From the NCBI GenBank assembly GCA_029776255.1, contig JAKOTN010000134.1, forward strand, positions 124,001-188,000: a DNA stretch of 64,000 nucleotides, in the 5' to 3' direction. The position numbers and the translations under genes are program-made. Below are positions 1 to 64,000 of the stretch, in pieces. This stretch comes from Pseudomonadota bacterium (GTDB lineage: Bacteria; Pseudomonadota; Gammaproteobacteria; Burkholderiales; Rhodocyclaceae). Within the stretch, counting starts at the first letter, position 1, and each line of letters begins with the position of its first letter. Below the pieces are notes generated by a model. It was given only the letters and a program-made list of their open reading frames with translations. It had not been told where the DNA came from and did no database searches.

Positions 1-1
1 T

Positions 2-1096
2 CTTGAACGCAGCGGCCTGATCAAGCTGATCGACCCCGCCGGCGTGGCGATGACCGAGGCCTCGGCCCCGGCCTACGACGAGTGGCGCCGTCGCGGTGCC
101 GACGCCCTGGCGGCCGGCAGTATCGGCGAAGGGGCCGATGGGCGACGCGAAGCGCGTTTTCGTCTTTACGACGTCAACAAGGCCAGCCTGCTGACCGGCT
201 CGGCGTTCGTCACCTCGAAACCGATGTTGCGCGCCGCCGGTCACCGCATTGCCGACATGATTTACGAGAAGTTAACCGGCGAACCGGGTATTTTTTCAAC
301 GCGTGTCGCTTATGTCGTTCGTGCCAGTGCCACGCGCTACGAGTTGCATATTTCCGACGCCGACGGTCAGAACGCACAGGTGGCGCTGATTTCCAAGGAA
401 CCGATCATTTCGCCATCCTGGTCTCCAGACGGCAGCCGGCTGGCCTATGTGTCCTTTGAAAACAAAAAGCCGGTGGTATACGTGCATTCGCTGGCCTCCG
501 GCAAGCGGGTGGTGGTCGCCAACTTCAAGGGATCGAATTCCGCGCCGGCCTGGTCGCCGGACGGCCGCAAACTGGCGGTGGTGCTCAGCAAGGAAGGTGG
601 CTCGCAGATCTTCACCGTCAATGCCGACGGCTCCGGCGCGCAACGCCTGACCGCCGATAGCGCGATCAATACCGAGCCGAATTTTTCGCCCGACGGCCAA
701 TACGTTTATTTCACCTCGGATCGTGGCGGCAGCCCGCAGATCTATCGGGTTGGCGCCAGTGGCGGCGAGGCGCAGAGAATCAGTTTCGAAGGCAGCTATA
801 ACGTGACGCCGCGCTTGTCGCCGGACGGCAAGACCATGGCGTTCATCAGCCGCCGGGATGGAGGATTCCGTCTGTCGGTGATGGATTTGGCCAGCAGACA
901 GGTGCAGGTGTTGACCGACTCGCACAAGGACGAATCGCCGACCTTTTCACCGAATGGACGGATGGTGTTGATTGCCACCGAATCCGGTGGCCGAGGCGTG
1001 TTGTCGGCGGTGTCCATCGATGGGCGCGTCAAGCAGCGTCTGACGATTCCGGCCGGTGATGTGCGCGAGCCGGCGTGGGGTCCGTTCAACAAGTAG
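2..1096 (+). CDS. tolB: Tol-Pal system beta-propeller protein TolB (5' truncated)
   Basis: Periplasmic component of the Tol-Pal envelope complex; it binds Pal and helps outer-membrane invagination during division. The reading frame is open from base 2, so the signal peptide and first part of the N-terminal domain lie outside the window; about 364 residues are present. The C-terminal two-thirds carries five propeller repeats with the PD40 signature ([63 protein letters not shown]), as in TolB. The gene pal follows after 45 bases and then cpoB, the standard tol operon order, which settles the identity against other WD40-like proteins. Confidence 0.96.
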
Positions 1097-1141
1097 ACAG
1101 TGATTCCATCCCGATTCGGAAAATTTCGCAGGAGACACCTC

Positions 1142-1672
1142 ATGAAAAGACTCATTCTTCCAGCCGCCATCGCCTTCGTCCTTGCGGCTTGCAGTTCGAC
1201 TCCCGAAACAGGCGACGGCACTGGCGCTCCGGTCGAATCGCGCGGCGCCGGTGGCTCGACGGTGACCACGGTGACCACCGACGGTGTGCAAGGACGCGGC
1301 TTGCCGTCGGTACTCACCGATCCGAAAAGCGTTCTCTCCAAACGCAGTGTTTATTTCGATTACGACAGCTATGAGGTCAAATCGGAGTACAAGGATCTGG
1401 TCACCGCACACGCCAAGTTCCTTACCGAAAATCGTCAGTTCAAAATGCTGATCCAGGGCAATACCGACGAGCGGGGCAGCCGCGAATACAACCTTGCGTT
1501 GGGGCAGAAGCGGGCCGATGCGATCCGGAAAATGCTCTCGCTGCTGGGAGTGCGCGAAGAACAGATCGAATCGGTCAGCCTCGGCGAGGAGAAGCCGAAG
1601 AACGAAGGGCATAACGAAGCGGCCTGGGCCGAAAACCGTCGCGGCGACATGCTCTACAGCGGCGAGTTCTGA
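1142..1672 (+). CDS. pal: Peptidoglycan-associated lipoprotein Pal
   Basis: Outer-membrane lipoprotein that links the outer membrane to peptidoglycan and partners with TolB. The 176-residue protein has a type II signal ending in a lipobox (VLAAC, acylated Cys17), a Gly/Thr-rich linker, and a C-terminal OmpA-like peptidoglycan-binding domain. That domain starts at VYFDYDSYEV and includes the diagnostic NTDERGSREYN segment. The start ATG has an AGGAGA ribosome site a few bases upstream. It lies between tolB and cpoB; the next start codon follows its stop after two bases, implying co-transcription. Confidence 0.97.
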   Translation: MKRLILPAAIAFVLAACSSTPETGDGTGAPVESRGAGGSTVTTVTTDGVQGRGLPSVLTDPKSVLSKRSVYFDYDSYEVKSEYKDLVTAHAKFLTENRQFKMLIQGNTDERGSREYNLALGQKRADAIRKMLSLLGVREEQIESVSLGEEKPKNEGHNEAAWAENRRGDMLYSGEF

Positions 1673-1674
1673 CC

Positions 1675-2472
1675 ATGATGCCCGCGTTCCCCGGTCGTCA
1701 GGCGGCTTGGCGGCCGACGACGTTATTGTCGGTGGTCGCGCTGATGGGTGTCTTGGGGGCGCGGTCGACGCAAGCGGGTATTTTCGACGACGACGAGGCG
1801 CGCCGCCAGATTCGAGACATGTCGATCAAGACCAATGAGCGTATCGACACCGTTTCCAAGGGGCAGATCGAACTGGCCAACCAGATTCAGACCCTGCGCG
1901 AGGAGAACGCGCGTTTGCGCGGACAAGTCGAAACCTTGACCTACGAACTGGAATCGGCCAAGAAGCGGCAGCAGGATTTTTACGTGGACCTCGACGGCCG
2001 TTTGCGAAAGCTTGAGCCACAAGTGTCATCGGCTACCGAGTCCCGCTCGTCAGACGAAAGCCGTTCTGCCGCCGATGCGCCGAAAAAACCCGTCGTCGAT
2101 CCGGCGACTGAAACGCGCGATTACGAAACCGCGCTGAATCTGTTCCGCGCCAATAAATTCAAGGAGTCTGCCGCGGCGTTCGATGCTTTCGTCAAGGCGC
2201 GTCCCGACAGCACGCTGGCGCCGAACGCCGAATACTGGGAAGGCCATGCTTACTCCTCGCTGCGCGATTGCCGACGGGCCAGCGAATTGTTCCGCCATGT
2301 CGCGGCCAAGTGGCCGAGCCATCCGAAAGCGCCGGACGCCTTGGTCAACGCCGCCGCGTGTCAGCAAGAACTCGGCGACGCCAAAACGGCCAGGAGCTTG
2401 CTGGAAGTCGTGGTCGCCAAGTATCCCGACAGTCCGGCCGCCGCTACGGCCAGGCAGCGCCTGAAAAAGTAG
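1675..2472 (+). CDS. cpoB: Cell division coordinator CpoB (YbgF)
   Basis: Periplasmic protein that in E. coli connects Tol-Pal constriction energy with peptidoglycan synthesis by PBP1B. The 265-residue product has an N-terminal signal sequence (about residues 1-35), a coiled coil rich in Glu, Arg and Gln (about 45-110) used for trimerisation, a charged Ser/Asp linker, and a C-terminal TPR block that begins at DYETALNLFR and holds three repeats. Two adjacent ATG codons are possible starts; the first is used here. Position directly after pal is the classical arrangement. Confidence 0.93.
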   Translation: MMPAFPGRQAAWRPTTLLSVVALMGVLGARSTQAGIFDDDEARRQIRDMSIKTNERIDTVSKGQIELANQIQTLREENARLRGQVETLTYELESAKKRQQDFYVDLDGRLRKLEPQVSSATESRSSDESRSAADAPKKPVVDPATETRDYETALNLFRANKFKESAAAFDAFVKARPDSTLAPNAEYWEGHAYSSLRDCRRASELFRHVAAKWPSHPKAPDALVNAAACQQELGDAKTARSLLEVVVAKYPDSPAAATARQRLKK

Positions 2473-2475
2473 CCG

Positions 2476-3135
2476 GTGAACGACGCCGGGCCACCGTTGT
2501 CGCTGAAAATCAGCGAAATATTCCTTTCGCTACAAGGTGAGACGTCACGGATCGGCTTGCCCACTGTCTTCATTCGTCTGACCGGTTGCCCGTTGCGCTG
2601 CGTCTGGTGCGATACCGCTTATGCGTTCAGCGGCGGCCGGATGCTGCCGCTACCGGACGTTCTCGCCGAAGTCGCTCGGTTTGGCGTGCCCCGCGTTTGC
2701 GTCACCGGCGGCGAGCCACTGGCGCAGCCTGCCTGCCTGATCCTCCTGCGCGCGCTGTGCGACGCTGGCCATGCCGTATCGCTGGAAACGTCGGGAGCGC
2801 TCGATATTGCCGCCGTCGATACGCGCGTGGCGCGCGTGGTGGACCTGAAGGCGCCGGGTTCCGGCGAATTCGAGCGTAATCGCTGGCAAAATCTTGATCT
2901 GCTGAACGCGACCGATGAATTGAAGTTCGTGCTCAAGGACCGTGCCGATTACGATTGGGCCAGCCAACTCGTTCGTGAACGCCGTCTAGCCGACTGCTGC
3001 CCCGTGCTTTTTTCGCCCGTCGCCAGCGAACTGGCGGCAACGACGCTGGCCGAGTGGATTCTGGCGGATCGTTTGCCAGTGCGCTTTCAGGTGCAACTCC
3101 ACAAAGTACTTTGGGGTAATATGCGTGGGAAATAG
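2476..3135 (+). CDS. queE: 7-carboxy-7-deazaguanine synthase (radical SAM)
   Basis: Converts 6-carboxy-tetrahydropterin to 7-carboxy-7-deazaguanine in the queuosine pathway, using S-adenosylmethionine and a [4Fe-4S] cluster. The three cluster cysteines appear as CPLRCVWC (Cys38, 42, 45), followed by a VTGGEPL motif near residue 74, typical of radical SAM enzymes. The N-terminal FLSLQGE element is characteristic of QueE. The start is GTG, three bases after the cpoB stop. At 219 residues it has normal length. The pathway partner queC lies 476 bases downstream, with a PilZ gene between. Confidence 0.95.
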   Translation: MNDAGPPLSLKISEIFLSLQGETSRIGLPTVFIRLTGCPLRCVWCDTAYAFSGGRMLPLPDVLAEVARFGVPRVCVTGGEPLAQPACLILLRALCDAGHAVSLETSGALDIAAVDTRVARVVDLKAPGSGEFERNRWQNLDLLNATDELKFVLKDRADYDWASQLVRERRLADCCPVLFSPVASELAATTLAEWILADRLPVRFQVQLHKVLWGNMRGK

Positions 3136-3153
3136 ATCAACCAAGGAAACGCT

Positions 3154-3516
3154 ATGAGCGAGGAACGACGCCATTATCTCCGCATAGCCTTTGACGCGCC
3201 GGCCTTACTGCTTGCCGATGCCGAAGACATTCCGGTGCGTGTCCTTGATCTGTCGTTCAAGGGGGCGCTGATCGAGTTACCGGCGGATGTTGTCCTACGC
3301 CGGGGCGAGGCGTCGTTGTTGCGCATCGAACTTGACGAAGAGGGTAACGAGATCCGTATCGAGTCCACAGTGGTCCACCTCCAGGACCGGCTGGCGGGTC
3401 TGGTTTGCCATGGTCTGGATATCGATAGCGCGACCCATCTCCGACGTCTGGTGGAACTCAATCTGGGCCGTCCGGATCTTCTGGAGCGCGAGCTCTCGGC
3501 GCTATTGGCCGGCTAA
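3154..3516 (+). CDS. PilZ domain protein (c-di-GMP receptor candidate)
   Basis: Small cytoplasmic protein of 120 residues that is almost entirely one PilZ domain. The two c-di-GMP-binding elements are visible: RRHYLR at residues 5-10 (the RxxxR box) and DLSFKG at 32-37 (the D/NxSxxG box). An AAGGAAA ribosome site precedes the ATG. It probably senses c-di-GMP and acts through a partner protein, but nothing nearby identifies that partner. It sits 18 bases after queE and before queC, interrupting the queuosine genes; the placement looks like shared transcription rather than shared function. Confidence 0.88.
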   Translation: MSEERRHYLRIAFDAPALLLADAEDIPVRVLDLSFKGALIELPADVVLRRGEASLLRIELDEEGNEIRIESTVVHLQDRLAGLVCHGLDIDSATHLRRLVELNLGRPDLLERELSALLAG

Positions 3517-3611
3517 TTCCTTGATCCGTCCGTGCCGCCCGGGCGTCCGGGCGTCGTCGATCCTGAAAAGAAAAGGCGGTATCGGCGGAAGAATTTCGAT
3601 TCGCTTTCCTA

Positions 3612-4310
3612 ATGACGATAGAAACTAGTTTTCACGGTTCGCGGGCGGTTGTTCTCCTTTCAGGTGGCCTCGATTCGGCGACGGTGCTGGCCATCGCCCA
3701 GGCCAGCGGTTTTGCGTGCCACTGCTTGTCGATCGATTACGGTCAGCGCCATCGCGCCGAATTGGAGGCGGCTGTTCGAGTCGCCGCGGCTCTTTGTGCT
3801 TGCGAGCAGCGCGTGCTGCGCCTGGCATTGAGCGACTTTGGCGGTTCGGCGCTGACCGATGACCGGATTGACGTGCCAGTGGCTGGCGTGCAGGCAGGCA
3901 TTCCGCTGACCTACGTGCCCGCCCGAAATACGGTGATGCTTTCGGTTGCCTTGGCCTGGGCCGAAGTACTGGGCAGTCGCGACATTTTTGTCGGCGTCAA
4001 TGCCGTCGATTATTCCGGCTACCCGGACTGCCGGCCTGAGTACATCGCCGCTTTCGAAAACATGGCCAATCTGGCGACCCGTGCCGCCGTCGAGGGCGCG
4101 ACGCTGCGCATCCATGCGCCGCTGATCAATCTCAGCAAGGCGGAAATCATTCGCCGGGGCCATGAACTGGGTGTCGATTACGGTTTGACCGTGTCGTGTT
4201 ATCAGGCGGACGCCGCCGGTCGCGCCTGCGGGGTTTGCGATGCCTGCCGCTTGCGGCGCGCCGGCTTTTCCGCCGCGGAGGTGGCGGACCCGACGCCTTA
4301 CGCGACCTGA
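3612..4310 (+). CDS. queC: 7-cyano-7-deazaguanine synthase QueC
   Basis: ATP-dependent ligase forming preQ0 from 7-carboxy-7-deazaguanine and ammonia. The N-terminal PP-loop SGGLDS is at residues 17-22. The C-terminal zinc site uses Cys196, Cys206, Cys209 and Cys212, seen as SCYQ followed by CGVCDAC. A length of 232 residues is normal for the family. With queE upstream, two queuosine enzymes are present here; queD and queF are not in the window. The YeeE-family transporter begins 21 bases downstream. Confidence 0.97.
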
Positions 4311-4331
4311 GCGCCGCGCGGACACGATCTG

Positions 4332-5435
4332 ATGAGCGGCCTCGGCGCGACGCTTACGGTTCTCTGGCTGGCTTTTGCGCTGGGATGCGTTTTCGGCGCG
4401 GTGGCTGGACGCACCCGTTTCTGCACCATGGGGGCGATCGCCGATATCGCCGCCACGGGCGACTGGCGCCGGATGCGGATGTGGTTGCTGGCAATCGCCG
4501 TGGCCATTCTTGGCAGCTCGGCGCTGCATGCCGCCGGTCAGATCGATCTTGGCAAGTCCATCTATCGCGCGTCGCCCTTTTTCGGGCTGTCGTATCTGGT
4601 CGGCGGTCTTTGCTTCGGTTTTGGCATGGTGCTGGCGTCGGGTTGCGGCGCGCGGACGCTGGTACGTATCGGCGGCGGCAGCGTCAAATCCTTTGTCGTT
4701 TTCATCGTTCTCGCCGTTGTCGCCTACATGACCCTGCGCGGCGTGCTCGGTGTTTTTCGGGTGACGGTGCTTGAGCCGGTGGCGCTACGTCCGGTCGGTG
4801 GTCAGGATTTGCCCGCGTTGCTCGGTCGTTGCGGTGTATCGCCTACCGTCGCGCTGGCGGTGTGCGCCTTGTCGCTCGGCGGCGGACTGTTGGTTTTTGC
4901 TCTACTGCGCGGCGATCGCCTGTCCCTCGATGAGCTGTTCGGCGGCGCCACGGTCGGTCTGCTGGTGGTTGCTGGCTGGTATGTCAGCGGTCACCTCGGC
5001 TATCTCGCCGAAGATCCTGAAACTCTTCAGGAGGCATTTGTCGCCACCAACAGCGGTCGCATGGAGTCATTGAGTTTCGTTGCGCCGCAAGCCTATACCC
5101 TGGAGTTGCTGATGCTATGGTCGGACAGCAGCCGGCGCGTCAGTTTCGCGATCGCCAGCGGTCTTGGCGTCGTCGTCGGTAGCCTTTGCCAGGCGCTGGT
5201 TGCCGGGCGTTTTCGATGGGAAGGCTTTCGCGATCTCGACGACACGGTCAACCACCTCGTCGGCGCGGCACTGATGGGCTTCGGCGGCGTGGTTGCCATG
5301 GGGTGCACGATCGGGCAGGGTATCAGCGGCGTGTCGACGCTGGCTTGCGGTTCGATCATTACTTTTTTTTCCATCGTCGGTGGCGCGCTGCTGGCGCTTC
5401 GCTACCAATATCGGAAAATGCCGGTGGCGCCCTGA
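4332..5435 (+). CDS. YeeE/YedE-family membrane transporter (sulfur-compound uptake type)
   Basis: Integral membrane protein of 367 residues with about nine hydrophobic segments. It shows the internal duplication of the family: a Gly-rich segment with a central Cys occurs in each half (FGMVLASGCGART near residue 100 and FGGVVAMGCTIGQG near 325), plus an N-terminal RTRFCTMG element. Family members of known function import thiosulfate or related sulfur species through conserved Cys residues. The substrate is not determinable here because no sulfur-transfer gene (TusA, rhodanese) adjoins it. It is probably co-transcribed with queC, from which it is separated by 21 bases. Confidence 0.87.
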   Translation: MSGLGATLTVLWLAFALGCVFGAVAGRTRFCTMGAIADIAATGDWRRMRMWLLAIAVAILGSSALHAAGQIDLGKSIYRASPFFGLSYLVGGLCFGFGMVLASGCGARTLVRIGGGSVKSFVVFIVLAVVAYMTLRGVLGVFRVTVLEPVALRPVGGQDLPALLGRCGVSPTVALAVCALSLGGGLLVFALLRGDRLSLDELFGGATVGLLVVAGWYVSGHLGYLAEDPETLQEAFVATNSGRMESLSFVAPQAYTLELLMLWSDSSRRVSFAIASGLGVVVGSLCQALVAGRFRWEGFRDLDDTVNHLVGAALMGFGGVVAMGCTIGQGISGVSTLACGSIITFFSIVGGALLALRYQYRKMPVAP

Positions 5436-5524
5436 GCGGCGCGGAACGGGTCAGCGCCCGGTCGAGCGCTAGCGTGTCGCGACGTAAGACGGATTGCGTG
5501 CGCTAGAATTCCAGATCGACCACA

Positions 5525-6565
5525 ATGACCCTAACCGTCGGGTTCCGCTTATGCAGAACCGGTGGCCGGACAGACCGCTGGACAATAAAGAAGGAGCGAG
5601 CGATTACGCCAAAAATCAGTTGTATCGTTCCGGCGTTGAACGAAAGTGAGAACCTGCGGATTTTGCTTCCGAGCCTGGAGGCCGTTCTTGGCCTGCACGG
5701 TTCGGGGTGGGAAGTCATCGTCGTCGACGACGGTAGTACCGACGCCACGCCGGCGGTGATGCGTGCCTGGGCCAGCAAACCCGGTTATCGTTATATCCAG
5801 TTTTCACGGAATTTCGGCAAGGAAGCCGCCTTGAGCGCCGGTCTGGAGGCGTCCCGGGGCGATGTGGTGATTTGCCTCGATGCCGATTTGCAGCATCCGC
5901 CATCGTTGATTCCGACGATGCTGGAGCGGTGGCGGGCGGGTTTTGACACCGTCTCGGCCGTTCGCGCCAATCGCAACGACGAATCCCGGATAAAAAAGCT
6001 CGGCGCGTCGCTACTGTATTTCATCCTCGGGCGCGGCAGCCGCGTGAAAATTCCACCGGATGCCGGCGATTTTCGTCTCATGGATCGCCGGGTTGTCGCG
6101 GCCATCTTGCAATTGCCGGAGCGCACCCGTTTCATGAAAGGGCTGTATGCCTGGGTGGGCTTCAGGACGGATTTGATCGAATATCAGCCGCCGGAAAGAC
6201 TCCACGGCGCCAGCCATTTCAATTTTTTCCGGCTGGTTCAGTTTGCGATCGACGGGATCACGGCCTTTTCGACCTGGCCGTTGCGTGTGATCAGTTTGAG
6301 CGGCGCGATCGTTGCCTTGCTGGCTTTCGCTTATGGCGCCTTTCTGGTGCTGGCCTACTTGGTCAGCGGTAACCAGGTGTCCGGCTGGACCACCATCGTG
6401 ACCGCCATGCTCTTCCTTTCTGGCATCAATCTCCTTGGACTGGGGGTTATTGGCACATACATCGGCCGGATTTTCGACGAAGTGAAGCAGCGCCCCCTTT
6501 ATCTGATTCGTGACGATGTAGGCACCGGTCTGGGCCCGCGTTCAGGCTCCGAGAGCGAGCAATGA
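5525..6565 (+). CDS. Polyprenyl-phosphate glycosyltransferase, family 2 (GtrB/ArnC-like)
   Basis: Inner-membrane enzyme that transfers a sugar from a nucleotide donor to undecaprenyl phosphate. The GT-A domain begins with ISCIVPALNESENL and has the metal and donor motifs VVDDGSTD and DADLQHPP. Two C-terminal membrane helices follow (AIVALLAFAYGAF and TAMLFLSGINLLGLGVIG). The only in-frame ATG is 5525 (346 residues), but it adds 26 atypical residues. A strong AAGGAG at 5591-5596 stands six bases before an in-frame ATT at 5603, which may be the true, non-canonical start (320 residues). The stop overlaps the ArnT-like start by ATGA, so sugar charging and sugar transfer are coupled. Confidence 0.92.
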   Translation: MTLTVGFRLCRTGGRTDRWTIKKERAITPKISCIVPALNESENLRILLPSLEAVLGLHGSGWEVIVVDDGSTDATPAVMRAWASKPGYRYIQFSRNFGKEAALSAGLEASRGDVVICLDADLQHPPSLIPTMLERWRAGFDTVSAVRANRNDESRIKKLGASLLYFILGRGSRVKIPPDAGDFRLMDRRVVAAILQLPERTRFMKGLYAWVGFRTDLIEYQPPERLHGASHFNFFRLVQFAIDGITAFSTWPLRVISLSGAIVALLAFAYGAFLVLAYLVSGNQVSGWTTIVTAMLFLSGINLLGLGVIGTYIGRIFDEVKQRPLYLIRDDVGTGLGPRSGSESEQ

Positions 6566-8151
6566 AGGCGTTTTTTTCCGCGGTGACCCGGCGCATCCTC
6601 GACCTTGAATCCGGTATTTATCTGCTGCTGGTCGCCACGGTCTGGTTGCTGGCGACGGCGGGCCTGCGACCGCTGATGTTGCCGGATGAGGGACGCTACG
6701 TCGGCATTGCCTGGGAAATGCTCGGCAGCGGCGACTGGCTGGTGCCCACGCTGGATGGCATGCCTTTTTTTCACAAGCCGCCATTATTTTATTGGCTGAC
6801 CGCGCTCGGCCTACAGATTTTCGGTGTAAACGAGTGGGCCGGACGAATCGCCTCCACATTTTCCGCACTGCTGGCCACTGGTGTCGTATTCCTGTTTATA
6901 CGCAAGCACGCGGGGAAATCGCTCGCCAATCTGAGCGTTGTCGTGCTGATTACTCAGCCGTTCTTTTTCGTTGGCGCCCAGTTCGCCAATCTGGATATGC
7001 TGGTCGCTGCGATGATCACGATCACCATTATCGCCGGAGCCGATGCGGTCCTGAATCTGGAGCGTGGCCTGCCGTATCGAACCGCGCTGACCGTCTGCTA
7101 TGGATTCGCGGCACTGGGTGTATTGGCCAAGGGGTTGATCGGTTTTGTCCTTCCCGGAGCGATTCTGCTCGTCTGGCTTTTAGTGCGCGGCAAATACCGC
7201 TTGATTCCGGCGCTGCTGCCACCGTACCTCATTGCTTTTTTCCTTGTATTGGCCGCTCCGTGGTTTATATGGATGGAGAAATCATTCGACGGCTTTTGGG
7301 ATTATTTTTTTGTTTATCATCATTTTCGACGTTTTTCCGAAACCGGATTCAATAATCAGCAAGCGTTCTGGTTTTATATTCCGCTTCTTCTTCTTTGCAC
7401 CCTACCCTGGTCGCCTTGGGTCTTCAGGGGGTTGTCGCCGCGATTGCTGAAGACAGTAAAGGATGCGCCGATCGGCGGCCTGATGCTGCTGTGGACGCTT
7501 GGCATCCTGATATTTTTTTCACTACCGAAATCAAAGCTGGTCGGTTACATCCTCCCGGCGTTACCGCCTTTTGCCTGCCTTGTCGCCCAGCAGATCCACG
7601 GTTGGTTGCGGAGCGGCAAAAACGACAATGCCGCGGCCTGGATCGGCGCCAGCGCCATTGGTGCCGGTGTTTTCTGCATGGCGATTATTATCGGTACGTC
7701 CCGTTTCGATCCTTCGGGCTTGCAACATTTGGCGCCGACGGTCGGGAAGACCGGCGGGGAAAACGACCAGATAGTAATGATTAACGAATACGAGTATGAC
7801 TTGCCTTTTTATTTTCGGGCCAAGAGAAACCCCTGGGTAGTGGGGAATTGGGATAACCCAGAGATTTCAAAGCTCGATAACTGGCGAAAAGAACTTCACG
7901 ATGCCGGACAATTCAAACCGGGAAAAATGGCGGAAACTCTGATTTCAGAAAACGAGTTCCTGTCGCGCCTTTGTGCGCATCCTGAGACAACGTACTGGAT
8001 TTGGGGAAATAAGGATTTTGTGATCTCTCGTTACCCCTTTGTCGTTGAGCAATCCATTGCATTCTCATTCGGAAAGAAAGCGCTTTGGCGATTGAATATT
8101 AAACTCGCTCGGTCTTTTGATTGGTGTCGCGAAATGCCCAGACACGACTAA
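6562..8151 (+). CDS. ArnT-like GT39 glycosyltransferase (lipid-linked sugar to acceptor)
   Basis: Multi-spanning inner-membrane glycosyltransferase of 529 residues in the ArnT/PMT superfamily, using undecaprenyl-phosphate sugar as donor with a periplasmic active site. The first periplasmic loop carries the catalytic acidic motif (LPDEGRYVGIAWEM) and FFHKPPLFYW, both typical of ArnT. Roughly twelve hydrophobic helices follow and then a soluble C-terminal domain. ArnT itself adds aminoarabinose to lipid A; the sugar and acceptor here are unknown because no arnA or arnB homologue is nearby. The 3' end overlaps the convergent gtrA-like gene by 53 bases. Confidence 0.9.
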   Translation: MKAFFSAVTRRILDLESGIYLLLVATVWLLATAGLRPLMLPDEGRYVGIAWEMLGSGDWLVPTLDGMPFFHKPPLFYWLTALGLQIFGVNEWAGRIASTFSALLATGVVFLFIRKHAGKSLANLSVVVLITQPFFFVGAQFANLDMLVAAMITITIIAGADAVLNLERGLPYRTALTVCYGFAALGVLAKGLIGFVLPGAILLVWLLVRGKYRLIPALLPPYLIAFFLVLAAPWFIWMEKSFDGFWDYFFVYHHFRRFSETGFNNQQAFWFYIPLLLLCTLPWSPWVFRGLSPRLLKTVKDAPIGGLMLLWTLGILIFFSLPKSKLVGYILPALPPFACLVAQQIHGWLRSGKNDNAAAWIGASAIGAGVFCMAIIIGTSRFDPSGLQHLAPTVGKTGGENDQIVMINEYEYDLPFYFRAKRNPWVVGNWDNPEISKLDNWRKELHDAGQFKPGKMAETLISENEFLSRLCAHPETTYWIWGNKDFVISRYPFVVEQSIAFSFGKKALWRLNIKLARSFDWCREMPRHD

Positions 8152-8506
8152 ACAAAAAGGTCAGGACTGCGATCGCCACCAAAATAAAGGCTAAAAGCCA
8201 GTAATAAGGAATCGATGTCGAACGCAGGAGAAAGATGAAAGCCAACTCGTTGATGGCGAAACCACTGGCCGAAATGACCAAAAAGCGCCGAACGGCGGGA
8301 AGAAATGTTTTCTCCTGATGACGGAAGGTCAGAAAATAGTGGCCGCTGAAGGAAACCACGACGGCGATTGACCAGCCGATGAAATTGGCGATAAAAGGCT
8401 GAATGTCCAGCACGAAAATGCAGGCCACGGTCCCAAGCCAATGAGTCGCCGCTGCCGTGCAACCCACGGCGACGAACCAGCCGATTTCCTGGAAAATAGT
8501 TTTCAT
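8099..8506 (-). CDS. GtrA-family membrane protein (polyprenyl-phosphate sugar flippase candidate)
   Basis: Four-helix inner-membrane protein of 135 residues. The family signature is clear: an N-terminal FVAVGCTAAATHW helix, then a second helix ending in the VSFSGHYFLTF segment, and a final helix followed by FSRVWAFRD. GtrA proteins are thought to flip undecaprenyl-phosphate sugars to the periplasm. Its stop lies inside the 3' end of the ArnT-like gene, and its ATG shares the palindrome CATG (8504-8507) with the divergent deacetylase gene. Promoter and ribosome site must therefore lie within the neighbouring coding sequence. No clear Shine-Dalgarno is visible. Confidence 0.87.
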   Translation of the reverse strand: MKTIFQEIGWFVAVGCTAAATHWLGTVACIFVLDIQPFIANFIGWSIAVVVSFSGHYFLTFRHQEKTFLPAVRRFLVISASGFAINELAFIFLLRSTSIPYYWLLAFILVAIAVLTFLFSRVWAFRDTNQKTERV

Positions 8507-9371
8507 GAATACCAGTCAAAACCAATGCGAGGCCAGCATTTCACCACCTGACCCGTTAAAAGGGATCGTTCTTTGCGCCGATGATTTTGGAATGAGCGCG
8601 GTAATCGACGCCGGAATTATCGATTTGGCCAGCGAGGGGCGCCTTAGCGCAACGAGTTGCATGAGTCGCGGTAGCGCGTTTCGTCGGGATATTCATTTGT
8701 TGACTGGATTGCAGATCGACAAGGGGTTGCACCTGAATCTGACGGAAGCTCTCGATGAACGAGGTTTTTTTCAACCCTTGCCGACACTGATCAGGAACTG
8801 TTTTACGCGCCGTATCGATCCAATAGTCATAGAGAGGGAAATCGACCATCAACTGGACGCTTTTGAACAGGTCGCCAGTCAAACGCCCGACTATGTCGAC
8901 GGTCATCAACATGTTCATCAGTTTCCGATTGTAAGGGATTGCCTGATCAAAATTATGCGTCGCCGTTACGCATCGCCGCTTCCCTGGGTGCGAGCGACCC
9001 GTAGTCCCAGACGGTCACGGATTTCGGCTTCCCTCCGGCTGAAAGCCTTCGTGATCGAGTGCCTCGGCGCGCACGCTTTACAACAGCTTGCCGATGGCTG
9101 TGCGATCGCGACCAACCGTCATCTGCTCGGCGTTTACGATTTTTCCGGCGGCGAAAAGCGGTACGTCGAACTGCTGGATGAGTGGGTTCGTTTGGCGACT
9201 CCACAAGATTTGATCATGTGTCATCCCGCGCGCGGGCCGGATGAAGGCGATGTTTTAAACGCACAGCGTTGTGCCGAACATGCCATTCTCTCGGGAAGTG
9301 AGGTGTCGCGCGTATTGGCGCTGCATCACGCCCGTGTCGCCCTCAACGCGTCCTCGATTCGGGGCGTGTGA
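8505..9371 (+). CDS. YdjC/ChbG-family carbohydrate deacetylase (HpnK-like)
   Basis: Metal-dependent deacetylase of about 288 residues. The metal-binding DDFG appears as LCADDFGMS, and the histidines as GHQHVHQFP, both diagnostic of the YdjC/ChbG fold. Related proteins include chitooligosaccharide deacetylase ChbG and hopanoid-associated HpnK. Context beside a polyprenyl glycosyltransferase, a GT39 and a GtrA protein suggests it deacylates a lipid-linked sugar, a job done by ArnD in the aminoarabinose route; this is inference. ATG 8505 is chosen because it is the last start before the catalytic motif. GTG 8457 would overlap gtrA further. Confidence 0.85.
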   Translation: MNTSQNQCEASISPPDPLKGIVLCADDFGMSAVIDAGIIDLASEGRLSATSCMSRGSAFRRDIHLLTGLQIDKGLHLNLTEALDERGFFQPLPTLIRNCFTRRIDPIVIEREIDHQLDAFEQVASQTPDYVDGHQHVHQFPIVRDCLIKIMRRRYASPLPWVRATRSPRRSRISASLRLKAFVIECLGAHALQQLADGCAIATNRHLLGVYDFSGGEKRYVELLDEWVRLATPQDLIMCHPARGPDEGDVLNAQRCAEHAILSGSEVSRVLALHHARVALNASSIRGV

Positions 9372-9476
9372 ATTTTCAATTTAAAATAAAAAGTTAGCCG
9401 TTGTGGATATCGGTGGCGATGAACGGCTTGGGCGTTAGGACAAAACAGCATCGGAACGAGGCAATAGGACGGAAAA

Positions 9477-10154
9477 ATGGCGATCAATGACTGGCCGGAA
9501 GACGAACGACCGCGCGAACGTCTTCTGGGGCGTGGCGCGGCGGCCTTGTCCGATGCCGAACTGCTGGCCATTTTTCTGCGCGTTGGGGTTAAGGGCAAAA
9601 GCGCCGTCGATCTCGGGCGGGAACTGATCGCGCGTTTCGGTGGCCTGAATCGCCTGTTTGCCGCCACGCTGGACGAGTTCTCGGTGGTTCCCGGCATGGG
9701 GCCGGCCAAATACGCGCAGTTGCAGGCTGTGCTGGAAATGGCGCGTCGCGCGCTCGGCGAGGAAATGCGCCAGGGACATGTTTTTTCGTCGCCGGGAGCG
9801 GTGCGCGATTATTTGCGCTTGCATCTCGCGGGTTTGCCGCACGAGGTATTTTTCGCGCTTTGGCTCGACGCGCAGAATCGTTTGATCGCCGCTGAGGAAT
9901 TGTTTCGCGGCACATTGACGCAGACCAGCGTTTACCCGCGCGAAGTCGTCAAGCGGGCCTTGTGGCACAATGCGGCGGCCGTGGTGCTGGCGCACAATCA
10001 TCCGTCAGGGGTCGCCGAGCCTTCGCAGGCCGATCAAGTGCTGACCAGCGAACTCAAGCGAATTCTCACGTTGATCGAGGTGCGGGTGCTCGATCATTTC
10101 ATCGTCGCCGCGCAATCGCTACCGCTGTCGTTCGCCGAGCGCGGTCTCCTGTAA
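9477..10154 (+). CDS. radC: RadC-family JAB-domain protein
   Basis: Protein of 225 residues with an N-terminal helix-hairpin-helix segment ([19 protein letters not shown]) and a C-terminal MPN/JAB metalloprotease-like domain containing the HNHPSG motif and the downstream Ser and Asp ligands (ADQVLTSEL). Historically linked to DNA repair, but its biochemical role is unsettled. Gene order radC followed by rpmB and rpmG on the same or opposite strand is common in beta- and gammaproteobacteria. The start is ATG. Confidence 0.95.
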
Positions 10155-10172
10155 GCGCTTGGGCCAAAAAGC

Positions 10173-10202
10173 TTGAAATCCATTCGCTGAATCGGCTAAA
10201 AT
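10173..10202 (+). promoter_or_regulatory. Sigma-70 promoter of rpmB-rpmG
   Basis: TTGAAA at 10173-10178 and TAAAAT at 10197-10202 are separated by 18 bases, a good match to the housekeeping consensus. It lies 19 bases after the radC stop and 38 bases before rpmB. Read by eye; not experimentally located. Confidence 0.65.
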
Positions 10203-10240
10203 CGCGGGCTTTCTTCCCAAAGATAATTGGAGCAACAGTC

Positions 10241-10474
10241 ATGGCGCGTGTTTGCCAGGTTACGGGCAAGGGCCCGATGGTAGGGAACAATGTCTCCCAT
10301 GCCAACAATAGAACGAAGCGCCGCTTCCTTCCGAATTTGCAGTTTCGTCGTTTCTGGATCGAGAGCGAAAACCGGTGGGTGCGCTTGCGTGTGTCCAACG
10401 CCGCCTTGCGCACCATCGACAAGAACGGCATTGATGTCGTGCTCGCCGATTTGCGTGCCCGCGGCGAGATCTGA
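10241..10474 (+). CDS. rpmB: 50S ribosomal protein L28
   Basis: Basic ribosomal protein of 77 residues. It begins with [20 protein letters not shown] and has the [13 protein letters not shown] stretch characteristic of L28. The ATG at 10241 has a GGAG ribosome site nine bases upstream. rpmG follows after 14 bases, the usual L28-L33 operon. Confidence 0.98.
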
Positions 10475-10488
10475 CAAGGAGAGCAGCC

Positions 10489-10644
10489 ATGCGTGACAAG
10501 ATCAAACTTGAGTCGACAGCCGGTACCGGCCATTTCTACACCACGACCAAAAACAAAAAGACCATGCCGAACAAGATGGAGATCAAGAAGTACGATCCCA
10601 AAGCCCGCAAGCATGTGATCTACAAGGAAATCAAACTCAGATAA
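10489..10644 (+). CDS. rpmG: 50S ribosomal protein L33
   Basis: Small basic ribosomal protein of 51 residues reading [20 protein letters not shown] at its start and ending [11 protein letters not shown]. It lacks the zinc-binding cysteines of some L33 paralogues, so it is the C-minus form and does not need zinc. An AAGGAGAG ribosome site lies before the ATG. Co-transcribed with rpmB and followed by a strong intrinsic terminator at 10713-10742. Confidence 0.98.
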
Positions 10645-10712
10645 GGAAAAGCGCCCCGTTTCTTTGTTCGCGGAGGCGATGTCGGGTCCCTGTTCCTCGA
10701 ATTTCCGAAAAG

Positions 10713-10742
10713 CGACGCCAGTAAGCTGGTGTCGTTTTTTTT
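10713..10742 (+). terminator. Intrinsic terminator of rpmB-rpmG
   Basis: A nine-base-pair stem (CGACGCCAG pairing with CTGGTGTCG, one G-U pair) with a TAAG loop is followed by eight T residues. It ends the ribosomal-protein transcript 54 bases before the convergent DAHP synthase stop. On the opposite strand only a short T-run follows the hairpin. Confidence 0.85.
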
Positions 10743-10795
10743 CGTGCTTCTTTCTTGTGTGTGGCTTTATTGATGAGCGCAGGCGTGAGCAGGCT

Positions 10796-11875
10796 TTACT
10801 TGTCGGCATCCGCCAGACGGCGCAACCGAACGCCATTGGCGAGGATTTCCAGTACTGTCAGCGAATCCTCCCAACCCAGGCACGCGTCGGTCACGCTTTT
10901 GCCATATTCGAGTTTCTGTGCCGGCACCAGATCCTGGCGACCCTCGACGAGGTGCGATTCGACCATCACACCCATGATCCGATCCTCTCCGGCGGCAAGT
11001 TGGTCGGCGATGTTCGCGGCAACCGTTGTTTGCTCCTTGAAGCGTTTGTTGCTGTTGGCGTGTGACGTGTCGACCATCAAGCGTGCCGCCAGGCCGGCGG
11101 TGGCGATTTCTTGGCAGGCCGCGTCGACGTGTCGCGCGTCGTAGTTGGGAGCCTTGCCGCCACGCAAAATGACATGGCAGTCTTCATTGCCGGCTGTGGA
11201 GACAATCGCCGAGTGGCCGGCCTTGGTGACGGAAAGAAAATGATGTGGCGACTGCGCGGCGCGGATGGCGTCGATGGCGATGCGGATATTGCCATCGGTG
11301 CCGTTCTTGAAGCCGACCGGGCAGGAAAGTCCGGAGGCGAGTTCGCGGTGCACCTGCGATTCGGTGGTGCGCGCGCCGATGGCTCCCCAGGAGATCAGGT
11401 CGGCGGTGTATTGCGGGGTGATGGTGTCGAGAAATTCCGTTGCGCACGGCAGGCCGAGGTCGTTGATCGCCAACAGCAGGCCGCGAGCCAAACGCACGCC
11501 TTCGTTGATCCGAAAACTGTTGTCCATCCGCGGGTCGTTGATCAGTCCTTTCCAGCCAACGGTGGTGCGTGGCTTTTCGAAGTACACGCGCATCGCGATC
11601 AGCAAATCGTTTTCGAAGCGTGGCGTTTCTTTACGCAGGCGCGTGGCGTATTCAACGGCTGAGTCGACATCGTGAATGGAGCACGGACCAATGACGACCA
11701 GTAAACGATCATCGGCCCCGTGCAGGATACGATGGATGCTCTGACGGGCATTGTAAGTTGTCAGAGCGGCGCGCACACCCACGGGAAACTCTCGAAAGAC
11801 GTGTGCCGGCGGAACTAATTCCTTGATTTCCCTGATGCGCACATCGTCGGTCGTGGGCTTGCTCGGCAGGGTCAT
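10796..11875 (-). CDS. aroG: 3-deoxy-7-phosphoheptulonate (DAHP) synthase, class I
   Basis: First enzyme of the shikimate pathway, condensing phosphoenolpyruvate with erythrose 4-phosphate. The 359-residue protein shows the class I landmarks: LLVVIGPCSIHD, the ARTTESQVHRELASGL segment, GFKNGTDGN, and VMVESHLVEGRQ. The ATG at 11875 is chosen because AAGGAG stands just upstream; an open frame extends 34 residues further but reads unlike the family. Feedback specificity (Phe, Tyr or Trp) cannot be assigned, so the aroG symbol is nominal. No other aromatic gene is nearby. Confidence 0.94.
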   Translation of the reverse strand: MTLPSKPTTDDVRIREIKELVPPAHVFREFPVGVRAALTTYNARQSIHRILHGADDRLLVVIGPCSIHDVDSAVEYATRLRKETPRFENDLLIAMRVYFEKPRTTVGWKGLINDPRMDNSFRINEGVRLARGLLLAINDLGLPCATEFLDTITPQYTADLISWGAIGARTTESQVHRELASGLSCPVGFKNGTDGNIRIAIDAIRAAQSPHHFLSVTKAGHSAIVSTAGNEDCHVILRGGKAPNYDARHVDAACQEIATAGLAARLMVDTSHANSNKRFKEQTTVAANIADQLAAGEDRIMGVMVESHLVEGRQDLVPAQKLEYGKSVTDACLGWEDSLTVLEILANGVRLRRLADADK

Positions 11876-12801
11876 CGTGCTGTCTCCTTGGGCGGCGATC
11901 TCAGGGGGCTCGATTTTAAAGGAAACATCGCGTGGATTGTGCACTGCGGTATGGTATCGGCGCAAACACACGCTCAAACGCCGTAAACCGGCACCAGGCT
12001 TGATTCACCACGCCGATTGCGGTCGCCAGCGCGTCAGCGACGTCTTTCATGCGCGGTGCACGACATAAAGCATGCTCTGCTTGACGAGCCACGAGGGAAT
12101 TTCCAGAACAACGCATCGACGGTAGCGTCTTCAACAGCCTGCTGTCTAACGAGGGGCGTGGCACGTATTACTGTAGGCGTGCGAGATGAGGCCGATCTGT
12201 TCGATGACAGCAAGCCAAGCCGTTTTATATTCGCTGGTGCGGTTTCTGGAGAGCGGTTGCGAGACGGCATCAAGGGACGTCGGTGGCGAAATGTCGCTTG
12301 CTTGGATGACGAAAAAAGAGGGAGGCTCATTCGGTGTCCTAACCTGGACTTGATCTGATAATTGATGCCATCAAGCGATGGCTGATTCGGGGTGGTTTGT
12401 TGGTTGTGCCTGATCCAGCTGTTTTGCCACGGCGAGGTGTTTGCTTTCCCCCAAGCATCTACATCCTGCTGGAGTTCTTGCAGGATCGACCGTCCCGGTC
12501 GAACGGGTTTATTCGATCTTCGTGCGGTGCGTCGTGGTTTGGTTTTGACAAACGAACAACATCAGGAATTAATGACGCGATGTTGCGCGGATTCCCGTTT
12601 CCAAGGATGATGAAGCCTGTGTGGGTTTTAAATATGGCTTCGCTGATCAGCGCTGCATTGGCGAAAAAAGGGTCTGTTTGCGAAGGGCGGCGGTCGCGGT
12701 TGGCGGAGAAAGCGATCCTGCCGCAAGGGGCGTGGCGATGTTTGCGCCCCGCCGTGGATTTGAAGTAGAGTAGGAACGGAAACGTATTTGGACGGTGGCC
12801 G
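11876..12801. other. 926-base region without a supportable gene
   Basis: Several open frames of 60-125 codons occur on both strands, but none has a ribosome site, recognisable domain or consistent codon use. Base composition is less GC-rich than the neighbours around 12300-12700. One stretch (about 12364-12500, plus strand) reads IRGGLLVVPDPAVLPRRGV and then FLQDR, which vaguely recalls the C-terminus of a LysR-family effector domain; it may be a gene remnant. The aroG promoter must lie in the first 200 bases. Confidence 0.5.
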
Positions 12802-13323
12802 GTGATCAAGGTCTTGTTTGTTTGCATGGGGAATATCTGCCGCTCACCGACCGCAGAGGGTGTGTTGCGTCATTTTGTGCGGGACAGGGATCTCGAGGAC
12901 CGGATCGAGGTCGATTCGGCGGGCACGCACGGTTATCACGTCGGCGAGGCGCCGGATCAACGCACGCAACGGGCGGCCGCCAGCCGGCATTACGATCTTT
13001 CGGAAATGCGAGCCCGCAAGGTGGCGGCACAGGATCTGGACTACTTTGACCTGATCCTGGCGATGGACCAGAACAATCTCGATGTCTTGAAGCGGATTTG
13101 TCCGCCGGATAAGCACGGGCGGCTCGGTTTGTTCATGGCCTACGCGAAGAATTTCGATGACGACGAAGTGCCCGATCCTTATTACGGTCTTGGGCACGGT
13201 TTCGATCTGGTGCTCGACATGATCGAAGACGCCGCGATTGGCCTGCTGGAACATCTTGAACAGCGTTTGCTGACCATGCACCCCCATCAAATCGAGGGCG
13301 ACTCCGGCCAGCCGAGCCGTTGA
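12802..13323 (+). CDS. Low-molecular-weight protein-tyrosine phosphatase
   Basis: Cytoplasmic phosphatase of 173 residues. The phosphate-binding loop CMGNICRS (CX5R plus Ser) stands near the N-terminus and the general acid in VPDPYYG is near residue 130, the canonical layout. Bacterial members either dephosphorylate tyrosine kinases of capsule export or act more generally; no kinase or capsule gene adjoins this one. The start is GTG, two codons before the KVLFVCMGN strand. It is isolated between a gene-poor stretch and a convergent gene. Confidence 0.93.
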   Translation: MIKVLFVCMGNICRSPTAEGVLRHFVRDRDLEDRIEVDSAGTHGYHVGEAPDQRTQRAAASRHYDLSEMRARKVAAQDLDYFDLILAMDQNNLDVLKRICPPDKHGRLGLFMAYAKNFDDDEVPDPYYGLGHGFDLVLDMIEDAAIGLLEHLEQRLLTMHPHQIEGDSGQPSR

Positions 13324-13390
13324 AACCGCAAGGCACCGACTGAGATTTTCTGGAAATGGTCGCCGCGGGTTTGTCGGTGGCGGCGCGTCG

Positions 13391-14212
<822 letters not shown>

Positions 14213-14488
14213 GGTGGTCGATTTCTATGATCGTTTTCCCCCGAGGCGCATGTCTAGATCGTGCCCGGTGGGTGGGTTGTCTGGCTCGACTCGGTTTCCG
14301 GTTTTTCCACGCGACCTTGCCGAAAAGACTTCAGTGTACCTGCCGATGGCGCCGCCGGGAAGGTGGGGGGACGTTTCCCGGCCCAAGGCGTGCGACCTTG
14401 CGATCACGGCGATTCGCCGGTGGTCGCCACTGCCCGTTATCATCGCGTATCGCCCTGTGCGTTCCATTGGGTCCCGCTGGAGATTGCG

Positions 14489-15274
14489 ATGCCACAATTT
14501 GCCGCCAATTTGAGTTTCATGTATCAGGAGTCGCCGTTCATGGCGCGTTTCGCCGCCGCCGCCGCCGATGGTTTCAAGGGCGTCGAATACCTGTTTCCTT
14601 ACGATTTTCCCGCCGATGAACTGGCGGCTCAATTGCAGGCCCATCGGTTGGAGCAAGTTCTCTTCAATCTGCCGCCCGGCGATTGGGACGCCGGCGAGCG
14701 CGGGATTGCGTGTTTGCCCGGCCGTCAGGACGAGTTCGCGAGTGGTGTCGAGCATGCGTTGCGTTATGCCGAAAGGCTTGGCTGCCGGCGTGTCCACGTC
14801 ATGGCCGGTATTCCACCTGCCGGCGCGGATCGTGCCGAGTGTCGCCGGACTTACCTCGATAATTTGCGTCATGTCTGCGCGCGTGCCGCCAAATTGGGGG
14901 TGACAGTACTGATCGAGCCGATCAACCCCCGCGACATGCCGGGCTATTTTCTGAATCGATTGGACGAGGCACGGGGCGTGATCGACGAGGTGGGGGCCTT
15001 TAACCTCAAGTTGCAGATCGATTTTTATCACGTGCAAATCGTCCAGGGCGACCTGACAACCGCCTATCGCCAGCACCGGACCGCCGTCGGTCATGTGCAA
15101 ATCGCCAGCGTTCCCGAGCGGGCCGAGCCGGACGATGGCGAGATCAATCATGCCCATCTGTTCAGGGTGCTTGACGACAGTGCCTATGGCGGTTGGGTTG
15201 GCTGCGAGTATCGACCCCGAGCCGGCACTTCCGAGGGGCTGGGCTGGTTGCGTGCCTGGCGCGCGCGTTTGTGA
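14489..15274 (+). CDS. Hydroxypyruvate isomerase-like TIM-barrel protein (Hyi family)
   Basis: Xylose-isomerase-like TIM-barrel enzyme of 261 residues; characterised relatives interconvert hydroxypyruvate and tartronate semialdehyde. Metal-ligand segments expected of the fold are visible: [14 protein letters not shown] (Glu), LQIDFYHVQ (Asp and His), GHVQIAS (His), and a terminal Glu in [11 protein letters not shown]. The ATG at 14489 follows a GGAG ribosome site; a longer open frame upstream is not family-like. The stop overlaps the next start as GTGA, so the gene is coupled to a glycosyltransferase, an unusual partner for glyoxylate metabolism. No gcl or glxR gene is nearby. Confidence 0.85.
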
Positions 15275-15987
15275 GCCGGCGCGCGATCACGCCTTTTCTG
15301 TCGATCATTTTGCCGGTGCTTGACGAGGCGGCGCTGCTGGACGACCGTTTGGCGGCGCTCGAGGTTTACCGCCGACGCGGCGCCGAAATTCTGGTGGTCG
15401 ACGGCGGAAGTCGCGATGGCACGCCGGTTATCGCGCGACCTGCCGTCGATCGCGTGCTTGAATCGCCGCGCGGTCGCGCGACGCAGATGAACGCCGGCGC
15501 TGCCGCCAGCCGCGGCGAGGTGTTGCTGTTCCTGCACGCCGATACGCAATTGCCGCCGGATGCCGATACGGCGATCCGCCGGGCGCTGGCGGAGGACAGG
15601 GCGGTTTGGGGGCGTTTCGACGTGCGCATCGACAGCACTCATCTCTTGTTGCGGGTCGTTGAATCGCTGATGAACAGACGTTCGCGGTGGTCGGGAATCG
15701 CGACCGGCGATCAGGCGATTTTCGTTCGCCGCGAAGCCTTTCTGGCGGTCGGCGGATTTCCCGAATTACCCTTGATGGAGGATATCGCGCTGTCGAAACG
15801 CTTGAAGCGTCTGGCTCGTCCGGCCTGTCTGCGCGAGCGCGTGCGGACCTCGGGGCGGCGTTGGGAAAGGCATGGCGTGCTGCGCACGATTCTGTTGATG
15901 TGGAGCTTGCGGCTCGGCTATTTCCTGGGCGCCGATCCGCGCTGGCTGGCGATTCGCTACGGTTACACGCCCCGCGAGAGGGAATGA
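15271..15987 (+). CDS. Family 2 glycosyltransferase (TIGR04283-type)
   Basis: Cytoplasmic GT-A glycosyltransferase of 238 residues. It begins [15 protein letters not shown], has the donor motif [10 protein letters not shown], the HADTQLPP acidic motif, and [12 protein letters not shown] in the acceptor region. It has no strong membrane helix apart from a weak hydrophobic C-terminal patch. Members of this set are small and poorly characterised. The GTG start at 15271 overlaps the hyi-like stop by GTGA. A hairpin follows immediately downstream. Confidence 0.88.
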
Positions 15988-16012
15988 AAACGGCACGCTT
16001 CGGGGCGTGCCG
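15988..16012 (-). terminator. Bidirectional hairpin terminator
   Basis: A perfect eight-base-pair stem (CGGCACGC with GCGTGCCG, loop TTCGGG) occupies 15991-16012. On the minus strand it is followed by four T residues and ends the Tim44-like transcript. It also stands right after the plus-strand glycosyltransferase stop, so it can serve both converging genes. Confidence 0.65.
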
Positions 16013-16077
16013 TCGATTTCGACCGGGCGGGCGTTCGCCGCTGCCGGCAAACGCACCGCTGATCGCCGGTGCGGCGC

Positions 16078-17019
16078 TTATTGCACTTGCTGTATTCCGG
16101 CCACTACCCAGCCGCTCTTGCCGTCGAGCGGTTTGACCATGTGCCAGATTTCATCGACCGGTTCGGCGGCGGCATTCTTCTCCTCGCGGATTTGGCCGGT
16201 GAAACGCACGCTGACGACGTAGCGCGTGTCTTCCTGCGTCACATCGAGCACTTCGGCCTCGATGGCGACGACGTCGGTTTCCTGCGCCGCCGCGCCGCGC
16301 TCGCCAATGTTCATCTTGATCTCGGCAAACATTTCCGGTGTGGTGAACGCCCGGATGTCGTCGAGATTACCCGCGTCGTTGGCGGCCTGTAGACGGATGA
16401 AATTCACTTTGGCGTTGCGCACGAAGGCGGCGGTGTCGAAATCCGCCGGGATGGTACCCACCGCGTTCGTGTGCTCGGGGACGAGGGCGGATGTGCTGGC
16501 GGAGGGCGCGGCACTACCGCCGGGTAGCAGCATCTCGCCGGCGTTACGCGCCATGGGCGGTTGGTCGGTGGTCGCCGCGGCGTAGCGCAGGCTGCCATCG
16601 TTGCTGGCCGGCGTGCCGCCGGATGCGCGGCGACGCATGAAAAAGCCAATCACCATCACTACGGCGATGGCCAGCAGGGCGAACATCAGGACCGAGGCGA
16701 GTTCGCCGCCAAAACCGAAATGCGATGCCAGAGCGGCCAAACCCAGCCCCGCGGCAAGCCCGGCGAGCGGGCCCATCCACGAACGTTTCGGCGTGGCGGC
16801 AGCCGCTGGCGTTCCGGCGGCGGATTGCGGCGCCCGAGCAGTTGGCGCGGCCGCGGGCGAGGCGGCCGGCGAGGGTGCCATCGACCGGTTGGGGGCAATG
16901 GCTTCGCGTTGCATGCCGGACGACTTGCCCCCGCCAAAGCGTCTGGCGGCGTCGGCGTCGCCGGTGGTCAATGTCAAACCGAGCGCCAAAACGGCGGCCA
17001 GTAGGGGAAAGGTTTTCAT
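16078..17019 (-). CDS. Tim44-like domain membrane protein
   Basis: Protein of 313 residues: signal sequence (about 1-24), a long Ala/Pro/Ser-rich linker, two hydrophobic segments (about 82-130), and a C-terminal Tim44/NTF2-like domain starting at FDTAAFVRNAKVNFIRLQAAND and ending WVVAGIQQV. The Tim44-like fold occurs in mitochondrial import and in MlaC- or VirB8-like proteins; bacterial function is unknown. An AAGGAGAC ribosome site supports the ATG. The transcript ends at the hairpin at 15988-16012. Confidence 0.88.
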   Translation of the reverse strand: MKTFPLLAAVLALGLTLTTGDADAARRFGGGKSSGMQREAIAPNRSMAPSPAASPAAAPTARAPQSAAGTPAAAATPKRSWMGPLAGLAAGLGLAALASHFGFGGELASVLMFALLAIAVVMVIGFFMRRRASGGTPASNDGSLRYAAATTDQPPMARNAGEMLLPGGSAAPSASTSALVPEHTNAVGTIPADFDTAAFVRNAKVNFIRLQAANDAGNLDDIRAFTTPEMFAEIKMNIGERGAAAQETDVVAIEAEVLDVTQEDTRYVVSVRFTGQIREEKNAAAEPVDEIWHMVKPLDGKSGWVVAGIQQVQ

Positions 17020-17164
17020 GGCTGTCTCCTTTTGATTGGTGATACGAGGGTGCTAAGCATAATCATCTCTTGAAAACATAAAAGCAGAATTATTGGTACC
17101 TTTACATCGATAAAATCGATGCTTTCCGGTGCGGCAAATGATTCAAGCCTCGTTGGCTGGGGTG

Positions 17165-18148
17165 TCAACCGATTTTCGATCCCGCACATCGCACATCGTG
17201 CGTCGCGGTGGCCATTTTTTCGGCCTTTCCGGAGTTGGTGAGGGCGTCGTTTCCAAACACTTCGCTACGCGCGGCTTGGCTGATGGCGACGATGGCTGGA
17301 TGGCTCAGTTGACGTTCGGTGGTGATGGCGAACAATTGCTCAACGATTGTATCGATCCGGCCGACGATCCGCACGCGGTATTGCTCGCAAACGTAGGCGG
17401 CGATGGCTGTTGGGGCGACGAACAGGCCGGTGCCGGCCTGCCCAAACGCCTTGATCAGCGCGCTGTCGTCGAACTCGCCGACGATGCGCGGGTACAGATG
17501 CCGCGATTCGAACCATTGTTCGAGGCGTGGCCGGATCGCGACATCGTCGCCCGGCATCAGCCAGGGCGCGCCTTGCAGCAGATCCGGAAAGTCACCGTTG
17601 AGTGTGTCGATCAGGTCGGCGGCGCCGAAAACGGTCAAATCGCTTTCGCCGAGCAGATGGCTGTAGCCGCGCACGTTCAAATTGGGCGGCATTGGCCGGT
17701 CGGCGATCACCATGTCCAGGCGGTGCACCGACAAATCGGCGAGCAGGCCGGTCAGTCGGCCTTCGCGGCAGACCAGGCGCACCGATTCCGATAATTGCAG
17801 TGCAGGGGCCACCAGGCGGTGCGCCACCGATTTGGCGACCGAATCGGCGATACCCAGGGTAAACGGCAGACTCTTGCGGGTGGTCTGGTCGCGGGCGACG
17901 GCGAGCAGTTCGTCACCGAGAGCGAAGATCTCGTCGGCGTAGCTCAGGATGCGACGACCGGCGTCCGTGACTTCCAGGCCACGGCCGGCCCGGCGCAAGA
18001 GTTCAATGCCCAGGGCGTCTTCGAGTTCACGCAACTGTCCGCTGATCGCTTGCGGTGTCAAATGCAGGAGTTCGCTGGCCCGGGCGATCGAGCCGGCGTT
18101 GGCGACCGTCCAGAAATAGCGTAAATGTTTGTAGTTGAGGGTGGTCAT
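17165..18148 (-). CDS. nhaR: LysR-family transcriptional regulator, NhaR-like
   Basis: DNA-binding regulator of 327 residues. The N-terminal winged helix reads LNYKHLRYFWTVANAGSIAR, the NhaR variant that begins NYxHLxYFW rather than the usual LysR opening, and continues LTPQAISGQLRELE. The C-terminal part is a periplasmic-binding-like effector domain (LGIADSVAKSVAHRL onward). In E. coli NhaR activates the Na+/H+ antiporter gene nhaA in response to Na+. No nhaA lies here, although a Na+-pumping decarboxylase lies 41 kb away. It is divergent from htpX. Confidence 0.88.
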   Translation of the reverse strand: MTTLNYKHLRYFWTVANAGSIARASELLHLTPQAISGQLRELEDALGIELLRRAGRGLEVTDAGRRILSYADEIFALGDELLAVARDQTTRKSLPFTLGIADSVAKSVAHRLVAPALQLSESVRLVCREGRLTGLLADLSVHRLDMVIADRPMPPNLNVRGYSHLLGESDLTVFGAADLIDTLNGDFPDLLQGAPWLMPGDDVAIRPRLEQWFESRHLYPRIVGEFDDSALIKAFGQAGTGLFVAPTAIAAYVCEQYRVRIVGRIDTIVEQLFAITTERQLSHPAIVAISQAARSEVFGNDALTNSGKAEKMATATHDVRCAGSKIG

Positions 18149-18171
18149 GCCGCATTAAACATCCACAAAAC

Positions 18172-18185
18172 TTGATTATGATAAA
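18172..18185. promoter_or_regulatory. FNR-like half-perfect palindrome in the nhaR-htpX intergenic region
   Basis: TTGAT-TATG-ATAAA matches nine of ten defined positions of the FNR/Dnr consensus TTGAT-N4-ATCAA. It lies 23 bases upstream of nhaR and 137 bases upstream of htpX. The surrounding DNA is AT-rich, so a chance match is quite possible. Confidence 0.25.
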
Positions 18186-18322
18186 ATTATATTCGATTTG
18201 TCGGATGTCTTTACCGTGTCTTAGACTGCGTTCCCCCTTGCATTGCAAAAAGGAGTGGCGTCATGCGACCTGTCCTGATCGGCTTGCGGCAAAACCGTTA
18301 ACTTTTTCTCGGAGATCGATTC

Positions 18323-19198
18323 ATGAAACGAATAATCCTGCTCATTGCCACCAACTTGGCGATCATGGTGGTGCTTGGCCTGGTCTGTACGCTGACCGGC
18401 GCGAATAGATTCTTTGCTGGCGGTGGCCTCAACCTCGGCAAACTGTTGCTGTTTGCCATGATCATGGGTTTTGGCGGCGCTTTTCTGTCGTTGCTGATGT
18501 CCCGGACCATCGCCAAATGGAGTACTGGCGCGCAAGTGATCGATTCACCGAGCAACTCGACCGAGTTCTGGTTGCTTGAAACCGTGCGCCGTTTCGCCGA
18601 CAAGGCCGGCTTGAGCATGCCGGAAGTGGCGATCTACGACGGCGAGCCGAATGCGTTTGCCACCGGCGCCAGCCGCGACAGTTCGTTGGTCGCCGTATCC
18701 ACCGGGCTGCTGCAAACCATGTCGCGCGAGGAGGCCGAGGCGGTGATCGCGCACGAGGTGGCGCATATCGCCAACGGCGACATGGTGACGCTGACCTTGA
18801 TTCAGGGAGTGGTCAATACGTTTGTGTTCTTTCTCGCGCGCGTGGTCGGCTGGGTGGTTGACAACGCCTTGCGCAAGGACGACGACGCGTCCGGGCCGGG
18901 AATCGGCTATACCGTGACCGTGGTCGTCTGCGATATCGTCTTTGGTGTCCTGGCCAGCATCATCGTCATGTATTTTTCGCGGCAACGCGAATTTCGCGCC
19001 GATGCCGGCGCCGCGCGGTTGATGGGAACGCCGCAGCCGATGATGGCGGCGTTGCGCCGCCTTGGCGGTCTCGAGGCCGGAGCCTTGCCGCAAAACGTCG
19101 CCACCAGCGGTATCAATGGACGTCCCGGATGGATGGAACTGTTTTCCAGCCACCCACCGATCGAGGAGCGCATCGCCGCCCTGGGCAACGGGCGATAA
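18323..19198 (+). CDS. htpX: Membrane-bound zinc metalloprotease HtpX
   Basis: Inner-membrane protease that degrades misfolded membrane proteins alongside FtsH. It has 291 residues, two N-terminal transmembrane helices (about 4-24 and 38-58), the HEVAH zinc site at residues 144-148, two further hydrophobic segments (about 155-178 and 198-218), and the third-ligand Glu in [12 protein letters not shown]. The ATG follows CTCGGAGAT, a good ribosome site. It ends 46 bases from the convergent hybrid kinase gene. Confidence 0.97.
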
Positions 19199-19244
19199 AC
19201 CGGCGCAACGGGCCAAGGCGCTACGCTCGTTTCGCGGTGCGTGT

Positions 19245-21611
19245 TTAGTTGGGCGCGCCGCGATGACTGACCAGCGCCCGCACGAAATCGTCGTAGGCGC
19301 TGCGCAGTACGCGCGTGCAATCGGCGGCCGGTGCGTGACCGTTGCGCAAATGTTCTTCGAGCGTCTTGGCGTTTTCGCTGAGCGCCAGGGCGCCGACAGC
19401 GGCGCTCGACGATTTGAGGGTGTGCGCGCTACGCTGAATGTTTCGCAGGTCGGCCTGGAGGACGGCGTTTTCGATGTCGGACAGCAGTTTGCGGGCGTTG
19501 TCCTGGAACAGGGCGAGCAAGCGGTCGGCGAATTCCGGGCGAGTGCCATCGGCAACCATCGGCAAGGCTTGCAGTACCTGTGGGTCGAAGGCCGGCTTTA
19601 AGGATCGCGGTTCTTGCGTCGTAGGGGCGGCGGCGGTGTCGGTGGATCCCTTGTCGTTCGCCGACGCGTCCGGGATGTTTTTCAGATGGCGTTCAAGCGC
19701 GGCGGTCAGTTGCGAACGGTTGATCGGTTTGGCGAGGTAGTCGGTCATCCCCGCGGCGAGGCAGTGTTCGCGGTCGCCGGCGAGGGCGTTGGCCGTCAGG
19801 GCGATGATCGGCACGCTGTCGCGGCCTGTGGCCTGTTCGTCGGCGCGGATTCGGCGAGTGGCCTCGAAACCGTCCATCACCGGCATCTGGCAGTCCATGA
19901 GGATCAGATCATAGCTGGCGGCGCGCGCCTTGCTCACGGCTTGGGAGCCGTCATGGGCGAAGTCCACCCGGCAGCCGATGGTCTTGAGGAGGGCGCCGGA
20001 AATTTCGCGATTGACGTCGTTGTCCTCGACCAACAGCACGCGCGCGGCCAATTGGCGTTGCGCGCGGCTTATCGATTCGGGCAGCGGCGCATCGTGACGT
20101 TCCACGCGGTGCCGGAACCAGAACGTCGATCCCTGGCCTTCCTTGCTTTCAAAGCCGACTTCTCCTCCCATGCGGTTGGCGAGTTCGCGGATGATCACCA
20201 GGCCAAGTCCGGTGCCGCCAAAACGGCGTGTCGTCGAGTTGTCCGCCTGGGTGAACGGCGTAAACAGCTTCGCCGCCGCCGTCGGAGAAATGCCGATGCC
20301 GGTGTCGGAGACGGTGTAGCAGAGCTTGCAAAACGACGCTTTGGAATTGACATCGCCAGCATTTGGCTGGCATTCGCACGTCAAGGACAGGGTGATCGTG
20401 CCGTGTTCGGTGAATTTGATCGCGTTGCTGAGCAGGTTGGTGACGATCTGCCTGATGCGATAGGGATCGCCAAGCACCGCGGGCGGTAGGTCGGCGCCCA
20501 GCATCGTTCGCAGCAGCACTCCCTTGGCGGTGGCCATGTTATTGAATGGTTGCATGGCTTCCTCGACGAGCTGGCGTGGGCTGAACGGCGTGCGCTCGAT
20601 GTCCAGGCGTCCCGACTCGATCTTGGACAGATCGAGTACGTTATTGAGCAGATGCAAAAGCGATTCCGCCGACAGACGCAGGGCGTCGGTGTAACGCTTT
20701 TGCTTTTCGGACAGCGAGGTGTCGAGCAACAGATCGGCCATGCCGATCACGCCGTTCATCGGGGTACGGATTTCGTGGCTCATGTTGGCGAGAAAACGCG
20801 ATTTGGCCACGTTGGCGCTTTCCGCCAGTTCTTTTGCTTGCCGCAGCTGCGCGGTCCGGGATTCCACTTGTTGTTCCAGGGTTTCGCGTTGCTGGCGAAG
20901 TTCGTCGTCGCGCGCCTGGACGTCGCTCAACATGGCGTTGAAACCGCTGATCAGCTCACCGACCTCGTCGCGCCGATCGACGGGCAGCCGATGCGAGTAG
21001 TCGTTGTCCGCCGCCACCAGGCGCATGACCTGAATCAGTTCAAGAATAGGTTTCGAGATCGAGCGCTGTAGACGGGTCGCCAACAACAAGGCGGCACCGA
21101 AAGCCAAGAGCGTGCCGACGAGGACCATGGCGGTACGGTGCGCGGTTTTTCGCCACATCGGTCGCAAGTCGGACTCGATGCTCAGCGTGGCGAGAATTTC
21201 GTCGCCTTGCCGGATGGGGTAGTCGATGCGCAGGGAATCGGCCCAGTAAGATCCGGAGACGACCATGTTCGGCGTGCCGGCGTGCGCCGTCTTCAGGGGG
21301 GTATTTTCCGCCGGATATTGGGCGAAGATCATCCCGCCAGGCAAGGTGATTGAAGCGGCGGTCAACTCCGGTCGCGTGCGCAAGCCGGCCAGTGTGGCGC
21401 TCGCGGTGAGCGGGTCCGCGAAGGCGACGGCCGACGCGCTGCTGGCGGCCAGGATTTCGGCGATGCCGGCAAGCTTGGCGAGTTCCTCGTCGCGGCTGTC
21501 GTCGATCTGCGACGCGGTGAAAAGCAAGGTGCTGATCATTAACCCGGCGCCCACTGTCAGGCCGAGAATCAGCATCAGCTTGCGTTGCAAGGGAAGATCG
21601 CTGAAACGCAC
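19245..21611 (-). CDS. Hybrid sensor histidine kinase (periplasmic sensor-HAMP-HisKA-HATPase-REC-HPt)
   Basis: Membrane phosphorelay kinase of 788 residues. In order: first helix (about 11-31); a periplasmic sensor of about 120 residues resembling the CHASE8-type domain of YfiN; second helix (about 160-180); HAMP; coiled coil; HisKA with [14 protein letters not shown]; HATPase with [15 protein letters not shown] and FGGTGLGL; receiver with LVEDNDVN and phospho-acceptor in [13 protein letters not shown]; and a C-terminal HPt with [15 protein letters not shown] 21611 is used because it lies one base after the YfiR stop. An HPt implies transfer to a separate response regulator, and none is encoded nearby. 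Third gene of the receptor-YfiR-kinase operon. Confidence 0.93.
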
Positions 21612-21612
21612 G

Positions 21613-22224
21613 TCAGTTTCTCGCTTTGAAGTCGATGAGATTACGGGCCAGTTTGAGCAAATTGGAACTGGCTTTGAGTTGGGCTTGTTCCAGCGCCGTG
21701 CGATTGACTTCGAACTGAAGCCTGCCGTTGCCTTGCACGAGGCCGATGGCGCCGCCGGCATCGATGAAGCCGTCGATATCGCCGACGGTCAGGATGGCTT
21801 GTCCGGAAAAACTGCGCAGTGTCTGCGCCAAGCGCCGTGTTTCGGACGCGCCGATGAACACCACATGACATGCCATGTTTTCGCTGGCCGAGCCAAGCGT
21901 GCGCAAGGCGACCGGGTGGCCGTTGGCCAGCCGTCCTTCCAACGCTGTCAGCGCGGTGGCGACCGAATCGCGTCCGATCAGACAGATGGTCAACGGCGCG
22001 TCGCGGCTGGGAAACGTGCGTTCCGGCCAGTCGACATAACGGGCGAAGTTGAGGATGAACGCCGCTTTTGCCTGCGGCTCGCTGAGTTGTTCTTGCGCCA
22101 GCGGAGCACCGGCCAGCATGGCAAGTGCCAACAGGGCCAGTCCAGACCGCCATGGCGACCGGGCGCGTGCGCGCGGCGTGCCGCGCGTATCGGGGGGTGC
22201 CGGCCGGTCCGCGTGGGCGACCAC
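21613..22224 (-). CDS. YfiR/DUF4154-family periplasmic protein
   Basis: Exported protein of 203 residues. A hydrophobic signal segment ([13 protein letters not shown], about 27-40) precedes the domain that begins [20 protein letters not shown], the opening typical of the YfiR family, and it continues with [10 protein letters not shown] and [10 protein letters not shown]. In Pseudomonas, YfiR binds the periplasmic domain of the diguanylate cyclase YfiN and represses it. Here the downstream partner is a histidine kinase, so YfiR more likely gates a phosphorelay (inference). The GTG start abuts the TonB receptor stop and its own stop is one base from the kinase start. A downstream start near the signal peptide is possible. 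Confidence 0.87.
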
Positions 22225-24276
22225 TCAGAACTCCCACCTGGCCTTGGCGTATACGCCTCGCTGGATTTCAAGCGTCTCCGACGGGAGCATGTTGGGGACG
22301 ATTTCGACATGCCGGCGGTCGAACAGATTTTGTCCGACGAGCGATAGTTCGAGATTACGTATCGGTCGCCAGGCGTAGCGCAGATCGAGAGCGGTATGGC
22401 TCGCAACGGTCGACGAGAGGCTGTTGGTGCCCATTTTGCCAACGTAACGGAGCCAGAAATCAAGCTGTTGCTGGTTGGAGAGCGACATCGACGAGCGTAA
22501 GGAGAATTTCTGGCGCGGACTGCTGGTTTGGACACCCGCCGCGAAAGCGGCGGATGTCTCGTCGCCGGAAGCCGACCACGCATCGACATGGAGATAGGTG
22601 TAACTCGGCTGCAGTCGCCACCATGTGAGTGGGTACCAGTCGACGGCGATTTCGACCCCGCGCGCGCGCGCGCGGTTGCTGTTGTCCGGCACGACGTTCT
22701 GCAAGATGTACGGTATCGGGTAGAAGAATAGCTGCTGGTTGCCCGTTGTCGTGGCGCGCAGATTTTCGTAGCGGTTATGGAACGCGGCGACATCCAGCGA
22801 CAGGCTGGGAGCGAATTGCTGCCGGTAGCCGATTTCGAAGGCGCGAACGGATTCGGTTCGCAGCATTTCACCCAGCGCGGTGTAACGAATCAGCACCGGA
22901 AACGGCGAGGGGTTGGCGGGGGTTCCCGCCGGGCTGACTTGCAAGTCGATCGCGGAGTCGAGTTCCGAGCGTGACGGTGTGCGGGTGGCTCGCGATAGCG
23001 AGGTCCAAATCGATTGGGTGGGCGTCGGCGTCCACATCAGGCGAGCATTGGGCAGTATCTCGAATCCGCTCAGGTTGTTGTTCTCGAAGCGCGCGCCGAG
23101 CGCCAGCCGCAGTTTTTCGGGAAGCAGTGCGATATCGTCGTAAATAAAAGCGCTGGTCAGCGAAATATTGCGTTTGGTGGGAGTGATGTGGATGGTGTCG
23201 TTGGTCTCGATCTTGTCGCGCGACTGGCGATAGCCGAGTCCCCACATCAGGTCGTGCCGCCCCATGGTGGTCAAACGATGTTGGAAATCCAGGTCGACGG
23301 TCGTTCTCGTTTCGCTGAGATCGTTTTGAAGATTAATGCGGCTGTGGTCGATGTAGGTTTGCAACACCGCTTCCGAACCGTCGGCAAGCGTCCACTCGCC
23401 GCGGCTGAGCAGGTGTCCGCCCTGGCCGTCCTGTCGGCGGTCGCTCAGGCTCGCGCCGGTGGGAGACAGAACATCCGGCAACAGCCAGCGGTCACCCGTT
23501 TGTGACGAATAGGCGGCGCCGCTGATCATCAGGCGCTGCGACGGAGACACATTCCAGTCGCTACGAAAGCCGACGCGGCTGTTGCGCCAATAGTCGTTGC
23601 CTTTCCGGTCGTCGGGGGTGACGGCGCCGTCGCGGACGAAAGCCTTGCCCCAGACCCGATAATGACCGTTTCCCACTTCACCGCCGTGGCGGAAGGCGGC
23701 GAACGCCCGTTCTTCGCTGCCCGCGCCGGCGACCGCCAGATTGCCTTGGGTGTCGCGCGCCCGGCGGGTGATGATGTTGATCACGCCGTTCACCGCGTTC
23801 GAACCCCACATCGCCGCGCCGGCGCCGCGAATCACCTCGATACGGTCGACGTCTTCGAGCAAGGTGTCTTCGTATTCCCAAAGCACGCCGGAAAACAACG
23901 GCGAATACATGCTACGGCCGTCCATCAGCACCAGCAACTTGTTGGCGAATCGCCCGTTGAATCCGCGCACGCTGACCGCCCAGCGATTATTGGCCAGTCG
24001 CGCGACCTCAATCCCCGGCGCCATGCGCAACACCTCGGGGATGCTGGTGGCTCCCGACCGTTCGATGTCGTCGCGGCTGATGACGAAGACCGCGGCGGCA
24101 ACATCGTGCAGTTGTTCCGTTTTCCGCGAGGCGCTGGTCACCTCGACCTTGAGCAGGTCTTCAAGACTGATTTCCGGTAACTCGGAAGCCTCGTTGGCAT
24201 GACAAACGGCGGAAACCGTCGCCAGCGCGCAGGCCAGTAGGTGCTGATGCAAAGGGGATCGGAAAAAAACAGTCAT
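22225..24276 (-). CDS. TonB-dependent outer-membrane receptor
   Basis: Outer-membrane gated channel of 683 residues. A signal peptide (about 1-27) is followed by a TonB-box-like region, the plug domain (ISRDDIERSGATSIPEVLRM, VSVRGFNGRFANKLLVLMDG, DRIEVIRGAGAAMWGSNAVN, GVINIITRRA) and a long beta-barrel ending in aromatic Phe (YAKARWEF). The ATG at 24276 follows GGGAGA; a GTG four codons earlier is less likely. The ligand is unknown. It heads an operon with a YfiR protein and a hybrid kinase, so it may report ligand transport to that sensor. Direct repeats lie upstream. Confidence 0.94.
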   Translation of the reverse strand: MTVFFRSPLHQHLLACALATVSAVCHANEASELPEISLEDLLKVEVTSASRKTEQLHDVAAAVFVISRDDIERSGATSIPEVLRMAPGIEVARLANNRWAVSVRGFNGRFANKLLVLMDGRSMYSPLFSGVLWEYEDTLLEDVDRIEVIRGAGAAMWGSNAVNGVINIITRRARDTQGNLAVAGAGSEERAFAAFRHGGEVGNGHYRVWGKAFVRDGAVTPDDRKGNDYWRNSRVGFRSDWNVSPSQRLMISGAAYSSQTGDRWLLPDVLSPTGASLSDRRQDGQGGHLLSRGEWTLADGSEAVLQTYIDHSRINLQNDLSETRTTVDLDFQHRLTTMGRHDLMWGLGYRQSRDKIETNDTIHITPTKRNISLTSAFIYDDIALLPEKLRLALGARFENNNLSGFEILPNARLMWTPTPTQSIWTSLSRATRTPSRSELDSAIDLQVSPAGTPANPSPFPVLIRYTALGEMLRTESVRAFEIGYRQQFAPSLSLDVAAFHNRYENLRATTTGNQQLFFYPIPYILQNVVPDNSNRARARGVEIAVDWYPLTWWRLQPSYTYLHVDAWSASGDETSAAFAAGVQTSSPRQKFSLRSSMSLSNQQQLDFWLRYVGKMGTNSLSSTVASHTALDLRYAWRPIRNLELSLVGQNLFDRRHVEIVPNMLPSETLEIQRGVYAKARWEF

Positions 24277-24300
24277 TGGTTCTCCCACCCAAGCTTTAAT

Positions 24301-24357
24301 TCACATTGTCACATTGTAGGTGTAATTATTTTAGGTGAAATTCTTTTGGCTGTAATT
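24301..24357 (-). promoter_or_regulatory. Repeat-rich upstream region of the TonB receptor operon
   Basis: An octamer TCACATTG is duplicated in tandem at 24301-24316. It is followed by two copies of TAGGTGWAATT at 24317-24327 and 24332-24342, 15 bases apart start to start, and a weaker third copy near 24348-24357. A TACAAT on the minus strand (24313-24318) could serve as -10. The same-face spacing resembles an activator or repressor site, but no regulator is identified. Confidence 0.4.
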
Positions 24358-24417
24358 TGCCGGGCGTTCGGCTGTCGGTGAGAAAACCAGACGACGCGCA
24401 ATTTACTGCCGATACGC

Positions 24418-24616
24418 GTGCCGCCGCCGAAAACGGCGTTGCCGACGTCGTGCTGTTCCGACTTCGAGGACCGTCTGCATGCCCTGGAAATCGCCTTGAA
24501 CGTCAACGACGTCGGTGTCATTCGCCCGATGATGCGACATCCCGAGCGACGAGATCGTGGACTGGGTTTATCTGGCGCACGCCTTGGAAGCGCCGGCGCT
24601 GGAACGCATGCGCTGA
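24418..24616 (+). pseudogene. Frameshifted remnant of an unidentified gene
   Basis: One frame reads DFEDRLHALEIALNVNDVGV up to about 24530, then stops making sense. From 24536 the next frame reads DIPSDEIVDWVYLAHALEAP and stops at 24616. The two halves have protein-like composition and together look like one small gene broken by a single-base shift. There is no clear start or ribosome site. The family is not recognised. A sequencing or assembly indel would give the same picture. Confidence 0.3.
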
Positions 24617-24754
24617 CCTTGGGTCGCCGGCACTGGCGCTGGCATGCTCGTCCGACGCTTTCCCCGCCGCCTCGCCATTCGCGCGCGCTCCGGCGGACAA
24701 TCCACGCGCCAGTCGCCGGGTCTTCACGCGTGCCAGGGCGATTCAGTTGCCGCC

Positions 24755-25216
24755 GTGGAGCAATTCGTGCCGACGATCGATCGACAGCGCGTCCCTCACG
24801 ACCGGTTGGCGGAAACCTTGGCCGACATCACCCGCCGTTACCTGGAGCTTGTAAGCCGTATGGCGAGCGTTCCGGTCACGACGGACAGGGTTCAGGCATT
24901 GGTGGAGCAAGCCGAGGTCGCGCGCAAGACGTGGGAGTTCGAACGCGACGGGCGCCTGCTGGAACAAACCTCGGCACAATCCTTGCGCGATCCGCGGCGG
25001 GCAAGGGCCCGCGCCGCTGAAATGGTGAATCAGGCGGCCAGCGTCAAGGCCTTGCGAGCCGGCCTGGCGCTGGTTCGCCTGGATCGGGCGCTGGCCGCAC
25101 AATGGCGTGTGGAGGCCTTCGATCTCAAGTCCGACGCACCCGATTCCACCGCGTCGTGGTGGTTGTTCGACCCGGCCGATGCACATGTGTGGCGCGGCGA
25201 TTCGGCGTCCGCGTAA
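24755..25216 (+). CDS. Hypothetical protein, possibly a 5'-truncated gene
   Basis: An open frame with protein-like, helix-rich composition (153 residues from GTG 24755). It includes RLAETLADITRRYLELVS and LRDPRRARARAAEMVNQAAS, with many Ala, Arg and Glu residues and a Trp-rich end (ASWWLFDPADAHVWRGD). No family is recognised. There is no ribosome site and the sequence upstream of about 24750 looks scrambled in this frame, so it may be the 3' part of a decayed gene. The 300 bases that follow (25217-25520) hold nothing supportable. Confidence 0.35.
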   Translation: MEQFVPTIDRQRVPHDRLAETLADITRRYLELVSRMASVPVTTDRVQALVEQAEVARKTWEFERDGRLLEQTSAQSLRDPRRARARAAEMVNQAASVKALRAGLALVRLDRALAAQWRVEAFDLKSDAPDSTASWWLFDPADAHVWRGDSASA

Positions 25217-25520
25217 TCCGTTCTTGGCAAGGCGCCGCGGGTGGCCGGCGAACATTCGGCCCGTCAGCCGGAAAACACCGCGTGGCAACTCGATGTCGCG
25301 GTGTCCTGCTGGAAGTTTGGCTCTTTCCCCGTGACGGACGCGGGCTTCAGGGCGCAACGCGTGATTTGGTTGCGACAGGGAATCGGCATTCTCCGGCGAC
25401 TGGCGCATGCGAACCGCTTGACCGCGGACTCTGGCTGTTTACCCTACCCGGCGAGGTCCGGCGGGCTTTTCGCGTTCTTCGTCCAGCGCGCCTCTCCGAA
25501 AAGTTTGAACGGCCTTGCCG

Positions 25521-25548
25521 TTGACTTATGTGTCGATAAAACTACACT
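25521..25548 (+). promoter_or_regulatory. Sigma-70 promoter of the arsR-like operon
   Basis: TTGACT at 25521-25526 and TACACT at 25543-25548, with a 16-base spacer, lie 47 bases before the ArsR start. The spacer and -10 box are covered by an inverted repeat, so promoter and operator coincide. Confidence 0.65.
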
Positions 25549-25556
25549 GATCGACA
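25531..25556. promoter_or_regulatory. Operator-like palindrome at the arsR promoter
   Basis: TGTCGAT at 25531-25537 is repeated in perfect inverse as ATCGACA at 25550-25556, 12 bases apart. It overlaps the -10 box, where an ArsR-type repressor would block RNA polymerase. Autoregulation by the adjacent ArsR protein is inferred from position. Confidence 0.6.
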
Positions 25557-25594
25557 TGTTTTGTCGGCGTGGTGGCCGACGGCGGAGGGTGACG

Positions 25595-25906
25595 ATGAGA
25601 AGCGATTACGGGCGGGCGATTCCAGGTGAGTGGCTGGCGATGTCCAAGGTATTTAACGCGCTCGGCGACGAGCACCGACAGCGGATTCTGCTGCTTTTCG
25701 AGCGCGGCGAGCGTTTGAATGTCGGCCAGATCGCCGAGGTGTCGACGCTGGCGCGGTCTACGGTGTCGCATCATTTGAAGACCTTGCGCGACGCTGGCGT
25801 GCTGTTGTCGGAGAAGGTCGGCAAGGAAATCTATTTCTGGATCGACAAGGGCTTTCTGGAAGAGTCCCTGGGCAACGTGCTGCGCTATCTGCGGGAGTCG
25901 GCATGA
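25595..25906 (+). CDS. ArsR-family winged-helix transcriptional regulator
   Basis: Small DNA-binding repressor of 103 residues. The core reads KVFNALGDEHRQRILLLFER, then the recognition helix STLARSTVSHHLKTLRDAGV, and the wing SEKVGKEIYFWID. It lacks the CxC metal motif of ArsR or SmtB metal sensors, so the signal is probably not a thiol-bound metal. The ATG at 25595 has a GGAG site at good spacing; an upstream open frame is not family-like. A palindromic operator overlaps its promoter. The stop overlaps the amidohydrolase start by ATGA, so it likely controls that operon. Confidence 0.9.
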   Translation: MRSDYGRAIPGEWLAMSKVFNALGDEHRQRILLLFERGERLNVGQIAEVSTLARSTVSHHLKTLRDAGVLLSEKVGKEIYFWIDKGFLEESLGNVLRYLRESA

Positions 25907-27168
25907 GCGGGCGGGCCGGCGGCGCCGGCATGTTCCCGGCGCGCCGCCGCTGGCTGCTGGCCGGTCTGGCCACCGGCGCGGCCGTGGTCGGTGGGGGCGC
26001 CCACGGTTGGCGCGGCGTGTTCAACGCCTGTCTGGAGGCGTTGCCGCCGGCGATCGCCGACCATGATCTGGTGCGCGCGGCGTGGGCGGGCGTGGCCCCG
26101 GAGCGTTTCATCGACAGCCACGTGCATTTGATCGGTACCGGCGATGCCGGCAGCGGCATCGAGGTGAATCCGCGGATGACCAGTCCGTGGCATCCGCTCC
26201 AGTACGCGCAGCGGGTGTTTTACATGAACGCGGCGTGTGTCGACGCGGCGTCCGGGCGGGTCGATGAAAGCTATGTCGAGCGTTTGCGTGGGCTGGTCGA
26301 CGGCTTGCGCCCGGGCGCGCGCGTGTTGCTGTTCGCCTTCGATCGCTTTCACGATGCCGATGGCCGCGCCGATCCGCGGCGCAGCACGTTTTACACGCCG
26401 AATGCCTACGCGCGGGCGGTGGCGGCGCGTTATCCGCGCCATTTCGCCTGGGCGGCGTCGATCCATCCGTATCGCGAGGATGGCGTCGAGGCGCTGGATG
26501 CCGCCGTCGACGCCGGCGCGCTGGCGGTGAAGTGGTTGCCGCCGGCGATGGGCATCGATCCGGGGTCGCCGCGTTGCGATCGCTTCTACGAAGCACTGGC
26601 TCGGCACGGCGTGCCCTTGATTACCCATGCCGGCGAGGAAAAAGCGGTGCACGGCGGCGATACGCAGGCTTTTGGCAATCCGTTGTTGTTGCGCCGGGCG
26701 CTGGATCACGGCGTGCGGGTGGTGGTGGCGCATTGCGCGTCGCTGGGCGCCGCCGCCGATCTGGATCGCGGGGCCAACGCGCCGCCGCGCGCGTGCTTCG
26801 AGTTGTTCTCGCGGCTGATGGACGACGCGCGCTATGAGAACGTGTTGTTCGCCGATATTTCGGCGGTGGCGCAGCGCAATCGCGACGAGGCGATCTTGCG
26901 CGTCCTGCTCGAACGCGGCGATTGGCATCGGCGTTTGTTGAACGGCTCCGACTATCCCTTGCCCGGCGTGCTACCCTTGACCTCGCCCGCCGATCTGGCG
27001 GCGCGCGATCTGCTGCCGGCCTCGGCGGTACCGCTGCTGGAGGAGATTCGGCAGCACAATCCCTTGCTGTTCGATTTCGTGCTGAAGCGACATCTGTCGT
27101 GGCAAGGCCGGCGCTTCGCCGCCGGTATTTTCGAGACGCGCGCTTTCTTTGAAAGGAAGACTGCATGA
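25903..27168 (+). CDS. Exported amidohydrolase-family protein
   Basis: Metal-dependent hydrolase of 421 residues. The N-terminus (ARRRWLLAGLATGAAVVGG) is a Tat-like or uncleaved signal anchor. The TIM barrel has the first metal pair in FIDSHVHLIG, a lysine in LAVKWLPPAMG, His in LITHAGEE and VVAHCAS, and the final Asp in LNGSDYPLPG. This arrangement is typical of the amidohydrolase-2 branch, which includes decarboxylases and lactonases. The substrate is unknown. It is coupled by ATGA overlaps both to the ArsR gene before it and to the transporter-acyltransferase after it. Confidence 0.86.
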   Translation: MSGRAGGAGMFPARRRWLLAGLATGAAVVGGGAHGWRGVFNACLEALPPAIADHDLVRAAWAGVAPERFIDSHVHLIGTGDAGSGIEVNPRMTSPWHPLQYAQRVFYMNAACVDAASGRVDESYVERLRGLVDGLRPGARVLLFAFDRFHDADGRADPRRSTFYTPNAYARAVAARYPRHFAWAASIHPYREDGVEALDAAVDAGALAVKWLPPAMGIDPGSPRCDRFYEALARHGVPLITHAGEEKAVHGGDTQAFGNPLLLRRALDHGVRVVVAHCASLGAAADLDRGANAPPRACFELFSRLMDDARYENVLFADISAVAQRNRDEAILRVLLERGDWHRRLLNGSDYPLPGVLPLTSPADLAARDLLPASAVPLLEEIRQHNPLLFDFVLKRHLSWQGRRFAAGIFETRAFFERKTA

Positions 27169-29045
27169 GTTCCCAGTTCGTGCTCCTCAAAACCCGTCGC
27201 TTCGCGCCTTTTTTCGGTACCCAGTTTCTCGGCGCCTTCAACGACAATCTGTTCAAGAACGCGCTGGTGGTGTTGCTGACCTTTCAGGCCGCCAACTGGA
27301 CGACGCTCGCGCCGGAGGTGCTGACCAATCTGGCGGCGGGGATTTTCATTTTGCCGTTCTTCCTGTTTTCGGCCACCGCCGGGCAGTTGGCCGACAAGTA
27401 CGACAAGGCGCGGTTGGCGCGGCTGGTGAAGGTGCTGGAAATGGTGATCATGGTCGTCGCCTTTCTTGGATTTTCGCTGCATAACCTGACGGTGTTGCTG
27501 AGCGCGCTGTTCCTGCTCGGCCTGCATTCGACCTTGTTCGGGCCGGTGAAATACGCGATCCTGCCGCAGCATCTGCGCGAGAACGAGCTGGTCGGCGGCA
27601 ATGCGCTGGTCGAGGCAGGCACCTTCGTCGCCATTCTGATCGGCACCTTGGCGGGTGGCCTGCTGGCCGGCACGGCGGGCCATCCGAGCTGGGTGGCCAT
27701 CGCCGGCCTGCTCATCGCCGGCCTGGGTTATCTGTGCAGCCGGGGTATTCCGGCCGCGCCGCCGCCGGCGCCGGAATTGACGGTCAGCCTCAATCCCTTC
27801 TCGGAAACTTGGCGCAACATCGGCTTCGCGCGCGGGAATCGCACGGTGTTTCTGTCGATACTCGGCATTTCCTGGTTCTGGCTGTACGGTGCGCTGTTCC
27901 TGGCGCAGTTTCCGGCGTATGCGAAAAACGTACTCGGCGGCAGCGAGACCTCGGTGACCTTGCTGCTGGCGGTGTTTACCGTCGGTATCGGCATCGGCTC
28001 GCTGCTCTGCGAGCGCCTGTCGGCGCAACACGTGGAAATCGGCCTGGTGCCGTTCGGCTCCATCGGCTTGACCATTTTCGGTATCGACCTGGCGTTTGCC
28101 TCGCCAAGCCTGCTGCCGGTCGGCGCGCCGCTGTCGCTGGGCGGGTTGCTGGCCTTGCATTCGACCTGGCGGGTGTTGTTCGACTTGCTGGCGCTGGGGC
28201 TGTTCGGCGGATTCTTCATCGTTCCGCTGTACGCCTTGATCCAGATTCGCAGCGCGCCGGAACAGCGGGCGCGGATCATCGCCGCCAACAACATTCTCAA
28301 TGCATTGTTCATGGTGTGCGGCTCGCTGGCCGCCGCCGGTCTGCTCGGCGAAGGGGTTTCGATTTCGGCGTTGTTCGGCATCGCCGCCTTGTGCAACGCG
28401 GCGGTGGCGATCTACATCTACAGCCTGGTGCCGGAGTTCATGTTGCGTTTCGTCGCCTGGCTGTTGGTGCACACGGTGTACCGCCTGCGGCAGAGCGGCG
28501 TGGAGAACATTCCGGAGGAGGGCGGCGCGGTCCTGGTCTGCAACCATGTCAGCTTCGTCGACCCGATCGTCATTTCCGCCGCCAGCCACCGGCCGATTCG
28601 TTTCGTGATGGACCACCGCATTTATCGCAAGCCGGTGATCAGTTTTGTTTTCAGGCACATGCATGCCATTCCGATTGCGCCGGCCAGCGAAGACCGGGCG
28701 ATGATGGAGGCGGCGTTCGAGGCGGTGGCCGAGGCGCTGGCGGCCGGCGAACTGGTGGCGATCTTCCCGGAGGGGCGGATCACCGATAGCGGCGAATTGC
28801 AGCCCTTCAGGCCCGGTGTGCAGCGGATCGTTCAACGGACGCCGGTGCCGGTGGTGCCGATGGCGCTGCAAGGGCTGTGGGGCAGCTTCTTCAGCCGCAA
28901 GGACGGACCGGCGATGAGCAAGCCGCTACGGCGCGGCATGTTCTCGCGGATCGCGGTGATCGTCGGCACGCCGGTTGTCCCAGAGGAGGCGACACCCGCG
29001 CGCTTGCAGGAAATCGTCGCCATCTTGCGCGGCGATTGGCGGTGA
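27165..29045 (+). CDS. MFS transporter fused to 1-acyl-glycerol-3-phosphate acyltransferase
   Basis: Inner-membrane protein of 626 residues with two modules. Residues 1-420 form an LplT-like major facilitator with about twelve helices, opening FAPFFGTQFLGAFNDNLFKN. Residues about 430-626 form a PlsC-type acyltransferase with VCNHVSFVDPIVI (NHx4D), the FPEGRITDSG motif and a VPMALQGLWGS segment. In E. coli, LplT imports lysophospholipids and Aas re-acylates them; Aas also has an acyl-ACP synthetase domain, absent here. The likely role is lysophospholipid uptake and repair (inference from the family). Its start overlaps the amidohydrolase stop. Confidence 0.9.
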   Translation: MSSQFVLLKTRRFAPFFGTQFLGAFNDNLFKNALVVLLTFQAANWTTLAPEVLTNLAAGIFILPFFLFSATAGQLADKYDKARLARLVKVLEMVIMVVAFLGFSLHNLTVLLSALFLLGLHSTLFGPVKYAILPQHLRENELVGGNALVEAGTFVAILIGTLAGGLLAGTAGHPSWVAIAGLLIAGLGYLCSRGIPAAPPPAPELTVSLNPFSETWRNIGFARGNRTVFLSILGISWFWLYGALFLAQFPAYAKNVLGGSETSVTLLLAVFTVGIGIGSLLCERLSAQHVEIGLVPFGSIGLTIFGIDLAFASPSLLPVGAPLSLGGLLALHSTWRVLFDLLALGLFGGFFIVPLYALIQIRSAPEQRARIIAANNILNALFMVCGSLAAAGLLGEGVSISALFGIAALCNAAVAIYIYSLVPEFMLRFVAWLLVHTVYRLRQSGVENIPEEGGAVLVCNHVSFVDPIVISAASHRPIRFVMDHRIYRKPVISFVFRHMHAIPIAPASEDRAMMEAAFEAVAEALAAGELVAIFPEGRITDSGELQPFRPGVQRIVQRTPVPVVPMALQGLWGSFFSRKDGPAMSKPLRRGMFSRIAVIVGTPVVPEEATPARLQEIVAILRGDWR

Positions 29046-29078
29046 CGACCGTGGGCCGGCGCGAGCGGGGACGGTAAA

Positions 29079-29984
29079 ATGGGCGGCATGCGCATTTCAA
29101 TCGACAAACTGCGGGAACGTCTCGATCTCTACGAGAAATTGATGCGTCTCGACAAGCCGATCGGCATCCTGCTGTTGCTCTGGCCGACCCTGTGGGCGCT
29201 GTGGCTGGCGGCGGATGGCGCGCCGGACTGGCGGGTGGTCTGGATTTTTTGCCTTGGCACGGTGCTGATGCGGTCCGCTGGCTGCGTGATCAACGACCTG
29301 GCCGATCGCGATTTCGACCCGCACGTGCGGCGGACCCGCGATCGCCCGCTGGCGGCCGGCAAGGTGTCGGTCCGGGAGGCGCTGCTGCTCTTCGCCGCGC
29401 TGGTGGCCTGTGCGGTGGTGGTGGTGCTGCCCTTGCGCAGCACGCTGCTGGCCGGTCTTTGCGCGGTGGCGTTGTTCCTTGCCGCCAGTTACCCCTTGAC
29501 CAAGCGCTTCCTGGCGATTCCGCAAGCGTATCTCGGCCTGGCCTTCGGTTTCGGCATCCCCATGGCCTATGCGGCGCAGTTGGGCCAGGTGCCGCCGGAT
29601 GCCTGGTGGCTGCTGTTGGCCAATGTGTTCTGGGCCGTGGCCTACGATACCGAATACGCGATGGTCGACCGCGCCGACGACCTCAAGATCGGCATCCGCA
29701 CCTCGGCGATCACCTTCGGCCGCGCCGACGTGCCGGCGGTGATGGCGTGCTATGCGCTGACCCTGGCGGCGATCGCGCTGGTTGGCCACCGGCAGGGCCT
29801 GGGTGTTGGTTTTTACCTTGGTCTGGCCGTCGCCGCGACGATTGCCGGCTACCACTACACGCTGATTCGCGAACGCGATCCGGGGCGCTGTTTCGCCGCT
29901 TTTCGGCACAACAACTGGTTTGGCGCCAGTGTATTCGCCGGGATCGCCGTCGACTTTTTCCTTGTCCGGGGATTCCCGGGCTGA
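29079..29984 (+). CDS. ubiA: 4-hydroxybenzoate polyprenyltransferase
   Basis: Inner-membrane prenyltransferase of ubiquinone synthesis, joining a polyprenyl chain to 4-hydroxybenzoate. The 301-residue protein has about eight helices and the two Asp-rich motifs that bind Mg-diphosphate: [18 protein letters not shown] and [13 protein letters not shown]. The first ATG (29079) has GGGGA upstream; ATG 29088 is an alternative. ubiD, which acts on its product, begins 164 bases downstream, so two consecutive steps are adjacent. Confidence 0.96.
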
Positions 29985-30148
29985 ACACCGTTTGCGGCCC
30001 GGTTTTGCCGCCAGCCGCGCGCCAATCGCGCCGCGCATCCGCCGGCGGGCGCCTTGTCGAAGCCGGCTATAATCGGTCGCCACGCTGTTGAAACCGACGG
30101 TCGCCACGGCGACCCTGCGCCGGCAGTCTTCCGGCGGGATCTCTGACG

Positions 30149-31612
30149 ATGAACTATCACGATCTGCGCGATTTCATCGCGCAACTGGAAAATCTCGGCG
30201 AACTCAAGCGCATCGCCGTCGAGGTGGACCCGCGTTTCGAAATGACCGAGATTTGCGACCGGGTGCTGCGTGCCGGCGGACCGGCCCTGTTATTCGAGAA
30301 GCCGCGCGGACATACGGTGCCGGTGTTGGCCAATCTCTTCGGCACGCCGCGGCGGGTGGCGTTGGGCATGGGGCAGGAATCGGTGCTGGCGTTGCGCGAG
30401 GTCGGCAAGCTGCTGGCCTATCTGAAGGAGCCGGAGCCGCCGAAGGGGCTGAAAGACGCCTGGGACAAGCTGCCGATCCTCAAGCAGGTGCTGAACATGG
30501 CGCCGCGCGTGCGGTCGTCGGCGCCCTGTCAGGAGATCGTCCGGGAAGGCGCCGATGTCGATCTGGCGCGCTTGCCGATCCAGTATTGCTGGCCGGGCGA
30601 CGCCGCGCCGTTGATCACCTGGGGGTTGACGGTGACGCGCGGTCCGCGTCAGACACGCCAGAATCTGGGGATTTACCGCCAGCAGGTGCTGGGTCCGAAC
30701 AAGGTCATCATGCGCTGGCTGGCGCATCGCGGCGGCGCGCTCGACTTTCGCGACCACTGTTCGCAGCAGCCCGGGCAGCCGTTTCCGGTGGCGGTGGCGC
30801 TCGGCGCCGACCCGGCGACGATACTCGCGGCGGTAACGCCGGTGCCGGACAGTCTGTCGGAATATCAGTTCGCCGGTCTGCTGCGCGGCGCCAAGACAGA
30901 GGTGGTGAAATGCCTGACGTCCGATCTGCAAGTGCCGGCGTCGGCGGAAATCGTTCTCGAAGGCTTCATCGACCCCGCCGAGAGCGCGCTCGAAGGTCCC
31001 TACGGCGACCACACCGGCTATTACAACGAACAGGCGCGTTTTCCGGTGTTCACCATCGAACGCATCAGCATGCGTCGTGAGCCGATATACCACAGCACCT
31101 ATACCGGCAAGCCGCCCGACGAGCCGGCGATGCTTGGCGTGGCGCTCAACGAAGTCTTCGTGCCCTTGTTGCAGAAGCAGTTTCCTGAAATCGTCGATTT
31201 CTACCTGCCGCCGGAAGGCTGCTCGTATCGTCTGGCGACGGTCAGCATACGCAAACAATATCCGGGGCACGCGAAACGGGTGATGTTCGGGATTTGGAGT
31301 TTTCTGCGTCAGTTCATGTACACCAAGTTCATCGTCGTCGTCGACGACGACGTGAACATCCGCGATTGGAAAGAAGTCATCTGGGCGATGACCACTCGCA
31401 TCGATCCGGCGCGCGACACACTGATCGCCGAGAACACGCCGATCGACTATCTCGATTTCGCCAGTCCGGTTGCCGGGCTTGGCAGTAAGATGGGACTCGA
31501 CGCGACCAACAAGTGGCCCGGCGAAACCAGCCGCGAATGGGGCACGCCGATCGTCATGGACGCGGCGGTGAAAGAACGCGTCGACGCGTTATGGAACGAC
31601 CTGGGTTTATGA
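30149..31612 (+). CDS. ubiD: UbiD-family 3-polyprenyl-4-hydroxybenzoate decarboxylase
   Basis: Prenylated-FMN-dependent decarboxylase of 487 residues. It begins [20 protein letters not shown] and carries the family segments [13 protein letters not shown] (catalytic Glu) and [20 protein letters not shown] near the C-terminus. The length matches E. coli UbiD (497). The cofactor-making partner ubiX is not in the window. A TATAAT at 30068-30073 lies 75 bases upstream, but no convincing -35 box accompanies it, so transcription may also come from ubiA. Confidence 0.96.
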
Positions 31613-31675
31613 ATCGATGCCGTGAATTGACACCGGCGCCGGAAATGGGTCCGGTCGGCCGGTCTGGAGGAAACG

Positions 31676-32077
31676 ATGAGCAACGACCTGATTCCCGCCA
31701 ACGATCTCGACGGCGCGCGCGCCTGGTGCCACGTGATCTATGGTTTGCACGCGCTGGCGGTGGTGGTAGGCGTCACCGGCGCGGCGACGGTCGCCGGCGC
31801 CTTTGTCTTCGGTGTGCCGTCGCTGCTGGCGGTGGTCCTCAACTACGTCAAGCGCGGCGAGGTGCGCGGAACCTGGCTCGACAGCCATTACCGCTGGCAG
31901 ATCCGTACCTTCTGGTTCACCTCGCTGTGGTTGCTGGTTTACGGCCTGCTGGTGATCACCATCGTCGGCATTCCCGTCGCCTGGGCGTTGATCGCCGTTC
32001 TCGGCCTGTGGGTGTCCTATCGCGTCATCCGAGGCTGGCTGGCGCTGGCGGACCGGCGACCGTTGGTGGTCGGCTAA
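31676..32077 (+). CDS. DUF4870-like small membrane protein
   Basis: Protein of 133 residues with three or four hydrophobic segments (about 17-32, 40-58, 77-100, 105-122). The layout, with a short loop VLNYVKRGEVRGTWLDSHYRWQIRTF between helices, is typical of the DUF4870/YjgN-like family of small membrane proteins. Function is unknown. A GGAGGAAACG ribosome site supports the ATG. It follows ubiD by 63 bases on the same strand and is convergent with dacB. Confidence 0.8.
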   Translation: MSNDLIPANDLDGARAWCHVIYGLHALAVVVGVTGAATVAGAFVFGVPSLLAVVLNYVKRGEVRGTWLDSHYRWQIRTFWFTSLWLLVYGLLVITIVGIPVAWALIAVLGLWVSYRVIRGWLALADRRPLVVG

Positions 32078-32093
32078 CGCGGTAGCGGCGCCT

Positions 32094-33509
32094 TCAGCGC
32101 CGGGCCACCCACAGCAATAGCGCGTCCATCGCCGGTTTCCCCGATTTGAATTTCGGGTCGTTGATCAGGCAGACGACGATCCAGCGTTTGCCGCTGTTAT
32201 CGAGCACGTAGCCGGCGAGGGCGCGCACGCCGTCGAGATAGCCGGTTTTCAGGTGGGCGCGACCGCTGGCCGAGCCGTTGGCCAGGCGTTTTTGCAAGGT
32301 GCCGTCTACGCCGGCGATCGGCAGCGAGGCCATCAGCTCCGGCATTACCGGGCTTTGCCAGGCGGCGCGCAACAGTTGCGCCAGACCGTCGGCCGAGATG
32401 CGTTCGCTGCGCGACAGCCCGGAACCGTTGTCTAGCACCAGTTCCGGCATCTTCAGCCCTTTGCTGCGCAGCCAGGCGCCGATTCGCCGGCTGGCACCCT
32501 CGGCCGTCGCCGGGCGTTCGCTGTCCAGGCTCAGGAAAAGCTGTCTGGCCATCACGTTGTTGCTGTATTTGTTGATGTCGCGGACGATTTCGCCCAGGGC
32601 CGGCGACTCCTGCACCGCCAGCGTGCGCGCCTCGGCGGGCGTGCGCCCTTCGCGGACCCGGCCAGCCAAGCTGCCGCCTAGTTCCCGCCAGAGCGCGCGA
32701 AAGAGATCCTCGACCTGCCGGTCGGCCGGCCACGGTGCGAGGTGCAGTGCCTTTTCGCCGCAAGCGGCGGGAAAACTGCCGCTGAGTTCGATGGTTTGTC
32801 CGTTAACCTGCGGTTTGATCTGCTCGCGCCAGTCGCCGCAGCTTTCGCGCCCCAGTGTCAGGCGATTGGCGATGCGCAGGTTCTCGCTCGGCGTGTCGAC
32901 GATCACATTGACGGCATTGCGCGCCGGGTCCGGCTGCAAGCCGAGGCGGAGGCTCTTGAGGTTGATCAACAACGCGTCGGGGCCGGCATTGTAGGGGCGT
33001 AGCGGTTCGCGGTCGAATTCGCCGGGGTCGTGGATGGGCAGCGAGAACGCGCCGCGGTCGAGAATCAGGTCGCCACCGATGTCGGTAACGCCGCGGGCGC
33101 GTAGTTGCCGCAGCAGCAGCCAGAACTGTTCCTGGGAAAACTTGGGGTCGCCGCTGCCGCGCAGATACAGATTGCCGTCGAGGCGCCCATTCCGCGGCGC
33201 CTCTCCGGCCAGCGCCTCGGTGCGCCAGGTGTGGGCGGGACCGAGCATTTCGAGGGCGGCGTAAGTGGTCAGCAGCTTCATTGTCGAGGCCGGATTCATC
33301 GGCTGCCGGGAATTGTGATTCAGCAGCGGCGGTCCGCCGTCGACGGCCTGCACGACAACGGCCATCGAACGCGTGGGAATGCCGGCCTCTTGCAGCGCGC
33401 TGCCGACTTCCGCCGGCAGATCGGCCGCCGTTGCCTGGATGGCGCAGCAGAGCGCGATCAGCGCCAGGCGGAGGCCACCGGCGCGGCTTCGGCGAAGGGT
33501 CGTCGTCAT
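32094..33509 (-). CDS. dacB: D-alanyl-D-alanine carboxypeptidase/endopeptidase (PBP4, DacB type)
   Basis: Periplasmic class C penicillin-binding protein trimming peptidoglycan cross-links. The 471-residue protein has a signal peptide (about 1-28), the serine motif PASTMKLLTTYAAL (SxxK), YSNNVMARQLFL (SxN) and HLKTGYLDGV (KTG), with the long insert between the first two motifs that marks PBP4 proteins. It is divergent from nothing and is followed upstream by a CYTH-CHAD gene 16 bases away on the same strand, so the two may share a transcript. Confidence 0.95.
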   Translation of the reverse strand: MTTTLRRSRAGGLRLALIALCCAIQATAADLPAEVGSALQEAGIPTRSMAVVVQAVDGGPPLLNHNSRQPMNPASTMKLLTTYAALEMLGPAHTWRTEALAGEAPRNGRLDGNLYLRGSGDPKFSQEQFWLLLRQLRARGVTDIGGDLILDRGAFSLPIHDPGEFDREPLRPYNAGPDALLINLKSLRLGLQPDPARNAVNVIVDTPSENLRIANRLTLGRESCGDWREQIKPQVNGQTIELSGSFPAACGEKALHLAPWPADRQVEDLFRALWRELGGSLAGRVREGRTPAEARTLAVQESPALGEIVRDINKYSNNVMARQLFLSLDSERPATAEGASRRIGAWLRSKGLKMPELVLDNGSGLSRSERISADGLAQLLRAAWQSPVMPELMASLPIAGVDGTLQKRLANGSASGRAHLKTGYLDGVRALAGYVLDNSGKRWIVVCLINDPKFKSGKPAMDALLLWVARR

Positions 33510-33525
33510 CGCCCGCGTCTACCGC

Positions 33526-35004
33526 TCAGCTGAGTTCCCAAGGCACCGGGTGGTCGAGGAACTCGACCAGAGCGCCGTCAAGTTGGTCGAGCATCGCCGC
33601 GTTGCGCCCCGCCAGCCAGCCGTGTATCAGATCGTTCGGCTCGCCGGGCATGGCTTCGGCGATCAGCTGATCGGCAACGGCGATGTCGTTCATGCGCCCG
33701 AGCAGATCGAGCAGCCTGGCCGCGCTCTGGTGGTAACGCTGGATGCGCCGCGCGGGCAATAGCGGCGCGAAGAATTCAAGCGCGTAGCGCAGCCGCTTCA
33801 GGGCCACCCGCAAGGCATGCCGCGCTTCGGGGTTGGTGTCCCGGGTTTCCGTGGCTAGGGCGGCGACGCGTTTGGCGCGCTTGTTCAGGCAGCGCGGCGC
33901 GAAAACCGGCATTGGCGGCTTTTTGCGTTCGACCAGCGCCAGGGTCTCGGCGGTGAATTCAAGCAGCAGGCGGGAGTAATCCGCCGCGCCTATCGCCGTC
34001 TTCGCTGCCTTGCGGCACCGAGCGAGCTGCGTTTCCGCCGCCTTGGCCAGTCGCGGCAGCGCGGGGTGATCGGGGAACGCCTTGACGACGGGGGGCAACA
34101 CTTCAGTGACGAATACATCCCAATTACGGGTATCGCCAAGCCCATTGGCGGCCGTGCGCCAGCGCGGGTCGAAATTGTCGACGTAATCCGCTGGCAGCAG
34201 CGGTCGCCAGACGCGGATGGCCGAACGCAGGCGGCGCATGGCGACGCGCGCTTGATGGATGAATTCCGGCGCGTCGCTTTCACGTACTCCGCGCTCGTTG
34301 CCTTGCAGTTGGCCGAGGCAGGCAAAGACGGTGGTCCGAAAAGCGGCGATGCAGCCCATGCCCGGTTCCAGCGGCACGGCGGCGGCCTTGGTCGGTGTCA
34401 ACGCCGCACCGCTCGCCAGGCGATAGCCGCGTTCCGCCTTGCTGCCGCCTTCCGGATGCAGCGGCAGGTTGGCCTGAAAAGCGAGTGCGGCGATAAACAG
34501 ATCGGCGACGCGGCCTTCGAGGAGTTCCAGTTCCACCTCGCAAATGGTTTCGTGGCGTTTGCCGGCGGTGACTTTGCCGCGGTCGAGCGCCAGCTCGATG
34601 CGTGTGCCGTCCTGTGGCGTCAGCAACCACAGGTCACGGGTGAATTCGGTGGTGAATATCGGAGTCAGGTCGGGTTTGGCCGCTTCGAGAGCGCGGCGAA
34701 TCTTCGGGTTATCGACATGCGAGAAATCGAATTCGCCGGGTTGCGCGGCGATTTCCCATTCGTTGCGTTGCGCCAGTCCGCCCGGCGACGGGGCATCGCA
34801 TTTGACGGTCAGCAGCCACTCCGCGCCTTTTTGGCGATAGCGTGCCGCGATGCGTTTGCTTTGCAGGCGCAGATCGGGCGTGTCGTAATAGGTGTTGATC
34901 AGTTTCAGTTGTTGCGGCGCGCAGCCGGCCAGCAAGGGATGTGCCGGCAGTCGTCGGGCGGTGCTGGCGGAAAGACCCAGCTTGATTTCGGTTTCCAATG
35001 CCAT
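33526..35004 (-). CDS. CYTH and CHAD domain protein (inorganic triphosphatase-like)
   Basis: Cytoplasmic protein of 492 residues. The N-terminal CYTH domain starts METEIKL-like (ETEIKLGL, the ExExK motif), with basic residues in IAARYRQKG and acidic ones in EVELELLEG, forming a triphosphate tunnel. From about residue 215 a helical CHAD domain, rich in conserved His and Arg (IHQARVAMRRLRSAIRVW and ARHALRVALKRLRYALEFF), binds polyphosphate. E. coli YgiF has the same layout and hydrolyses inorganic triphosphate. An AGAGGAG ribosome site precedes the ATG. Confidence 0.93.
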   Translation of the reverse strand: MALETEIKLGLSASTARRLPAHPLLAGCAPQQLKLINTYYDTPDLRLQSKRIAARYRQKGAEWLLTVKCDAPSPGGLAQRNEWEIAAQPGEFDFSHVDNPKIRRALEAAKPDLTPIFTTEFTRDLWLLTPQDGTRIELALDRGKVTAGKRHETICEVELELLEGRVADLFIAALAFQANLPLHPEGGSKAERGYRLASGAALTPTKAAAVPLEPGMGCIAAFRTTVFACLGQLQGNERGVRESDAPEFIHQARVAMRRLRSAIRVWRPLLPADYVDNFDPRWRTAANGLGDTRNWDVFVTEVLPPVVKAFPDHPALPRLAKAAETQLARCRKAAKTAIGAADYSRLLLEFTAETLALVERKKPPMPVFAPRCLNKRAKRVAALATETRDTNPEARHALRVALKRLRYALEFFAPLLPARRIQRYHQSAARLLDLLGRMNDIAVADQLIAEAMPGEPNDLIHGWLAGRNAAMLDQLDGALVEFLDHPVPWELS

Positions 35005-35050
35005 TGGGGACGTCTCCTCTTATTGCGGCGGGAAGGTTCCGCCGGTGGGG

Positions 35051-35743
35051 TCATCGATCGTAGGTGCGCAATTGGTCTACGTCTGGAATATTGATCCGTC
35101 GACCTTCGATGACGATCAATCCTTTTGCGGCGAACTCGTGCAGGATGCGCGAGAAGTGTTCCTGGGTCAGATTCAGGCGCGAGGCGATGATGCCCTTATT
35201 GGTCGGCAAGGTGACGGAAAGCGATTTCGCTCCATCTTCCAGTGTGTCGCGCAGGAGGTAGCCGATGATGCGTTGGCGACCCGAGTGCAAGGAATAGGAT
35301 TCCACGTCGACAATCAGGTGATGCAAACGCATGGCCAGTCCGGCGATCATCTTGCGGCCGAGTTTAGGATCCTTGTCGAGCTCGTCGATAATGGCGGCTT
35401 TGGAAATATGTAGTAACAGGGAGTCGGTGAGCGCTTGGGCTTAAACCATGAACGGTTTGTCCATGAACATCACCGCCTCGCCGAAGGTCTGTCCTTGTCC
35501 AAGGATGTCGACCACTTTCTCACCGCCTTGCGGCGAGGTGAAAGCCAGTTTCACCTGCCCATAAACCAGCAGATGAAAGCCGGTGGGCGTATCCCCTTTA
35601 TGAAACAGGATGTCGCCGCGCGACGCCGTGACTTCGCGCGTGCCACGCGCCAGCCGCGAAATTTCGTCGGACTCCAGTTCATTGAATAGCGGCACGCGGG
35701 CGAGCAACGCCTCAACGTTGATGCCGTGTTTGAAGGCATGCAT
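35051..35743 (-). pseudogene. Crp/Fnr-family regulator interrupted by an in-frame stop
   Basis: The two halves lie in one frame, separated only by TAA at 35441-35443. The N-terminal half (about 100 residues from ATG 35743) is a cyclic-nucleotide-binding-like domain: VEALLARVPLFNELESDEIS, DILFHKGDTPTGFHLLVYGQ and GQTFGEAVMF. After the stop the sequence continues AQALTDSLLLHISKAAIIDE, then the dimerisation helix and a C-terminal winged helix (NKGIIASRLNLTQEHFSRIL). Family members usually have Tyr where the TAA stands, so a single TAT- or TAC-to-TAA change explains it. No cysteine cluster of true FNR is present; it resembles Dnr-type regulators. A sequencing error cannot be excluded. Confidence 0.85.
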
Positions 35744-36666
35744 GGCGTGTTGTCGGCAAGAGCCATCCGGCGGGAGGTGGCGATGCACGAATACTCGCAC
35801 TTGTGTTCGCCATGAGCAAGCGACGTGCCGCAATCCACTGCCGATTTTCGAGTTCTTCAAGGAGGGCTGTTCGACGGATTGCCGATACGTTGCCGTCGCG
35901 AGAGGTGGCCGTGTCCACCAGAGGGTGCCTGAAATTTCTGGCCGGTTGTCTTTTGAGCGATTCGTGCGTGCTCAGGTGGCTTCCGGTTGGGGTGTAACGT
36001 TCCGCGCCGCCCACCAAGTGGGTGTATGAATTTAATTGTTTGTTTTAATTTGAAAAAAATGTATATCTCCGGGCTGTTTGTTTTGACCGGTGCATTTTGT
36101 TACACCCCTTTCGGGATCGAACGTTGCCACGGCTAATTTAGTTTTCTGATTTATAGGAGAATTATTTATTTCAATCTGGGCACGGATTGTGCATCGGACG
36201 ACCCGGCGATGACGGCTGCTCAACCGCTCGTGCAGCGACCCGAGTCGTCACGGCAATGTTCCTGGCGGGTTATGTCCCGTGGTCGATGGGACCAGGCCGT
36301 TGTCGCGGCGGGTGGCGGGTCAACGCCTTGGAATGCTGACCGTTAAAAGCGCTTCCGATTGTCCATTGGCGGGTTTTCGACAATGAGATGCCACTGCTCT
36401 GAGTTGTCGCGCTTGCCGGTTGGTTTTCCTTTTGCCGATGACGAGCCCTGTCTGGGTGCTGCCGTGTTGTTGTTATTACTCCTGTTACTCCGAGCGTTGC
36501 GAAAAGTGGTGCTCGCGCCGTTTTTCAGGCGATGGTTTTTCCAGCGTCGCGAAAGCACCTTTCAGGTCGCTGTTTACGCTTTGAACCGATGTGGACTCGC
36601 CGGCCTTCCAAGTTCGGTGGCTGTTATTGATGAGGCGGGGGTGTTCATTTGAAAGAAAGAGACGAA
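35744..36666. other. Gene-poor, partly AT-rich region of about 920 bases
   Basis: No convincing gene is found. A distinctly AT-rich block at 36028-36170 interrupts the GC-rich background. GGGTGTA occurs at 35992 and 36019 and in inverse as TACACCC at 36101. A small frame at 36359-36652 contains a run of leucines but has no ribosome site. The AT-rich block may hold promoters for the DUF47-like gene or the broken regulator. Confidence 0.4.
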
Positions 36667-37371
36667 ATGGCTGGCAATCAGGAATTTACTCCGCGGTCGA
36701 TTCAAAATGACCTCGATAGCTATTTGGACGGGATCGCGGGCGCGACGGGAATTTTCCGGGCGGCGGTCGATAACTATCTGGTGGCAGGGCCTGACGGCGG
36801 ATGTTGGCAGCAGGCCAAACAGATCGCCGAACACATCCGCGCTCTTGATGATTTGCAGCAAAAACTTGAGGTGGGCGCGCGCGCGCAATGGATCGACGGC
36901 GCGTTGGTGTCGGACATGGCGGATCCGCTGACCCGGGTTGGTCGCATGCTCAAGGAAATGAAACGCCAAATCACCGGATTTGCCATTGAGTCCGGTTTTT
37001 CGAGCCCTGGCCGACGTGTGCCCGCGCATTTGCTCGCCGACATGCAAGCCCTGGCCGAGGAGGTTTGCGCGGCGGTCTACGCATTGATCGCCCGTTACCG
37101 TCCGTCGCTGGCCTGGTGGGGCGATGACTCGACGGAGGCGCCGTTGTCGCGTGGTGTCGAGTGGTATGAAAAGCAGGCCGACAGGCGTTCGATGCGGCTG
37201 CTGAAAACGATTTTCGCCGATGACACGATGGATGTCGAAACCAAGCTGCCGCTGGCGCAACTCGTCGAGGAACTCGATCGTGTCGCCGACCATGCGGTGG
37301 CCATCGATAGAGAAGTTCGATGCGCCGGCAAGGTCGGCGTGCACGCACCGGGCGGTAGAGCGTCCCGTTGA
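36667..37371 (+). CDS. PhoU/DUF47-like protein
   Basis: Helical cytoplasmic protein of 234 residues resembling the DUF47 (TIGR00153) branch of the PhoU superfamily. The best clue is the end of the last helix, AQLVEELDRVADHAVAIDRE, which matches the metal-binding ExxDRxADH pattern of PhoU proteins. The N-terminal half is less typical. DUF47 proteins normally accompany Pit phosphate transporters and regulate them. Here the next gene is a SulP anion transporter, so it may modulate that instead (inference). ATG 36667 has GAAAGAGA upstream; a TTG six codons earlier is the alternative. Confidence 0.6.
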   Translation: MAGNQEFTPRSIQNDLDSYLDGIAGATGIFRAAVDNYLVAGPDGGCWQQAKQIAEHIRALDDLQQKLEVGARAQWIDGALVSDMADPLTRVGRMLKEMKRQITGFAIESGFSSPGRRVPAHLLADMQALAEEVCAAVYALIARYRPSLAWWGDDSTEAPLSRGVEWYEKQADRRSMRLLKTIFADDTMDVETKLPLAQLVEELDRVADHAVAIDREVRCAGKVGVHAPGGRASR

Positions 37372-37657
37372 TCGCGGTTTTTTCGAAACCAGCCGCGGTG
37401 TGTCGGATGGGCGATGTCGGTCGCGAACTTGGCGTCTTTTCCCAGTTTTCTAATTTGTCCGCCATGCCAGTGGCGGGCAGTGCCGCTCGGCTGTAAAAAA
37501 AGCCGATTGTGGTAGCATCGCACGCGGTTCACGGTCTTGTTGCCGGAATCGCGTGGCTTGGGTTGCGTCGCTTTGGCTTTGGCAGACCTTGGTTTGGAGG
37601 GGGCCGCGGCAACGCATTTTGCATCGGACACTGGATGAAGGGTCTAAGCCTGTGGAA

Positions 37658-39865
37658 ATGGAAATAAAACTTAAAAATGACAAAATCATGGGCGACTTTT
37701 GGGGCGGTCTGGCCGCCATGCTGGTCGCCTTACCGTCCGCGATTGCCTTTGGCGTGACCATTTACGCGTCCATCGGTCCCGCTTACGCCGGTCTGGGAGC
37801 ACTGGCAGGGATTCTTGGGGCAACCGCCCTTGGTCTGGTTTCACCCGCTCTGGGCGGTACCGACCGGTTGATCACCGCGCCTTGCGCGCCGGCCGCGGCG
37901 GTGCTTTCCGCTTTCGCCATCGAACTCGTGCAGCACGGCGTGGCGCCGGCATCGATCGTTTTGATGCTGACCGCGGTGGGCCTGGTTTCCGGGTTGGTGC
38001 AGTTGATGCTCGGCTTCATGGGTATCGGCAGCTTGATCAAGTACATTCCTTTTCCGGTGGTTAGCGGCTACCTTACCGGCGTCGGCCTGATCATTATCGG
38101 CAGTCAGATCCCGAAGTTCCTTGGCGTGCCGAGTGGGACCACTTGGTGGCGGGCACTGATCGCGCCGGATTTGTGGGTCTGGCAAAGCATGGTGATCGGC
38201 GGCGTGACGGCGGCGGTGATGGTGCTCGCTCCCATGGTCACCCGCTTGGTCCCGGCGGCGATTCTTGGCCTGTTGGCAGGTGTGGCGACCTATTTCGGGC
38301 TGGCGATGAGCGACGAATCGCTGCTGGTGATCGAAGGAAACAAGTTGATCATCGGTCCGCTCGGTGGGTCGGCGTCCAGCATGCTGGCGGCGATCACCGG
38401 CCGGTGGGCGGAAATCGGCGATCTCCGCTTGCGGGATATCGCCAGTTTGCTGGGAACCGCGTTCACGCTGGCGGTCTTGCTGTCGATCGATACCTTGAAA
38501 ACGGCCGTCGTTCTCGACGCGCTGACGCGTAGCCGCCATGACTCGAACCGCGAACTCGTCGCGCAGGGCATGGGTAACGTCGCCTCGGCCTGTGCCGGCG
38601 GCATGCCCGGCGCCGGGCAGATGGGGGCGACTCTCGTCAATCTGGCCAGCGGTGGTCAGACCCGGGTTTCGGGCGTTGTCGAAGGTGTCTTGGCCCTGGT
38701 GGCCTTCCTGGCTCTCGGGTCGTTCATCGCCTGGATTCCTGTGGGTGCCTTGGCGGGTATTCTGATGGTTGTCGGCGTGCGCATGATCGACCGTCACAGC
38801 TTGCATCTGCTGGAGTCGTCCTGGACGCTGCTGGATTTCACGGTGATCGTGGTGGTGGTCGGCGTGGCCGTCGGATACAGCCTGATCGCGGCGTCGGGTG
38901 TCGGTGTCGCGCTGTCGATGCTGCTGTTCATTCGCGAACAACTGAGCAGCACGGTTATCCGTCGCAAGGTCGAAGGCGGTAGCCGTTTCTCGAAGCGGGT
39001 GCGCTTGAATCAGGATATGAAGATTCTGGAGCAGCACGGCGGTCAGACCATCATTCTCGAGTTGCAGGGCAGCCTGTTCTTCGGCACCAAGGACCAGCTC
39101 TACTCGGCGCTCGAACCGGAACTCAGCAAGCGCAAATATATCGTGCTCGATATGCGGCGCGTCCAGTCGGTTGACGTCACGGCCGTTCATTTGCTGAGCC
39201 AGATCAGGGATTCGCTGGTTGAGCGGAACGCGATGCTGATCTTCACCGGGTTGTGGATGACGTTGCCGAACGGTCGGAATATCGCGGAGTTCTTCGACCA
39301 GATGGAACTCACTCGCATGACCGAGCAAGTGAAGGTTTTCCGGGAACTCGATGACGCCGTCGAATGGATCGAAGACCAGATTCTCGGCGATAGCATCGCC
39401 GAAACCGCGCAGTTGCAGGCGCTGGAATTTTTTGAACTCGATCTCTTCAAGGATCACAAGGAAGAAACGCTCATCGATCTCGAGGAGTGCGTGGAGCGCC
39501 GCTCGGTCGCCAAGGGCGAGAAAGTCTACTCCTACGGCGATCCGGGCAACGAGCTTTATGTGATCCGCAAGGGCGCGGTACGCGTGACCTTGCCGAGCAA
39601 CGGCGAATCCGAAGGTCATCATGTCCTGACTTACGGTCGCGGCGACTTTTTCGGCGGCATGGCATTCTTGTCGGAAATGACGCGTTTGAACGACGCCACC
39701 GCGCTTGAGGACACCGAACTCTTTGTGTTGGGCCGCGAACAATTTGAAAAGATACGGGAAGAGCACAAGCGGCTCGCCTGCCATCTTGTCGAAGCCGTGG
39801 CCAAGGTGCTGGCAATGCGTTTGCGCTATGCCGACAAGGAACTGATGGCCTTGCAGGACGAATAA
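37658..39865 (+). CDS. SulP anion transporter with STAS and cyclic-nucleotide-binding domains
   Basis: Inner-membrane transporter of about 735 residues. The membrane part (about 11-430) begins GDFWGGLAAMLVALPSAIAF, the SulP signature, and has roughly 12-14 helices. A STAS domain follows (about 450-590; KYIVLDMRRVQSVDVTAVHL). A C-terminal cNMP-binding-like domain (about 600-735) contains GEKVYSYGDPGNELYVIRKG and RGDFFGGMAFLSEMTR. Regulation by a nucleotide or similar ligand is thus likely. Starts at 37658 or 37688 are both possible; an open frame begins at 37553. Neighbours are a PhoU/DUF47-like gene upstream and uspA downstream. Confidence 0.92.
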   Translation: MEIKLKNDKIMGDFWGGLAAMLVALPSAIAFGVTIYASIGPAYAGLGALAGILGATALGLVSPALGGTDRLITAPCAPAAAVLSAFAIELVQHGVAPASIVLMLTAVGLVSGLVQLMLGFMGIGSLIKYIPFPVVSGYLTGVGLIIIGSQIPKFLGVPSGTTWWRALIAPDLWVWQSMVIGGVTAAVMVLAPMVTRLVPAAILGLLAGVATYFGLAMSDESLLVIEGNKLIIGPLGGSASSMLAAITGRWAEIGDLRLRDIASLLGTAFTLAVLLSIDTLKTAVVLDALTRSRHDSNRELVAQGMGNVASACAGGMPGAGQMGATLVNLASGGQTRVSGVVEGVLALVAFLALGSFIAWIPVGALAGILMVVGVRMIDRHSLHLLESSWTLLDFTVIVVVVGVAVGYSLIAASGVGVALSMLLFIREQLSSTVIRRKVEGGSRFSKRVRLNQDMKILEQHGGQTIILELQGSLFFGTKDQLYSALEPELSKRKYIVLDMRRVQSVDVTAVHLLSQIRDSLVERNAMLIFTGLWMTLPNGRNIAEFFDQMELTRMTEQVKVFRELDDAVEWIEDQILGDSIAETAQLQALEFFELDLFKDHKEETLIDLEECVERRSVAKGEKVYSYGDPGNELYVIRKGAVRVTLPSNGESEGHHVLTYGRGDFFGGMAFLSEMTRLNDATALEDTELFVLGREQFEKIREEHKRLACHLVEAVAKVLAMRLRYADKELMALQDE

Positions 39866-39879
39866 GTTCGAGTCCGTGG

Positions 39880-39906
39880 CCGGGGGCATCGTCGGGTGCC
39901 CCCCGG
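39880..39906 (+). terminator. Hairpin after the SulP gene
   Basis: CCGGGGGCA at 39880-39888 pairs with TGCCCCCCGG at 39897-39906 with one bulged C. A run of five T residues starts only about ten bases further on, so termination is possible but not typical. Confidence 0.35.
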
Positions 39907-40064
39907 CGGATGGATCTTTTTGCGATGCTCGTAAAAAACAAGCTCATCAAGATCTGCGTTGCGGACGGCATTGCAAGGCAAATTCTTATCTGGCGCAGCG
40001 TTTTGCGCCGGGCTGTGACTATCTCCGGGGCATTGGGGGACTATAACGAGTGAGGGGCGATACG

Positions 40065-40571
40065 ATGTTTCAGCATATCCTGCTGCCGACCGATGGTAGC
40101 CAGTTGTCGCGTGAGACTGCCGAACGGGCGGTTGTATTTGCACGGAAAAATAATTCCCGGGTGACGGCGATGTACGCGAAGCCGGCGGGTCATCTGGAAG
40201 ACGACGGCGATTTGGTGGAGCCCGCCGTACTTGAGCGCATGCTTTCCAATGCCGATGTGAAAGCCCGGGAGTATCTCGGGTTCATCAAAAAATTGTGTAA
40301 GGATGCCGGCGTCGAGTGCCACGCGGTCGCGGTGGTGAACGACACGCCGTGGGAGGCGATCATCGATGTCGCCGAGGAGTGCGATTGCGATCTCATTTTC
40401 ATGTCCAAGCACGGCCGGGGCGGACTGTCTTCGTTGTTGTTGGGCAGTGAAACGTACCGTGTGCTGACCCACTCCAGCATTCCCGTCCTGGTGTATCGTC
40501 CGCGGGAATTGGACGAAAAGCGTCGCCGCGCAAAAGAGAAAAAGCGGCAAAAACAAAAGAAAAAGGATTGA
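40065..40571 (+). CDS. Universal stress protein UspA family
   Basis: Cytoplasmic nucleotide-binding protein of 168 residues. It starts FQHILLPTDGSQLSRETAER and has the ATP-binding pattern G-x2-G-x9-GS in HGRGGLSSLLLGSETYRVL, followed by SSIPVLVYRP. The last 20 residues are an unusual highly basic tail (Lys, Arg and Gln). The ATG has a GAGGGG ribosome site. Such proteins respond to stress and energy depletion; location after a nucleotide-gated transporter is suggestive only. Confidence 0.92.
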   Translation: MFQHILLPTDGSQLSRETAERAVVFARKNNSRVTAMYAKPAGHLEDDGDLVEPAVLERMLSNADVKAREYLGFIKKLCKDAGVECHAVAVVNDTPWEAIIDVAEECDCDLIFMSKHGRGGLSSLLLGSETYRVLTHSSIPVLVYRPRELDEKRRRAKEKKRQKQKKKD

Positions 40572-40608
40572 TTGCCTCTCGGTGTTCGCTGGCCCCGCCC
40601 GAGCGTTC

Positions 40609-41232
40609 ATGATTCCTGCCTATTGGTCGCAAGCGTTGTCCGAATTGGCGGAGCGCGACCCGGTGATGGCCGCACTCGTCGAGCGTTATCGGGGTGTCGC
40701 GCTGGTTTCGCGCGGCGAGCCTTTTGTCACCCTGGTGCGTTCCATCGTTGGTCAGCAAATCTCGGTGAAGGCCGCCGACAGCGTTTGGATGCGTTTGCTG
40801 GCCACCTTGCCAGCGGGTGGCCTGACGCCTGCCGCGCTACTGACGCAACCGACGCCATTGCTGCGAGCGTGCGGTTTGTCGGCACGCAAGGTCGAATATC
40901 TCCAGGACTTGGCTCGACATTTCGTTCAAGGGCGGATTCGTGTCGGGCAGTGGGCGACCATGAGCGATGCCGAAATCGTCGCCGAACTGACGGCGGTGCG
41001 CGGGGTTGGTGTGTGGACCGCCGAAATGTTCCTGATCTTCAATCAGTTGCGCCCGGATATCTTTCCTGTCGATGATATAGGTATGCAAAAGGCCGTGGCC
41101 AGACTGTATTGCGATGGCGAGCGTCCTGGGCGGCGAGCGCTTCTCGAGCATGGCGAGCGTTGGCGCCCTTGGCGTTCGGTGGCTACCTGGCACCTGTGGC
41201 GTAGTCTCGATCCGCTGCCCGTCGAGTACTGA
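40609..41232 (+). CDS. DNA-3-methyladenine glycosylase, HhH-GPD type
   Basis: Base-excision repair enzyme of 207 residues. It shows the HhH-GPD fold: [20 protein letters not shown] near residue 45, the hairpin [15 protein letters not shown], and the catalytic Asp in [13 protein letters not shown]. Members excise alkylated purines. It is shorter than E. coli AlkA because the N-terminal subdomain is missing, as in the yeast MAG type. ATG 40609 is preferred; GTG 40582 is an alternative. accA follows, and the pairing with accA-tilS is common in betaproteobacteria. Confidence 0.92.
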
Positions 41233-41326
41233 TATCCAATCCCGCATCCGTGTCGCGGCGGGAGGAGCCTTTCGGTTAGAATACCGGGCTTCCATGTCAG
41301 CATTACTGCCACCACGGTTGGGCTTG

Positions 41327-42292
41327 ATGAAAAACAGTTTCCTCGATTTCGAACAGCCGATTGCCGACCTCGACGGCAAAATCGATGCCCTGCGTCTGGC
41401 GCAAAACGACGCGGAGGTCGATATCTCCAGCGAACTGCGCGGACTTGAGCAAAGAAGCCGGAGTCTGACCGCCGAGATTTACAGCAAGCTCAATGCCTGG
41501 CAGGTTTCCCAGGTCGCGCGCCATCCTCAACGGCCTTACACCCTTGATTATCTGCGCCTGATGTTTACAGGTTTCGAGGAATTGCATGGCGACCGGGCTT
41601 TCGCCGACGATCATGCCATTGTCGGCGGTCTGGCGCGCTTTGACGGCGAGCCGGTAATGGTCATCGGCCATCAAAAAGGGCGCGACACCAAGGAAAAAAT
41701 CTTTCGTAATTTCGGCATGCCGCGCCCGGAAGGGTACCGCAAGGCACTGCGCCTGATGCGTCTGGCCGAAAAATTCGGTATTCCGGTGCTGACTTTCATC
41801 GACACGCCCGGTGCCTATCCCGGTATCGATGCCGAAGAGCGCGGGCAGTCCGAGGCGATTGGCCGCAATCTCTACGTGATGGCCGAGCTCAAGGTGCCGA
41901 TCGTCGCCACCATCATTGGCGAGGGCGGTTCCGGCGGGGCATTGGCCATCGGTGTCGGTGATGTGGTGCAGATGCTGCAATTCTCGACGTATTCGGTCAT
42001 TTCTCCGGAAGGTTGCGCGTCGATTCTCTGGAAAAGTGCCGAAAAGGCCAGTGAAGCGGCCGAAATCATGCGGGTGACCGCTAAACAGCTGAAAGCGCTG
42101 GGGTTGATCGATACCGTCGTGGACGAGCCGGCGGGCGGCGCGCATCGTGACCACGACGCCATGGCGAAGAATCTTAAAATCGCTCTGCGGAGCGCCTTGC
42201 ATGGCTTGCGGACGATGCCCGCCGATGACCTGCTCAAGCGGCGACTGGCGCGCTTGATGGCCTATGGACGGGTCAACGACGCGCTCGGCTGA
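41327..42292 (+). CDS. accA: Acetyl-CoA carboxylase carboxyltransferase subunit alpha
   Basis: Alpha subunit of the carboxyltransferase that makes malonyl-CoA for fatty acid synthesis; it partners with AccD, not in the window. The 321-residue protein starts [19 protein letters not shown], matching the family start, and has [40 protein letters not shown] and the oxyanion-hole segment [12 protein letters not shown]. An ATG 11 codons upstream is open but unlike the family. The 3' end overlaps tilS by 29 bases. Confidence 0.97.
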
Positions 42293-43643
42293 CGACTTGT
42301 CGCCGGGTACGTCGCGAGAGATCGTGCGTACCCTTGCGCAATTCCTCCAGGATCGTGTTCGCGTCGGCGCGCGGGTTTGTGTCGGTTTATCGGGAGGGCT
42401 GGACTCCGTCGTTCTGCTGCATGCGCTGCATCGATGGCGTTCATACGGGCCGTCTTTCGAACTTTCCGCCTTGCATGTCCATCATGGCCTGAGTCCGCAT
42501 GCCGATTCCTGGGCCGGTTTCTGCGCCGATTTCTGCGCATCTCTCGGCGTCTGGCTCGACATCGTTCGCGTCGACGTGCCGCGAGATGGCGGCGAAGGGC
42601 TGGAGGCGGCGGCACGACGAGTGCGTCACGATGCCTTTGCTCGCTGCTCCGCCGATTGGCTGGCGCTCGCCCATCACCGCGACGATCAGGCCGAAACCGT
42701 GTTGTTCAGACTGTTGCGCGGCACCGGTGTCGCCGGCATGGCCGGCATGTTGCCCGAGCGCTTGCAGGGCGCTGCTGGCGCACGGCTGATTCGCCCTTTC
42801 CTCGATATGCCTCGGCAATCGATTGCGCGTTATGCCGCTGAAAACGCGCTCCTCTGGGTGACGGACGAAAGCAACGACGACTCGCGTTTTCGCCGAAATT
42901 TCTTGCGCAATGACGTGATGCCGCGCCTGGCGGTCGAATTTCCGGGCGCCGGGCAGAGCCTGGCGCGGGCGGCCGGGCATTTTGCCGAGGCGGCGACGCT
43001 CCTCGACGAGCTGGCCGTTCTTGATCGCGCTGCCACTAGCGATACCGACGGTCGTCTCGATGTTGCCGCTTTCAACGGATTGAGTGCGCCTCGCGCCCGA
43101 AATCTGCTCCGCTACGTATTGCGTCTGGCGGGTTTGCGTGCGCCGCGGACGCGCTGGATCGACGAGGCACGCCGACAGTTGGCGACGGTCAAGGCCGATT
43201 CGGAGTTATGCCTTGCCATCGACGATGGCGAATTGCATGTCTATCGCGGGCGGCTGCATGTTCTTTCTCGTCGGCTGCCGGTGCCGGAGGAGTGCGTGCC
43301 ATGGGCCGGCGAAGCAGACTTACCGTGGGGAGCGGGGCGGGTGCTGTTCGTGCCGACGGAAGGCGCCGGCGTCAGCCGTTTTCGGCTGGCGCGCGCGCCG
43401 GTTTTCCTTGCCTCGCGGCAAGGGGGCGAACGCTTGCGACCGGACTCGCGGCGCCCGCGTCGTGCCTTGCGCAAACTGTTGCAGGCGGCGGCGGTTCCGC
43501 CCTGGGAGCGGCGAGGGCTGCCCCTTCTGTGGTGCGGCGGGGAATTGGCGTGGGTGGGTGGCGTGGGCATCGATGAGGCGTTTGCCTGTTCGCCGGGAGA
43601 AGAAGGTCTTGCCGTGGATTGGCGACCGGGCGGTCGCCAGTGA
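42264..43643 (+). CDS. tilS: tRNA(Ile)-lysidine synthase
   Basis: Modifies cytidine 34 of tRNA-Ile(CAU) to lysidine, making it read AUA. The 459-residue protein has the PP-loop SGGLDS at residues 43-48, the [13 protein letters not shown] motif and [19 protein letters not shown], followed by the C-terminal TilS domain ([20 protein letters not shown]). The ATG at 42264 lies inside accA, giving a 29-base overlap and probable translational coupling. It is essential in most bacteria. Confidence 0.95.
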
Positions 43644-43700
43644 TGGGCTGAAGACGGATAAGGCGTGTTTGCGTTCCCGATTTTCTGGCCGGGACGGAGT

Positions 43701-44312
43701 TTATCCCGGACCGCCGCGTTTGCCGGCTAGAAGTTGCGCCAGTTCAACGGCTGTCCGAACGCCCATTTTTTCGAAGAGTTTGGCGCGGTGAACTTCGACC
43801 GTGCGCATGCTGATCCGCAGCTCGTCGGCAATGACCTTGTTGAGTTTGCCGGTCAGTACCCGTTCCATCACCTGCTGTTCGCGAGTCGTCAGGCTATCGA
43901 TCAGCGTATTGACCGACACGTTGCCGGAGGCGGCAAGGCGTTGAGTTTCGTCCAGTTTCAATGCTTCGATGACGCGATTCGCCAGTTCGTTGTCGTTGCA
44001 CGGTTTTTCGACGAAATCGAAAGCGCCTTTTTTCAAGGCCGAGACAGCCATCGGCACGTCGCCGTGTCCGGTGAGAATGATCACAGGCAGCTTGTTGCCG
44101 CGCTCGCGCAAGATGTCGAACAATTCCGGCCCGCTCATGCCGTCCATTCGAATGTCGAGTACCAGACAGCCGGCCAATGCCGGACTCCAGACAGCCAGGA
44201 ACTCTTCGGCGGAGGAATAGCCTTGGCAGGCGACGCCGCGCGATTCGAGAAGCCAGCTCAAGGAGTCGCGAATGGCGTCGTCGTCGTCGACGAGATAGGC
44301 GTAAGCGGTCAT
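43701..44312 (-). CDS. dctR: FixJ/DctR-type response regulator
   Basis: Two-component regulator of 203 residues. The receiver has acidic YLVDDDDAIRDS, phospho-acceptor Asp53 (LVLDIRMDG) and Lys103 (VEKPCNDN). The C-terminal LuxR-type helix-turn-helix reads LTTREQQVMERVLTGKLNK and SMRTVEVHRAKLFEKMGV. The ATG at 44312 overlaps the sensor kinase stop by ATGA. With the kinase and the divergent dctPQM genes, this is the DctS-DctR arrangement seen in Rhodobacter, controlling C4-dicarboxylate uptake; the symbol is inferred from context. Confidence 0.9.
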   Translation of the reverse strand: MTAYAYLVDDDDAIRDSLSWLLESRGVACQGYSSAEEFLAVWSPALAGCLVLDIRMDGMSGPELFDILRERGNKLPVIILTGHGDVPMAVSALKKGAFDFVEKPCNDNELANRVIEALKLDETQRLAASGNVSVNTLIDSLTTREQQVMERVLTGKLNKVIADELRISMRTVEVHRAKLFEKMGVRTAVELAQLLAGKRGGPG

Positions 44313-46300
44313 GGACGAACAATCGGTAAGGTGATGAAAAATATCGAACCGCCGTCGGGGTTGTTTTCGACCCACAGGCGGCCATGGTGAAATTCGACGA
44401 TTGAACGGCAGATGTTGAGACCCATGCCCATGCCATCGGCCTTGGTCGAGAACAGCGGTGTAAACAGTTTGGCCGCGATTTCCCGCGAAATGCCGGTGCC
44501 TTGATCGATAACCTGGATTTCCATCTGTTTGTCCACCTGGCTGAGTTTGACCGTCAGCCGCCGTCGTGCCACGGGCGTTTCGCTCATCGCTTCGATGCCG
44601 TTGCGCATCAGGTTGAGCAACACTTGCTCAAGCATCACTTGATCGGCCATCAACTCCGGGCGCATGCCCTGAATCTCCCTGACGATGCGTACTCCGCGTC
44701 GCTTGGCGGCGGCTTCGATGAAACCGATGCTGTCGTCGATGACTTCGGCCAAATCGCATGGCGCGAGTTTGGGTTCGCTCTTGCGCACGAAATCGTGCAC
44801 CCGGCGGATGATGTGTCCGGCGCGTTGCGCCTGAACGGCCAACTTGCCGAGGGCCTCCTTGAGTTGGGGGAGAGTGAAATCGCCGGACTCCAGTTTGTTC
44901 AGGCAGCCGGCGTTATAGCTGGTGATGGCTGCCAGCGGCTGGTTCAGTTCATGAGCCAGGGTCGAAGCCATTTCGCCCATGGTCACCAGGCGCGCGGTGA
45001 TTTGCAGTTTTTCCTGTTGTTGCCGGGCAAGTTCCTCGGCACGCTTGCGTTCGGTCACGTCGATGATCGAACCCATCCAGCCGGTCTGCTGGCCCTCCGC
45101 GTCGATCAGAGGCGCTTCGTAGATCAGGGCATCGAAACGCTTGCCGTTCTTGTGCATCAATCGCACCTCGAAACCTTCCCGAGGCGCATGCCCCAGCAGG
45201 ACGTTGTTGTGCAGTGTCAGCGTGCGTTCCATTTCCTCCGGGGTCCAGTACGGCATCGGTGGCGCCCTGCCAATCAGTTCCTCGGCGGTGTAACCGACCA
45301 TGCGGAGAAAAGCCGGGTTGGCGTAGGTGACGCGGCCTTGAAGATCGCGGGCGCGCATTCCAACCATCAGGGAATCCTCCATCGATTTCCTAAAGGCATA
45401 TTCCGAACGAAGCGCCTGCTCGGCCGCAAGGCGCCTCTGGATCAGGCCACGCACCGCCCACAGGCTCCAGAACACCGCGGCGGCGAGGATCAGGATCAGG
45501 GTGGCGATCAGTGTCTGCGCCAGATTGCCGGTGCCGCGGTAGGCGGTGACCTGTAGCAACAAGCCATATCCCGGCGGATCGAGCGCGACGGGATACGTCA
45601 GTGTCGTTGGCGAGGCGTCGATTTTCGATTTACTGGTCAGCAGGTTGCCGTTGCCATCGACGACGCGAACTTGATATTTTTCGGCGAACCACCAGGGCAC
45701 CTGCTGTTTTAGCAGATTGGCGAGCGAATATACCCCGACCAGCACTCCCTGATAGCGCCCGTCCAAGTAAATCGGCACATACACCTCGAAATAGGCCTCC
45801 TCGGCGACGCGGTAGGCGTCGCTGTAGACCGGCCTGCCCAGGCGGGCGAGTTCCAAGGAGCGACGAACCGCGTTTTCACCGGCGTTTTCCGCTGTCGTAC
45901 GCACTGGATTCTGTGTCGGCATGCCTTGAACCGTTTGCGATGCGGCGTTCAGCCACAGTAACTGCCGGATTTCCGGGTTGTTTTTGAGAATGTGTTTGGC
46001 GCGCAATTTGAAAAGTTCGCCGGTGGCGCGCGAACGCGTCAGATCGAGCGACAATTGCTGCAATTGCTCGGCGTTTCCCTCCAGGTGAAAACGCAGGCTC
46101 TGTTCCAGCCAAAGAACATCGGCGATGAGAGTGGAGCGTTGCTCGTCGACCTCGTTGCGGTGCAGCAACCAGAGGAGGGTGATCAACAGCACCAGCAACA
46201 GACCAACGGCCAGCCGCAGGATGGACAGATACCAATGCGACCATTTTGGCGATGCCGGCCGACGGCGATCATAATGATAGGGAAACGACGCCTTTTTCAT
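44309..46300 (-). CDS. dctS: DctS-type sensor histidine kinase
   Basis: Membrane sensor of 663 residues: first helix (about 26-46), a periplasmic double-PAS-like sensor domain of about 215 residues, second helix (about 265-290), a cytoplasmic PAS domain (VTYANPAFLRMVGYTAEELI), then HisKA with ASTLAHELNQPLAAITSYNAG, and HATPase with NLMRNGIEAM, DQGTGI and GMGMGLNI. Such kinases detect periplasmic dicarboxylates or signals from the TRAP system. It is cotranslated with the response regulator and is divergent from dctP, with 203 bases between. Confidence 0.92.
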   Translation of the reverse strand: MKKASFPYHYDRRRPASPKWSHWYLSILRLAVGLLLVLLITLLWLLHRNEVDEQRSTLIADVLWLEQSLRFHLEGNAEQLQQLSLDLTRSRATGELFKLRAKHILKNNPEIRQLLWLNAASQTVQGMPTQNPVRTTAENAGENAVRRSLELARLGRPVYSDAYRVAEEAYFEVYVPIYLDGRYQGVLVGVYSLANLLKQQVPWWFAEKYQVRVVDGNGNLLTSKSKIDASPTTLTYPVALDPPGYGLLLQVTAYRGTGNLAQTLIATLILILAAAVFWSLWAVRGLIQRRLAAEQALRSEYAFRKSMEDSLMVGMRARDLQGRVTYANPAFLRMVGYTAEELIGRAPPMPYWTPEEMERTLTLHNNVLLGHAPREGFEVRLMHKNGKRFDALIYEAPLIDAEGQQTGWMGSIIDVTERKRAEELARQQQEKLQITARLVTMGEMASTLAHELNQPLAAITSYNAGCLNKLESGDFTLPQLKEALGKLAVQAQRAGHIIRRVHDFVRKSEPKLAPCDLAEVIDDSIGFIEAAAKRRGVRIVREIQGMRPELMADQVMLEQVLLNLMRNGIEAMSETPVARRRLTVKLSQVDKQMEIQVIDQGTGISREIAAKLFTPLFSTKADGMGMGLNICRSIVEFHHGRLWVENNPDGGSIFFITLPIVRP

Positions 46301-46373
46301 GGCGGATCATCTTACCCAAGTTCAGGTGGGCGGGTACGGGCAATGTCATCCCGCTGAAAGCGTTTCTTTTGGG

Positions 46374-46389
46374 TGCAAATCACGTTGCA
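46374..46389. promoter_or_regulatory. Inverted repeat between dctS and dctP
   Basis: TGCAA and TTGCA are separated by six bases in the 203-base divergent region. The position, 114 bases upstream of the dctP start, suits an activator site for the adjacent response regulator. The repeat is short and the link is inference. Confidence 0.3.
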
Positions 46390-46503
46390 CTGGCGGGCAT
46401 TGCGGATTTCCACAATATGCGTTACGGTTTTTGTTTGTAATATTGCAGGACGCCGTGGCCCGACGGCGCTCGATTTTCAACCAAGGTGTGAGGAGAATCC
46501 AAA

Positions 46504-47517
46504 ATGAAAATGTCCAATCTGCTGTTCGGTGCGGTTGCCTGCGCACTTTCCGCCGTTCCGTTCGGGGCGCTGGCGCAACAACCTATCGTCATCAAATTCA
46601 GTCATGTGGTGGCGCACGATACGCCGAAGGGTCTGGCGGCGGAATTTTTTGCCAAGCGGGCCGGGGAACTGACCAAGGGTAAGGCCAAGGTCGAAGTGTA
46701 CGCCAACTCGACGCTGTACAAGGACAAGGAAGAGATGGAGGCGTTGCAGCTTGGCGCCGTGCAAATGCTGGCTCCATCGCTGGCAAAATTCGGTCCTCTT
46801 GGCGTCAAGGAATTCGAATTGTTCGACCTGCCGTACATCTTCGACAATTACGCCGAATTGCACAAAGTGACGCAGGGCGCAGTCGGGCAAACGCTGCTCA
46901 AAAAACTGGAGCCCAAGGGGGTGGTCGGTCTGGCCTTCTGGGACAACGGTTTCAAGTCGTTTTCGGCCAACACCCCGATCAAGACGCCAGCCGATCTGAA
47001 GGGCAAAAAAATGCGCATTCAGTCGTCGAAGGTGCTGGAAGAAGAGATGCGCGCATTGAGCGCCTTGCCGCAGGTGATGGCCTTCTCGGAGGTTTATCAG
47101 GCGTTGCAGACCGGTGTTGTCGATGGCACCGAGAATCCGATTTCGAATCTCTATACGCAGAAGATGTTTGAAGTGCAGAAGCATCTGACGCTGACCGAGC
47201 ATGGCTATCTGGGTTATGCCGTGGTGGTTAACAAGAAATTCTGGGAGGGGTTGCCGGCGGATGTGCGCGGCCAGCTCGAAAAAGCGATGCAGGAAGCGAC
47301 CACTTACGCCAACAAAATCGCCAAGGAGCAGAACGACAAGGATCTGGAGGCTGTGAAGAAGACAGGCAAGACACAGGTCTATACGCCGACGCCGGACGAG
47401 AAAAAAGCCTTCAAGAAAGCGCTTGCGCCGGTCCATGCCAAGATGGAGTCGCGGATCGGTAAGGATTTGCTGCAAGCGGTCTATAAGGAAACCGGCTTCG
47501 ATCCGAACAAACTCTAA
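46504..47517 (+). CDS. dctP: TRAP transporter solute-binding protein DctP
   Basis: Periplasmic binding protein for C4-dicarboxylates such as succinate, fumarate and malate. The 337-residue protein has a signal peptide cut after ALA at residue 24, then begins IVIKFSHVVAHDTPKG. The family segments KKMRIQSSKVLEEEMRALSA and EVYQALQTGVVDGTENPISN, the latter containing the ligand-contact region, are present. The sensor-regulator pair just upstream favours a dicarboxylate ligand. A hairpin terminator separates it from dctQ, which would allow more binding protein than membrane subunits. Confidence 0.95.
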   Translation: MKMSNLLFGAVACALSAVPFGALAQQPIVIKFSHVVAHDTPKGLAAEFFAKRAGELTKGKAKVEVYANSTLYKDKEEMEALQLGAVQMLAPSLAKFGPLGVKEFELFDLPYIFDNYAELHKVTQGAVGQTLLKKLEPKGVVGLAFWDNGFKSFSANTPIKTPADLKGKKMRIQSSKVLEEEMRALSALPQVMAFSEVYQALQTGVVDGTENPISNLYTQKMFEVQKHLTLTEHGYLGYAVVVNKKFWEGLPADVRGQLEKAMQEATTYANKIAKEQNDKDLEAVKKTGKTQVYTPTPDEKKAFKKALAPVHAKMESRIGKDLLQAVYKETGFDPNKL

Positions 47518-47538
47518 GCTCGGAAAACGAGACAAATG

Positions 47539-47574
47539 GCCCGTTGGGTGCACATGATCCAGCGGGCTTTTTTT
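47539..47574 (+). terminator. Hairpin terminator between dctP and dctQ
   Basis: GCCCGTTGG (47539-47547) pairs with CCAGCGGGC (47559-47567) with one G-U pair and an 11-base loop, followed by seven T residues. It stands 21 bases after the dctP stop and 20 bases before dctQ, so part of transcription would stop here, leaving dctP more abundant than dctQM. Confidence 0.8.
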
Positions 47575-47594
47575 CAGCCAGCGAAGGAGTGGTA

Positions 47595-48293
47595 ATGAAG
47601 ATTCTCGATCATCTGGAGGAATGGTTGATCACCTTCCTCATGGGGGCGGCGACGACGATCATTTTTTTGTCGGTCGCTCATCGCTATTTATCCGGGGTGG
47701 AAATTCCCGGTTTGCAGGACTGGCTGTTGGGGCTGAATTTTGGCTGGGCGCAGGAACTGTGCATCATCATGTTCGTTTGGATGGCCAAATTCGGTGCCGC
47801 CTATGGCGTGCGTACGGGTATCCACGTCGGTGTCGATGTGCTGATCAACCGCACGAAAGGGACTACCCGCGCCAAGTTCATCGTTTTTGGCCTGTTGGCC
47901 GGTGCGCTATTCACCGGGATCGTCGGTACGCTTGGCGCGCACTTCGTTTGGGAAAACGGTTTTCACCACGCTTTTTACAGTGCCATGGGCTGGGAGCTGA
48001 TTGATGTTCCCGAGGGGCCCACGACACCTGATCTCGAATGGCCGACGTGGATTGTATATAGCGCGATTCCGCTGGGTTCCAGCCTGATGTGTTTCCGTTT
48101 CTTGCAAGTGACCGTCAGTTTCGTTCGGACAGGTGAGTTGCCGCATCATGACCATGGGCACGTCGACGGCATTGAGGAAGAGACCGTGATTGATGAGCTG
48201 ACATCTTTTTCCATGGAAGACAATCTGCACGCACATGATCTGACCTATAAAAAACGCCATCCCGAAGAGCAGTCGGGCGAAGGAGGCAAGTAA
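47595..48293 (+). CDS. dctQ: TRAP transporter small membrane subunit DctQ
   Basis: Small inner-membrane subunit of 232 residues. It has four hydrophobic helices: ITFLMGAATTIIFLSVAHRY, one around AQELCIIMFVWMAKFGAA (the typical WxxELxxxxFxW region), one around FIVFGLLAGALFTGIVG, and one near PTWIVYSAIPLGSS. A long acidic, His-rich cytoplasmic tail (about residues 195-232) is unusual for the family. AAGGAG precedes the ATG. dctM begins two bases after its stop. Confidence 0.92.
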   Translation: MKILDHLEEWLITFLMGAATTIIFLSVAHRYLSGVEIPGLQDWLLGLNFGWAQELCIIMFVWMAKFGAAYGVRTGIHVGVDVLINRTKGTTRAKFIVFGLLAGALFTGIVGTLGAHFVWENGFHHAFYSAMGWELIDVPEGPTTPDLEWPTWIVYSAIPLGSSLMCFRFLQVTVSFVRTGELPHHDHGHVDGIEEETVIDELTSFSMEDNLHAHDLTYKKRHPEEQSGEGGK

Positions 48294-48295
48294 CC

Positions 48296-49579
48296 ATGAA
48301 CGCAGCCATTATTTTTGTCCTGTTGTTGTGCCTCATGCTTACCGGCATGCCGATTTCCATTTCGCTTGGTTTGACGGTACTCAGCTTCTTGTTCATGTTT
48401 ACCCAGGTACCGCTTGAATCGGTGGCTTTGAAGTTGTTTACCGGAATCGAGAAGTTCGAGATCATGGCCATCCCGTTCTTCATTCTGGCTGGCAATTTCC
48501 TGACGCATGGCGGGGTTGCCAGACGAATGATTAAGTTTGCCACTAGCATGGTCGGGCATTGGTATGGTGGTTTGGGTTTGGCCGGTGTTCTGGCTTGCGC
48601 CTTGTTTGCCGCGGTGTCGGGGTCGTCGCCGGCGACGGTGGTGGCAATCGGTTCGATCCTGATGCCGGCGATGGTCAAGGCCGGCTTCCCTAGCAAATTC
48701 GGCGCTGGCGTTATTACCACGTCCGGGGCGCTCGGCATTCTCATTCCCCCGTCTATTGTCATGGTCATGTATTCCGTGGCAACCAACACTTCGGTTGGCG
48801 CGCTGTTCATGGCTGGCGTGATTCCAGGTATCGGCTTGGCGATGGTTCTCGGTGGTGTAACGTGGTACCGAGCGAAGAAGTTCGACTATCCGCGCATGCA
48901 AAAGGCTAATTTTGGCGAACGCTGGAAGGCTTTTCGGGAATCGGTCTGGGGCTTGTTGCTGATTGTGGTGGTGATGGGCGGTATTTATAGCGGCACGTTT
49001 ACGCCAACGGAAGCGGCGGCCATGAGCGCGGTTTACGCCTTTTTCGTCGCGGTTTTCGTCTATAAGGACTTAACGATGAAGGACGTGCCGCGCGTCCTGC
49101 TCAACTCGGCGAACATGTCGGCGATGCTGCTCTATATCATCACCAACGCCGTTCTCTTCTCGTTCATCATGACCAACGAGAACATCCCGCAGGCGCTCGC
49201 CGACTGGATGCTCGGTCACGGGTTGGGGATGATCGCCTTCCTGTTGGCGGTAAACGTGATTTTGTTGCTGGCTGGCAACTTCATGGAACCCTCATCGATC
49301 GTGCTGATTTTTGCCCCGATTCTGTTCCCGGTAGCGGTCAAACTCGGCATCGATCCGGTGCACTTCGGCATTCTGATGGTGGTGAACATGGAAGTTGGCA
49401 TGTGCCACCCGCCGGTTGGGCTTAATCTCTACGTCGCATCTGGAATTACCAAAATGGGGATTACCGATTTGACCGTGGCGGTCTGGCCATGGCTGTTGTC
49501 GATGCTGGTATTCCTGGGGGTAGTCACTTATGTGCCGATTCTTTCGACCTGGTTGCCGAGAACGCTGGGCATGATGTAG
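48296..49579 (+). CDS. dctM: TRAP transporter large membrane subunit DctM
   Basis: Large Na+-coupled permease subunit of 427 residues with about 11-12 helices. It begins IIFVLLLCLMLTGMPISIS and contains the family signature AAVSGSSPATVVAIGSILMP (about residues 103-122) and LGILIPPSIVMVMYSV, with NFMEPSSIVLIFAPILFPV near the C-terminus. With DctP and DctQ it completes a tripartite ATP-independent transporter. It is followed by a strong hairpin terminator. Confidence 0.96.
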   Translation: MNAAIIFVLLLCLMLTGMPISISLGLTVLSFLFMFTQVPLESVALKLFTGIEKFEIMAIPFFILAGNFLTHGGVARRMIKFATSMVGHWYGGLGLAGVLACALFAAVSGSSPATVVAIGSILMPAMVKAGFPSKFGAGVITTSGALGILIPPSIVMVMYSVATNTSVGALFMAGVIPGIGLAMVLGGVTWYRAKKFDYPRMQKANFGERWKAFRESVWGLLLIVVVMGGIYSGTFTPTEAAAMSAVYAFFVAVFVYKDLTMKDVPRVLLNSANMSAMLLYIITNAVLFSFIMTNENIPQALADWMLGHGLGMIAFLLAVNVILLLAGNFMEPSSIVLIFAPILFPVAVKLGIDPVHFGILMVVNMEVGMCHPPVGLNLYVASGITKMGITDLTVAVWPWLLSMLVFLGVVTYVPILSTWLPRTLGMM

Positions 49580-49599
49580 CGCTCTCGGTAGGATCGTCG

Positions 49600-49634
49600 G
49601 CGCGCGTGCGGTGTGAAAACGCACGCGCGCTTTT
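49600..49634 (+). terminator. Intrinsic terminator of dctQM
   Basis: A perfect eleven-base-pair stem, GCGCGCGTGCG with CGCACGCGCGC, around a nine-base loop is followed by TTTT. It lies 20 bases after the dctM stop. Confidence 0.85.
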
Positions 49635-49670
49635 CATTTCCCTCCCTGTCGGTACGCCGACGGCAAGTCT

Positions 49671-49679
49671 TGGTATAAT
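49671..49679 (+). promoter_or_regulatory. Extended -10 promoter of ndk
   Basis: TGGTATAAT is a perfect extended -10 element (TGn plus TATAAT). It stands 70 bases upstream of ndk and after the dctM terminator. No clear -35 box is seen, as is usual for this promoter type. Confidence 0.6.
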
Positions 49680-49749
49680 TCCCGGTTGTCTTTCTAGCAA
49701 TATGATTTCTCGTTGTTTTTCTTCACTTACCCGCCCTGGAGAATAGTCG

Positions 49750-50178
49750 ATGGCCATCGAACGCACACTTTCAATCATTAAACCCGACGCCGTTGCCAAG
49801 AACGTCATCGGCAAGATTTACTCCCGTTTCGAGAGCAATGGTCTGAAGATCGTCGCAGCGAAGCTGGCGTGGTTGTCGCCGCAGGAAGCCGGTGCCTTCT
49901 ACGCGGTGCACAAAGAGCGTCCATTTTTCAACGACTTGGTTTCGTTCATGATTTCCGGCCCGGTAATGATTCAGGTTTTGGAGGGCGAGGGCGCCATCGC
50001 CAAGAACCGCGAGTTGATGGGTGCCACCGATCCGAAGAAAGCGGAGCCGGGAACGATCCGCGCCGACTTCGCGGAGTCGATCGACGCCAACGCCGTGCAT
50101 GGTTCGGATGGCGAGGACACCGCGAAGGTGGAAATCGCTTTCTTCTTCCCGGCGATGTCGGTTTACGCCGGTCGCTGA
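49750..50178 (+). CDS. ndk: Nucleoside diphosphate kinase
   Basis: Transfers the gamma phosphate of ATP to nucleoside diphosphates through a phosphohistidine. The 142-residue protein begins [15 protein letters not shown] and carries catalytic His117 in the NAVHGSD motif. CCTGGAGAATAGTCG supplies a GGAG ribosome site. It begins the conserved ndk-rlmN-pilW-rodZ-ispG-hisS-yfgM-bamB-der run. Confidence 0.98.
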
Positions 50179-50200
50179 GACCGCCGTTTCCTTGCCGGCG

Positions 50201-51316
50201 ATGGTCAATTTACTCGATTTCGATGTCGAAGGCCTTACGGCTTTCCTGGCGGCGAGGGGTGAGAAACCGTTCCGTGCCAAGCAGGTGTCGCGCTGGATGC
50301 ATCGTTTCGGGCAGTCCGATTTCGACGGCATGACCGATATCGCGCGCAATTTGCGCGAGACGCTGAAGACGCTGGCGGTCATCGCGCCGCCGGCGATCAT
50401 CGCCGATACGCGAGCCGGGGACGGCACGCGGAAGTTCCTTTTCGACGTGGGTGGCGGCAACGCCGTCGAAGCCGTTTTCATCCCCGAGGATGATCGGGGG
50501 ACGCTGTGTATATCAACGCAGGCTGGTTGTGCGCTCGATTGTTCGTTCTGCTCGACCGGAAAGCAGGGTTTCAACCGAAATCTGACGGTGGCCGAGATCG
50601 TCGGCCAGCTGTGGCAGGTCAGGCACGCTGTCGGGGCGTACCGAGAGAATGGCTCGCAAGGCGAACGCCTCATCACCAATGTCGTGCTGATGGGCATGGG
50701 TGAACCCTTGTCCAATCTCGACAACACCGTCAGCGCCTTGCGTGTGTTACTCGACGACCATGCCTACGGTTTGTCGCGTCGCCGTGTGACCGTATCGACC
50801 TCCGGTCTGGTGCCGGCGCTGGACCGCCTTCGCGACGAATGTCCGGTGGCCCTGGCGGTATCCTTGCACGCTCCGAACGATTCCTTGCGCGATCGGCTGG
50901 TGCCGATCAATCGCAAATATCCCTTGTCGCAACTGCTGGCGGCGTGCCGGCGTTATCTCGAAAAAGCGCCGCGCGACTTCGTCACTTTCGAGTACGTGAT
51001 GCTCGATGGCGTCAATGATTCGGAGGCGCAGGCGAACGAGTTGATTGCCTTGACTCGCGAGGTGCCGTGCAAGTTCAACCTGATTCCGTTCAACCCGTTT
51101 CCAGGATCGTCGTATCGACGTTCCTCGCCCATCCGCATTCGGCGTTTTGCCGAGATTCTGATGGCGGCGGGCGTGGTGACAACGACACGAAAAACGCGTG
51201 GCGACGATATCGACGCGGCTTGCGGGCAACTCGCCGGGCAGGTGCTGGACCGGACGGAGCGGACCGCGCGCCGGACCTTCGCGCTACGTCTCGAGCCCCG
51301 CGAGGTGTGTCGATGA
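50201..51316 (+). CDS. rlmN: Dual-specificity 23S rRNA/tRNA adenine-C2 methyltransferase RlmN
   Basis: Radical SAM enzyme that methylates C2 of A2503 in 23S rRNA and of A37 in some tRNAs. The 371-residue protein has the cluster motif CALDCSFC (Cys110, 114, 117), the GMGEPLSN motif, and [13 protein letters not shown] near the C-terminus. The methyl-carrying Cys is expected in [17 protein letters not shown]. The ATG at 50201 begins VNLLDFD, as in the family. The stop overlaps the pilW-type start by ATGA. Confidence 0.97.
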
Positions 51317-52116
51317 GCAAGGCCGCGCTGGCGTTGACCATGGCGTTGAGTCTTGCGGCGTGCTCGTCGGGCATGTTCGCGCCGGTCACCGTCAACAAAA
51401 CCGCCGAGGAGGTCGTGGATTCGCGGACACCGACAGCGCCTCGCGATGCGCGGACCCGCGCCAAATTGCATACCGAACTCGGCGCGCTCTATCTACAGAA
51501 CGGCAACATGTCGGTGGCCCTTGAAGAGTTGACCTACGCGATCACTCTCGACGGCAGCTACGCCAAGGCCTATGGTGCGCGGGGCTTGACCTTGTATTAC
51601 ATCAACGAGATTCAACTCGCGGACCGCGATTTCCGGCAGGCGATGAGCCTTGACAGCAACGACCCGGAGATCAACAACAACTACGGCTGGTATCTGTGTC
51701 AGATCGGCCGGGAAAAAGAAGGCCTCGCGCTTTTTCAGCGCGTCATCCGAAATTCCTTGTACGAAACGCCCGACAAGGCGTATGCCAATGCCGGTGCGTG
51801 TTACATCAAGATCGGTGACCTCGCTCTGGCCGAAGGCATGTTGCAGCATAGCCTCAACCTGATGCCGGACAATGTGCAGGCGCGTCAGCACATGGCCGCC
51901 ATTCTTTACCGACGCGGCGAGTTGGACGCGGCCTTGCAACAGTTGATGGAAGTGGTGAACAAGGCCGAGCCAGGTGCCGAAGTGTTGTGGCTACTGGTTC
52001 GTATCGAACGAAAATTGGGCAATCGCCTTGCCGAGGCGCGCTACAGTAGTCAATTGCGGCGTAAATTCCCGCTTTCGCCTGAAGCCCAGGATCTGCTGAA
52101 AGGCCACTTCGAATGA
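51313..52116 (+). CDS. pilW: Type IV pilus assembly lipoprotein PilW/PilF
   Basis: Outer-membrane lipoprotein (pilotin) that helps the PilQ secretin assemble. The 267-residue protein has a lipobox ending LAAC (Cys17), then six TPR-like helices pairs: [58 protein letters not shown] and others. NNNYGWYLC is typical of PilF/PilW. It overlaps rlmN and rodZ by ATGA at both ends, fitting the conserved cluster. Confidence 0.93.
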
Positions 52117-53030
52117 GTGATCAAGCTCCCTTTCCCAATGCCTCCGGGGACGATCAGCCTGCGACGGATGCCTACCAGGCCCATGAAACGACTGTCGAGG
52201 CGCCTGCTTTGGAGCACGTCGGACAGCGCTTGCTCGCGGCCCGTGAGGCGCGGAACATGAGCGTGGTCGAAGTCGCCCAGATGCTCAAGCTCGGCCCCAG
52301 GCAGGTGGAGGCGCTGGAGTCGGAGGACTGGCAGGCGCTTCCCGGAAACACCATGATCCGGGGGTTTGTGCGCAACTATGCGCGCGTGCTCAATCTGGAT
52401 CCGGAACCGTTGATGCAAGGACTCGACGCCGCGCATCTCCAACGAACGCTGCAACTGGATGTGTCCGCCGGTACGCGCGCCACCTTGCCGCAGGTGACCA
52501 ACCGCGTGCAGCGGCGCGACTATCTCGCCGTGCTGGCCGGGTTGCTGGTTCTCGCTCTGGCGGCCGTGGCCTATTTTTTCGTGCCGCCCAATCTGTGGCA
52601 GGGCAAGCTGAGTAGCGAGCGGCCGATCTCGCCAGCGCCGGCCGAGCCGTTGCCCGCCGCGGCGTCGCCGGCCGTTCCCGCGGCAGCGACTGGTGAATCG
52701 GTAACGCCAATTGCCCCGCCCAATGCGACCGTGCTGTCGGACGGCGGTGCGGCGTCGGAACGTTCGCCGGCACAGGAGACGCTTGCGGTGCCGTCCGGCA
52801 GCGGACTGAAATTTACTTTCGCGCAAGCGGCCTGGGTTGAGGTTCGCGATGCGGCCGGTCGCCTCCTGCTGTCCGAACTGAGTCCCGCCGGTTCACGGCG
52901 CGAGGTGCTGGGGCAGCCACCCTTTGCCTTGGTGGTCGGTAATGCTTCGGAAGTGACCTTGGAATATAAAGGACGCGTTGTCGATTTGCTCCCACGTAAC
53001 AAGGGTGTCGCACGGTTGACCCTCGAATGA
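52113..53030 (+). CDS. rodZ: RodZ-like cell-shape protein
   Basis: Bitopic inner-membrane protein of 305 residues that anchors MreB. The N-terminal helix-turn-helix ([20 protein letters not shown]; residues about 32-95) includes [18 protein letters not shown]. One helix (about 133-152, [20 protein letters not shown]) leads to a periplasmic Pro/Ala/Ser linker and a C-terminal DUF4115 domain ([20 protein letters not shown]). It lies between pilW and ispG as in many proteobacteria. Confidence 0.93.
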
Positions 53031-53055
53031 GAGACGTGCGAGAGGTGATGCAGCC

Positions 53056-54300
53056 GTGAGCGCGACGCCGTCCGGGGGGGCGCGCCGTCGGACGCGCGCG
53101 GTTGACATCGGGCAGGTCGGCATCGGCGGTGAATCGCCGGTGCGCATCCAGTCGATGACCAACACCGATACCGCCGATGTTCTCCGCACGGCCATGCAAT
53201 GCGCGGAATTGGCGCGGGCCGGTTCGGAGTTGGTGAGAATTACCGTCAACACCCCCGAAGCCGCCGCTGCCGTCGTCGCTGTCCGCGAACAACTCGAGCG
53301 CATGGGGGTCGATGTGCCGTTGATCGGCGATTTCCACTACAACGGGCATCGCTTGCTGGCCGAGTATCCCGATTGTGCGCAGGCGCTCGCCAAGTACCGC
53401 ATCAATCCCGGTAACGTCGGGCACGGTCGTAAACGCGACGGGCAATTCGCTCAAATGGTTGAAATTGCCTGCAAATACGAGAAACCGGTGCGGATCGGCG
53501 TCAATTGGGGCAGCCTCGACCAGGATCTGCTGGCGCGGATCATGGACGAAAACGGGGCGCGCGCCGAGCCGTGGGACACCGTGCGGGTGATGCGCGAAGC
53601 GATGGTCGCCTCGGCCATCGAATCGGCGGCGAGAGCCGAGGAAATCGGTTTGCCCGGTGAGCGAATCGTGCTGTCCTGCAAGGTTTCCGGCGTCCAAGAT
53701 TTGATCGCTATTTACCGCGATCTCTCGCAACGCTGCGACTATCCCTTGCACCTTGGCCTGACCGAAGCCGGGATGGGTTCGAAGGGCATCGTCGCGTCGA
53801 CGGCGGCGATGGCGGTGTTGTTGCAGGAAGGCATCGGCGACACCATCCGCGTTTCGCTGACTCCCGAGCCGGGAGGGCCGCGCACGCAGGAAGTGATCGT
53901 CGCGCAGGAGATGCTGCAAACCATGGGGTTACGGGCTTTCACTCCGATGGTTGTCGCCTGCCCCGGTTGCGGCCGGACCACCAGCACCTTCTTTCAGGAA
54001 CTCGCGCGGTCCATTCAGGATCATGTCCGTCGCCGGATGCCGCAGTGGCGAGGCGACTATGACGGAGTCGAGAACATGACGCTCGCGGTGATGGGCTGCG
54101 TGGTCAATGGCCCTGGCGAAAGCAAGCATGCCAACATTGGCATCAGCCTGCCGGGGACCGGCGAAGCGCCAGCGGCGCCGGTGTTCATCGACGGCGCCAA
54201 GACCGTGACCTTGCGCGGCGAGCATATCGCCGAGGAATTCACCACGCTCGTCGACGCCTATGTGGCGCGCACCTATCAGAGAAAGATGGCCGGCCGATGA
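53056..54300 (+). CDS. ispG: 4-hydroxy-3-methylbut-2-enyl diphosphate synthase (GcpE)
   Basis: Fe-S reductase of the MEP isoprenoid pathway. The 414-residue protein begins near [19 protein letters not shown] and has SMTNTDT, a TIM-barrel part, and the C-terminal cluster cysteines CPGCGRT and [12 protein letters not shown] 53056 is the start; it is preceded by GAGAGGTGATG. The stop overlaps hisS by ATGA. Confidence 0.97.
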
Positions 54301-55595
54301 GTACGCCGAAAATCCAGTCCGTACGCGGAATGAACGACATTCTGCCCGACGAGGCCGAATTCTGGGGTCTGTTCGAGGAAACCGTCTGTTCCTGGCTGAA
54401 AAGCTACGGTTACCGGCCGATCCGTCTGCCCGTCGTCGAGCCGACGCCGCTGTTCAAACGCGCGATTGGCGAAGTGACCGACATCGTCGAGAAGGAGATG
54501 TACTCTTTCGTCGACAGCCTCAATGGCGAACCGCTGACCTTGCGTCCGGAAGGAACCGCCGGTTGTGTCCGCGCCGTCATTCAGCACAACCTGCTGGCCC
54601 AGCAGCCACAGCGACTTTACTACCTTGGGCAGATGTTCCGCCACGAGCGGCCGCAAAAAGGGCGCTACCGGCAGTTCCATCAGGTTGGCGTCGAATCGTT
54701 CGGCTTCGCGGGTCCGGACATCGATGCCGAGCAGATTCTGATGGGCGCCCGACTGTGGGGCGATCTTGGCCTCGACGGCATTTCCCTGCAACTCAACACG
54801 CTCGGGCAAGCGGACGAGCGGGCACGGCACCGTGAGGAACTGATCGCTTATTTCGAGCGCAACCGTCAAATGCTTGACGATGACGCCTGCCGGCGCTTGC
54901 ACAGCAATCCCTTGCGCATCCTCGACAGCAAGAATCCTGCCTTGCAGGACCTGATCCTCGGTGCGCCGCGACTCATCGACCACCTGGGCGCGGCGTCCAT
55001 GGCCCATTTCGAAGGCGTGCAACACGTCTTGCGCGACGCCGGTGTGCCGTTCACGATCAATCCCCGGCTGGTCCGCGGGCTCGACTACTACAATCTGACG
55101 GTTTTCGAATGGGTCACCGACCGCCTCGGCGCGCAGGGCACGGTTTGCGCCGGCGGGCGTTACGACGGATTGGTCGAGCAACTCGGCGGCAAGCCGGCTC
55201 CCGCGTGTGGCTTCGCGATGGGCGTTGAACGTCTGGTGGGACTGCTGCGCGATGCCGGTGGCGAAACCAAAGGCGCGGCGATGGATGTTTATCTCGTGCA
55301 TCAAGGCCATGCCGCGTCGCGGCTGGCGGTGCGGGTTGCCGAGGGGTTGCGCGATGCGGGTGTCGACGTGCTTTTCCATTGCGGTGGTGGCAGCTTCAAA
55401 TCGCAAATGAAGAAAGCCGACGCCTCCGGCGCCACCTTCGCGGTGATCATCGGTGACGACGAGGCGGCGGTCGGCGAGGTGGCGCTCAAGCCCTTGCGTG
55501 CCGACGAGGCGCCAGCGAACAAGCAAAAACGGGTCAAGGTCGACGATCTTGCCGATGAAATCATGCGTTGTCTTTTTGATTGGGAAGAATCGTAA
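54297..55595 (+). CDS. hisS: Histidyl-tRNA synthetase
   Basis: Class II aminoacyl-tRNA synthetase of 432 residues. Motif 1 and ATP site: [16 protein letters not shown] and TLRPEGTAG; motif 2: [20 protein letters not shown]; the His-specific [17 protein letters not shown]; motif 3: [12 protein letters not shown]-terminal anticodon-binding domain follows from about residue 330. The stop overlaps the next start by one base (TAATG). Confidence 0.98.
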
Positions 55596-56281
55596 TGGCT
55601 ACCTACGACCTCGAAGAGCAGGAACAAATTGCCGAACTCAAGGCGTGGTGGAAGCAATACGGCAATCTGGTCGCCGGCGTCGCCACCGTCGCCGCGCTTG
55701 GCGTACTCGCCTGGCAAGGCTGGAACTGGTATCAGCGCAATCAGGCGGCGCAGGCGTCGGCGGTTTATGGCGTTTTGCAACAAGCGGTGGCGGAAAACGA
55801 CCTCCAACGAATCAAGACCTCCAGCGGCGAACTGCTGGAGAAATTTCCGTCGACCGTCTATGCCTCCCTAGCGGCGCTGACGGCGGCCAAGGCGACCAAC
55901 GAGGCTGGCGACGCCAAGACCGCCAAGTTGCAGTTGGTTTGGGTGACCGAACACGGCAAGGACGAATTGCGCGATTTGGCGCGTTTACGCCTGGTCGCCC
56001 TGTTGCTCGACGAGAAAGCCTACGATGACGCGCTGAAACAGATCGAAGGCGCCGTCAGCCCAGGTTTTGCCGCCCGTTTCCAGGATACGCGCGGCGATGT
56101 TTTCAACGCCCAAGGCAAGAAAAGCGAGGCGCGCGCCGCCTATCAGGCGGCACTGGCCGCGTTGGCGGAAACCGACAAGTCCGGCAAGGAGAAAAGCAAT
56201 TTGCCAGGCGCGCAGCAGGCCAATTCGGCCTACGGCGAATTGCTCCAACTCAAGCTCGACGCCCTGGGGGAGGGGAATTGA
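55595..56281 (+). CDS. yfgM: YfgM-like ancillary SecYEG chaperone / TPR membrane protein
   Basis: Single-pass inner-membrane protein of 228 residues. It begins with an acidic amphipathic part (LEEQEQIAELKAWWKQYGN), one helix (about 23-44), then a periplasmic TPR-like domain (LLEKFPSTVYASLAALTAAK and LRDLARLRLVALLLDEKAYD). E. coli YfgM is found with SecYEG and PpiD. The gene is always next to bamB in this cluster. The C-terminal part contains a Lys/Glu-rich stretch. Confidence 0.93.
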   Translation: MATYDLEEQEQIAELKAWWKQYGNLVAGVATVAALGVLAWQGWNWYQRNQAAQASAVYGVLQQAVAENDLQRIKTSSGELLEKFPSTVYASLAALTAAKATNEAGDAKTAKLQLVWVTEHGKDELRDLARLRLVALLLDEKAYDDALKQIEGAVSPGFAARFQDTRGDVFNAQGKKSEARAAYQAALAALAETDKSGKEKSNLPGAQQANSAYGELLQLKLDALGEGN

Positions 56282-56283
56282 CC

Positions 56284-57429
56284 ATGAGCCGCGCCTTTGT
56301 CGCCATCCTGTTGTCGGCGTCGCTGGCCGGCTGTTCGATGCTTGATGCGCTGAATCCTTTTTCTTCCAGCGGAAGCGGACCCAAAATGGCCGAACTGCGG
56401 CCGATAGACACTTCGGCGGATGTGCATGTTCTCTGGCAGGAGGGCGTCGGCAAGGGCGACGGTTATATCTTCGTTCCCGCCGTGGTCGGTTCCTCGGTTT
56501 ACGCCGCCGCGCGCAACGGCACCATCGCCCGTTTCGATGGCGGACAGCAGGTCTGGCGTATATATGCCGAACAGCCGCTGGCGGGCGGTGTCGGGGCGGA
56601 CGACCGGCTAGTGGTTGTCGGCACCGCCAAGGGCGATGTGCTGGCTTTCGCCGCGGCGGACGGTCACTTGTTATGGAAAGGCAAGGCCAGCAGCGAGATC
56701 GTCGCGCCGCCGGTCATCGGTTCTTCAGTGGTCGTCGTTCGCAGTGGCGACCATCGTTTGGCGGCGTACGACGCGCTCGACGGCAAGCGCAAGTGGGTCT
56801 ATCAGCGCCCGAATCCGCCCCTGTCCTTACGGACGGCGGCGCCGCCGTTGCTGGCCGATAAATACGTTTTTGCCGGTTTCCCTGGCGGTAAATTGATTGC
56901 CGTCGGCATCGACAACGGTGTGCCGCTGTGGGAAGGCACCGTGGCTTTGCCGAAGGGCGCCACCGAACTCGACCGCGTTGCGGATGTGACCAGCGTGCCG
57001 GTGATCGACGGGCGGACGATCTGTGCCGCTGCTTTTCAGGGGCGCGTGTCGTGTTTCGATTTGGGGTCCGGCAACATGATCTGGACGCGTGACATTTCCA
57101 GCGCCGCGGGTTTGGCGGTCGACGACCGCTACGTGTTCGTCAGTGACGACAAGGGGGCCGTGCATGCGCTCGACAAATCGAGTGGGGCCAGCATTTGGAA
57201 ACAGGACAAACTCTTCCTCCGGCAGCTGACCGCGCCGCTCCCGCGCCGCAATCTGTTGGCGGTTGCGGATGTCCAAGGCATCGTCCATTTCCTGAAACGC
57301 GACGACGGCGCCTTTGCCGCCCGTTTAAGTACCGACGGTAGTGCGATCGTCGCGCCGCTGCAAAGCCAGGGGAGCCATTTCATCGCGCAAACGACCAACG
57401 GGCGTGTGTTCGCGATCGACGGTCAATGA
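56284..57429 (+). CDS. bamB: Outer-membrane assembly lipoprotein BamB
   Basis: Lipoprotein of the BAM complex that aids insertion of beta-barrel proteins. The 381-residue protein has a lipobox SLAGC (Cys17) followed by an eight-bladed PQQ-type propeller, with repeats such as [46 protein letters not shown] and [14 protein letters not shown] 56284 is used, two bases after the yfgM stop; a TTG two codons earlier is unlikely. The stop overlaps the der start by ATGA. Confidence 0.96.
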
Positions 57430-58931
57430 AGCCGAGCATCGTCCTCGTTGGCCGTCCGAATGTCGGCAAGTCGACGCTTTTCAATCGCCTGACCCGGAGT
57501 CGCGATGCGCTCGTTGCCGATATTCCCGGCTTGACGCGCGATCGCCACTATGGTCATGGTCGTCTTGGCGGCAAACCGTATCTGGTCATCGATACCGGCG
57601 GTTTCGAACCACTGGCCACCGACGGCATCATGCACCGGATGGCGCGGCAGACCGAACAGGCCATGGACGAGGCCGATTCGGTGATTTTCGTTGTCGACGG
57701 GCGCACCGGCATCACGCCCTTGGACAAGGAAATCGCCAATCGCCTGCGGACGTCCGGCCGGCCGGTGCTGGTGGCCGTCAACAAGGCGGAAGGAATGAAG
57801 CATGGCGTCGTCATCGCCGACTTCCACGAACTCGGCCTTGGCGAACCATGGGCGATCTCGGCAACGCACGGCGAGGGTGTGCATGCGCTGATCGAACAGG
57901 CGCTACAGCCGTATCCCGAGCCGTCGGACGATGCGGCAGAAAACGACGTGATCAAGGTGGCGATCGTCGGGCGTCCGAATGTCGGCAAAAGCACGATGAT
58001 CAACGCCTTGCTCGGCGAGGAGCGGGTGATCGCCTTCGACCAGCCGGGAACAACGCGTGACGCCATCCATGTCGACTTCGAGCGCGGCGGTCGAAAGTAC
58101 ACGCTGATCGACACCGCGGGGTTGCGTCGTCGGGGCAAGGTTTTCGAAACCATCGAGAAATTCTCGGTAATCAAAACCCTGCAAGCGATCGAAGGCGCGC
58201 AAGTGGTCATTCTGGTTCTCGACGCCCGCCAGGATATTTCCGATCAAGACGCGCACATTGCCGGTTTCGTGCGCGAATCGGGACGGGCGTTGGTCGTGGC
58301 GATCAACAAATGGGACGGTTTGGACGCTTACCTGCGGGAACAGATCAAGGAAGCGCTCGAAAGCCAGCTGTCGTTCATTGATTTCGCCCGCTTTCACTAT
58401 GTTTCCGCACTCAGGGGGCAGGGCTTGGAGTCGCTGTTTCGCTCGGTGGATGCGGCGTACAAGGCCGCCACCGCCGATTTGCCGACGCCAAAGCTGACCC
58501 GGGCGCTCGCCGACGCCGTGGCTCGTCAGGCGCCACCGCGTAGCGGTCTGTTCCGGCCAAAACTGCGTTACGCGCATCAAGGGGGTAAAAACCCACCATT
58601 GATCGTGGTTCACGGCAACGCGCTCGACAAAGTGCCGGATTCTTATCGCCGTTACCTAGAACACACTTTCCGCGAGGTGTTCCAGTTGCAGGGCACGCCA
58701 CTGCGTATTCAATTCAACGTCAGCCGCAATCCCTTTGCCGACAAGAAACCGCCCGATCAAAATCGGCGCAAGCCAAAACCGGAAGAGACACGAAAGCCGG
58801 TGACGCCCATGCCGGCAGCGGGAAAGTCGAGAACAACCGACAAACCTAAGGCCGCGTCGGGAAACTTTGCTAAGTCAAGACCCAATTCCCGGTCCATAAC
58901 CGGCGGAAAAGCAAAGCCCCCTTCACATTAA
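57426..58931 (+). CDS. der: Ribosome-biogenesis GTPase Der (EngA)
   Basis: Tandem GTPase needed for 50S assembly. Both P-loops read GRPNVGKST (residues 8-16 and about 181-189); switch and base-recognition motifs [19 protein letters not shown] and NKWD are visible, followed by the KH-like domain ([20 protein letters not shown]). At 501 residues it is longer than typical Der (about 440-490), because of a Lys/Pro/Ser-rich C-terminal tail of about 60 residues. Betaproteobacteria often have hfq next; here the following genes are on the other strand. Confidence 0.97.
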
Positions 58932-59039
58932 TCCCGGCCGACGGTCGTACCCGCCGCCGTTGGCTACTCCGCCAATCTCTCGTCTCTCCCTCGCGGGTTG
59001 TACAGCTTCTCAGCCGTGTGCCGGGACTGGATTTCACTG

Positions 59040-60245
59040 TCACCGAAGCAATGCAATAAACGTCGCGGCGATGATGGCCGAGGTAATGACGCCACTGATA
59101 TTGGCTCCCAGCGCGTGCGGCAGGATGATCGCGCTAGGGTTGGCTGTCGAAGCGATTTTCTGGACGACCTTGGCTGTTGTCGGTACGCAGCTAACTCCGG
59201 CGATGCCAATCATCGGATTGTATTTACCCCCGCTCCAAAAATATAGGATGTAGCCACCAAGAAGTCCGCCGAGTGCGGAGATCGTCAGGGCGAGCATGCC
59301 GAGGAGAAGCAATTTCAATACCGTTGGATCAAGCAACGTATTGGCTTCACAAAGAATTCCCAGTGTTAAACCAAGGAAAAAGGTCGCCGAATACAAGAAC
59401 ACATCGCCCAGCAACTTGGTAAATGGCTCAATGCCGCTTTCGCGAACAGCCACGCCGAGAAACAGCGAAAAGAACAACGGCGCCGCGACTGGAAACAGCA
59501 GACAGAGTAGCGTACAAGCGACGACCGCGAAGGTCAGTTTTTGGGCGCGACTGATCTTTGGTCCCGTGTCTGAGGCCATGCTGATCCCGCGGATGTGTTT
59601 GGGTACCAACCATTTGATCAAATAAGGATAGGCGCCGTAAGTCAAACCCAGATAAAGATAGCCGACGACCGTTATGGGAACGAAAAGATCCTTGGCCAGG
59701 ACGAGTGAGGTGAAAAGCACCATCGGTCCGTCCGCACCACCAATGGTGGCAACGGCCGCCGCTTGCCCCTGATTGAGGCCCAGCCAAACGGCGATGGGGA
59801 AGACGGCGATTGTTCCCAATTCGGCGAATAAGGCGATAAGCATGCTCTGGAAGGGGCGCGCCATGACGTAACCGACGTCAAGCAAGACACCAATACCCAT
59901 GAACACCAGGCAGGCGATAAGCCCATTGCTGAATGTCAGCGTATAAACCGGTTGTAGCCAGTCGATCTGCATGATATTGACCAGGTCGACCGGATCGGAC
60001 ATCAATGGGTCGACGAACAACGTTCCCATTTTGTTGCCTTCCAGGAACATGACTCCGGCATTGACCGATGACATGCCCAGTCCCATCGGGATCATCAACA
60101 ACGGTTCCAGAACGTTTTTGGAACCCAGATAGATCAGAAAAAAACCTAGAAGCATTAAGAAAATACGCCCGAACATGATTTTCGGGTCGGACGCCGCCAG
60201 TGTGGCGATGCCCTGGAATAAATCGAGGAAATGAATGCCGTCCAT
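59040..60245 (-). CDS. mmdB: Methylmalonyl-CoA decarboxylase beta subunit (Na+ pump)
   Basis: Membrane subunit of the sodium-translocating decarboxylase family (OadB, MmdB, GcdB), 401 residues and about ten helices. It decarboxylates the carboxybiotin and couples this to Na+ export. Residues shown important in Klebsiella OadB are in place: Asp in GGADGPMVLF, Tyr in the YLYLGLTYGAYPYLI segment, and Asn-x3-Gly-x4-Ser in NPMIGIAGVS. GAGGG precedes the ATG. It is the last gene of the mmdADCB operon, 98 bases after mmdC. It resembles OadB equally; the mmd name rests on mmdA. Confidence 0.92.
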   Translation of the reverse strand: MDGIHFLDLFQGIATLAASDPKIMFGRIFLMLLGFFLIYLGSKNVLEPLLMIPMGLGMSSVNAGVMFLEGNKMGTLFVDPLMSDPVDLVNIMQIDWLQPVYTLTFSNGLIACLVFMGIGVLLDVGYVMARPFQSMLIALFAELGTIAVFPIAVWLGLNQGQAAAVATIGGADGPMVLFTSLVLAKDLFVPITVVGYLYLGLTYGAYPYLIKWLVPKHIRGISMASDTGPKISRAQKLTFAVVACTLLCLLFPVAAPLFFSLFLGVAVRESGIEPFTKLLGDVFLYSATFFLGLTLGILCEANTLLDPTVLKLLLLGMLALTISALGGLLGGYILYFWSGGKYNPMIGIAGVSCVPTTAKVVQKIASTANPSAIILPHALGANISGVITSAIIAATFIALLR

Positions 60246-60343
60246 AGGTATTAGCCCTCGCGCCGGGCAAGATCGATAACTTGCCCGCGCATCGGTTGAT
60301 TGGCGACCAGCATTACCGGTCTACTGCTTGGCGCTTTGTGGGT

Positions 60344-60748
60344 TCAGACGATCGTCACCAGCGCTTGACCGCTTTCAACGGCATCGCCAGGGGAAACCAG
60401 AACGCGAGTGATCTGACCGCCTTTGTTCGCGACGATCGGTGTTTTCATCTTCATGGCCTCGAGAACGAGCAGACGGTCGCCGGCGGCGACGGTTTGTCCG
60501 ACCTTGGCATCGACTTCAACAATCACGCCACCCATGCCGGCAACGACATCGCCGTTGCCAGCGGCGGCGGGGGCGCTGGGCGCGGCGCTTGTCGTCGGAG
60601 CGGTTGCACTTGCACTTGCACTGCTGGCCGGCATCGGCGACACGTGTGAGATAGCCGACGGGACGGGGGTTGCTTGACCGGTGGTGAGTTCGAGTACGCT
60701 GACATCGTATTCACGACCGTTAACCGTAACCTTGAATTGTCTAGACAT
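60344..60748 (-). CDS. mmdC: Biotin carboxyl-carrier subunit (MmdC)
   Basis: Mobile biotin carrier of 134 residues. The N-terminal FKVTVNGREYDVSVLEL segment is followed by a Pro/Ala/Ser linker (about 30-62) that gives reach between active sites, then the biotinyl domain with LLVLEAMKMKTPIVA, where Lys in AMKM is biotinylated. Twelve bases separate it from mmdD. It carries CO2 from MmdA to MmdB. Confidence 0.93.
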   Translation of the reverse strand: MSRQFKVTVNGREYDVSVLELTTGQATPVPSAISHVSPMPASSASASATAPTTSAAPSAPAAAGNGDVVAGMGGVIVEVDAKVGQTVAAGDRLLVLEAMKMKTPIVANKGGQITRVLVSPGDAVESGQALVTIV

Positions 60749-60760
60749 GTTGTGCTCCTG

Positions 60761-61093
60761 TTAGCGGGTGCCGCGACTAGCGTTTCCCGGCAAATGTGAA
60801 GAATGTTGTGCCGCGCGTCCGCCACTGGACCAATTGTGGCTTGATTGCGCGATGTGCAAAATCCGGTGCGGTCCGATGACCGAGAAGATGGCCGCCGTTA
60901 GGGCCGCGACATCCTCGTCGGGAACGCCGATTCCAATTGGGCAAACCGATCCGGTGGGGATATCCGCCGGCTTGATTTTTTCCAGTCGACCAGTCACGGA
61001 AACCATGACCTTGATGAGCACGGCGACAAACGCCGAGATCACGATGGCAATTCCATAAACCTGTAGCGCTTTGGCAAGGGCATCAGCGACCAT
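60761..61093 (-). CDS. mmdD: Small membrane delta subunit (MmdD/OadG-like)
   Basis: Single-pass membrane protein of 110 residues. The hydrophobic N-terminus (VYGIAIVISAFVAVLIKVMV) is followed by a cytoplasmic tail ending in basic residues. Such subunits hold the enzyme together and bind the alpha subunit. Sequence conservation is low in this family, so the call depends on length, topology and position between mmdA and mmdC. Confidence 0.85.
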   Translation of the reverse strand: MVADALAKALQVYGIAIVISAFVAVLIKVMVSVTGRLEKIKPADIPTGSVCPIGIGVPDEDVAALTAAIFSVIGPHRILHIAQSSHNWSSGGRAAQHSSHLPGNASRGTR

Positions 61094-61119
61094 GAGGAGG
61101 AATCCTTTCGTTGTTTCGG

Positions 61120-62673
61120 TTACATGGGAATGTTGCCGTGCTTCTTCGCTGGCCGAAGCTCGCGCTTATCGAGAATCTTGCGCAAGGCCAGGGCGACCAT
61201 CCAGCGAGTATCCTGCGGCTCGATCACGTCGGTGATGTAGAAGTTGCTCGCCGATACGTAGGGCGAGGCAAACTCGTCGCGGTACTCCTGGGCGAGTTCG
61301 GTCGCCCGTGCCTGGCGATCCTCGGCCTGCTCAAGTTCCTTGCGGTACAGGATCTTCACCGCGGCTTCAGCGCCCATGACGGCGATTTCGGCCGTCGGCC
61401 AGGCAAAAACCATGTCCGCGCCAAGTTCTTGACTGCACATGGCAAGATAAGAGCCGCCATACGCCTTGCGCAGGATGACCGTGATTTTCGGGGCGGTGCA
61501 GGAGCCGTAGGCGGAGAGCATCTTGGCGCCATGGCGGATGATGCCGCCGCGCTCCTGTTCGACGCCCGGGAGAAAGCCCGGTACATCGACCAATGTCACC
61601 ACCGGCACGTTGAAGATGTTGCAGGTGCGCACGAAACGCGCCACCTTGTCGGCCGCGTTGAGATCCAGCGCGCCGGCCATCACCATCGGCTGGTTGGCGA
61701 CGATGCCGGTCACCACGCCGCCGATACGGGCAAAGCCGACGATGACGTTGCGGGCAAAACCGGCATGGACTTCAAGCAGTTCGCCATGGTCTACCACACG
61801 GCGAATGACGAGGTACATGTCCAGGGGGTCCGAAGGGCTGTCCGGGATGCAGTCGTTGATTCCCGGGTCGGCAGCCTCTTCGATCGGTACCGACAAATCG
61901 TGGGGCGGATCCTCGGTGTTGTTGGCGGGCAGGTAGCTCAGCAGCTGTTTTACCAGCGCGATGGCCTGCAAGTCGTCGTCGGCGATGAAGTGGGCATTCC
62001 CGCTGACCGTGGCATGCATTTCGGCGCCGCCGACCTCGGCCATCGTCGTGGCGCGACCGGTCACGGCCTTGATGACTTCCGGGCCGGTAAGGAACATGTG
62101 CGCGTTATGGCGCGTCATGATCACGAAATCCATCAGCGCCGGCGAGTAAGCGGCACCGCCCGCGCACGGGCCGCAGATCACCGCGATTTGCGGCACCACG
62201 CCCGACAGCAATACATTGGCGTAAAAAACATCGCCGTAGCCGGAAAGGGCATCGACGCCTTCCTGGATGCGGGCGCCGCCTGAGTCCTTGAAGGCGACGA
62301 TCGGGACGCCGATTTTTAGCGCATGGCGCATGATGCGGGTGATTTTCCGCGCCTGCATTTTGCCGAGCGTACCGGCTAAAACGCTGAAATCCTGGCTGAA
62401 CGACGCAACCTGCATGTGCCCGACGTAACCGCTGCCGGCAATCACGCCGTCAGCGGGCAGATTCCGTCCGGACATGCCGAAATGGGTGGCGGCGTGCGCG
62501 GCGTGCAGGCCGAGTTCCTGAAAAGTTCCTTCAAGAAAAAGGGCGTGCAATCGCTCCCGAGCCGACAGCAATCCTTTGGCGTGCAAGGCTTCGAGTTTTT
62601 CCGGACTGACGTTTTCCGTCAGTTCCGCCCGTTTTGCGCGCAGTTTGTCCAACAACTCCTGGCGTATGGTCAT
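61120..62673 (-). CDS. mmdA: Methylmalonyl-CoA decarboxylase alpha (carboxyltransferase) subunit
   Basis: Carboxyltransferase of 517 residues that moves the carboxyl group of (S)-methylmalonyl-CoA to biotin. It contains SGGARIQEGVDALSGYGDVF, CGPCAGGAAYSPALMDF, the LTGPEVIKAVTGR loop, and the second crotonase-like half with VDVPGFLPGVEQERGGIIRH and AYGGSYLAMCSQELGAD. Its closest relatives include propionyl-CoA carboxylase beta subunits; the downstream mmdDCB genes decide for decarboxylase. ATG 62673 has AGGA upstream. A weak promoter (TAGCCA-N17-GATACT, minus strand, 62763-62791) and a CGGCCG inverted repeat lie in the leader. Confidence 0.94.
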   Translation of the reverse strand: MTIRQELLDKLRAKRAELTENVSPEKLEALHAKGLLSARERLHALFLEGTFQELGLHAAHAATHFGMSGRNLPADGVIAGSGYVGHMQVASFSQDFSVLAGTLGKMQARKITRIMRHALKIGVPIVAFKDSGGARIQEGVDALSGYGDVFYANVLLSGVVPQIAVICGPCAGGAAYSPALMDFVIMTRHNAHMFLTGPEVIKAVTGRATTMAEVGGAEMHATVSGNAHFIADDDLQAIALVKQLLSYLPANNTEDPPHDLSVPIEEAADPGINDCIPDSPSDPLDMYLVIRRVVDHGELLEVHAGFARNVIVGFARIGGVVTGIVANQPMVMAGALDLNAADKVARFVRTCNIFNVPVVTLVDVPGFLPGVEQERGGIIRHGAKMLSAYGSCTAPKITVILRKAYGGSYLAMCSQELGADMVFAWPTAEIAVMGAEAAVKILYRKELEQAEDRQARATELAQEYRDEFASPYVSASNFYITDVIEPQDTRWMVALALRKILDKRELRPAKKHGNIPM

Positions 62674-62885
62674 AGGGGTTCCTGAAAGGTGAAAAGACTT
62701 TGAATTTGTCTCGTTGATTCTTATTCTCGCGGCCGCGATCACGGCCGACTTTGTGGCAGGGTAGTATCCACATTTTTTTGAGCGCTGGCTAGTTGTTTCG
62801 CGCGGCGTCATCGCCTGTAATGGACGATCGCTCGGGAAGGCGCGTGAACAAGAGGAAAGAGTGGTCTTTCGGGCGACAAATTGGC

Positions 62886-63035
62886 TTAAACGAAGGACCG
62901 CGAGGGCGTACAATGCACGGTCTGCGCGGATTCGGCAAAACACCGCTGTTCGATACCTGCGGCGACAGTGCCTTGTTGCGGGTGTGCCTTTTGTTCGTCC
63001 GCAAAAAAAGCCCTGAAAGCAGGGCTTTGTTTTTT
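62886..63035 (+). ncRNA. Candidate small RNA or abortive leader transcript
   Basis: TTAAAC (62886-62891) and TACAAT (62909-62914), 17 bases apart, form a plausible promoter, giving a start near 62921. The hairpin AGCCCTG-AAAG-CAGGGCT at 63009-63026 is followed by TTGTTTTTTG on the plus strand, a usable terminator. The resulting transcript would be about 110 nucleotides, with no convincing open reading frame or ribosome site. The only gene it could otherwise serve is rnr, beyond the antisense tRNA. Sequence only; no family recognised. Confidence 0.35.
63003..63026 (-). terminator. Terminator of tRNA-Leu (minus strand)
   Basis: On the minus strand the stem AGCCCTG with CAGGGCT, loop CTTT, is followed by seven T residues. 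It lies 12 bases past the tRNA 3' end. The same hairpin also has T residues on the plus side. Confidence 0.8.
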
Positions 63036-63037
63036 GC

Positions 63038-63124
63038 TGGTGCCCAAGAGAGGAATCGAACCTCCACGGTGTTGCCACCACTAGGACCTGAACCTAGCGC
63101 GTCTACCAATTTCGCCACCTGGGC
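63038..63124 (-). tRNA. tRNA-Leu (anticodon CAG)
   Basis: Eighty-seven bases including an encoded CCA. The acceptor GCCCAGG... pairs with ...TTGGGC, the D arm contains TGGTAGAC, the anticodon stem CTAGG/CCTAG holds loop TTCAGGT with anticodon CAG (63088-63090 on the plus strand as CTG), a long variable arm marks class II, and the T loop reads GGTTCGATTCC. The variable arm and the A discriminator fit leucine. It reads CUG codons. Confidence 0.96.
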
Positions 63125-63142
63125 ATTTCCAGCGAAGGCCGA

Positions 63143-63170
63143 ATTCTAAAGGATCATGAAAAAATGTCAA
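63143..63170 (-). promoter_or_regulatory. Sigma-70 promoter of tRNA-Leu
   Basis: On the minus strand TTGACA (63165-63170) and TAGAAT (63143-63148) are 16 bases apart, near consensus. The start site would be about 12 bases before the tRNA 5' end. The -35 box overlaps the rnr start codon at 63164-63166. Confidence 0.8.
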
Positions 63171-64000
63171 TAAAGAGGTTGTCTGCGGTGCGTCGCGGTG
63201 ATCCGCATCTTGATCGCGAACTGAAACGTTATGAACACCCTTTGCCGTCGCGGGAGTACATTCTGCAAACCGTTGAGGCACAAGGAAAACCGGTCAGTTT
63301 CGAAATGCTCTGCACCTTGCTCGACATTCGGGATTTCGAACTTGAGCTTTTTCAGCGTCGATTGCGTGCCATGGAGCGCGAGGCGCAATTGCTGCGCAAC
63401 CGCAAATCGGCCTTCATCCTCCCCGAGCGCGCCAGTTTGATTGCTGGCCGCGTCGAAGGGCATCCCGACGGCTATGGTTTTCTGGTTCCGGACGATGGCA
63501 GCGACGATTTGTTCTTGGAAGCGCGGCAAATGTCCAAGGTGCTGCATCGCGATCGCGCGTTGGTGCGGATCGTCGGCGTCGACCGCAAAGGGCGGCGTGA
63601 AGGGGTGATCGTTGAAGTTCTGGAGCGGGCGAATAGCAAGGTCGTCGGCCGGGTGCTGATCGAACACGGGTTTACGGTGGTGGTCCCGGAAAATCGGCGC
63701 ATCAACCAGGATATTCTGGTGGCGCCGGAGGGGGCCGTCCAGGCCAGGGCGGGCGAGGTGGTGGTGGTCGAGATCATCGAGCAGCCGGATCGGCACGCCA
63801 AACCGATCGGACGTCTGGTCGAGGTGCTCGGTAACTATGCGGACCCCGGCATGGAGATCGAAATCGCCTTGCGCAAACATGAGTTGCCGTTCGAGTTTTC
63901 CGACGGCGCGCTGGCAGAAGCGGCGAAATTGCCGGAAAGCGTCGATACTCTCGATGCCGGAGAACGGAGCGATCTGCGCGATCTGCCGTTGGTGACCATC
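63164..64000 (+). CDS. rnr: Ribonuclease R (3' truncated by window end)
   Basis: 3'-to-5' exoribonuclease of the RNase II family that degrades structured RNA. The frame is open from ATG 63164 (MSIKRLSAVRRGDPHLDREL) to the window end, giving 279 residues. The N-terminal helix-turn-helix region (YILQTVEAQGKPVSFEML) and the first cold-shock domain (GHPDGYGFLVPDDGSDDLFL) are typical; the catalytic RNB and S1 domains lie outside. AAGGA at 63149-63153 is the ribosome site. The start is shared with the divergent tRNA promoter, and the rnr promoter is not obvious. Confidence 0.93.
   Translation, partial: MSIKRLSAVRRGDPHLDRELKRYEHPLPSREYILQTVEAQGKPVSFEMLCTLLDIRDFELELFQRRLRAMEREAQLLRNRKSAFILPERASLIAGRVEGHPDGYGFLVPDDGSDDLFLEARQMSKVLHRDRALVRIVGVDRKGRREGVIVEVLERANSKVVGRVLIEHGFTVVVPENRRINQDILVAPEGAVQARAGEVVVVEIIEQPDRHAKPIGRLVEVLGNYADPGMEIEIALRKHELPFEFSDGALAEAAKLPESVDTLDAGERSDLRDLPLVTI

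Follow-up and report, generated by a model that had tools for sequence, protein, structure and literature searches.

A gene for P0001, a divergent homologue of the DUF47/PhoU_div proteins, lies directly upstream of, and on the same strand as, a gene for a SulP transporter in all 22 intact copies of the P0001 gene. With a probability of roughly 0.57, P0001 is a PitR-type (DUF47/PhoU-superfamily) accessory protein that was re-paired from Pit to this adjoining SulP-STAS-cNMP carrier. The DNA analysed here (the window) is a stretch of 64,000 nucleotides, whose source genus we infer from named same-genus contigs to be Candidatus Accumulibacter. Three ORFs, encoding P0001, SulP and Usp, were confirmed in the window, all on the plus strand (Table 1). 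The architecture proposed in the initial annotation, i.e. a SulP protein with STAS and cNMP-binding-like domains followed by a UspA gene, was borne out by Pfam scores that all exceeded their cut-offs (Sulfate_transp, 153.9 bits vs 23.2; STAS, 45.3 vs 22.6; cNMP_binding, 68.1 vs 27.5; Usp, PF00582, 102.4 vs 24). A GTG codon at 37652 represents a possible alternative start of the SulP gene.

Table 1. Features of the P0001-SulP region and their positions in the window
Feature	Position	Strand	Source
P0001, divergent DUF47/PhoU_div-type protein, 234 aa; two three-helix repeats in predicted model	36667..37371	+	
E168-x3-D172, ExxxD motif of the C-terminal repeat of P0001; family-invariant	37168..37182	+	
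D204-x3-D208 of P0001, second half of the C-terminal acidic site; family-invariant	37276..37290	+	
SulP (SLC26) transporter, P0002, 735 aa, with STAS and C-terminal cNMP-binding-like domain; start ATG 37658	37658..39865	+	
Sulfate_transp (PF00916) membrane domain, P0002 residues 10-398	37688..38854	+	Pfam
STAS domain (PF01740), P0002 residues 459-531	39035..39253	+	Pfam
cNMP_binding (PF00027), P0002 residues 614-702; phosphate-binding cassette altered	39500..39766	+	Pfam
Gly666 codon of SulP, replacing the cassette Glu of cNMP domains	39656..39658	+	
UspA-type universal stress protein, 168 aa	40065..40571	+	
CYTH-CHAD protein (polyphosphate-binding type), conserved neighbour; orientation inverted in window	33526..35004	-	

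Ancestry and acidic sites of P0001

The P0001 family is homologous to DUF47/PhoU_div, and the DUF47 ancestry put forward in the initial annotation was thus upheld. Profile searches gave matches for the orthologues, 19 of 21 of which matched PF01865 at E≤5 (best 1.7e-6), and not for the window sequence, which stays below every PhoU and DUF47 cut-off: P0001 alone gave no match to PF01865 in Pfam at E≤5, and its residues 168-213 scored 15.1 bits against PhoU (E 0.03), under the 23.5-bit cut-off. When two orthologues were scored singly against PF01865, L015 (28.0 bits) exceeded the cut-off of 24.4 and L021 (21.4 bits) did not, while NCBIfam returned weak matches only among the 21 orthologues (TIGR00153 in four, best 0.0037; PhoU in four, best 0.02). 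Comparison of family profiles using hhalign linked P0001 across 199 columns to the DUF47 protein encoded beside a 495-aa Pit (E 2.7e-17); direct profile comparison gave no link to DUF47a (E 0.15) or to a second divergent PhoU-like protein, PhoU-like A (E 0.1), so that the homology link runs via DUF47b. Searches of the PDB by sequence produced nothing meaningful for either P0001 or its family profile, and a contig search using P0001 alone as query found no relative. Across 399 genomes of the order, the family was detected in the source genome and as one partial weak match.

The predicted structure of P0001 (AF2; pLDDT 83.7, pTM 0.82) contains the two three-helix repeats of the PhoU fold. Superposition using VIA-align placed it closest to DUF47 structures (2olt, Z 21.0; 2iiu, 20.9; 3l39, 18.9), with classical PhoU structures scoring below the best of these (Z 15.8-17.2), although the order by Foldseek E-value differs, being led by PhoU 4q25 (1.4e-4). 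In a tree that contained no classical PhoU, the P0001 family grouped with the Pit-partner DUF47 encoded beside the 495-aa Pit (support 100/99, with a long-branch warning).

Residues E168, D172, D204 and D208 are invariant in all 21 aligned orthologues (the alignment omits L007, whose protein is identical to that of L006). The PhoU-type motif that had been read from the C-terminal end of P0001 is real, though weak when scored alone, the PhoU score of the region being below cut-off. In the N-terminal repeat, the position of E57 is hydrophobic and that of D92 non-acidic in all 16 P0001-family rows of a ligand table, which also holds six DUF47b rows, while the position of D61 is still acidic in 16 of 16. 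P0001 has lost the N-terminal acidic ligands of ordinary DUF47 proteins and kept the C-terminal ones.

P0001, SulP and Pit in Accumulibacter loci

The 22 intact P0001 copies represent 21 genomes (G012 has two), with Dechloromonas SSD3 counted apart; a decayed copy (G004:C1, L030) and a weak match (L028) are omitted from this count. Being related by descent, these copies do not amount to 22 independent events; even so, the adjacency to SulP is more than chance. Usp follows SulP directly in 20 of the 22 loci, and PhoU-like A precedes P0001 in 18, being absent from four, including L114, where 1,021 bp are available in front. No remnant of PhoU-like A was found in the window, the best tblastn match (E 0.035) being located inside the Usp gene. 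As P0001 and SulP are separated by 286 bp in the window, their co-transcription is not certain; a scan found 1 promoter-like and 7 terminator-like sites (0.9 and 5.2, respectively, in shuffles), and none of either type on the plus strand between the two genes.

The initial annotation had made its reading depend in part on adjacency to SulP genes elsewhere. Such adjacency holds within the genus (22/22) and in Dechloromonas SSD3, and does not extend to 48 non-Accumulibacter SulP loci, none of which has DUF47 directly beside SulP at the profile threshold used. For these 48 loci, PhoU/DUF47 is absent from the 25 most frequent of 124 Pfam families in the 89 nearest of 131 SulP-flanking ORFs; at L163, also outside Accumulibacter, a Pit-DUF47 pair lies next door to SulP. 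The SulP of SSD3 nests inside Accumulibacter (support 99, in a quick SulP tree with SH-aLRT only), and the P0001-SulP block was apparently received by this Dechloromonas. The named loci derive from a contig scan with a SulP alignment (best 80 of 502 matches); because L091-L129 and L131-L157/L196 are for the most part duplicate names for one set of contigs, 90 distinct sequences were used for counting SulPs. SulP does not need P0001, since an intact P0001 is lacking next to 18 of the 40 distinct SulPs of Accumulibacter type. In P0001-less genomes, what lies directly in front of SulP is either the kinase/regulator pair of the locus (G008, G011) or, in G014 and G022, an orphan DUF47 of Pit type. 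Six SulP columns separate P0001-bearing from P0001-less copies, all of them mild and without a convincing interface pattern.

The wider genus locus, comprising a kinase, a sigma-54 regulator, Pit, DUF47, CYTH-CHAD and PhoU-like A, is a phosphate/polyphosphate neighbourhood. Under the favoured re-pairing, a Pit-partner DUF47 would have been duplicated, presumably in that direction, to yield P0001, which would then have been re-assigned to the neighbouring SulP. P0001 may bind the cytosolic face of SulP, at its STAS or cNMP domain, may sense phosphate or metal state through the remaining acidic site, and could either throttle SulP or report its flux; the anion path via SulP would thereby be brought into step with the uptake of phosphate and the cycling of polyphosphate.

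The main rival is that P0001 is a former Pit regulator still acting on Pit or on the locus kinase, its place beside SulP reflecting an old phosphate locus and nothing else. It owes this rank to the presence of Pit within 9 kb in at least 15 of the 22 loci, which renders partner assignment by neighbourhood ambiguous there; five loci offer less than 5 kb in front of P0001, so that the numbers for CHAD and Pit are minimum values. The grouping of P0001 with Pit-partner DUF47 is consistent with this rival, as is the action of Staphylococcus aureus PitR on a two-component system, described in the available text of PMC13170248. Against it, P0001 stays with SulP where no Pit lies within 9 kb, both in the source genome (L113), whose locus Pit/DUF47 lies on a different contig and whose two Pit genes found are on C89, and in the SSD3 block. 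Moreover, four loci lack PhoU-like A, which usually precedes P0001, while none lacks the SulP behind it, and the N-terminal ligands of Pit-type DUF47 are those that P0001 has lost. We consider this rival possible, if unlikely.

More doubtful is a larger scheme in which phosphate handling has come to include SulP, as a carrier either of phosphate or of an anion that is exchanged for it, and a heteromeric regulator of P0001 and PhoU-like A replaces the altered cyclic-nucleotide input, giving a fourth pairing of a PhoU clade with a transporter. PhoU-like A keeps only the N-terminal acidic site (residue table of 18 PhoU-like A and nine DUF47a rows, two L112 rows omitted) and P0001 only the C-terminal one. 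The two proteins would then be half-degenerate DUF47 paralogues of separate origins that govern SulP, perhaps together as one regulator, and the source genome, which has no adjoining PhoU-like A, would run on P0001 alone. Loss of the C site now seen in PhoU-like A could already have started in DUF47a, where the C-terminal half has diverged (Pfam match limited to residues 25-137).

Selection on P0001 and inputs to SulP

P0001 evolves fast, its copies being 44-65% identical to that of the window, compared with 77-88% for the adjoining SulPs, and the G004:C1 copy carries five in-frame stops. Median dN/dS values of 0.30 for P0001 and 0.39 for PhoU-like A exceed those of DUF47a (0.20, including two L112 rows) and DUF47b (0.12), as estimated by a simple counting method with many divergent pairs. 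These observations would fit two degenerating paralogues devoid of function; we consider this improbable, as 34 columns, including all four C-site acids, are invariant among the 21 aligned intact copies and both ratios are well below 1, that of P0001 (0.30) marking purifying selection.

Other bacterial SulP-STAS-cNMP proteins (L158-L206) share the domain order of the window SulP at 55-60% identity (best 80 of 502 matches). A Glu has a role in the phosphate-binding cassette of cNMP domains. Of the 50 distinct sequences from outside Accumulibacter, 47 retain it; all 40 distinct Accumulibacter-type SulPs have Gly (Gly666) in its place, and 36 of these 40 keep the cassette Arg675. The proposal that SulP takes two regulatory inputs is therefore weakened, even though the domain itself is clearly recognised by its profile.

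The initial annotation further suggested that anion or bicarbonate flux may be tied to energy status; on this view, cNMP and Usp inputs would tune a flux of bicarbonate. This idea draws on sequence closeness to BicA-type carriers: among solved structures, the membrane domain is closest to 6ki1 (E 4.6e-38), an entry titled 'Low affinity sulfate transporter' that we take to be BicA; SulP D277 and T281 have aligned counterparts in 6ki1 that presumably have a role in BicA; and BicA is the best NCBIfam match. The window SulP shares the SLC26 membrane domain with BicA and DauA and falls far below their equivalog cut-offs (207.6 vs 880 bits and, for the C4-dicarboxylate transporter DauA, 195 vs 614); the TIGR00815 sulP cut-off is likewise unmet (167.3 vs 380.45). 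With the cassette Glu lost and the identified conserved neighbours being phosphate/polyphosphate, signalling and housekeeping genes, a bicarbonate sensor is the least probable of the readings.

Known systems and implications

PhoU clades each partner a transporter family of their own, and three such pairings are described in the available text of PMC13170248; a DUF47-SulP pairing falls outside them and is, as the initial annotation anticipated, new in this respect. P0001 resembles PitR/DUF47 (PF01865), the partner of PitA, in predicted fold, ancestry and linkage to a transporter gene, and differs in that its next gene encodes SulP rather than Pit (22/22), the N-terminal acidic site is lost and the window sequence scores below the Pfam cut-off. 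With PhoU of PstSCAB and the PhoU domain of NptA it shares the superfamily fold and a transporter linkage; the transporter families differ, and its structural similarity is lower than to DUF47. For plant SPDT (SULTR-like phosphorus distribution transporter), which matches the membrane domain of the window SulP at no better than E 1.4e-9, we know of no PhoU partner. SPDT is a SulP-family precedent for phosphate transport, according to the available text of PMC11811851. No PhoU/DUF47-SulP pairing was found in titles or abstract starts among the literature matches listed, a coverage exclusive of subscription journals and preprints, and the available parts of PMC12604563, PMC12455942, PMC6856094 and PMC5840216 do not mention one of the P0001-SulP type.

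Our results suggest an unusual pairing of predicted function, in which a reshaped relative of phosphate-importer regulators has become fixed beside SulP. If true, a PhoU-superfamily regulator fixed to SulP would extend the means of phosphate control to a further class of transporter and would illustrate partner change among such regulators. Accumulibacter drives enhanced biological phosphorus removal from wastewater, and the question of what defines a polyphosphate accumulator has yet to be settled, as stated in the available text of PMC12455942; P0001 and SulP provide a concrete gene pair for the cycle of anaerobic release and aerobic uptake.

P0001 locus and family assignment

The three ORFs that the initial annotation had described as a SulP-STAS-cNMP transporter with a DUF47-like partner and a UspA gene were all identified, on contig C163 of a 3.79 Mb genome, probably of Candidatus Accumulibacter. 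The domain claim for the transporter (SulP) held, with Sulfate_transp, STAS and cNMP_binding each scoring above the Pfam cut-off, and Pfam likewise assigned the third gene to Usp. The Crp/Fnr-type gene of the same region is either a pseudogene or an assembly error.

Coordinates of features in the window and in related loci
Feature	Sequence	Position	Strand	Remark
Crp/Fnr-type regulator gene	window	35051-35860	-	one frame, broken by a single in-frame stop
HTH_Crp_2 domain	window	35054-35350	-	Pfam
cNMP_binding domain	window	35444-35860	-	Pfam
P0001 gene	window	36667-37371	+	234 aa
SulP gene	window	37658-39865	+	
Usp gene	window	40065-40571	+	
Second SulP copy	L116	16730-19042		~75% identity, adjoining AccA, without P0001
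Second SulP copy	L119	1672-4104		~75% identity, adjoining AccA, without P0001
~266-aa gene (with relatives)	L098	9638-10435		between 495-aa Pit and SulP; DDE_5 transposase-like domain
P0001 copy	G004:C1 (L030)	16249-16740		five in-frame stops, still flanked by PhoU-like A and SulP

The proposed DUF47 membership of P0001 was sub-threshold for the single sequence, which gave no Pfam PF01865 match, 15.1 bits to Pfam PhoU against a cut-off of 23.5, and E 0.19 to the PhoU TIGRFAM. Homology to DUF47 was clear for the family; Pfam PhoU_div was matched by 19 of 21 orthologues (E≤5, best 1.7e-6) and PhoU by 13 of 21; against PF01865, one orthologue (L015) scored 28.0 bits, above the cut-off, and another (L021) 21.4 bits, below it. 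Alignment by hhalign of the family with DUF47b, a distant homologue that scores 70.1 bits to PF01865 and adjoins a 495-aa Pit carrier with a PHO4 domain, gave a probability of 98.9 (E 2.7e-17).

An AlphaFold2 model of P0001 comprised six long helices (pLDDT 83.7, pTM 0.82). Foldseek ranked PhoU 4q25 first (1.4e-4) and DUF47 2iiu next (4.6e-4), both at modest E-values, while VIA-align placed the DUF47 structures 2olt, 2iiu and 3l39 at the top (Z 21.0, 20.9 and 18.9; rmsd 2.9-3.2 across 205-209 residues), followed by classical PhoU (Z 15.8-17.2) and plant ALMT channels (Z≤15.0).

According to PMC5686610, PhoU binds metal through its ExxxD motif. When 16 P0001-family rows were compared with six DUF47b rows, the E57 position was I/M/V/L and the D92 position non-acidic in all 16, with D61 remaining acidic throughout; judged from this alignment, the N-terminal-repeat ligands have been lost relative to DUF47b. 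E168, D172, D204 and D208 were retained in 16/16 rows (21/21 in the orthologue alignment) and E211 in 14/16, the P0001 of the window carrying Val. P0001 is under constraint, yet evolving faster than DUF47b and SulP (median dN/dS 0.30, 0.12 and 0.15, respectively).

A search of 60 genomes besides its own matched P0001 in 26 of 27 from the same genus: 20 carry close orthologues (48-68%), and the other six no more than a distant homologue (27-29%). It matched in none of nine from other genera of the family and, weakly, in one of 24 from the order's other families. Across 399 genomes of the order, the only matches were the window's genome and a single weak, partial hit. Of 28 Accumulibacter genomes, 27 carried three to seven PF01865 matches (E≤0.01) each, a DUF47 expansion, and G016 carried one; the nine genomes of other genera had zero to two each.

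Neighbourhood within Accumulibacter

All 22 intact P0001 copies lie immediately 5' of SulP and in the same orientation. Typically the genes run CHASE-PAS histidine kinase, sigma-54 response regulator, Pit, DUF47, CYTH-CHAD, a further divergent protein (PhoU-like A), P0001, SulP and Usp, followed by what we take, from reading the sequences, to be DNA glycosylase, AccA and TilS. Usp follows SulP in 20 of the 22 loci, PhoU-like A immediately precedes P0001 in 18, CHAD is nearby in 15 and a Pit gene lies within 9 kb in 15, five of the loci having less than 5 kb of upstream sequence. The main rival to a role in SulP control, that P0001 stands beside SulP merely as a passenger of such a phosphate locus, is regarded as the less likely of the two. 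In the window's genome, the Pit-DUF47-regulator-kinase segment occupies a separate contig (C89). CHAD domains bind polyphosphate, according to the available text of PMC6537752.

P0001 is absent from six genomes, each with a 495-aa Pit; no 346-aa-type Pit next to a kinase/regulator pair was found in these six, the G011 assembly being fragmented. In G008 and G011, SulP comes straight after the regulator; in G014 and G022, where the regulator reads in two frames, it is preceded by an orphan Pit-type DUF47; in G010 it lies behind a DUF47b-Pit unit, and in G001 it is located apart.

PhoU-like A, found beside P0001 orthologues at L091-L129, was looked for in the window and not found. None of 18 members matched PhoU or DUF47 in Pfam; hhalign against DUF47a, a DUF47 protein, gave E 8.6e-9, a tree clustered the two (support 88/89), and its model reached Z 19.1-21.6 to PhoU and DUF47 3l39 and ~17 to DUF47 2olt/2iiu. 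It is DUF47-derived, with a predicted PhoU fold. Its N-terminal ligand positions are kept (E63 acidic in 18/18, D67 in 15/18, D98 in 17/18) and it lacks conserved C-terminal ligands, a mirror image of P0001, in which the C-terminal ones are kept.

SulP beyond the genus

The suggested adjacency to SulP elsewhere was borne out within the genus and in a genome labelled Dechloromonas sp. SSD3 (L143), and not in 48 SulP loci outside. SSD3 carries kinase, regulator, CHAD, PhoU-like A, P0001, SulP and Usp in one run; no Pit or DUF47 was found within 9 kb, and five PF01865 matches lie elsewhere in its genome. This block reads as transferred, since its SulP is nested inside Accumulibacter (support 99), whereas its AccA is 75% alike to the window's, the level of another genus (G030), five other Accumulibacter giving 78-82%.

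The 48 outside loci, among the best 80 of 502 matches, encode SulPs 55-60% alike. With genus-built profiles (at least 30 bits), DUF47 was detected in one (L163), where a Pit gene separates DUF47 and SulP, convergent; the P0001-SulP pairing therefore appears to be specific to this lineage and no general feature of SulP loci. Neither PhoU nor DUF47 was among the 25 commonest of 124 Pfam families in the 89 nearest SulP-flanking ORFs. In these flanks (L158-L206), eight ORFs matched NMT1_3 binding proteins and two polyphosphate kinase PPK2.

The solved structure nearest to the SulP membrane domain is 6ki1 (E 4.6e-38), presumably BicA, followed by 5iof (4.6e-20), 5da0 (7.4e-20) and plant SPDT (1.4e-9); SulP scores below the curated BicA, DauA and sulP cut-offs. 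Its cNMP cassette reads FFGGM versus FFGEM in most outgroup SulPs (Gly in 40/40 distinct Accumulibacter-type sequences, Glu in 47/50 others). As Gly also occurs in SulPs without P0001, this change is independent of P0001.

Proposed function of P0001

In the available text of PMC13170248, three PhoU clades are each associated with one importer family (PhoU-Pst, PitR-Pit, NptA domain), and PitA is found in 97.8% of PitR-bearing genomes. P0001 was not filed as PitR because PitR features were looked for and not found in it, and it may still work like PitR. It descends from PitR-type proteins and has SulP as its fixed neighbour. Its most probable function, given a probability of about 0.57, is that P0001 would bind the cytosolic side of SulP and, once bound, would throttle the transporter or report its flux, following phosphate or metal state.
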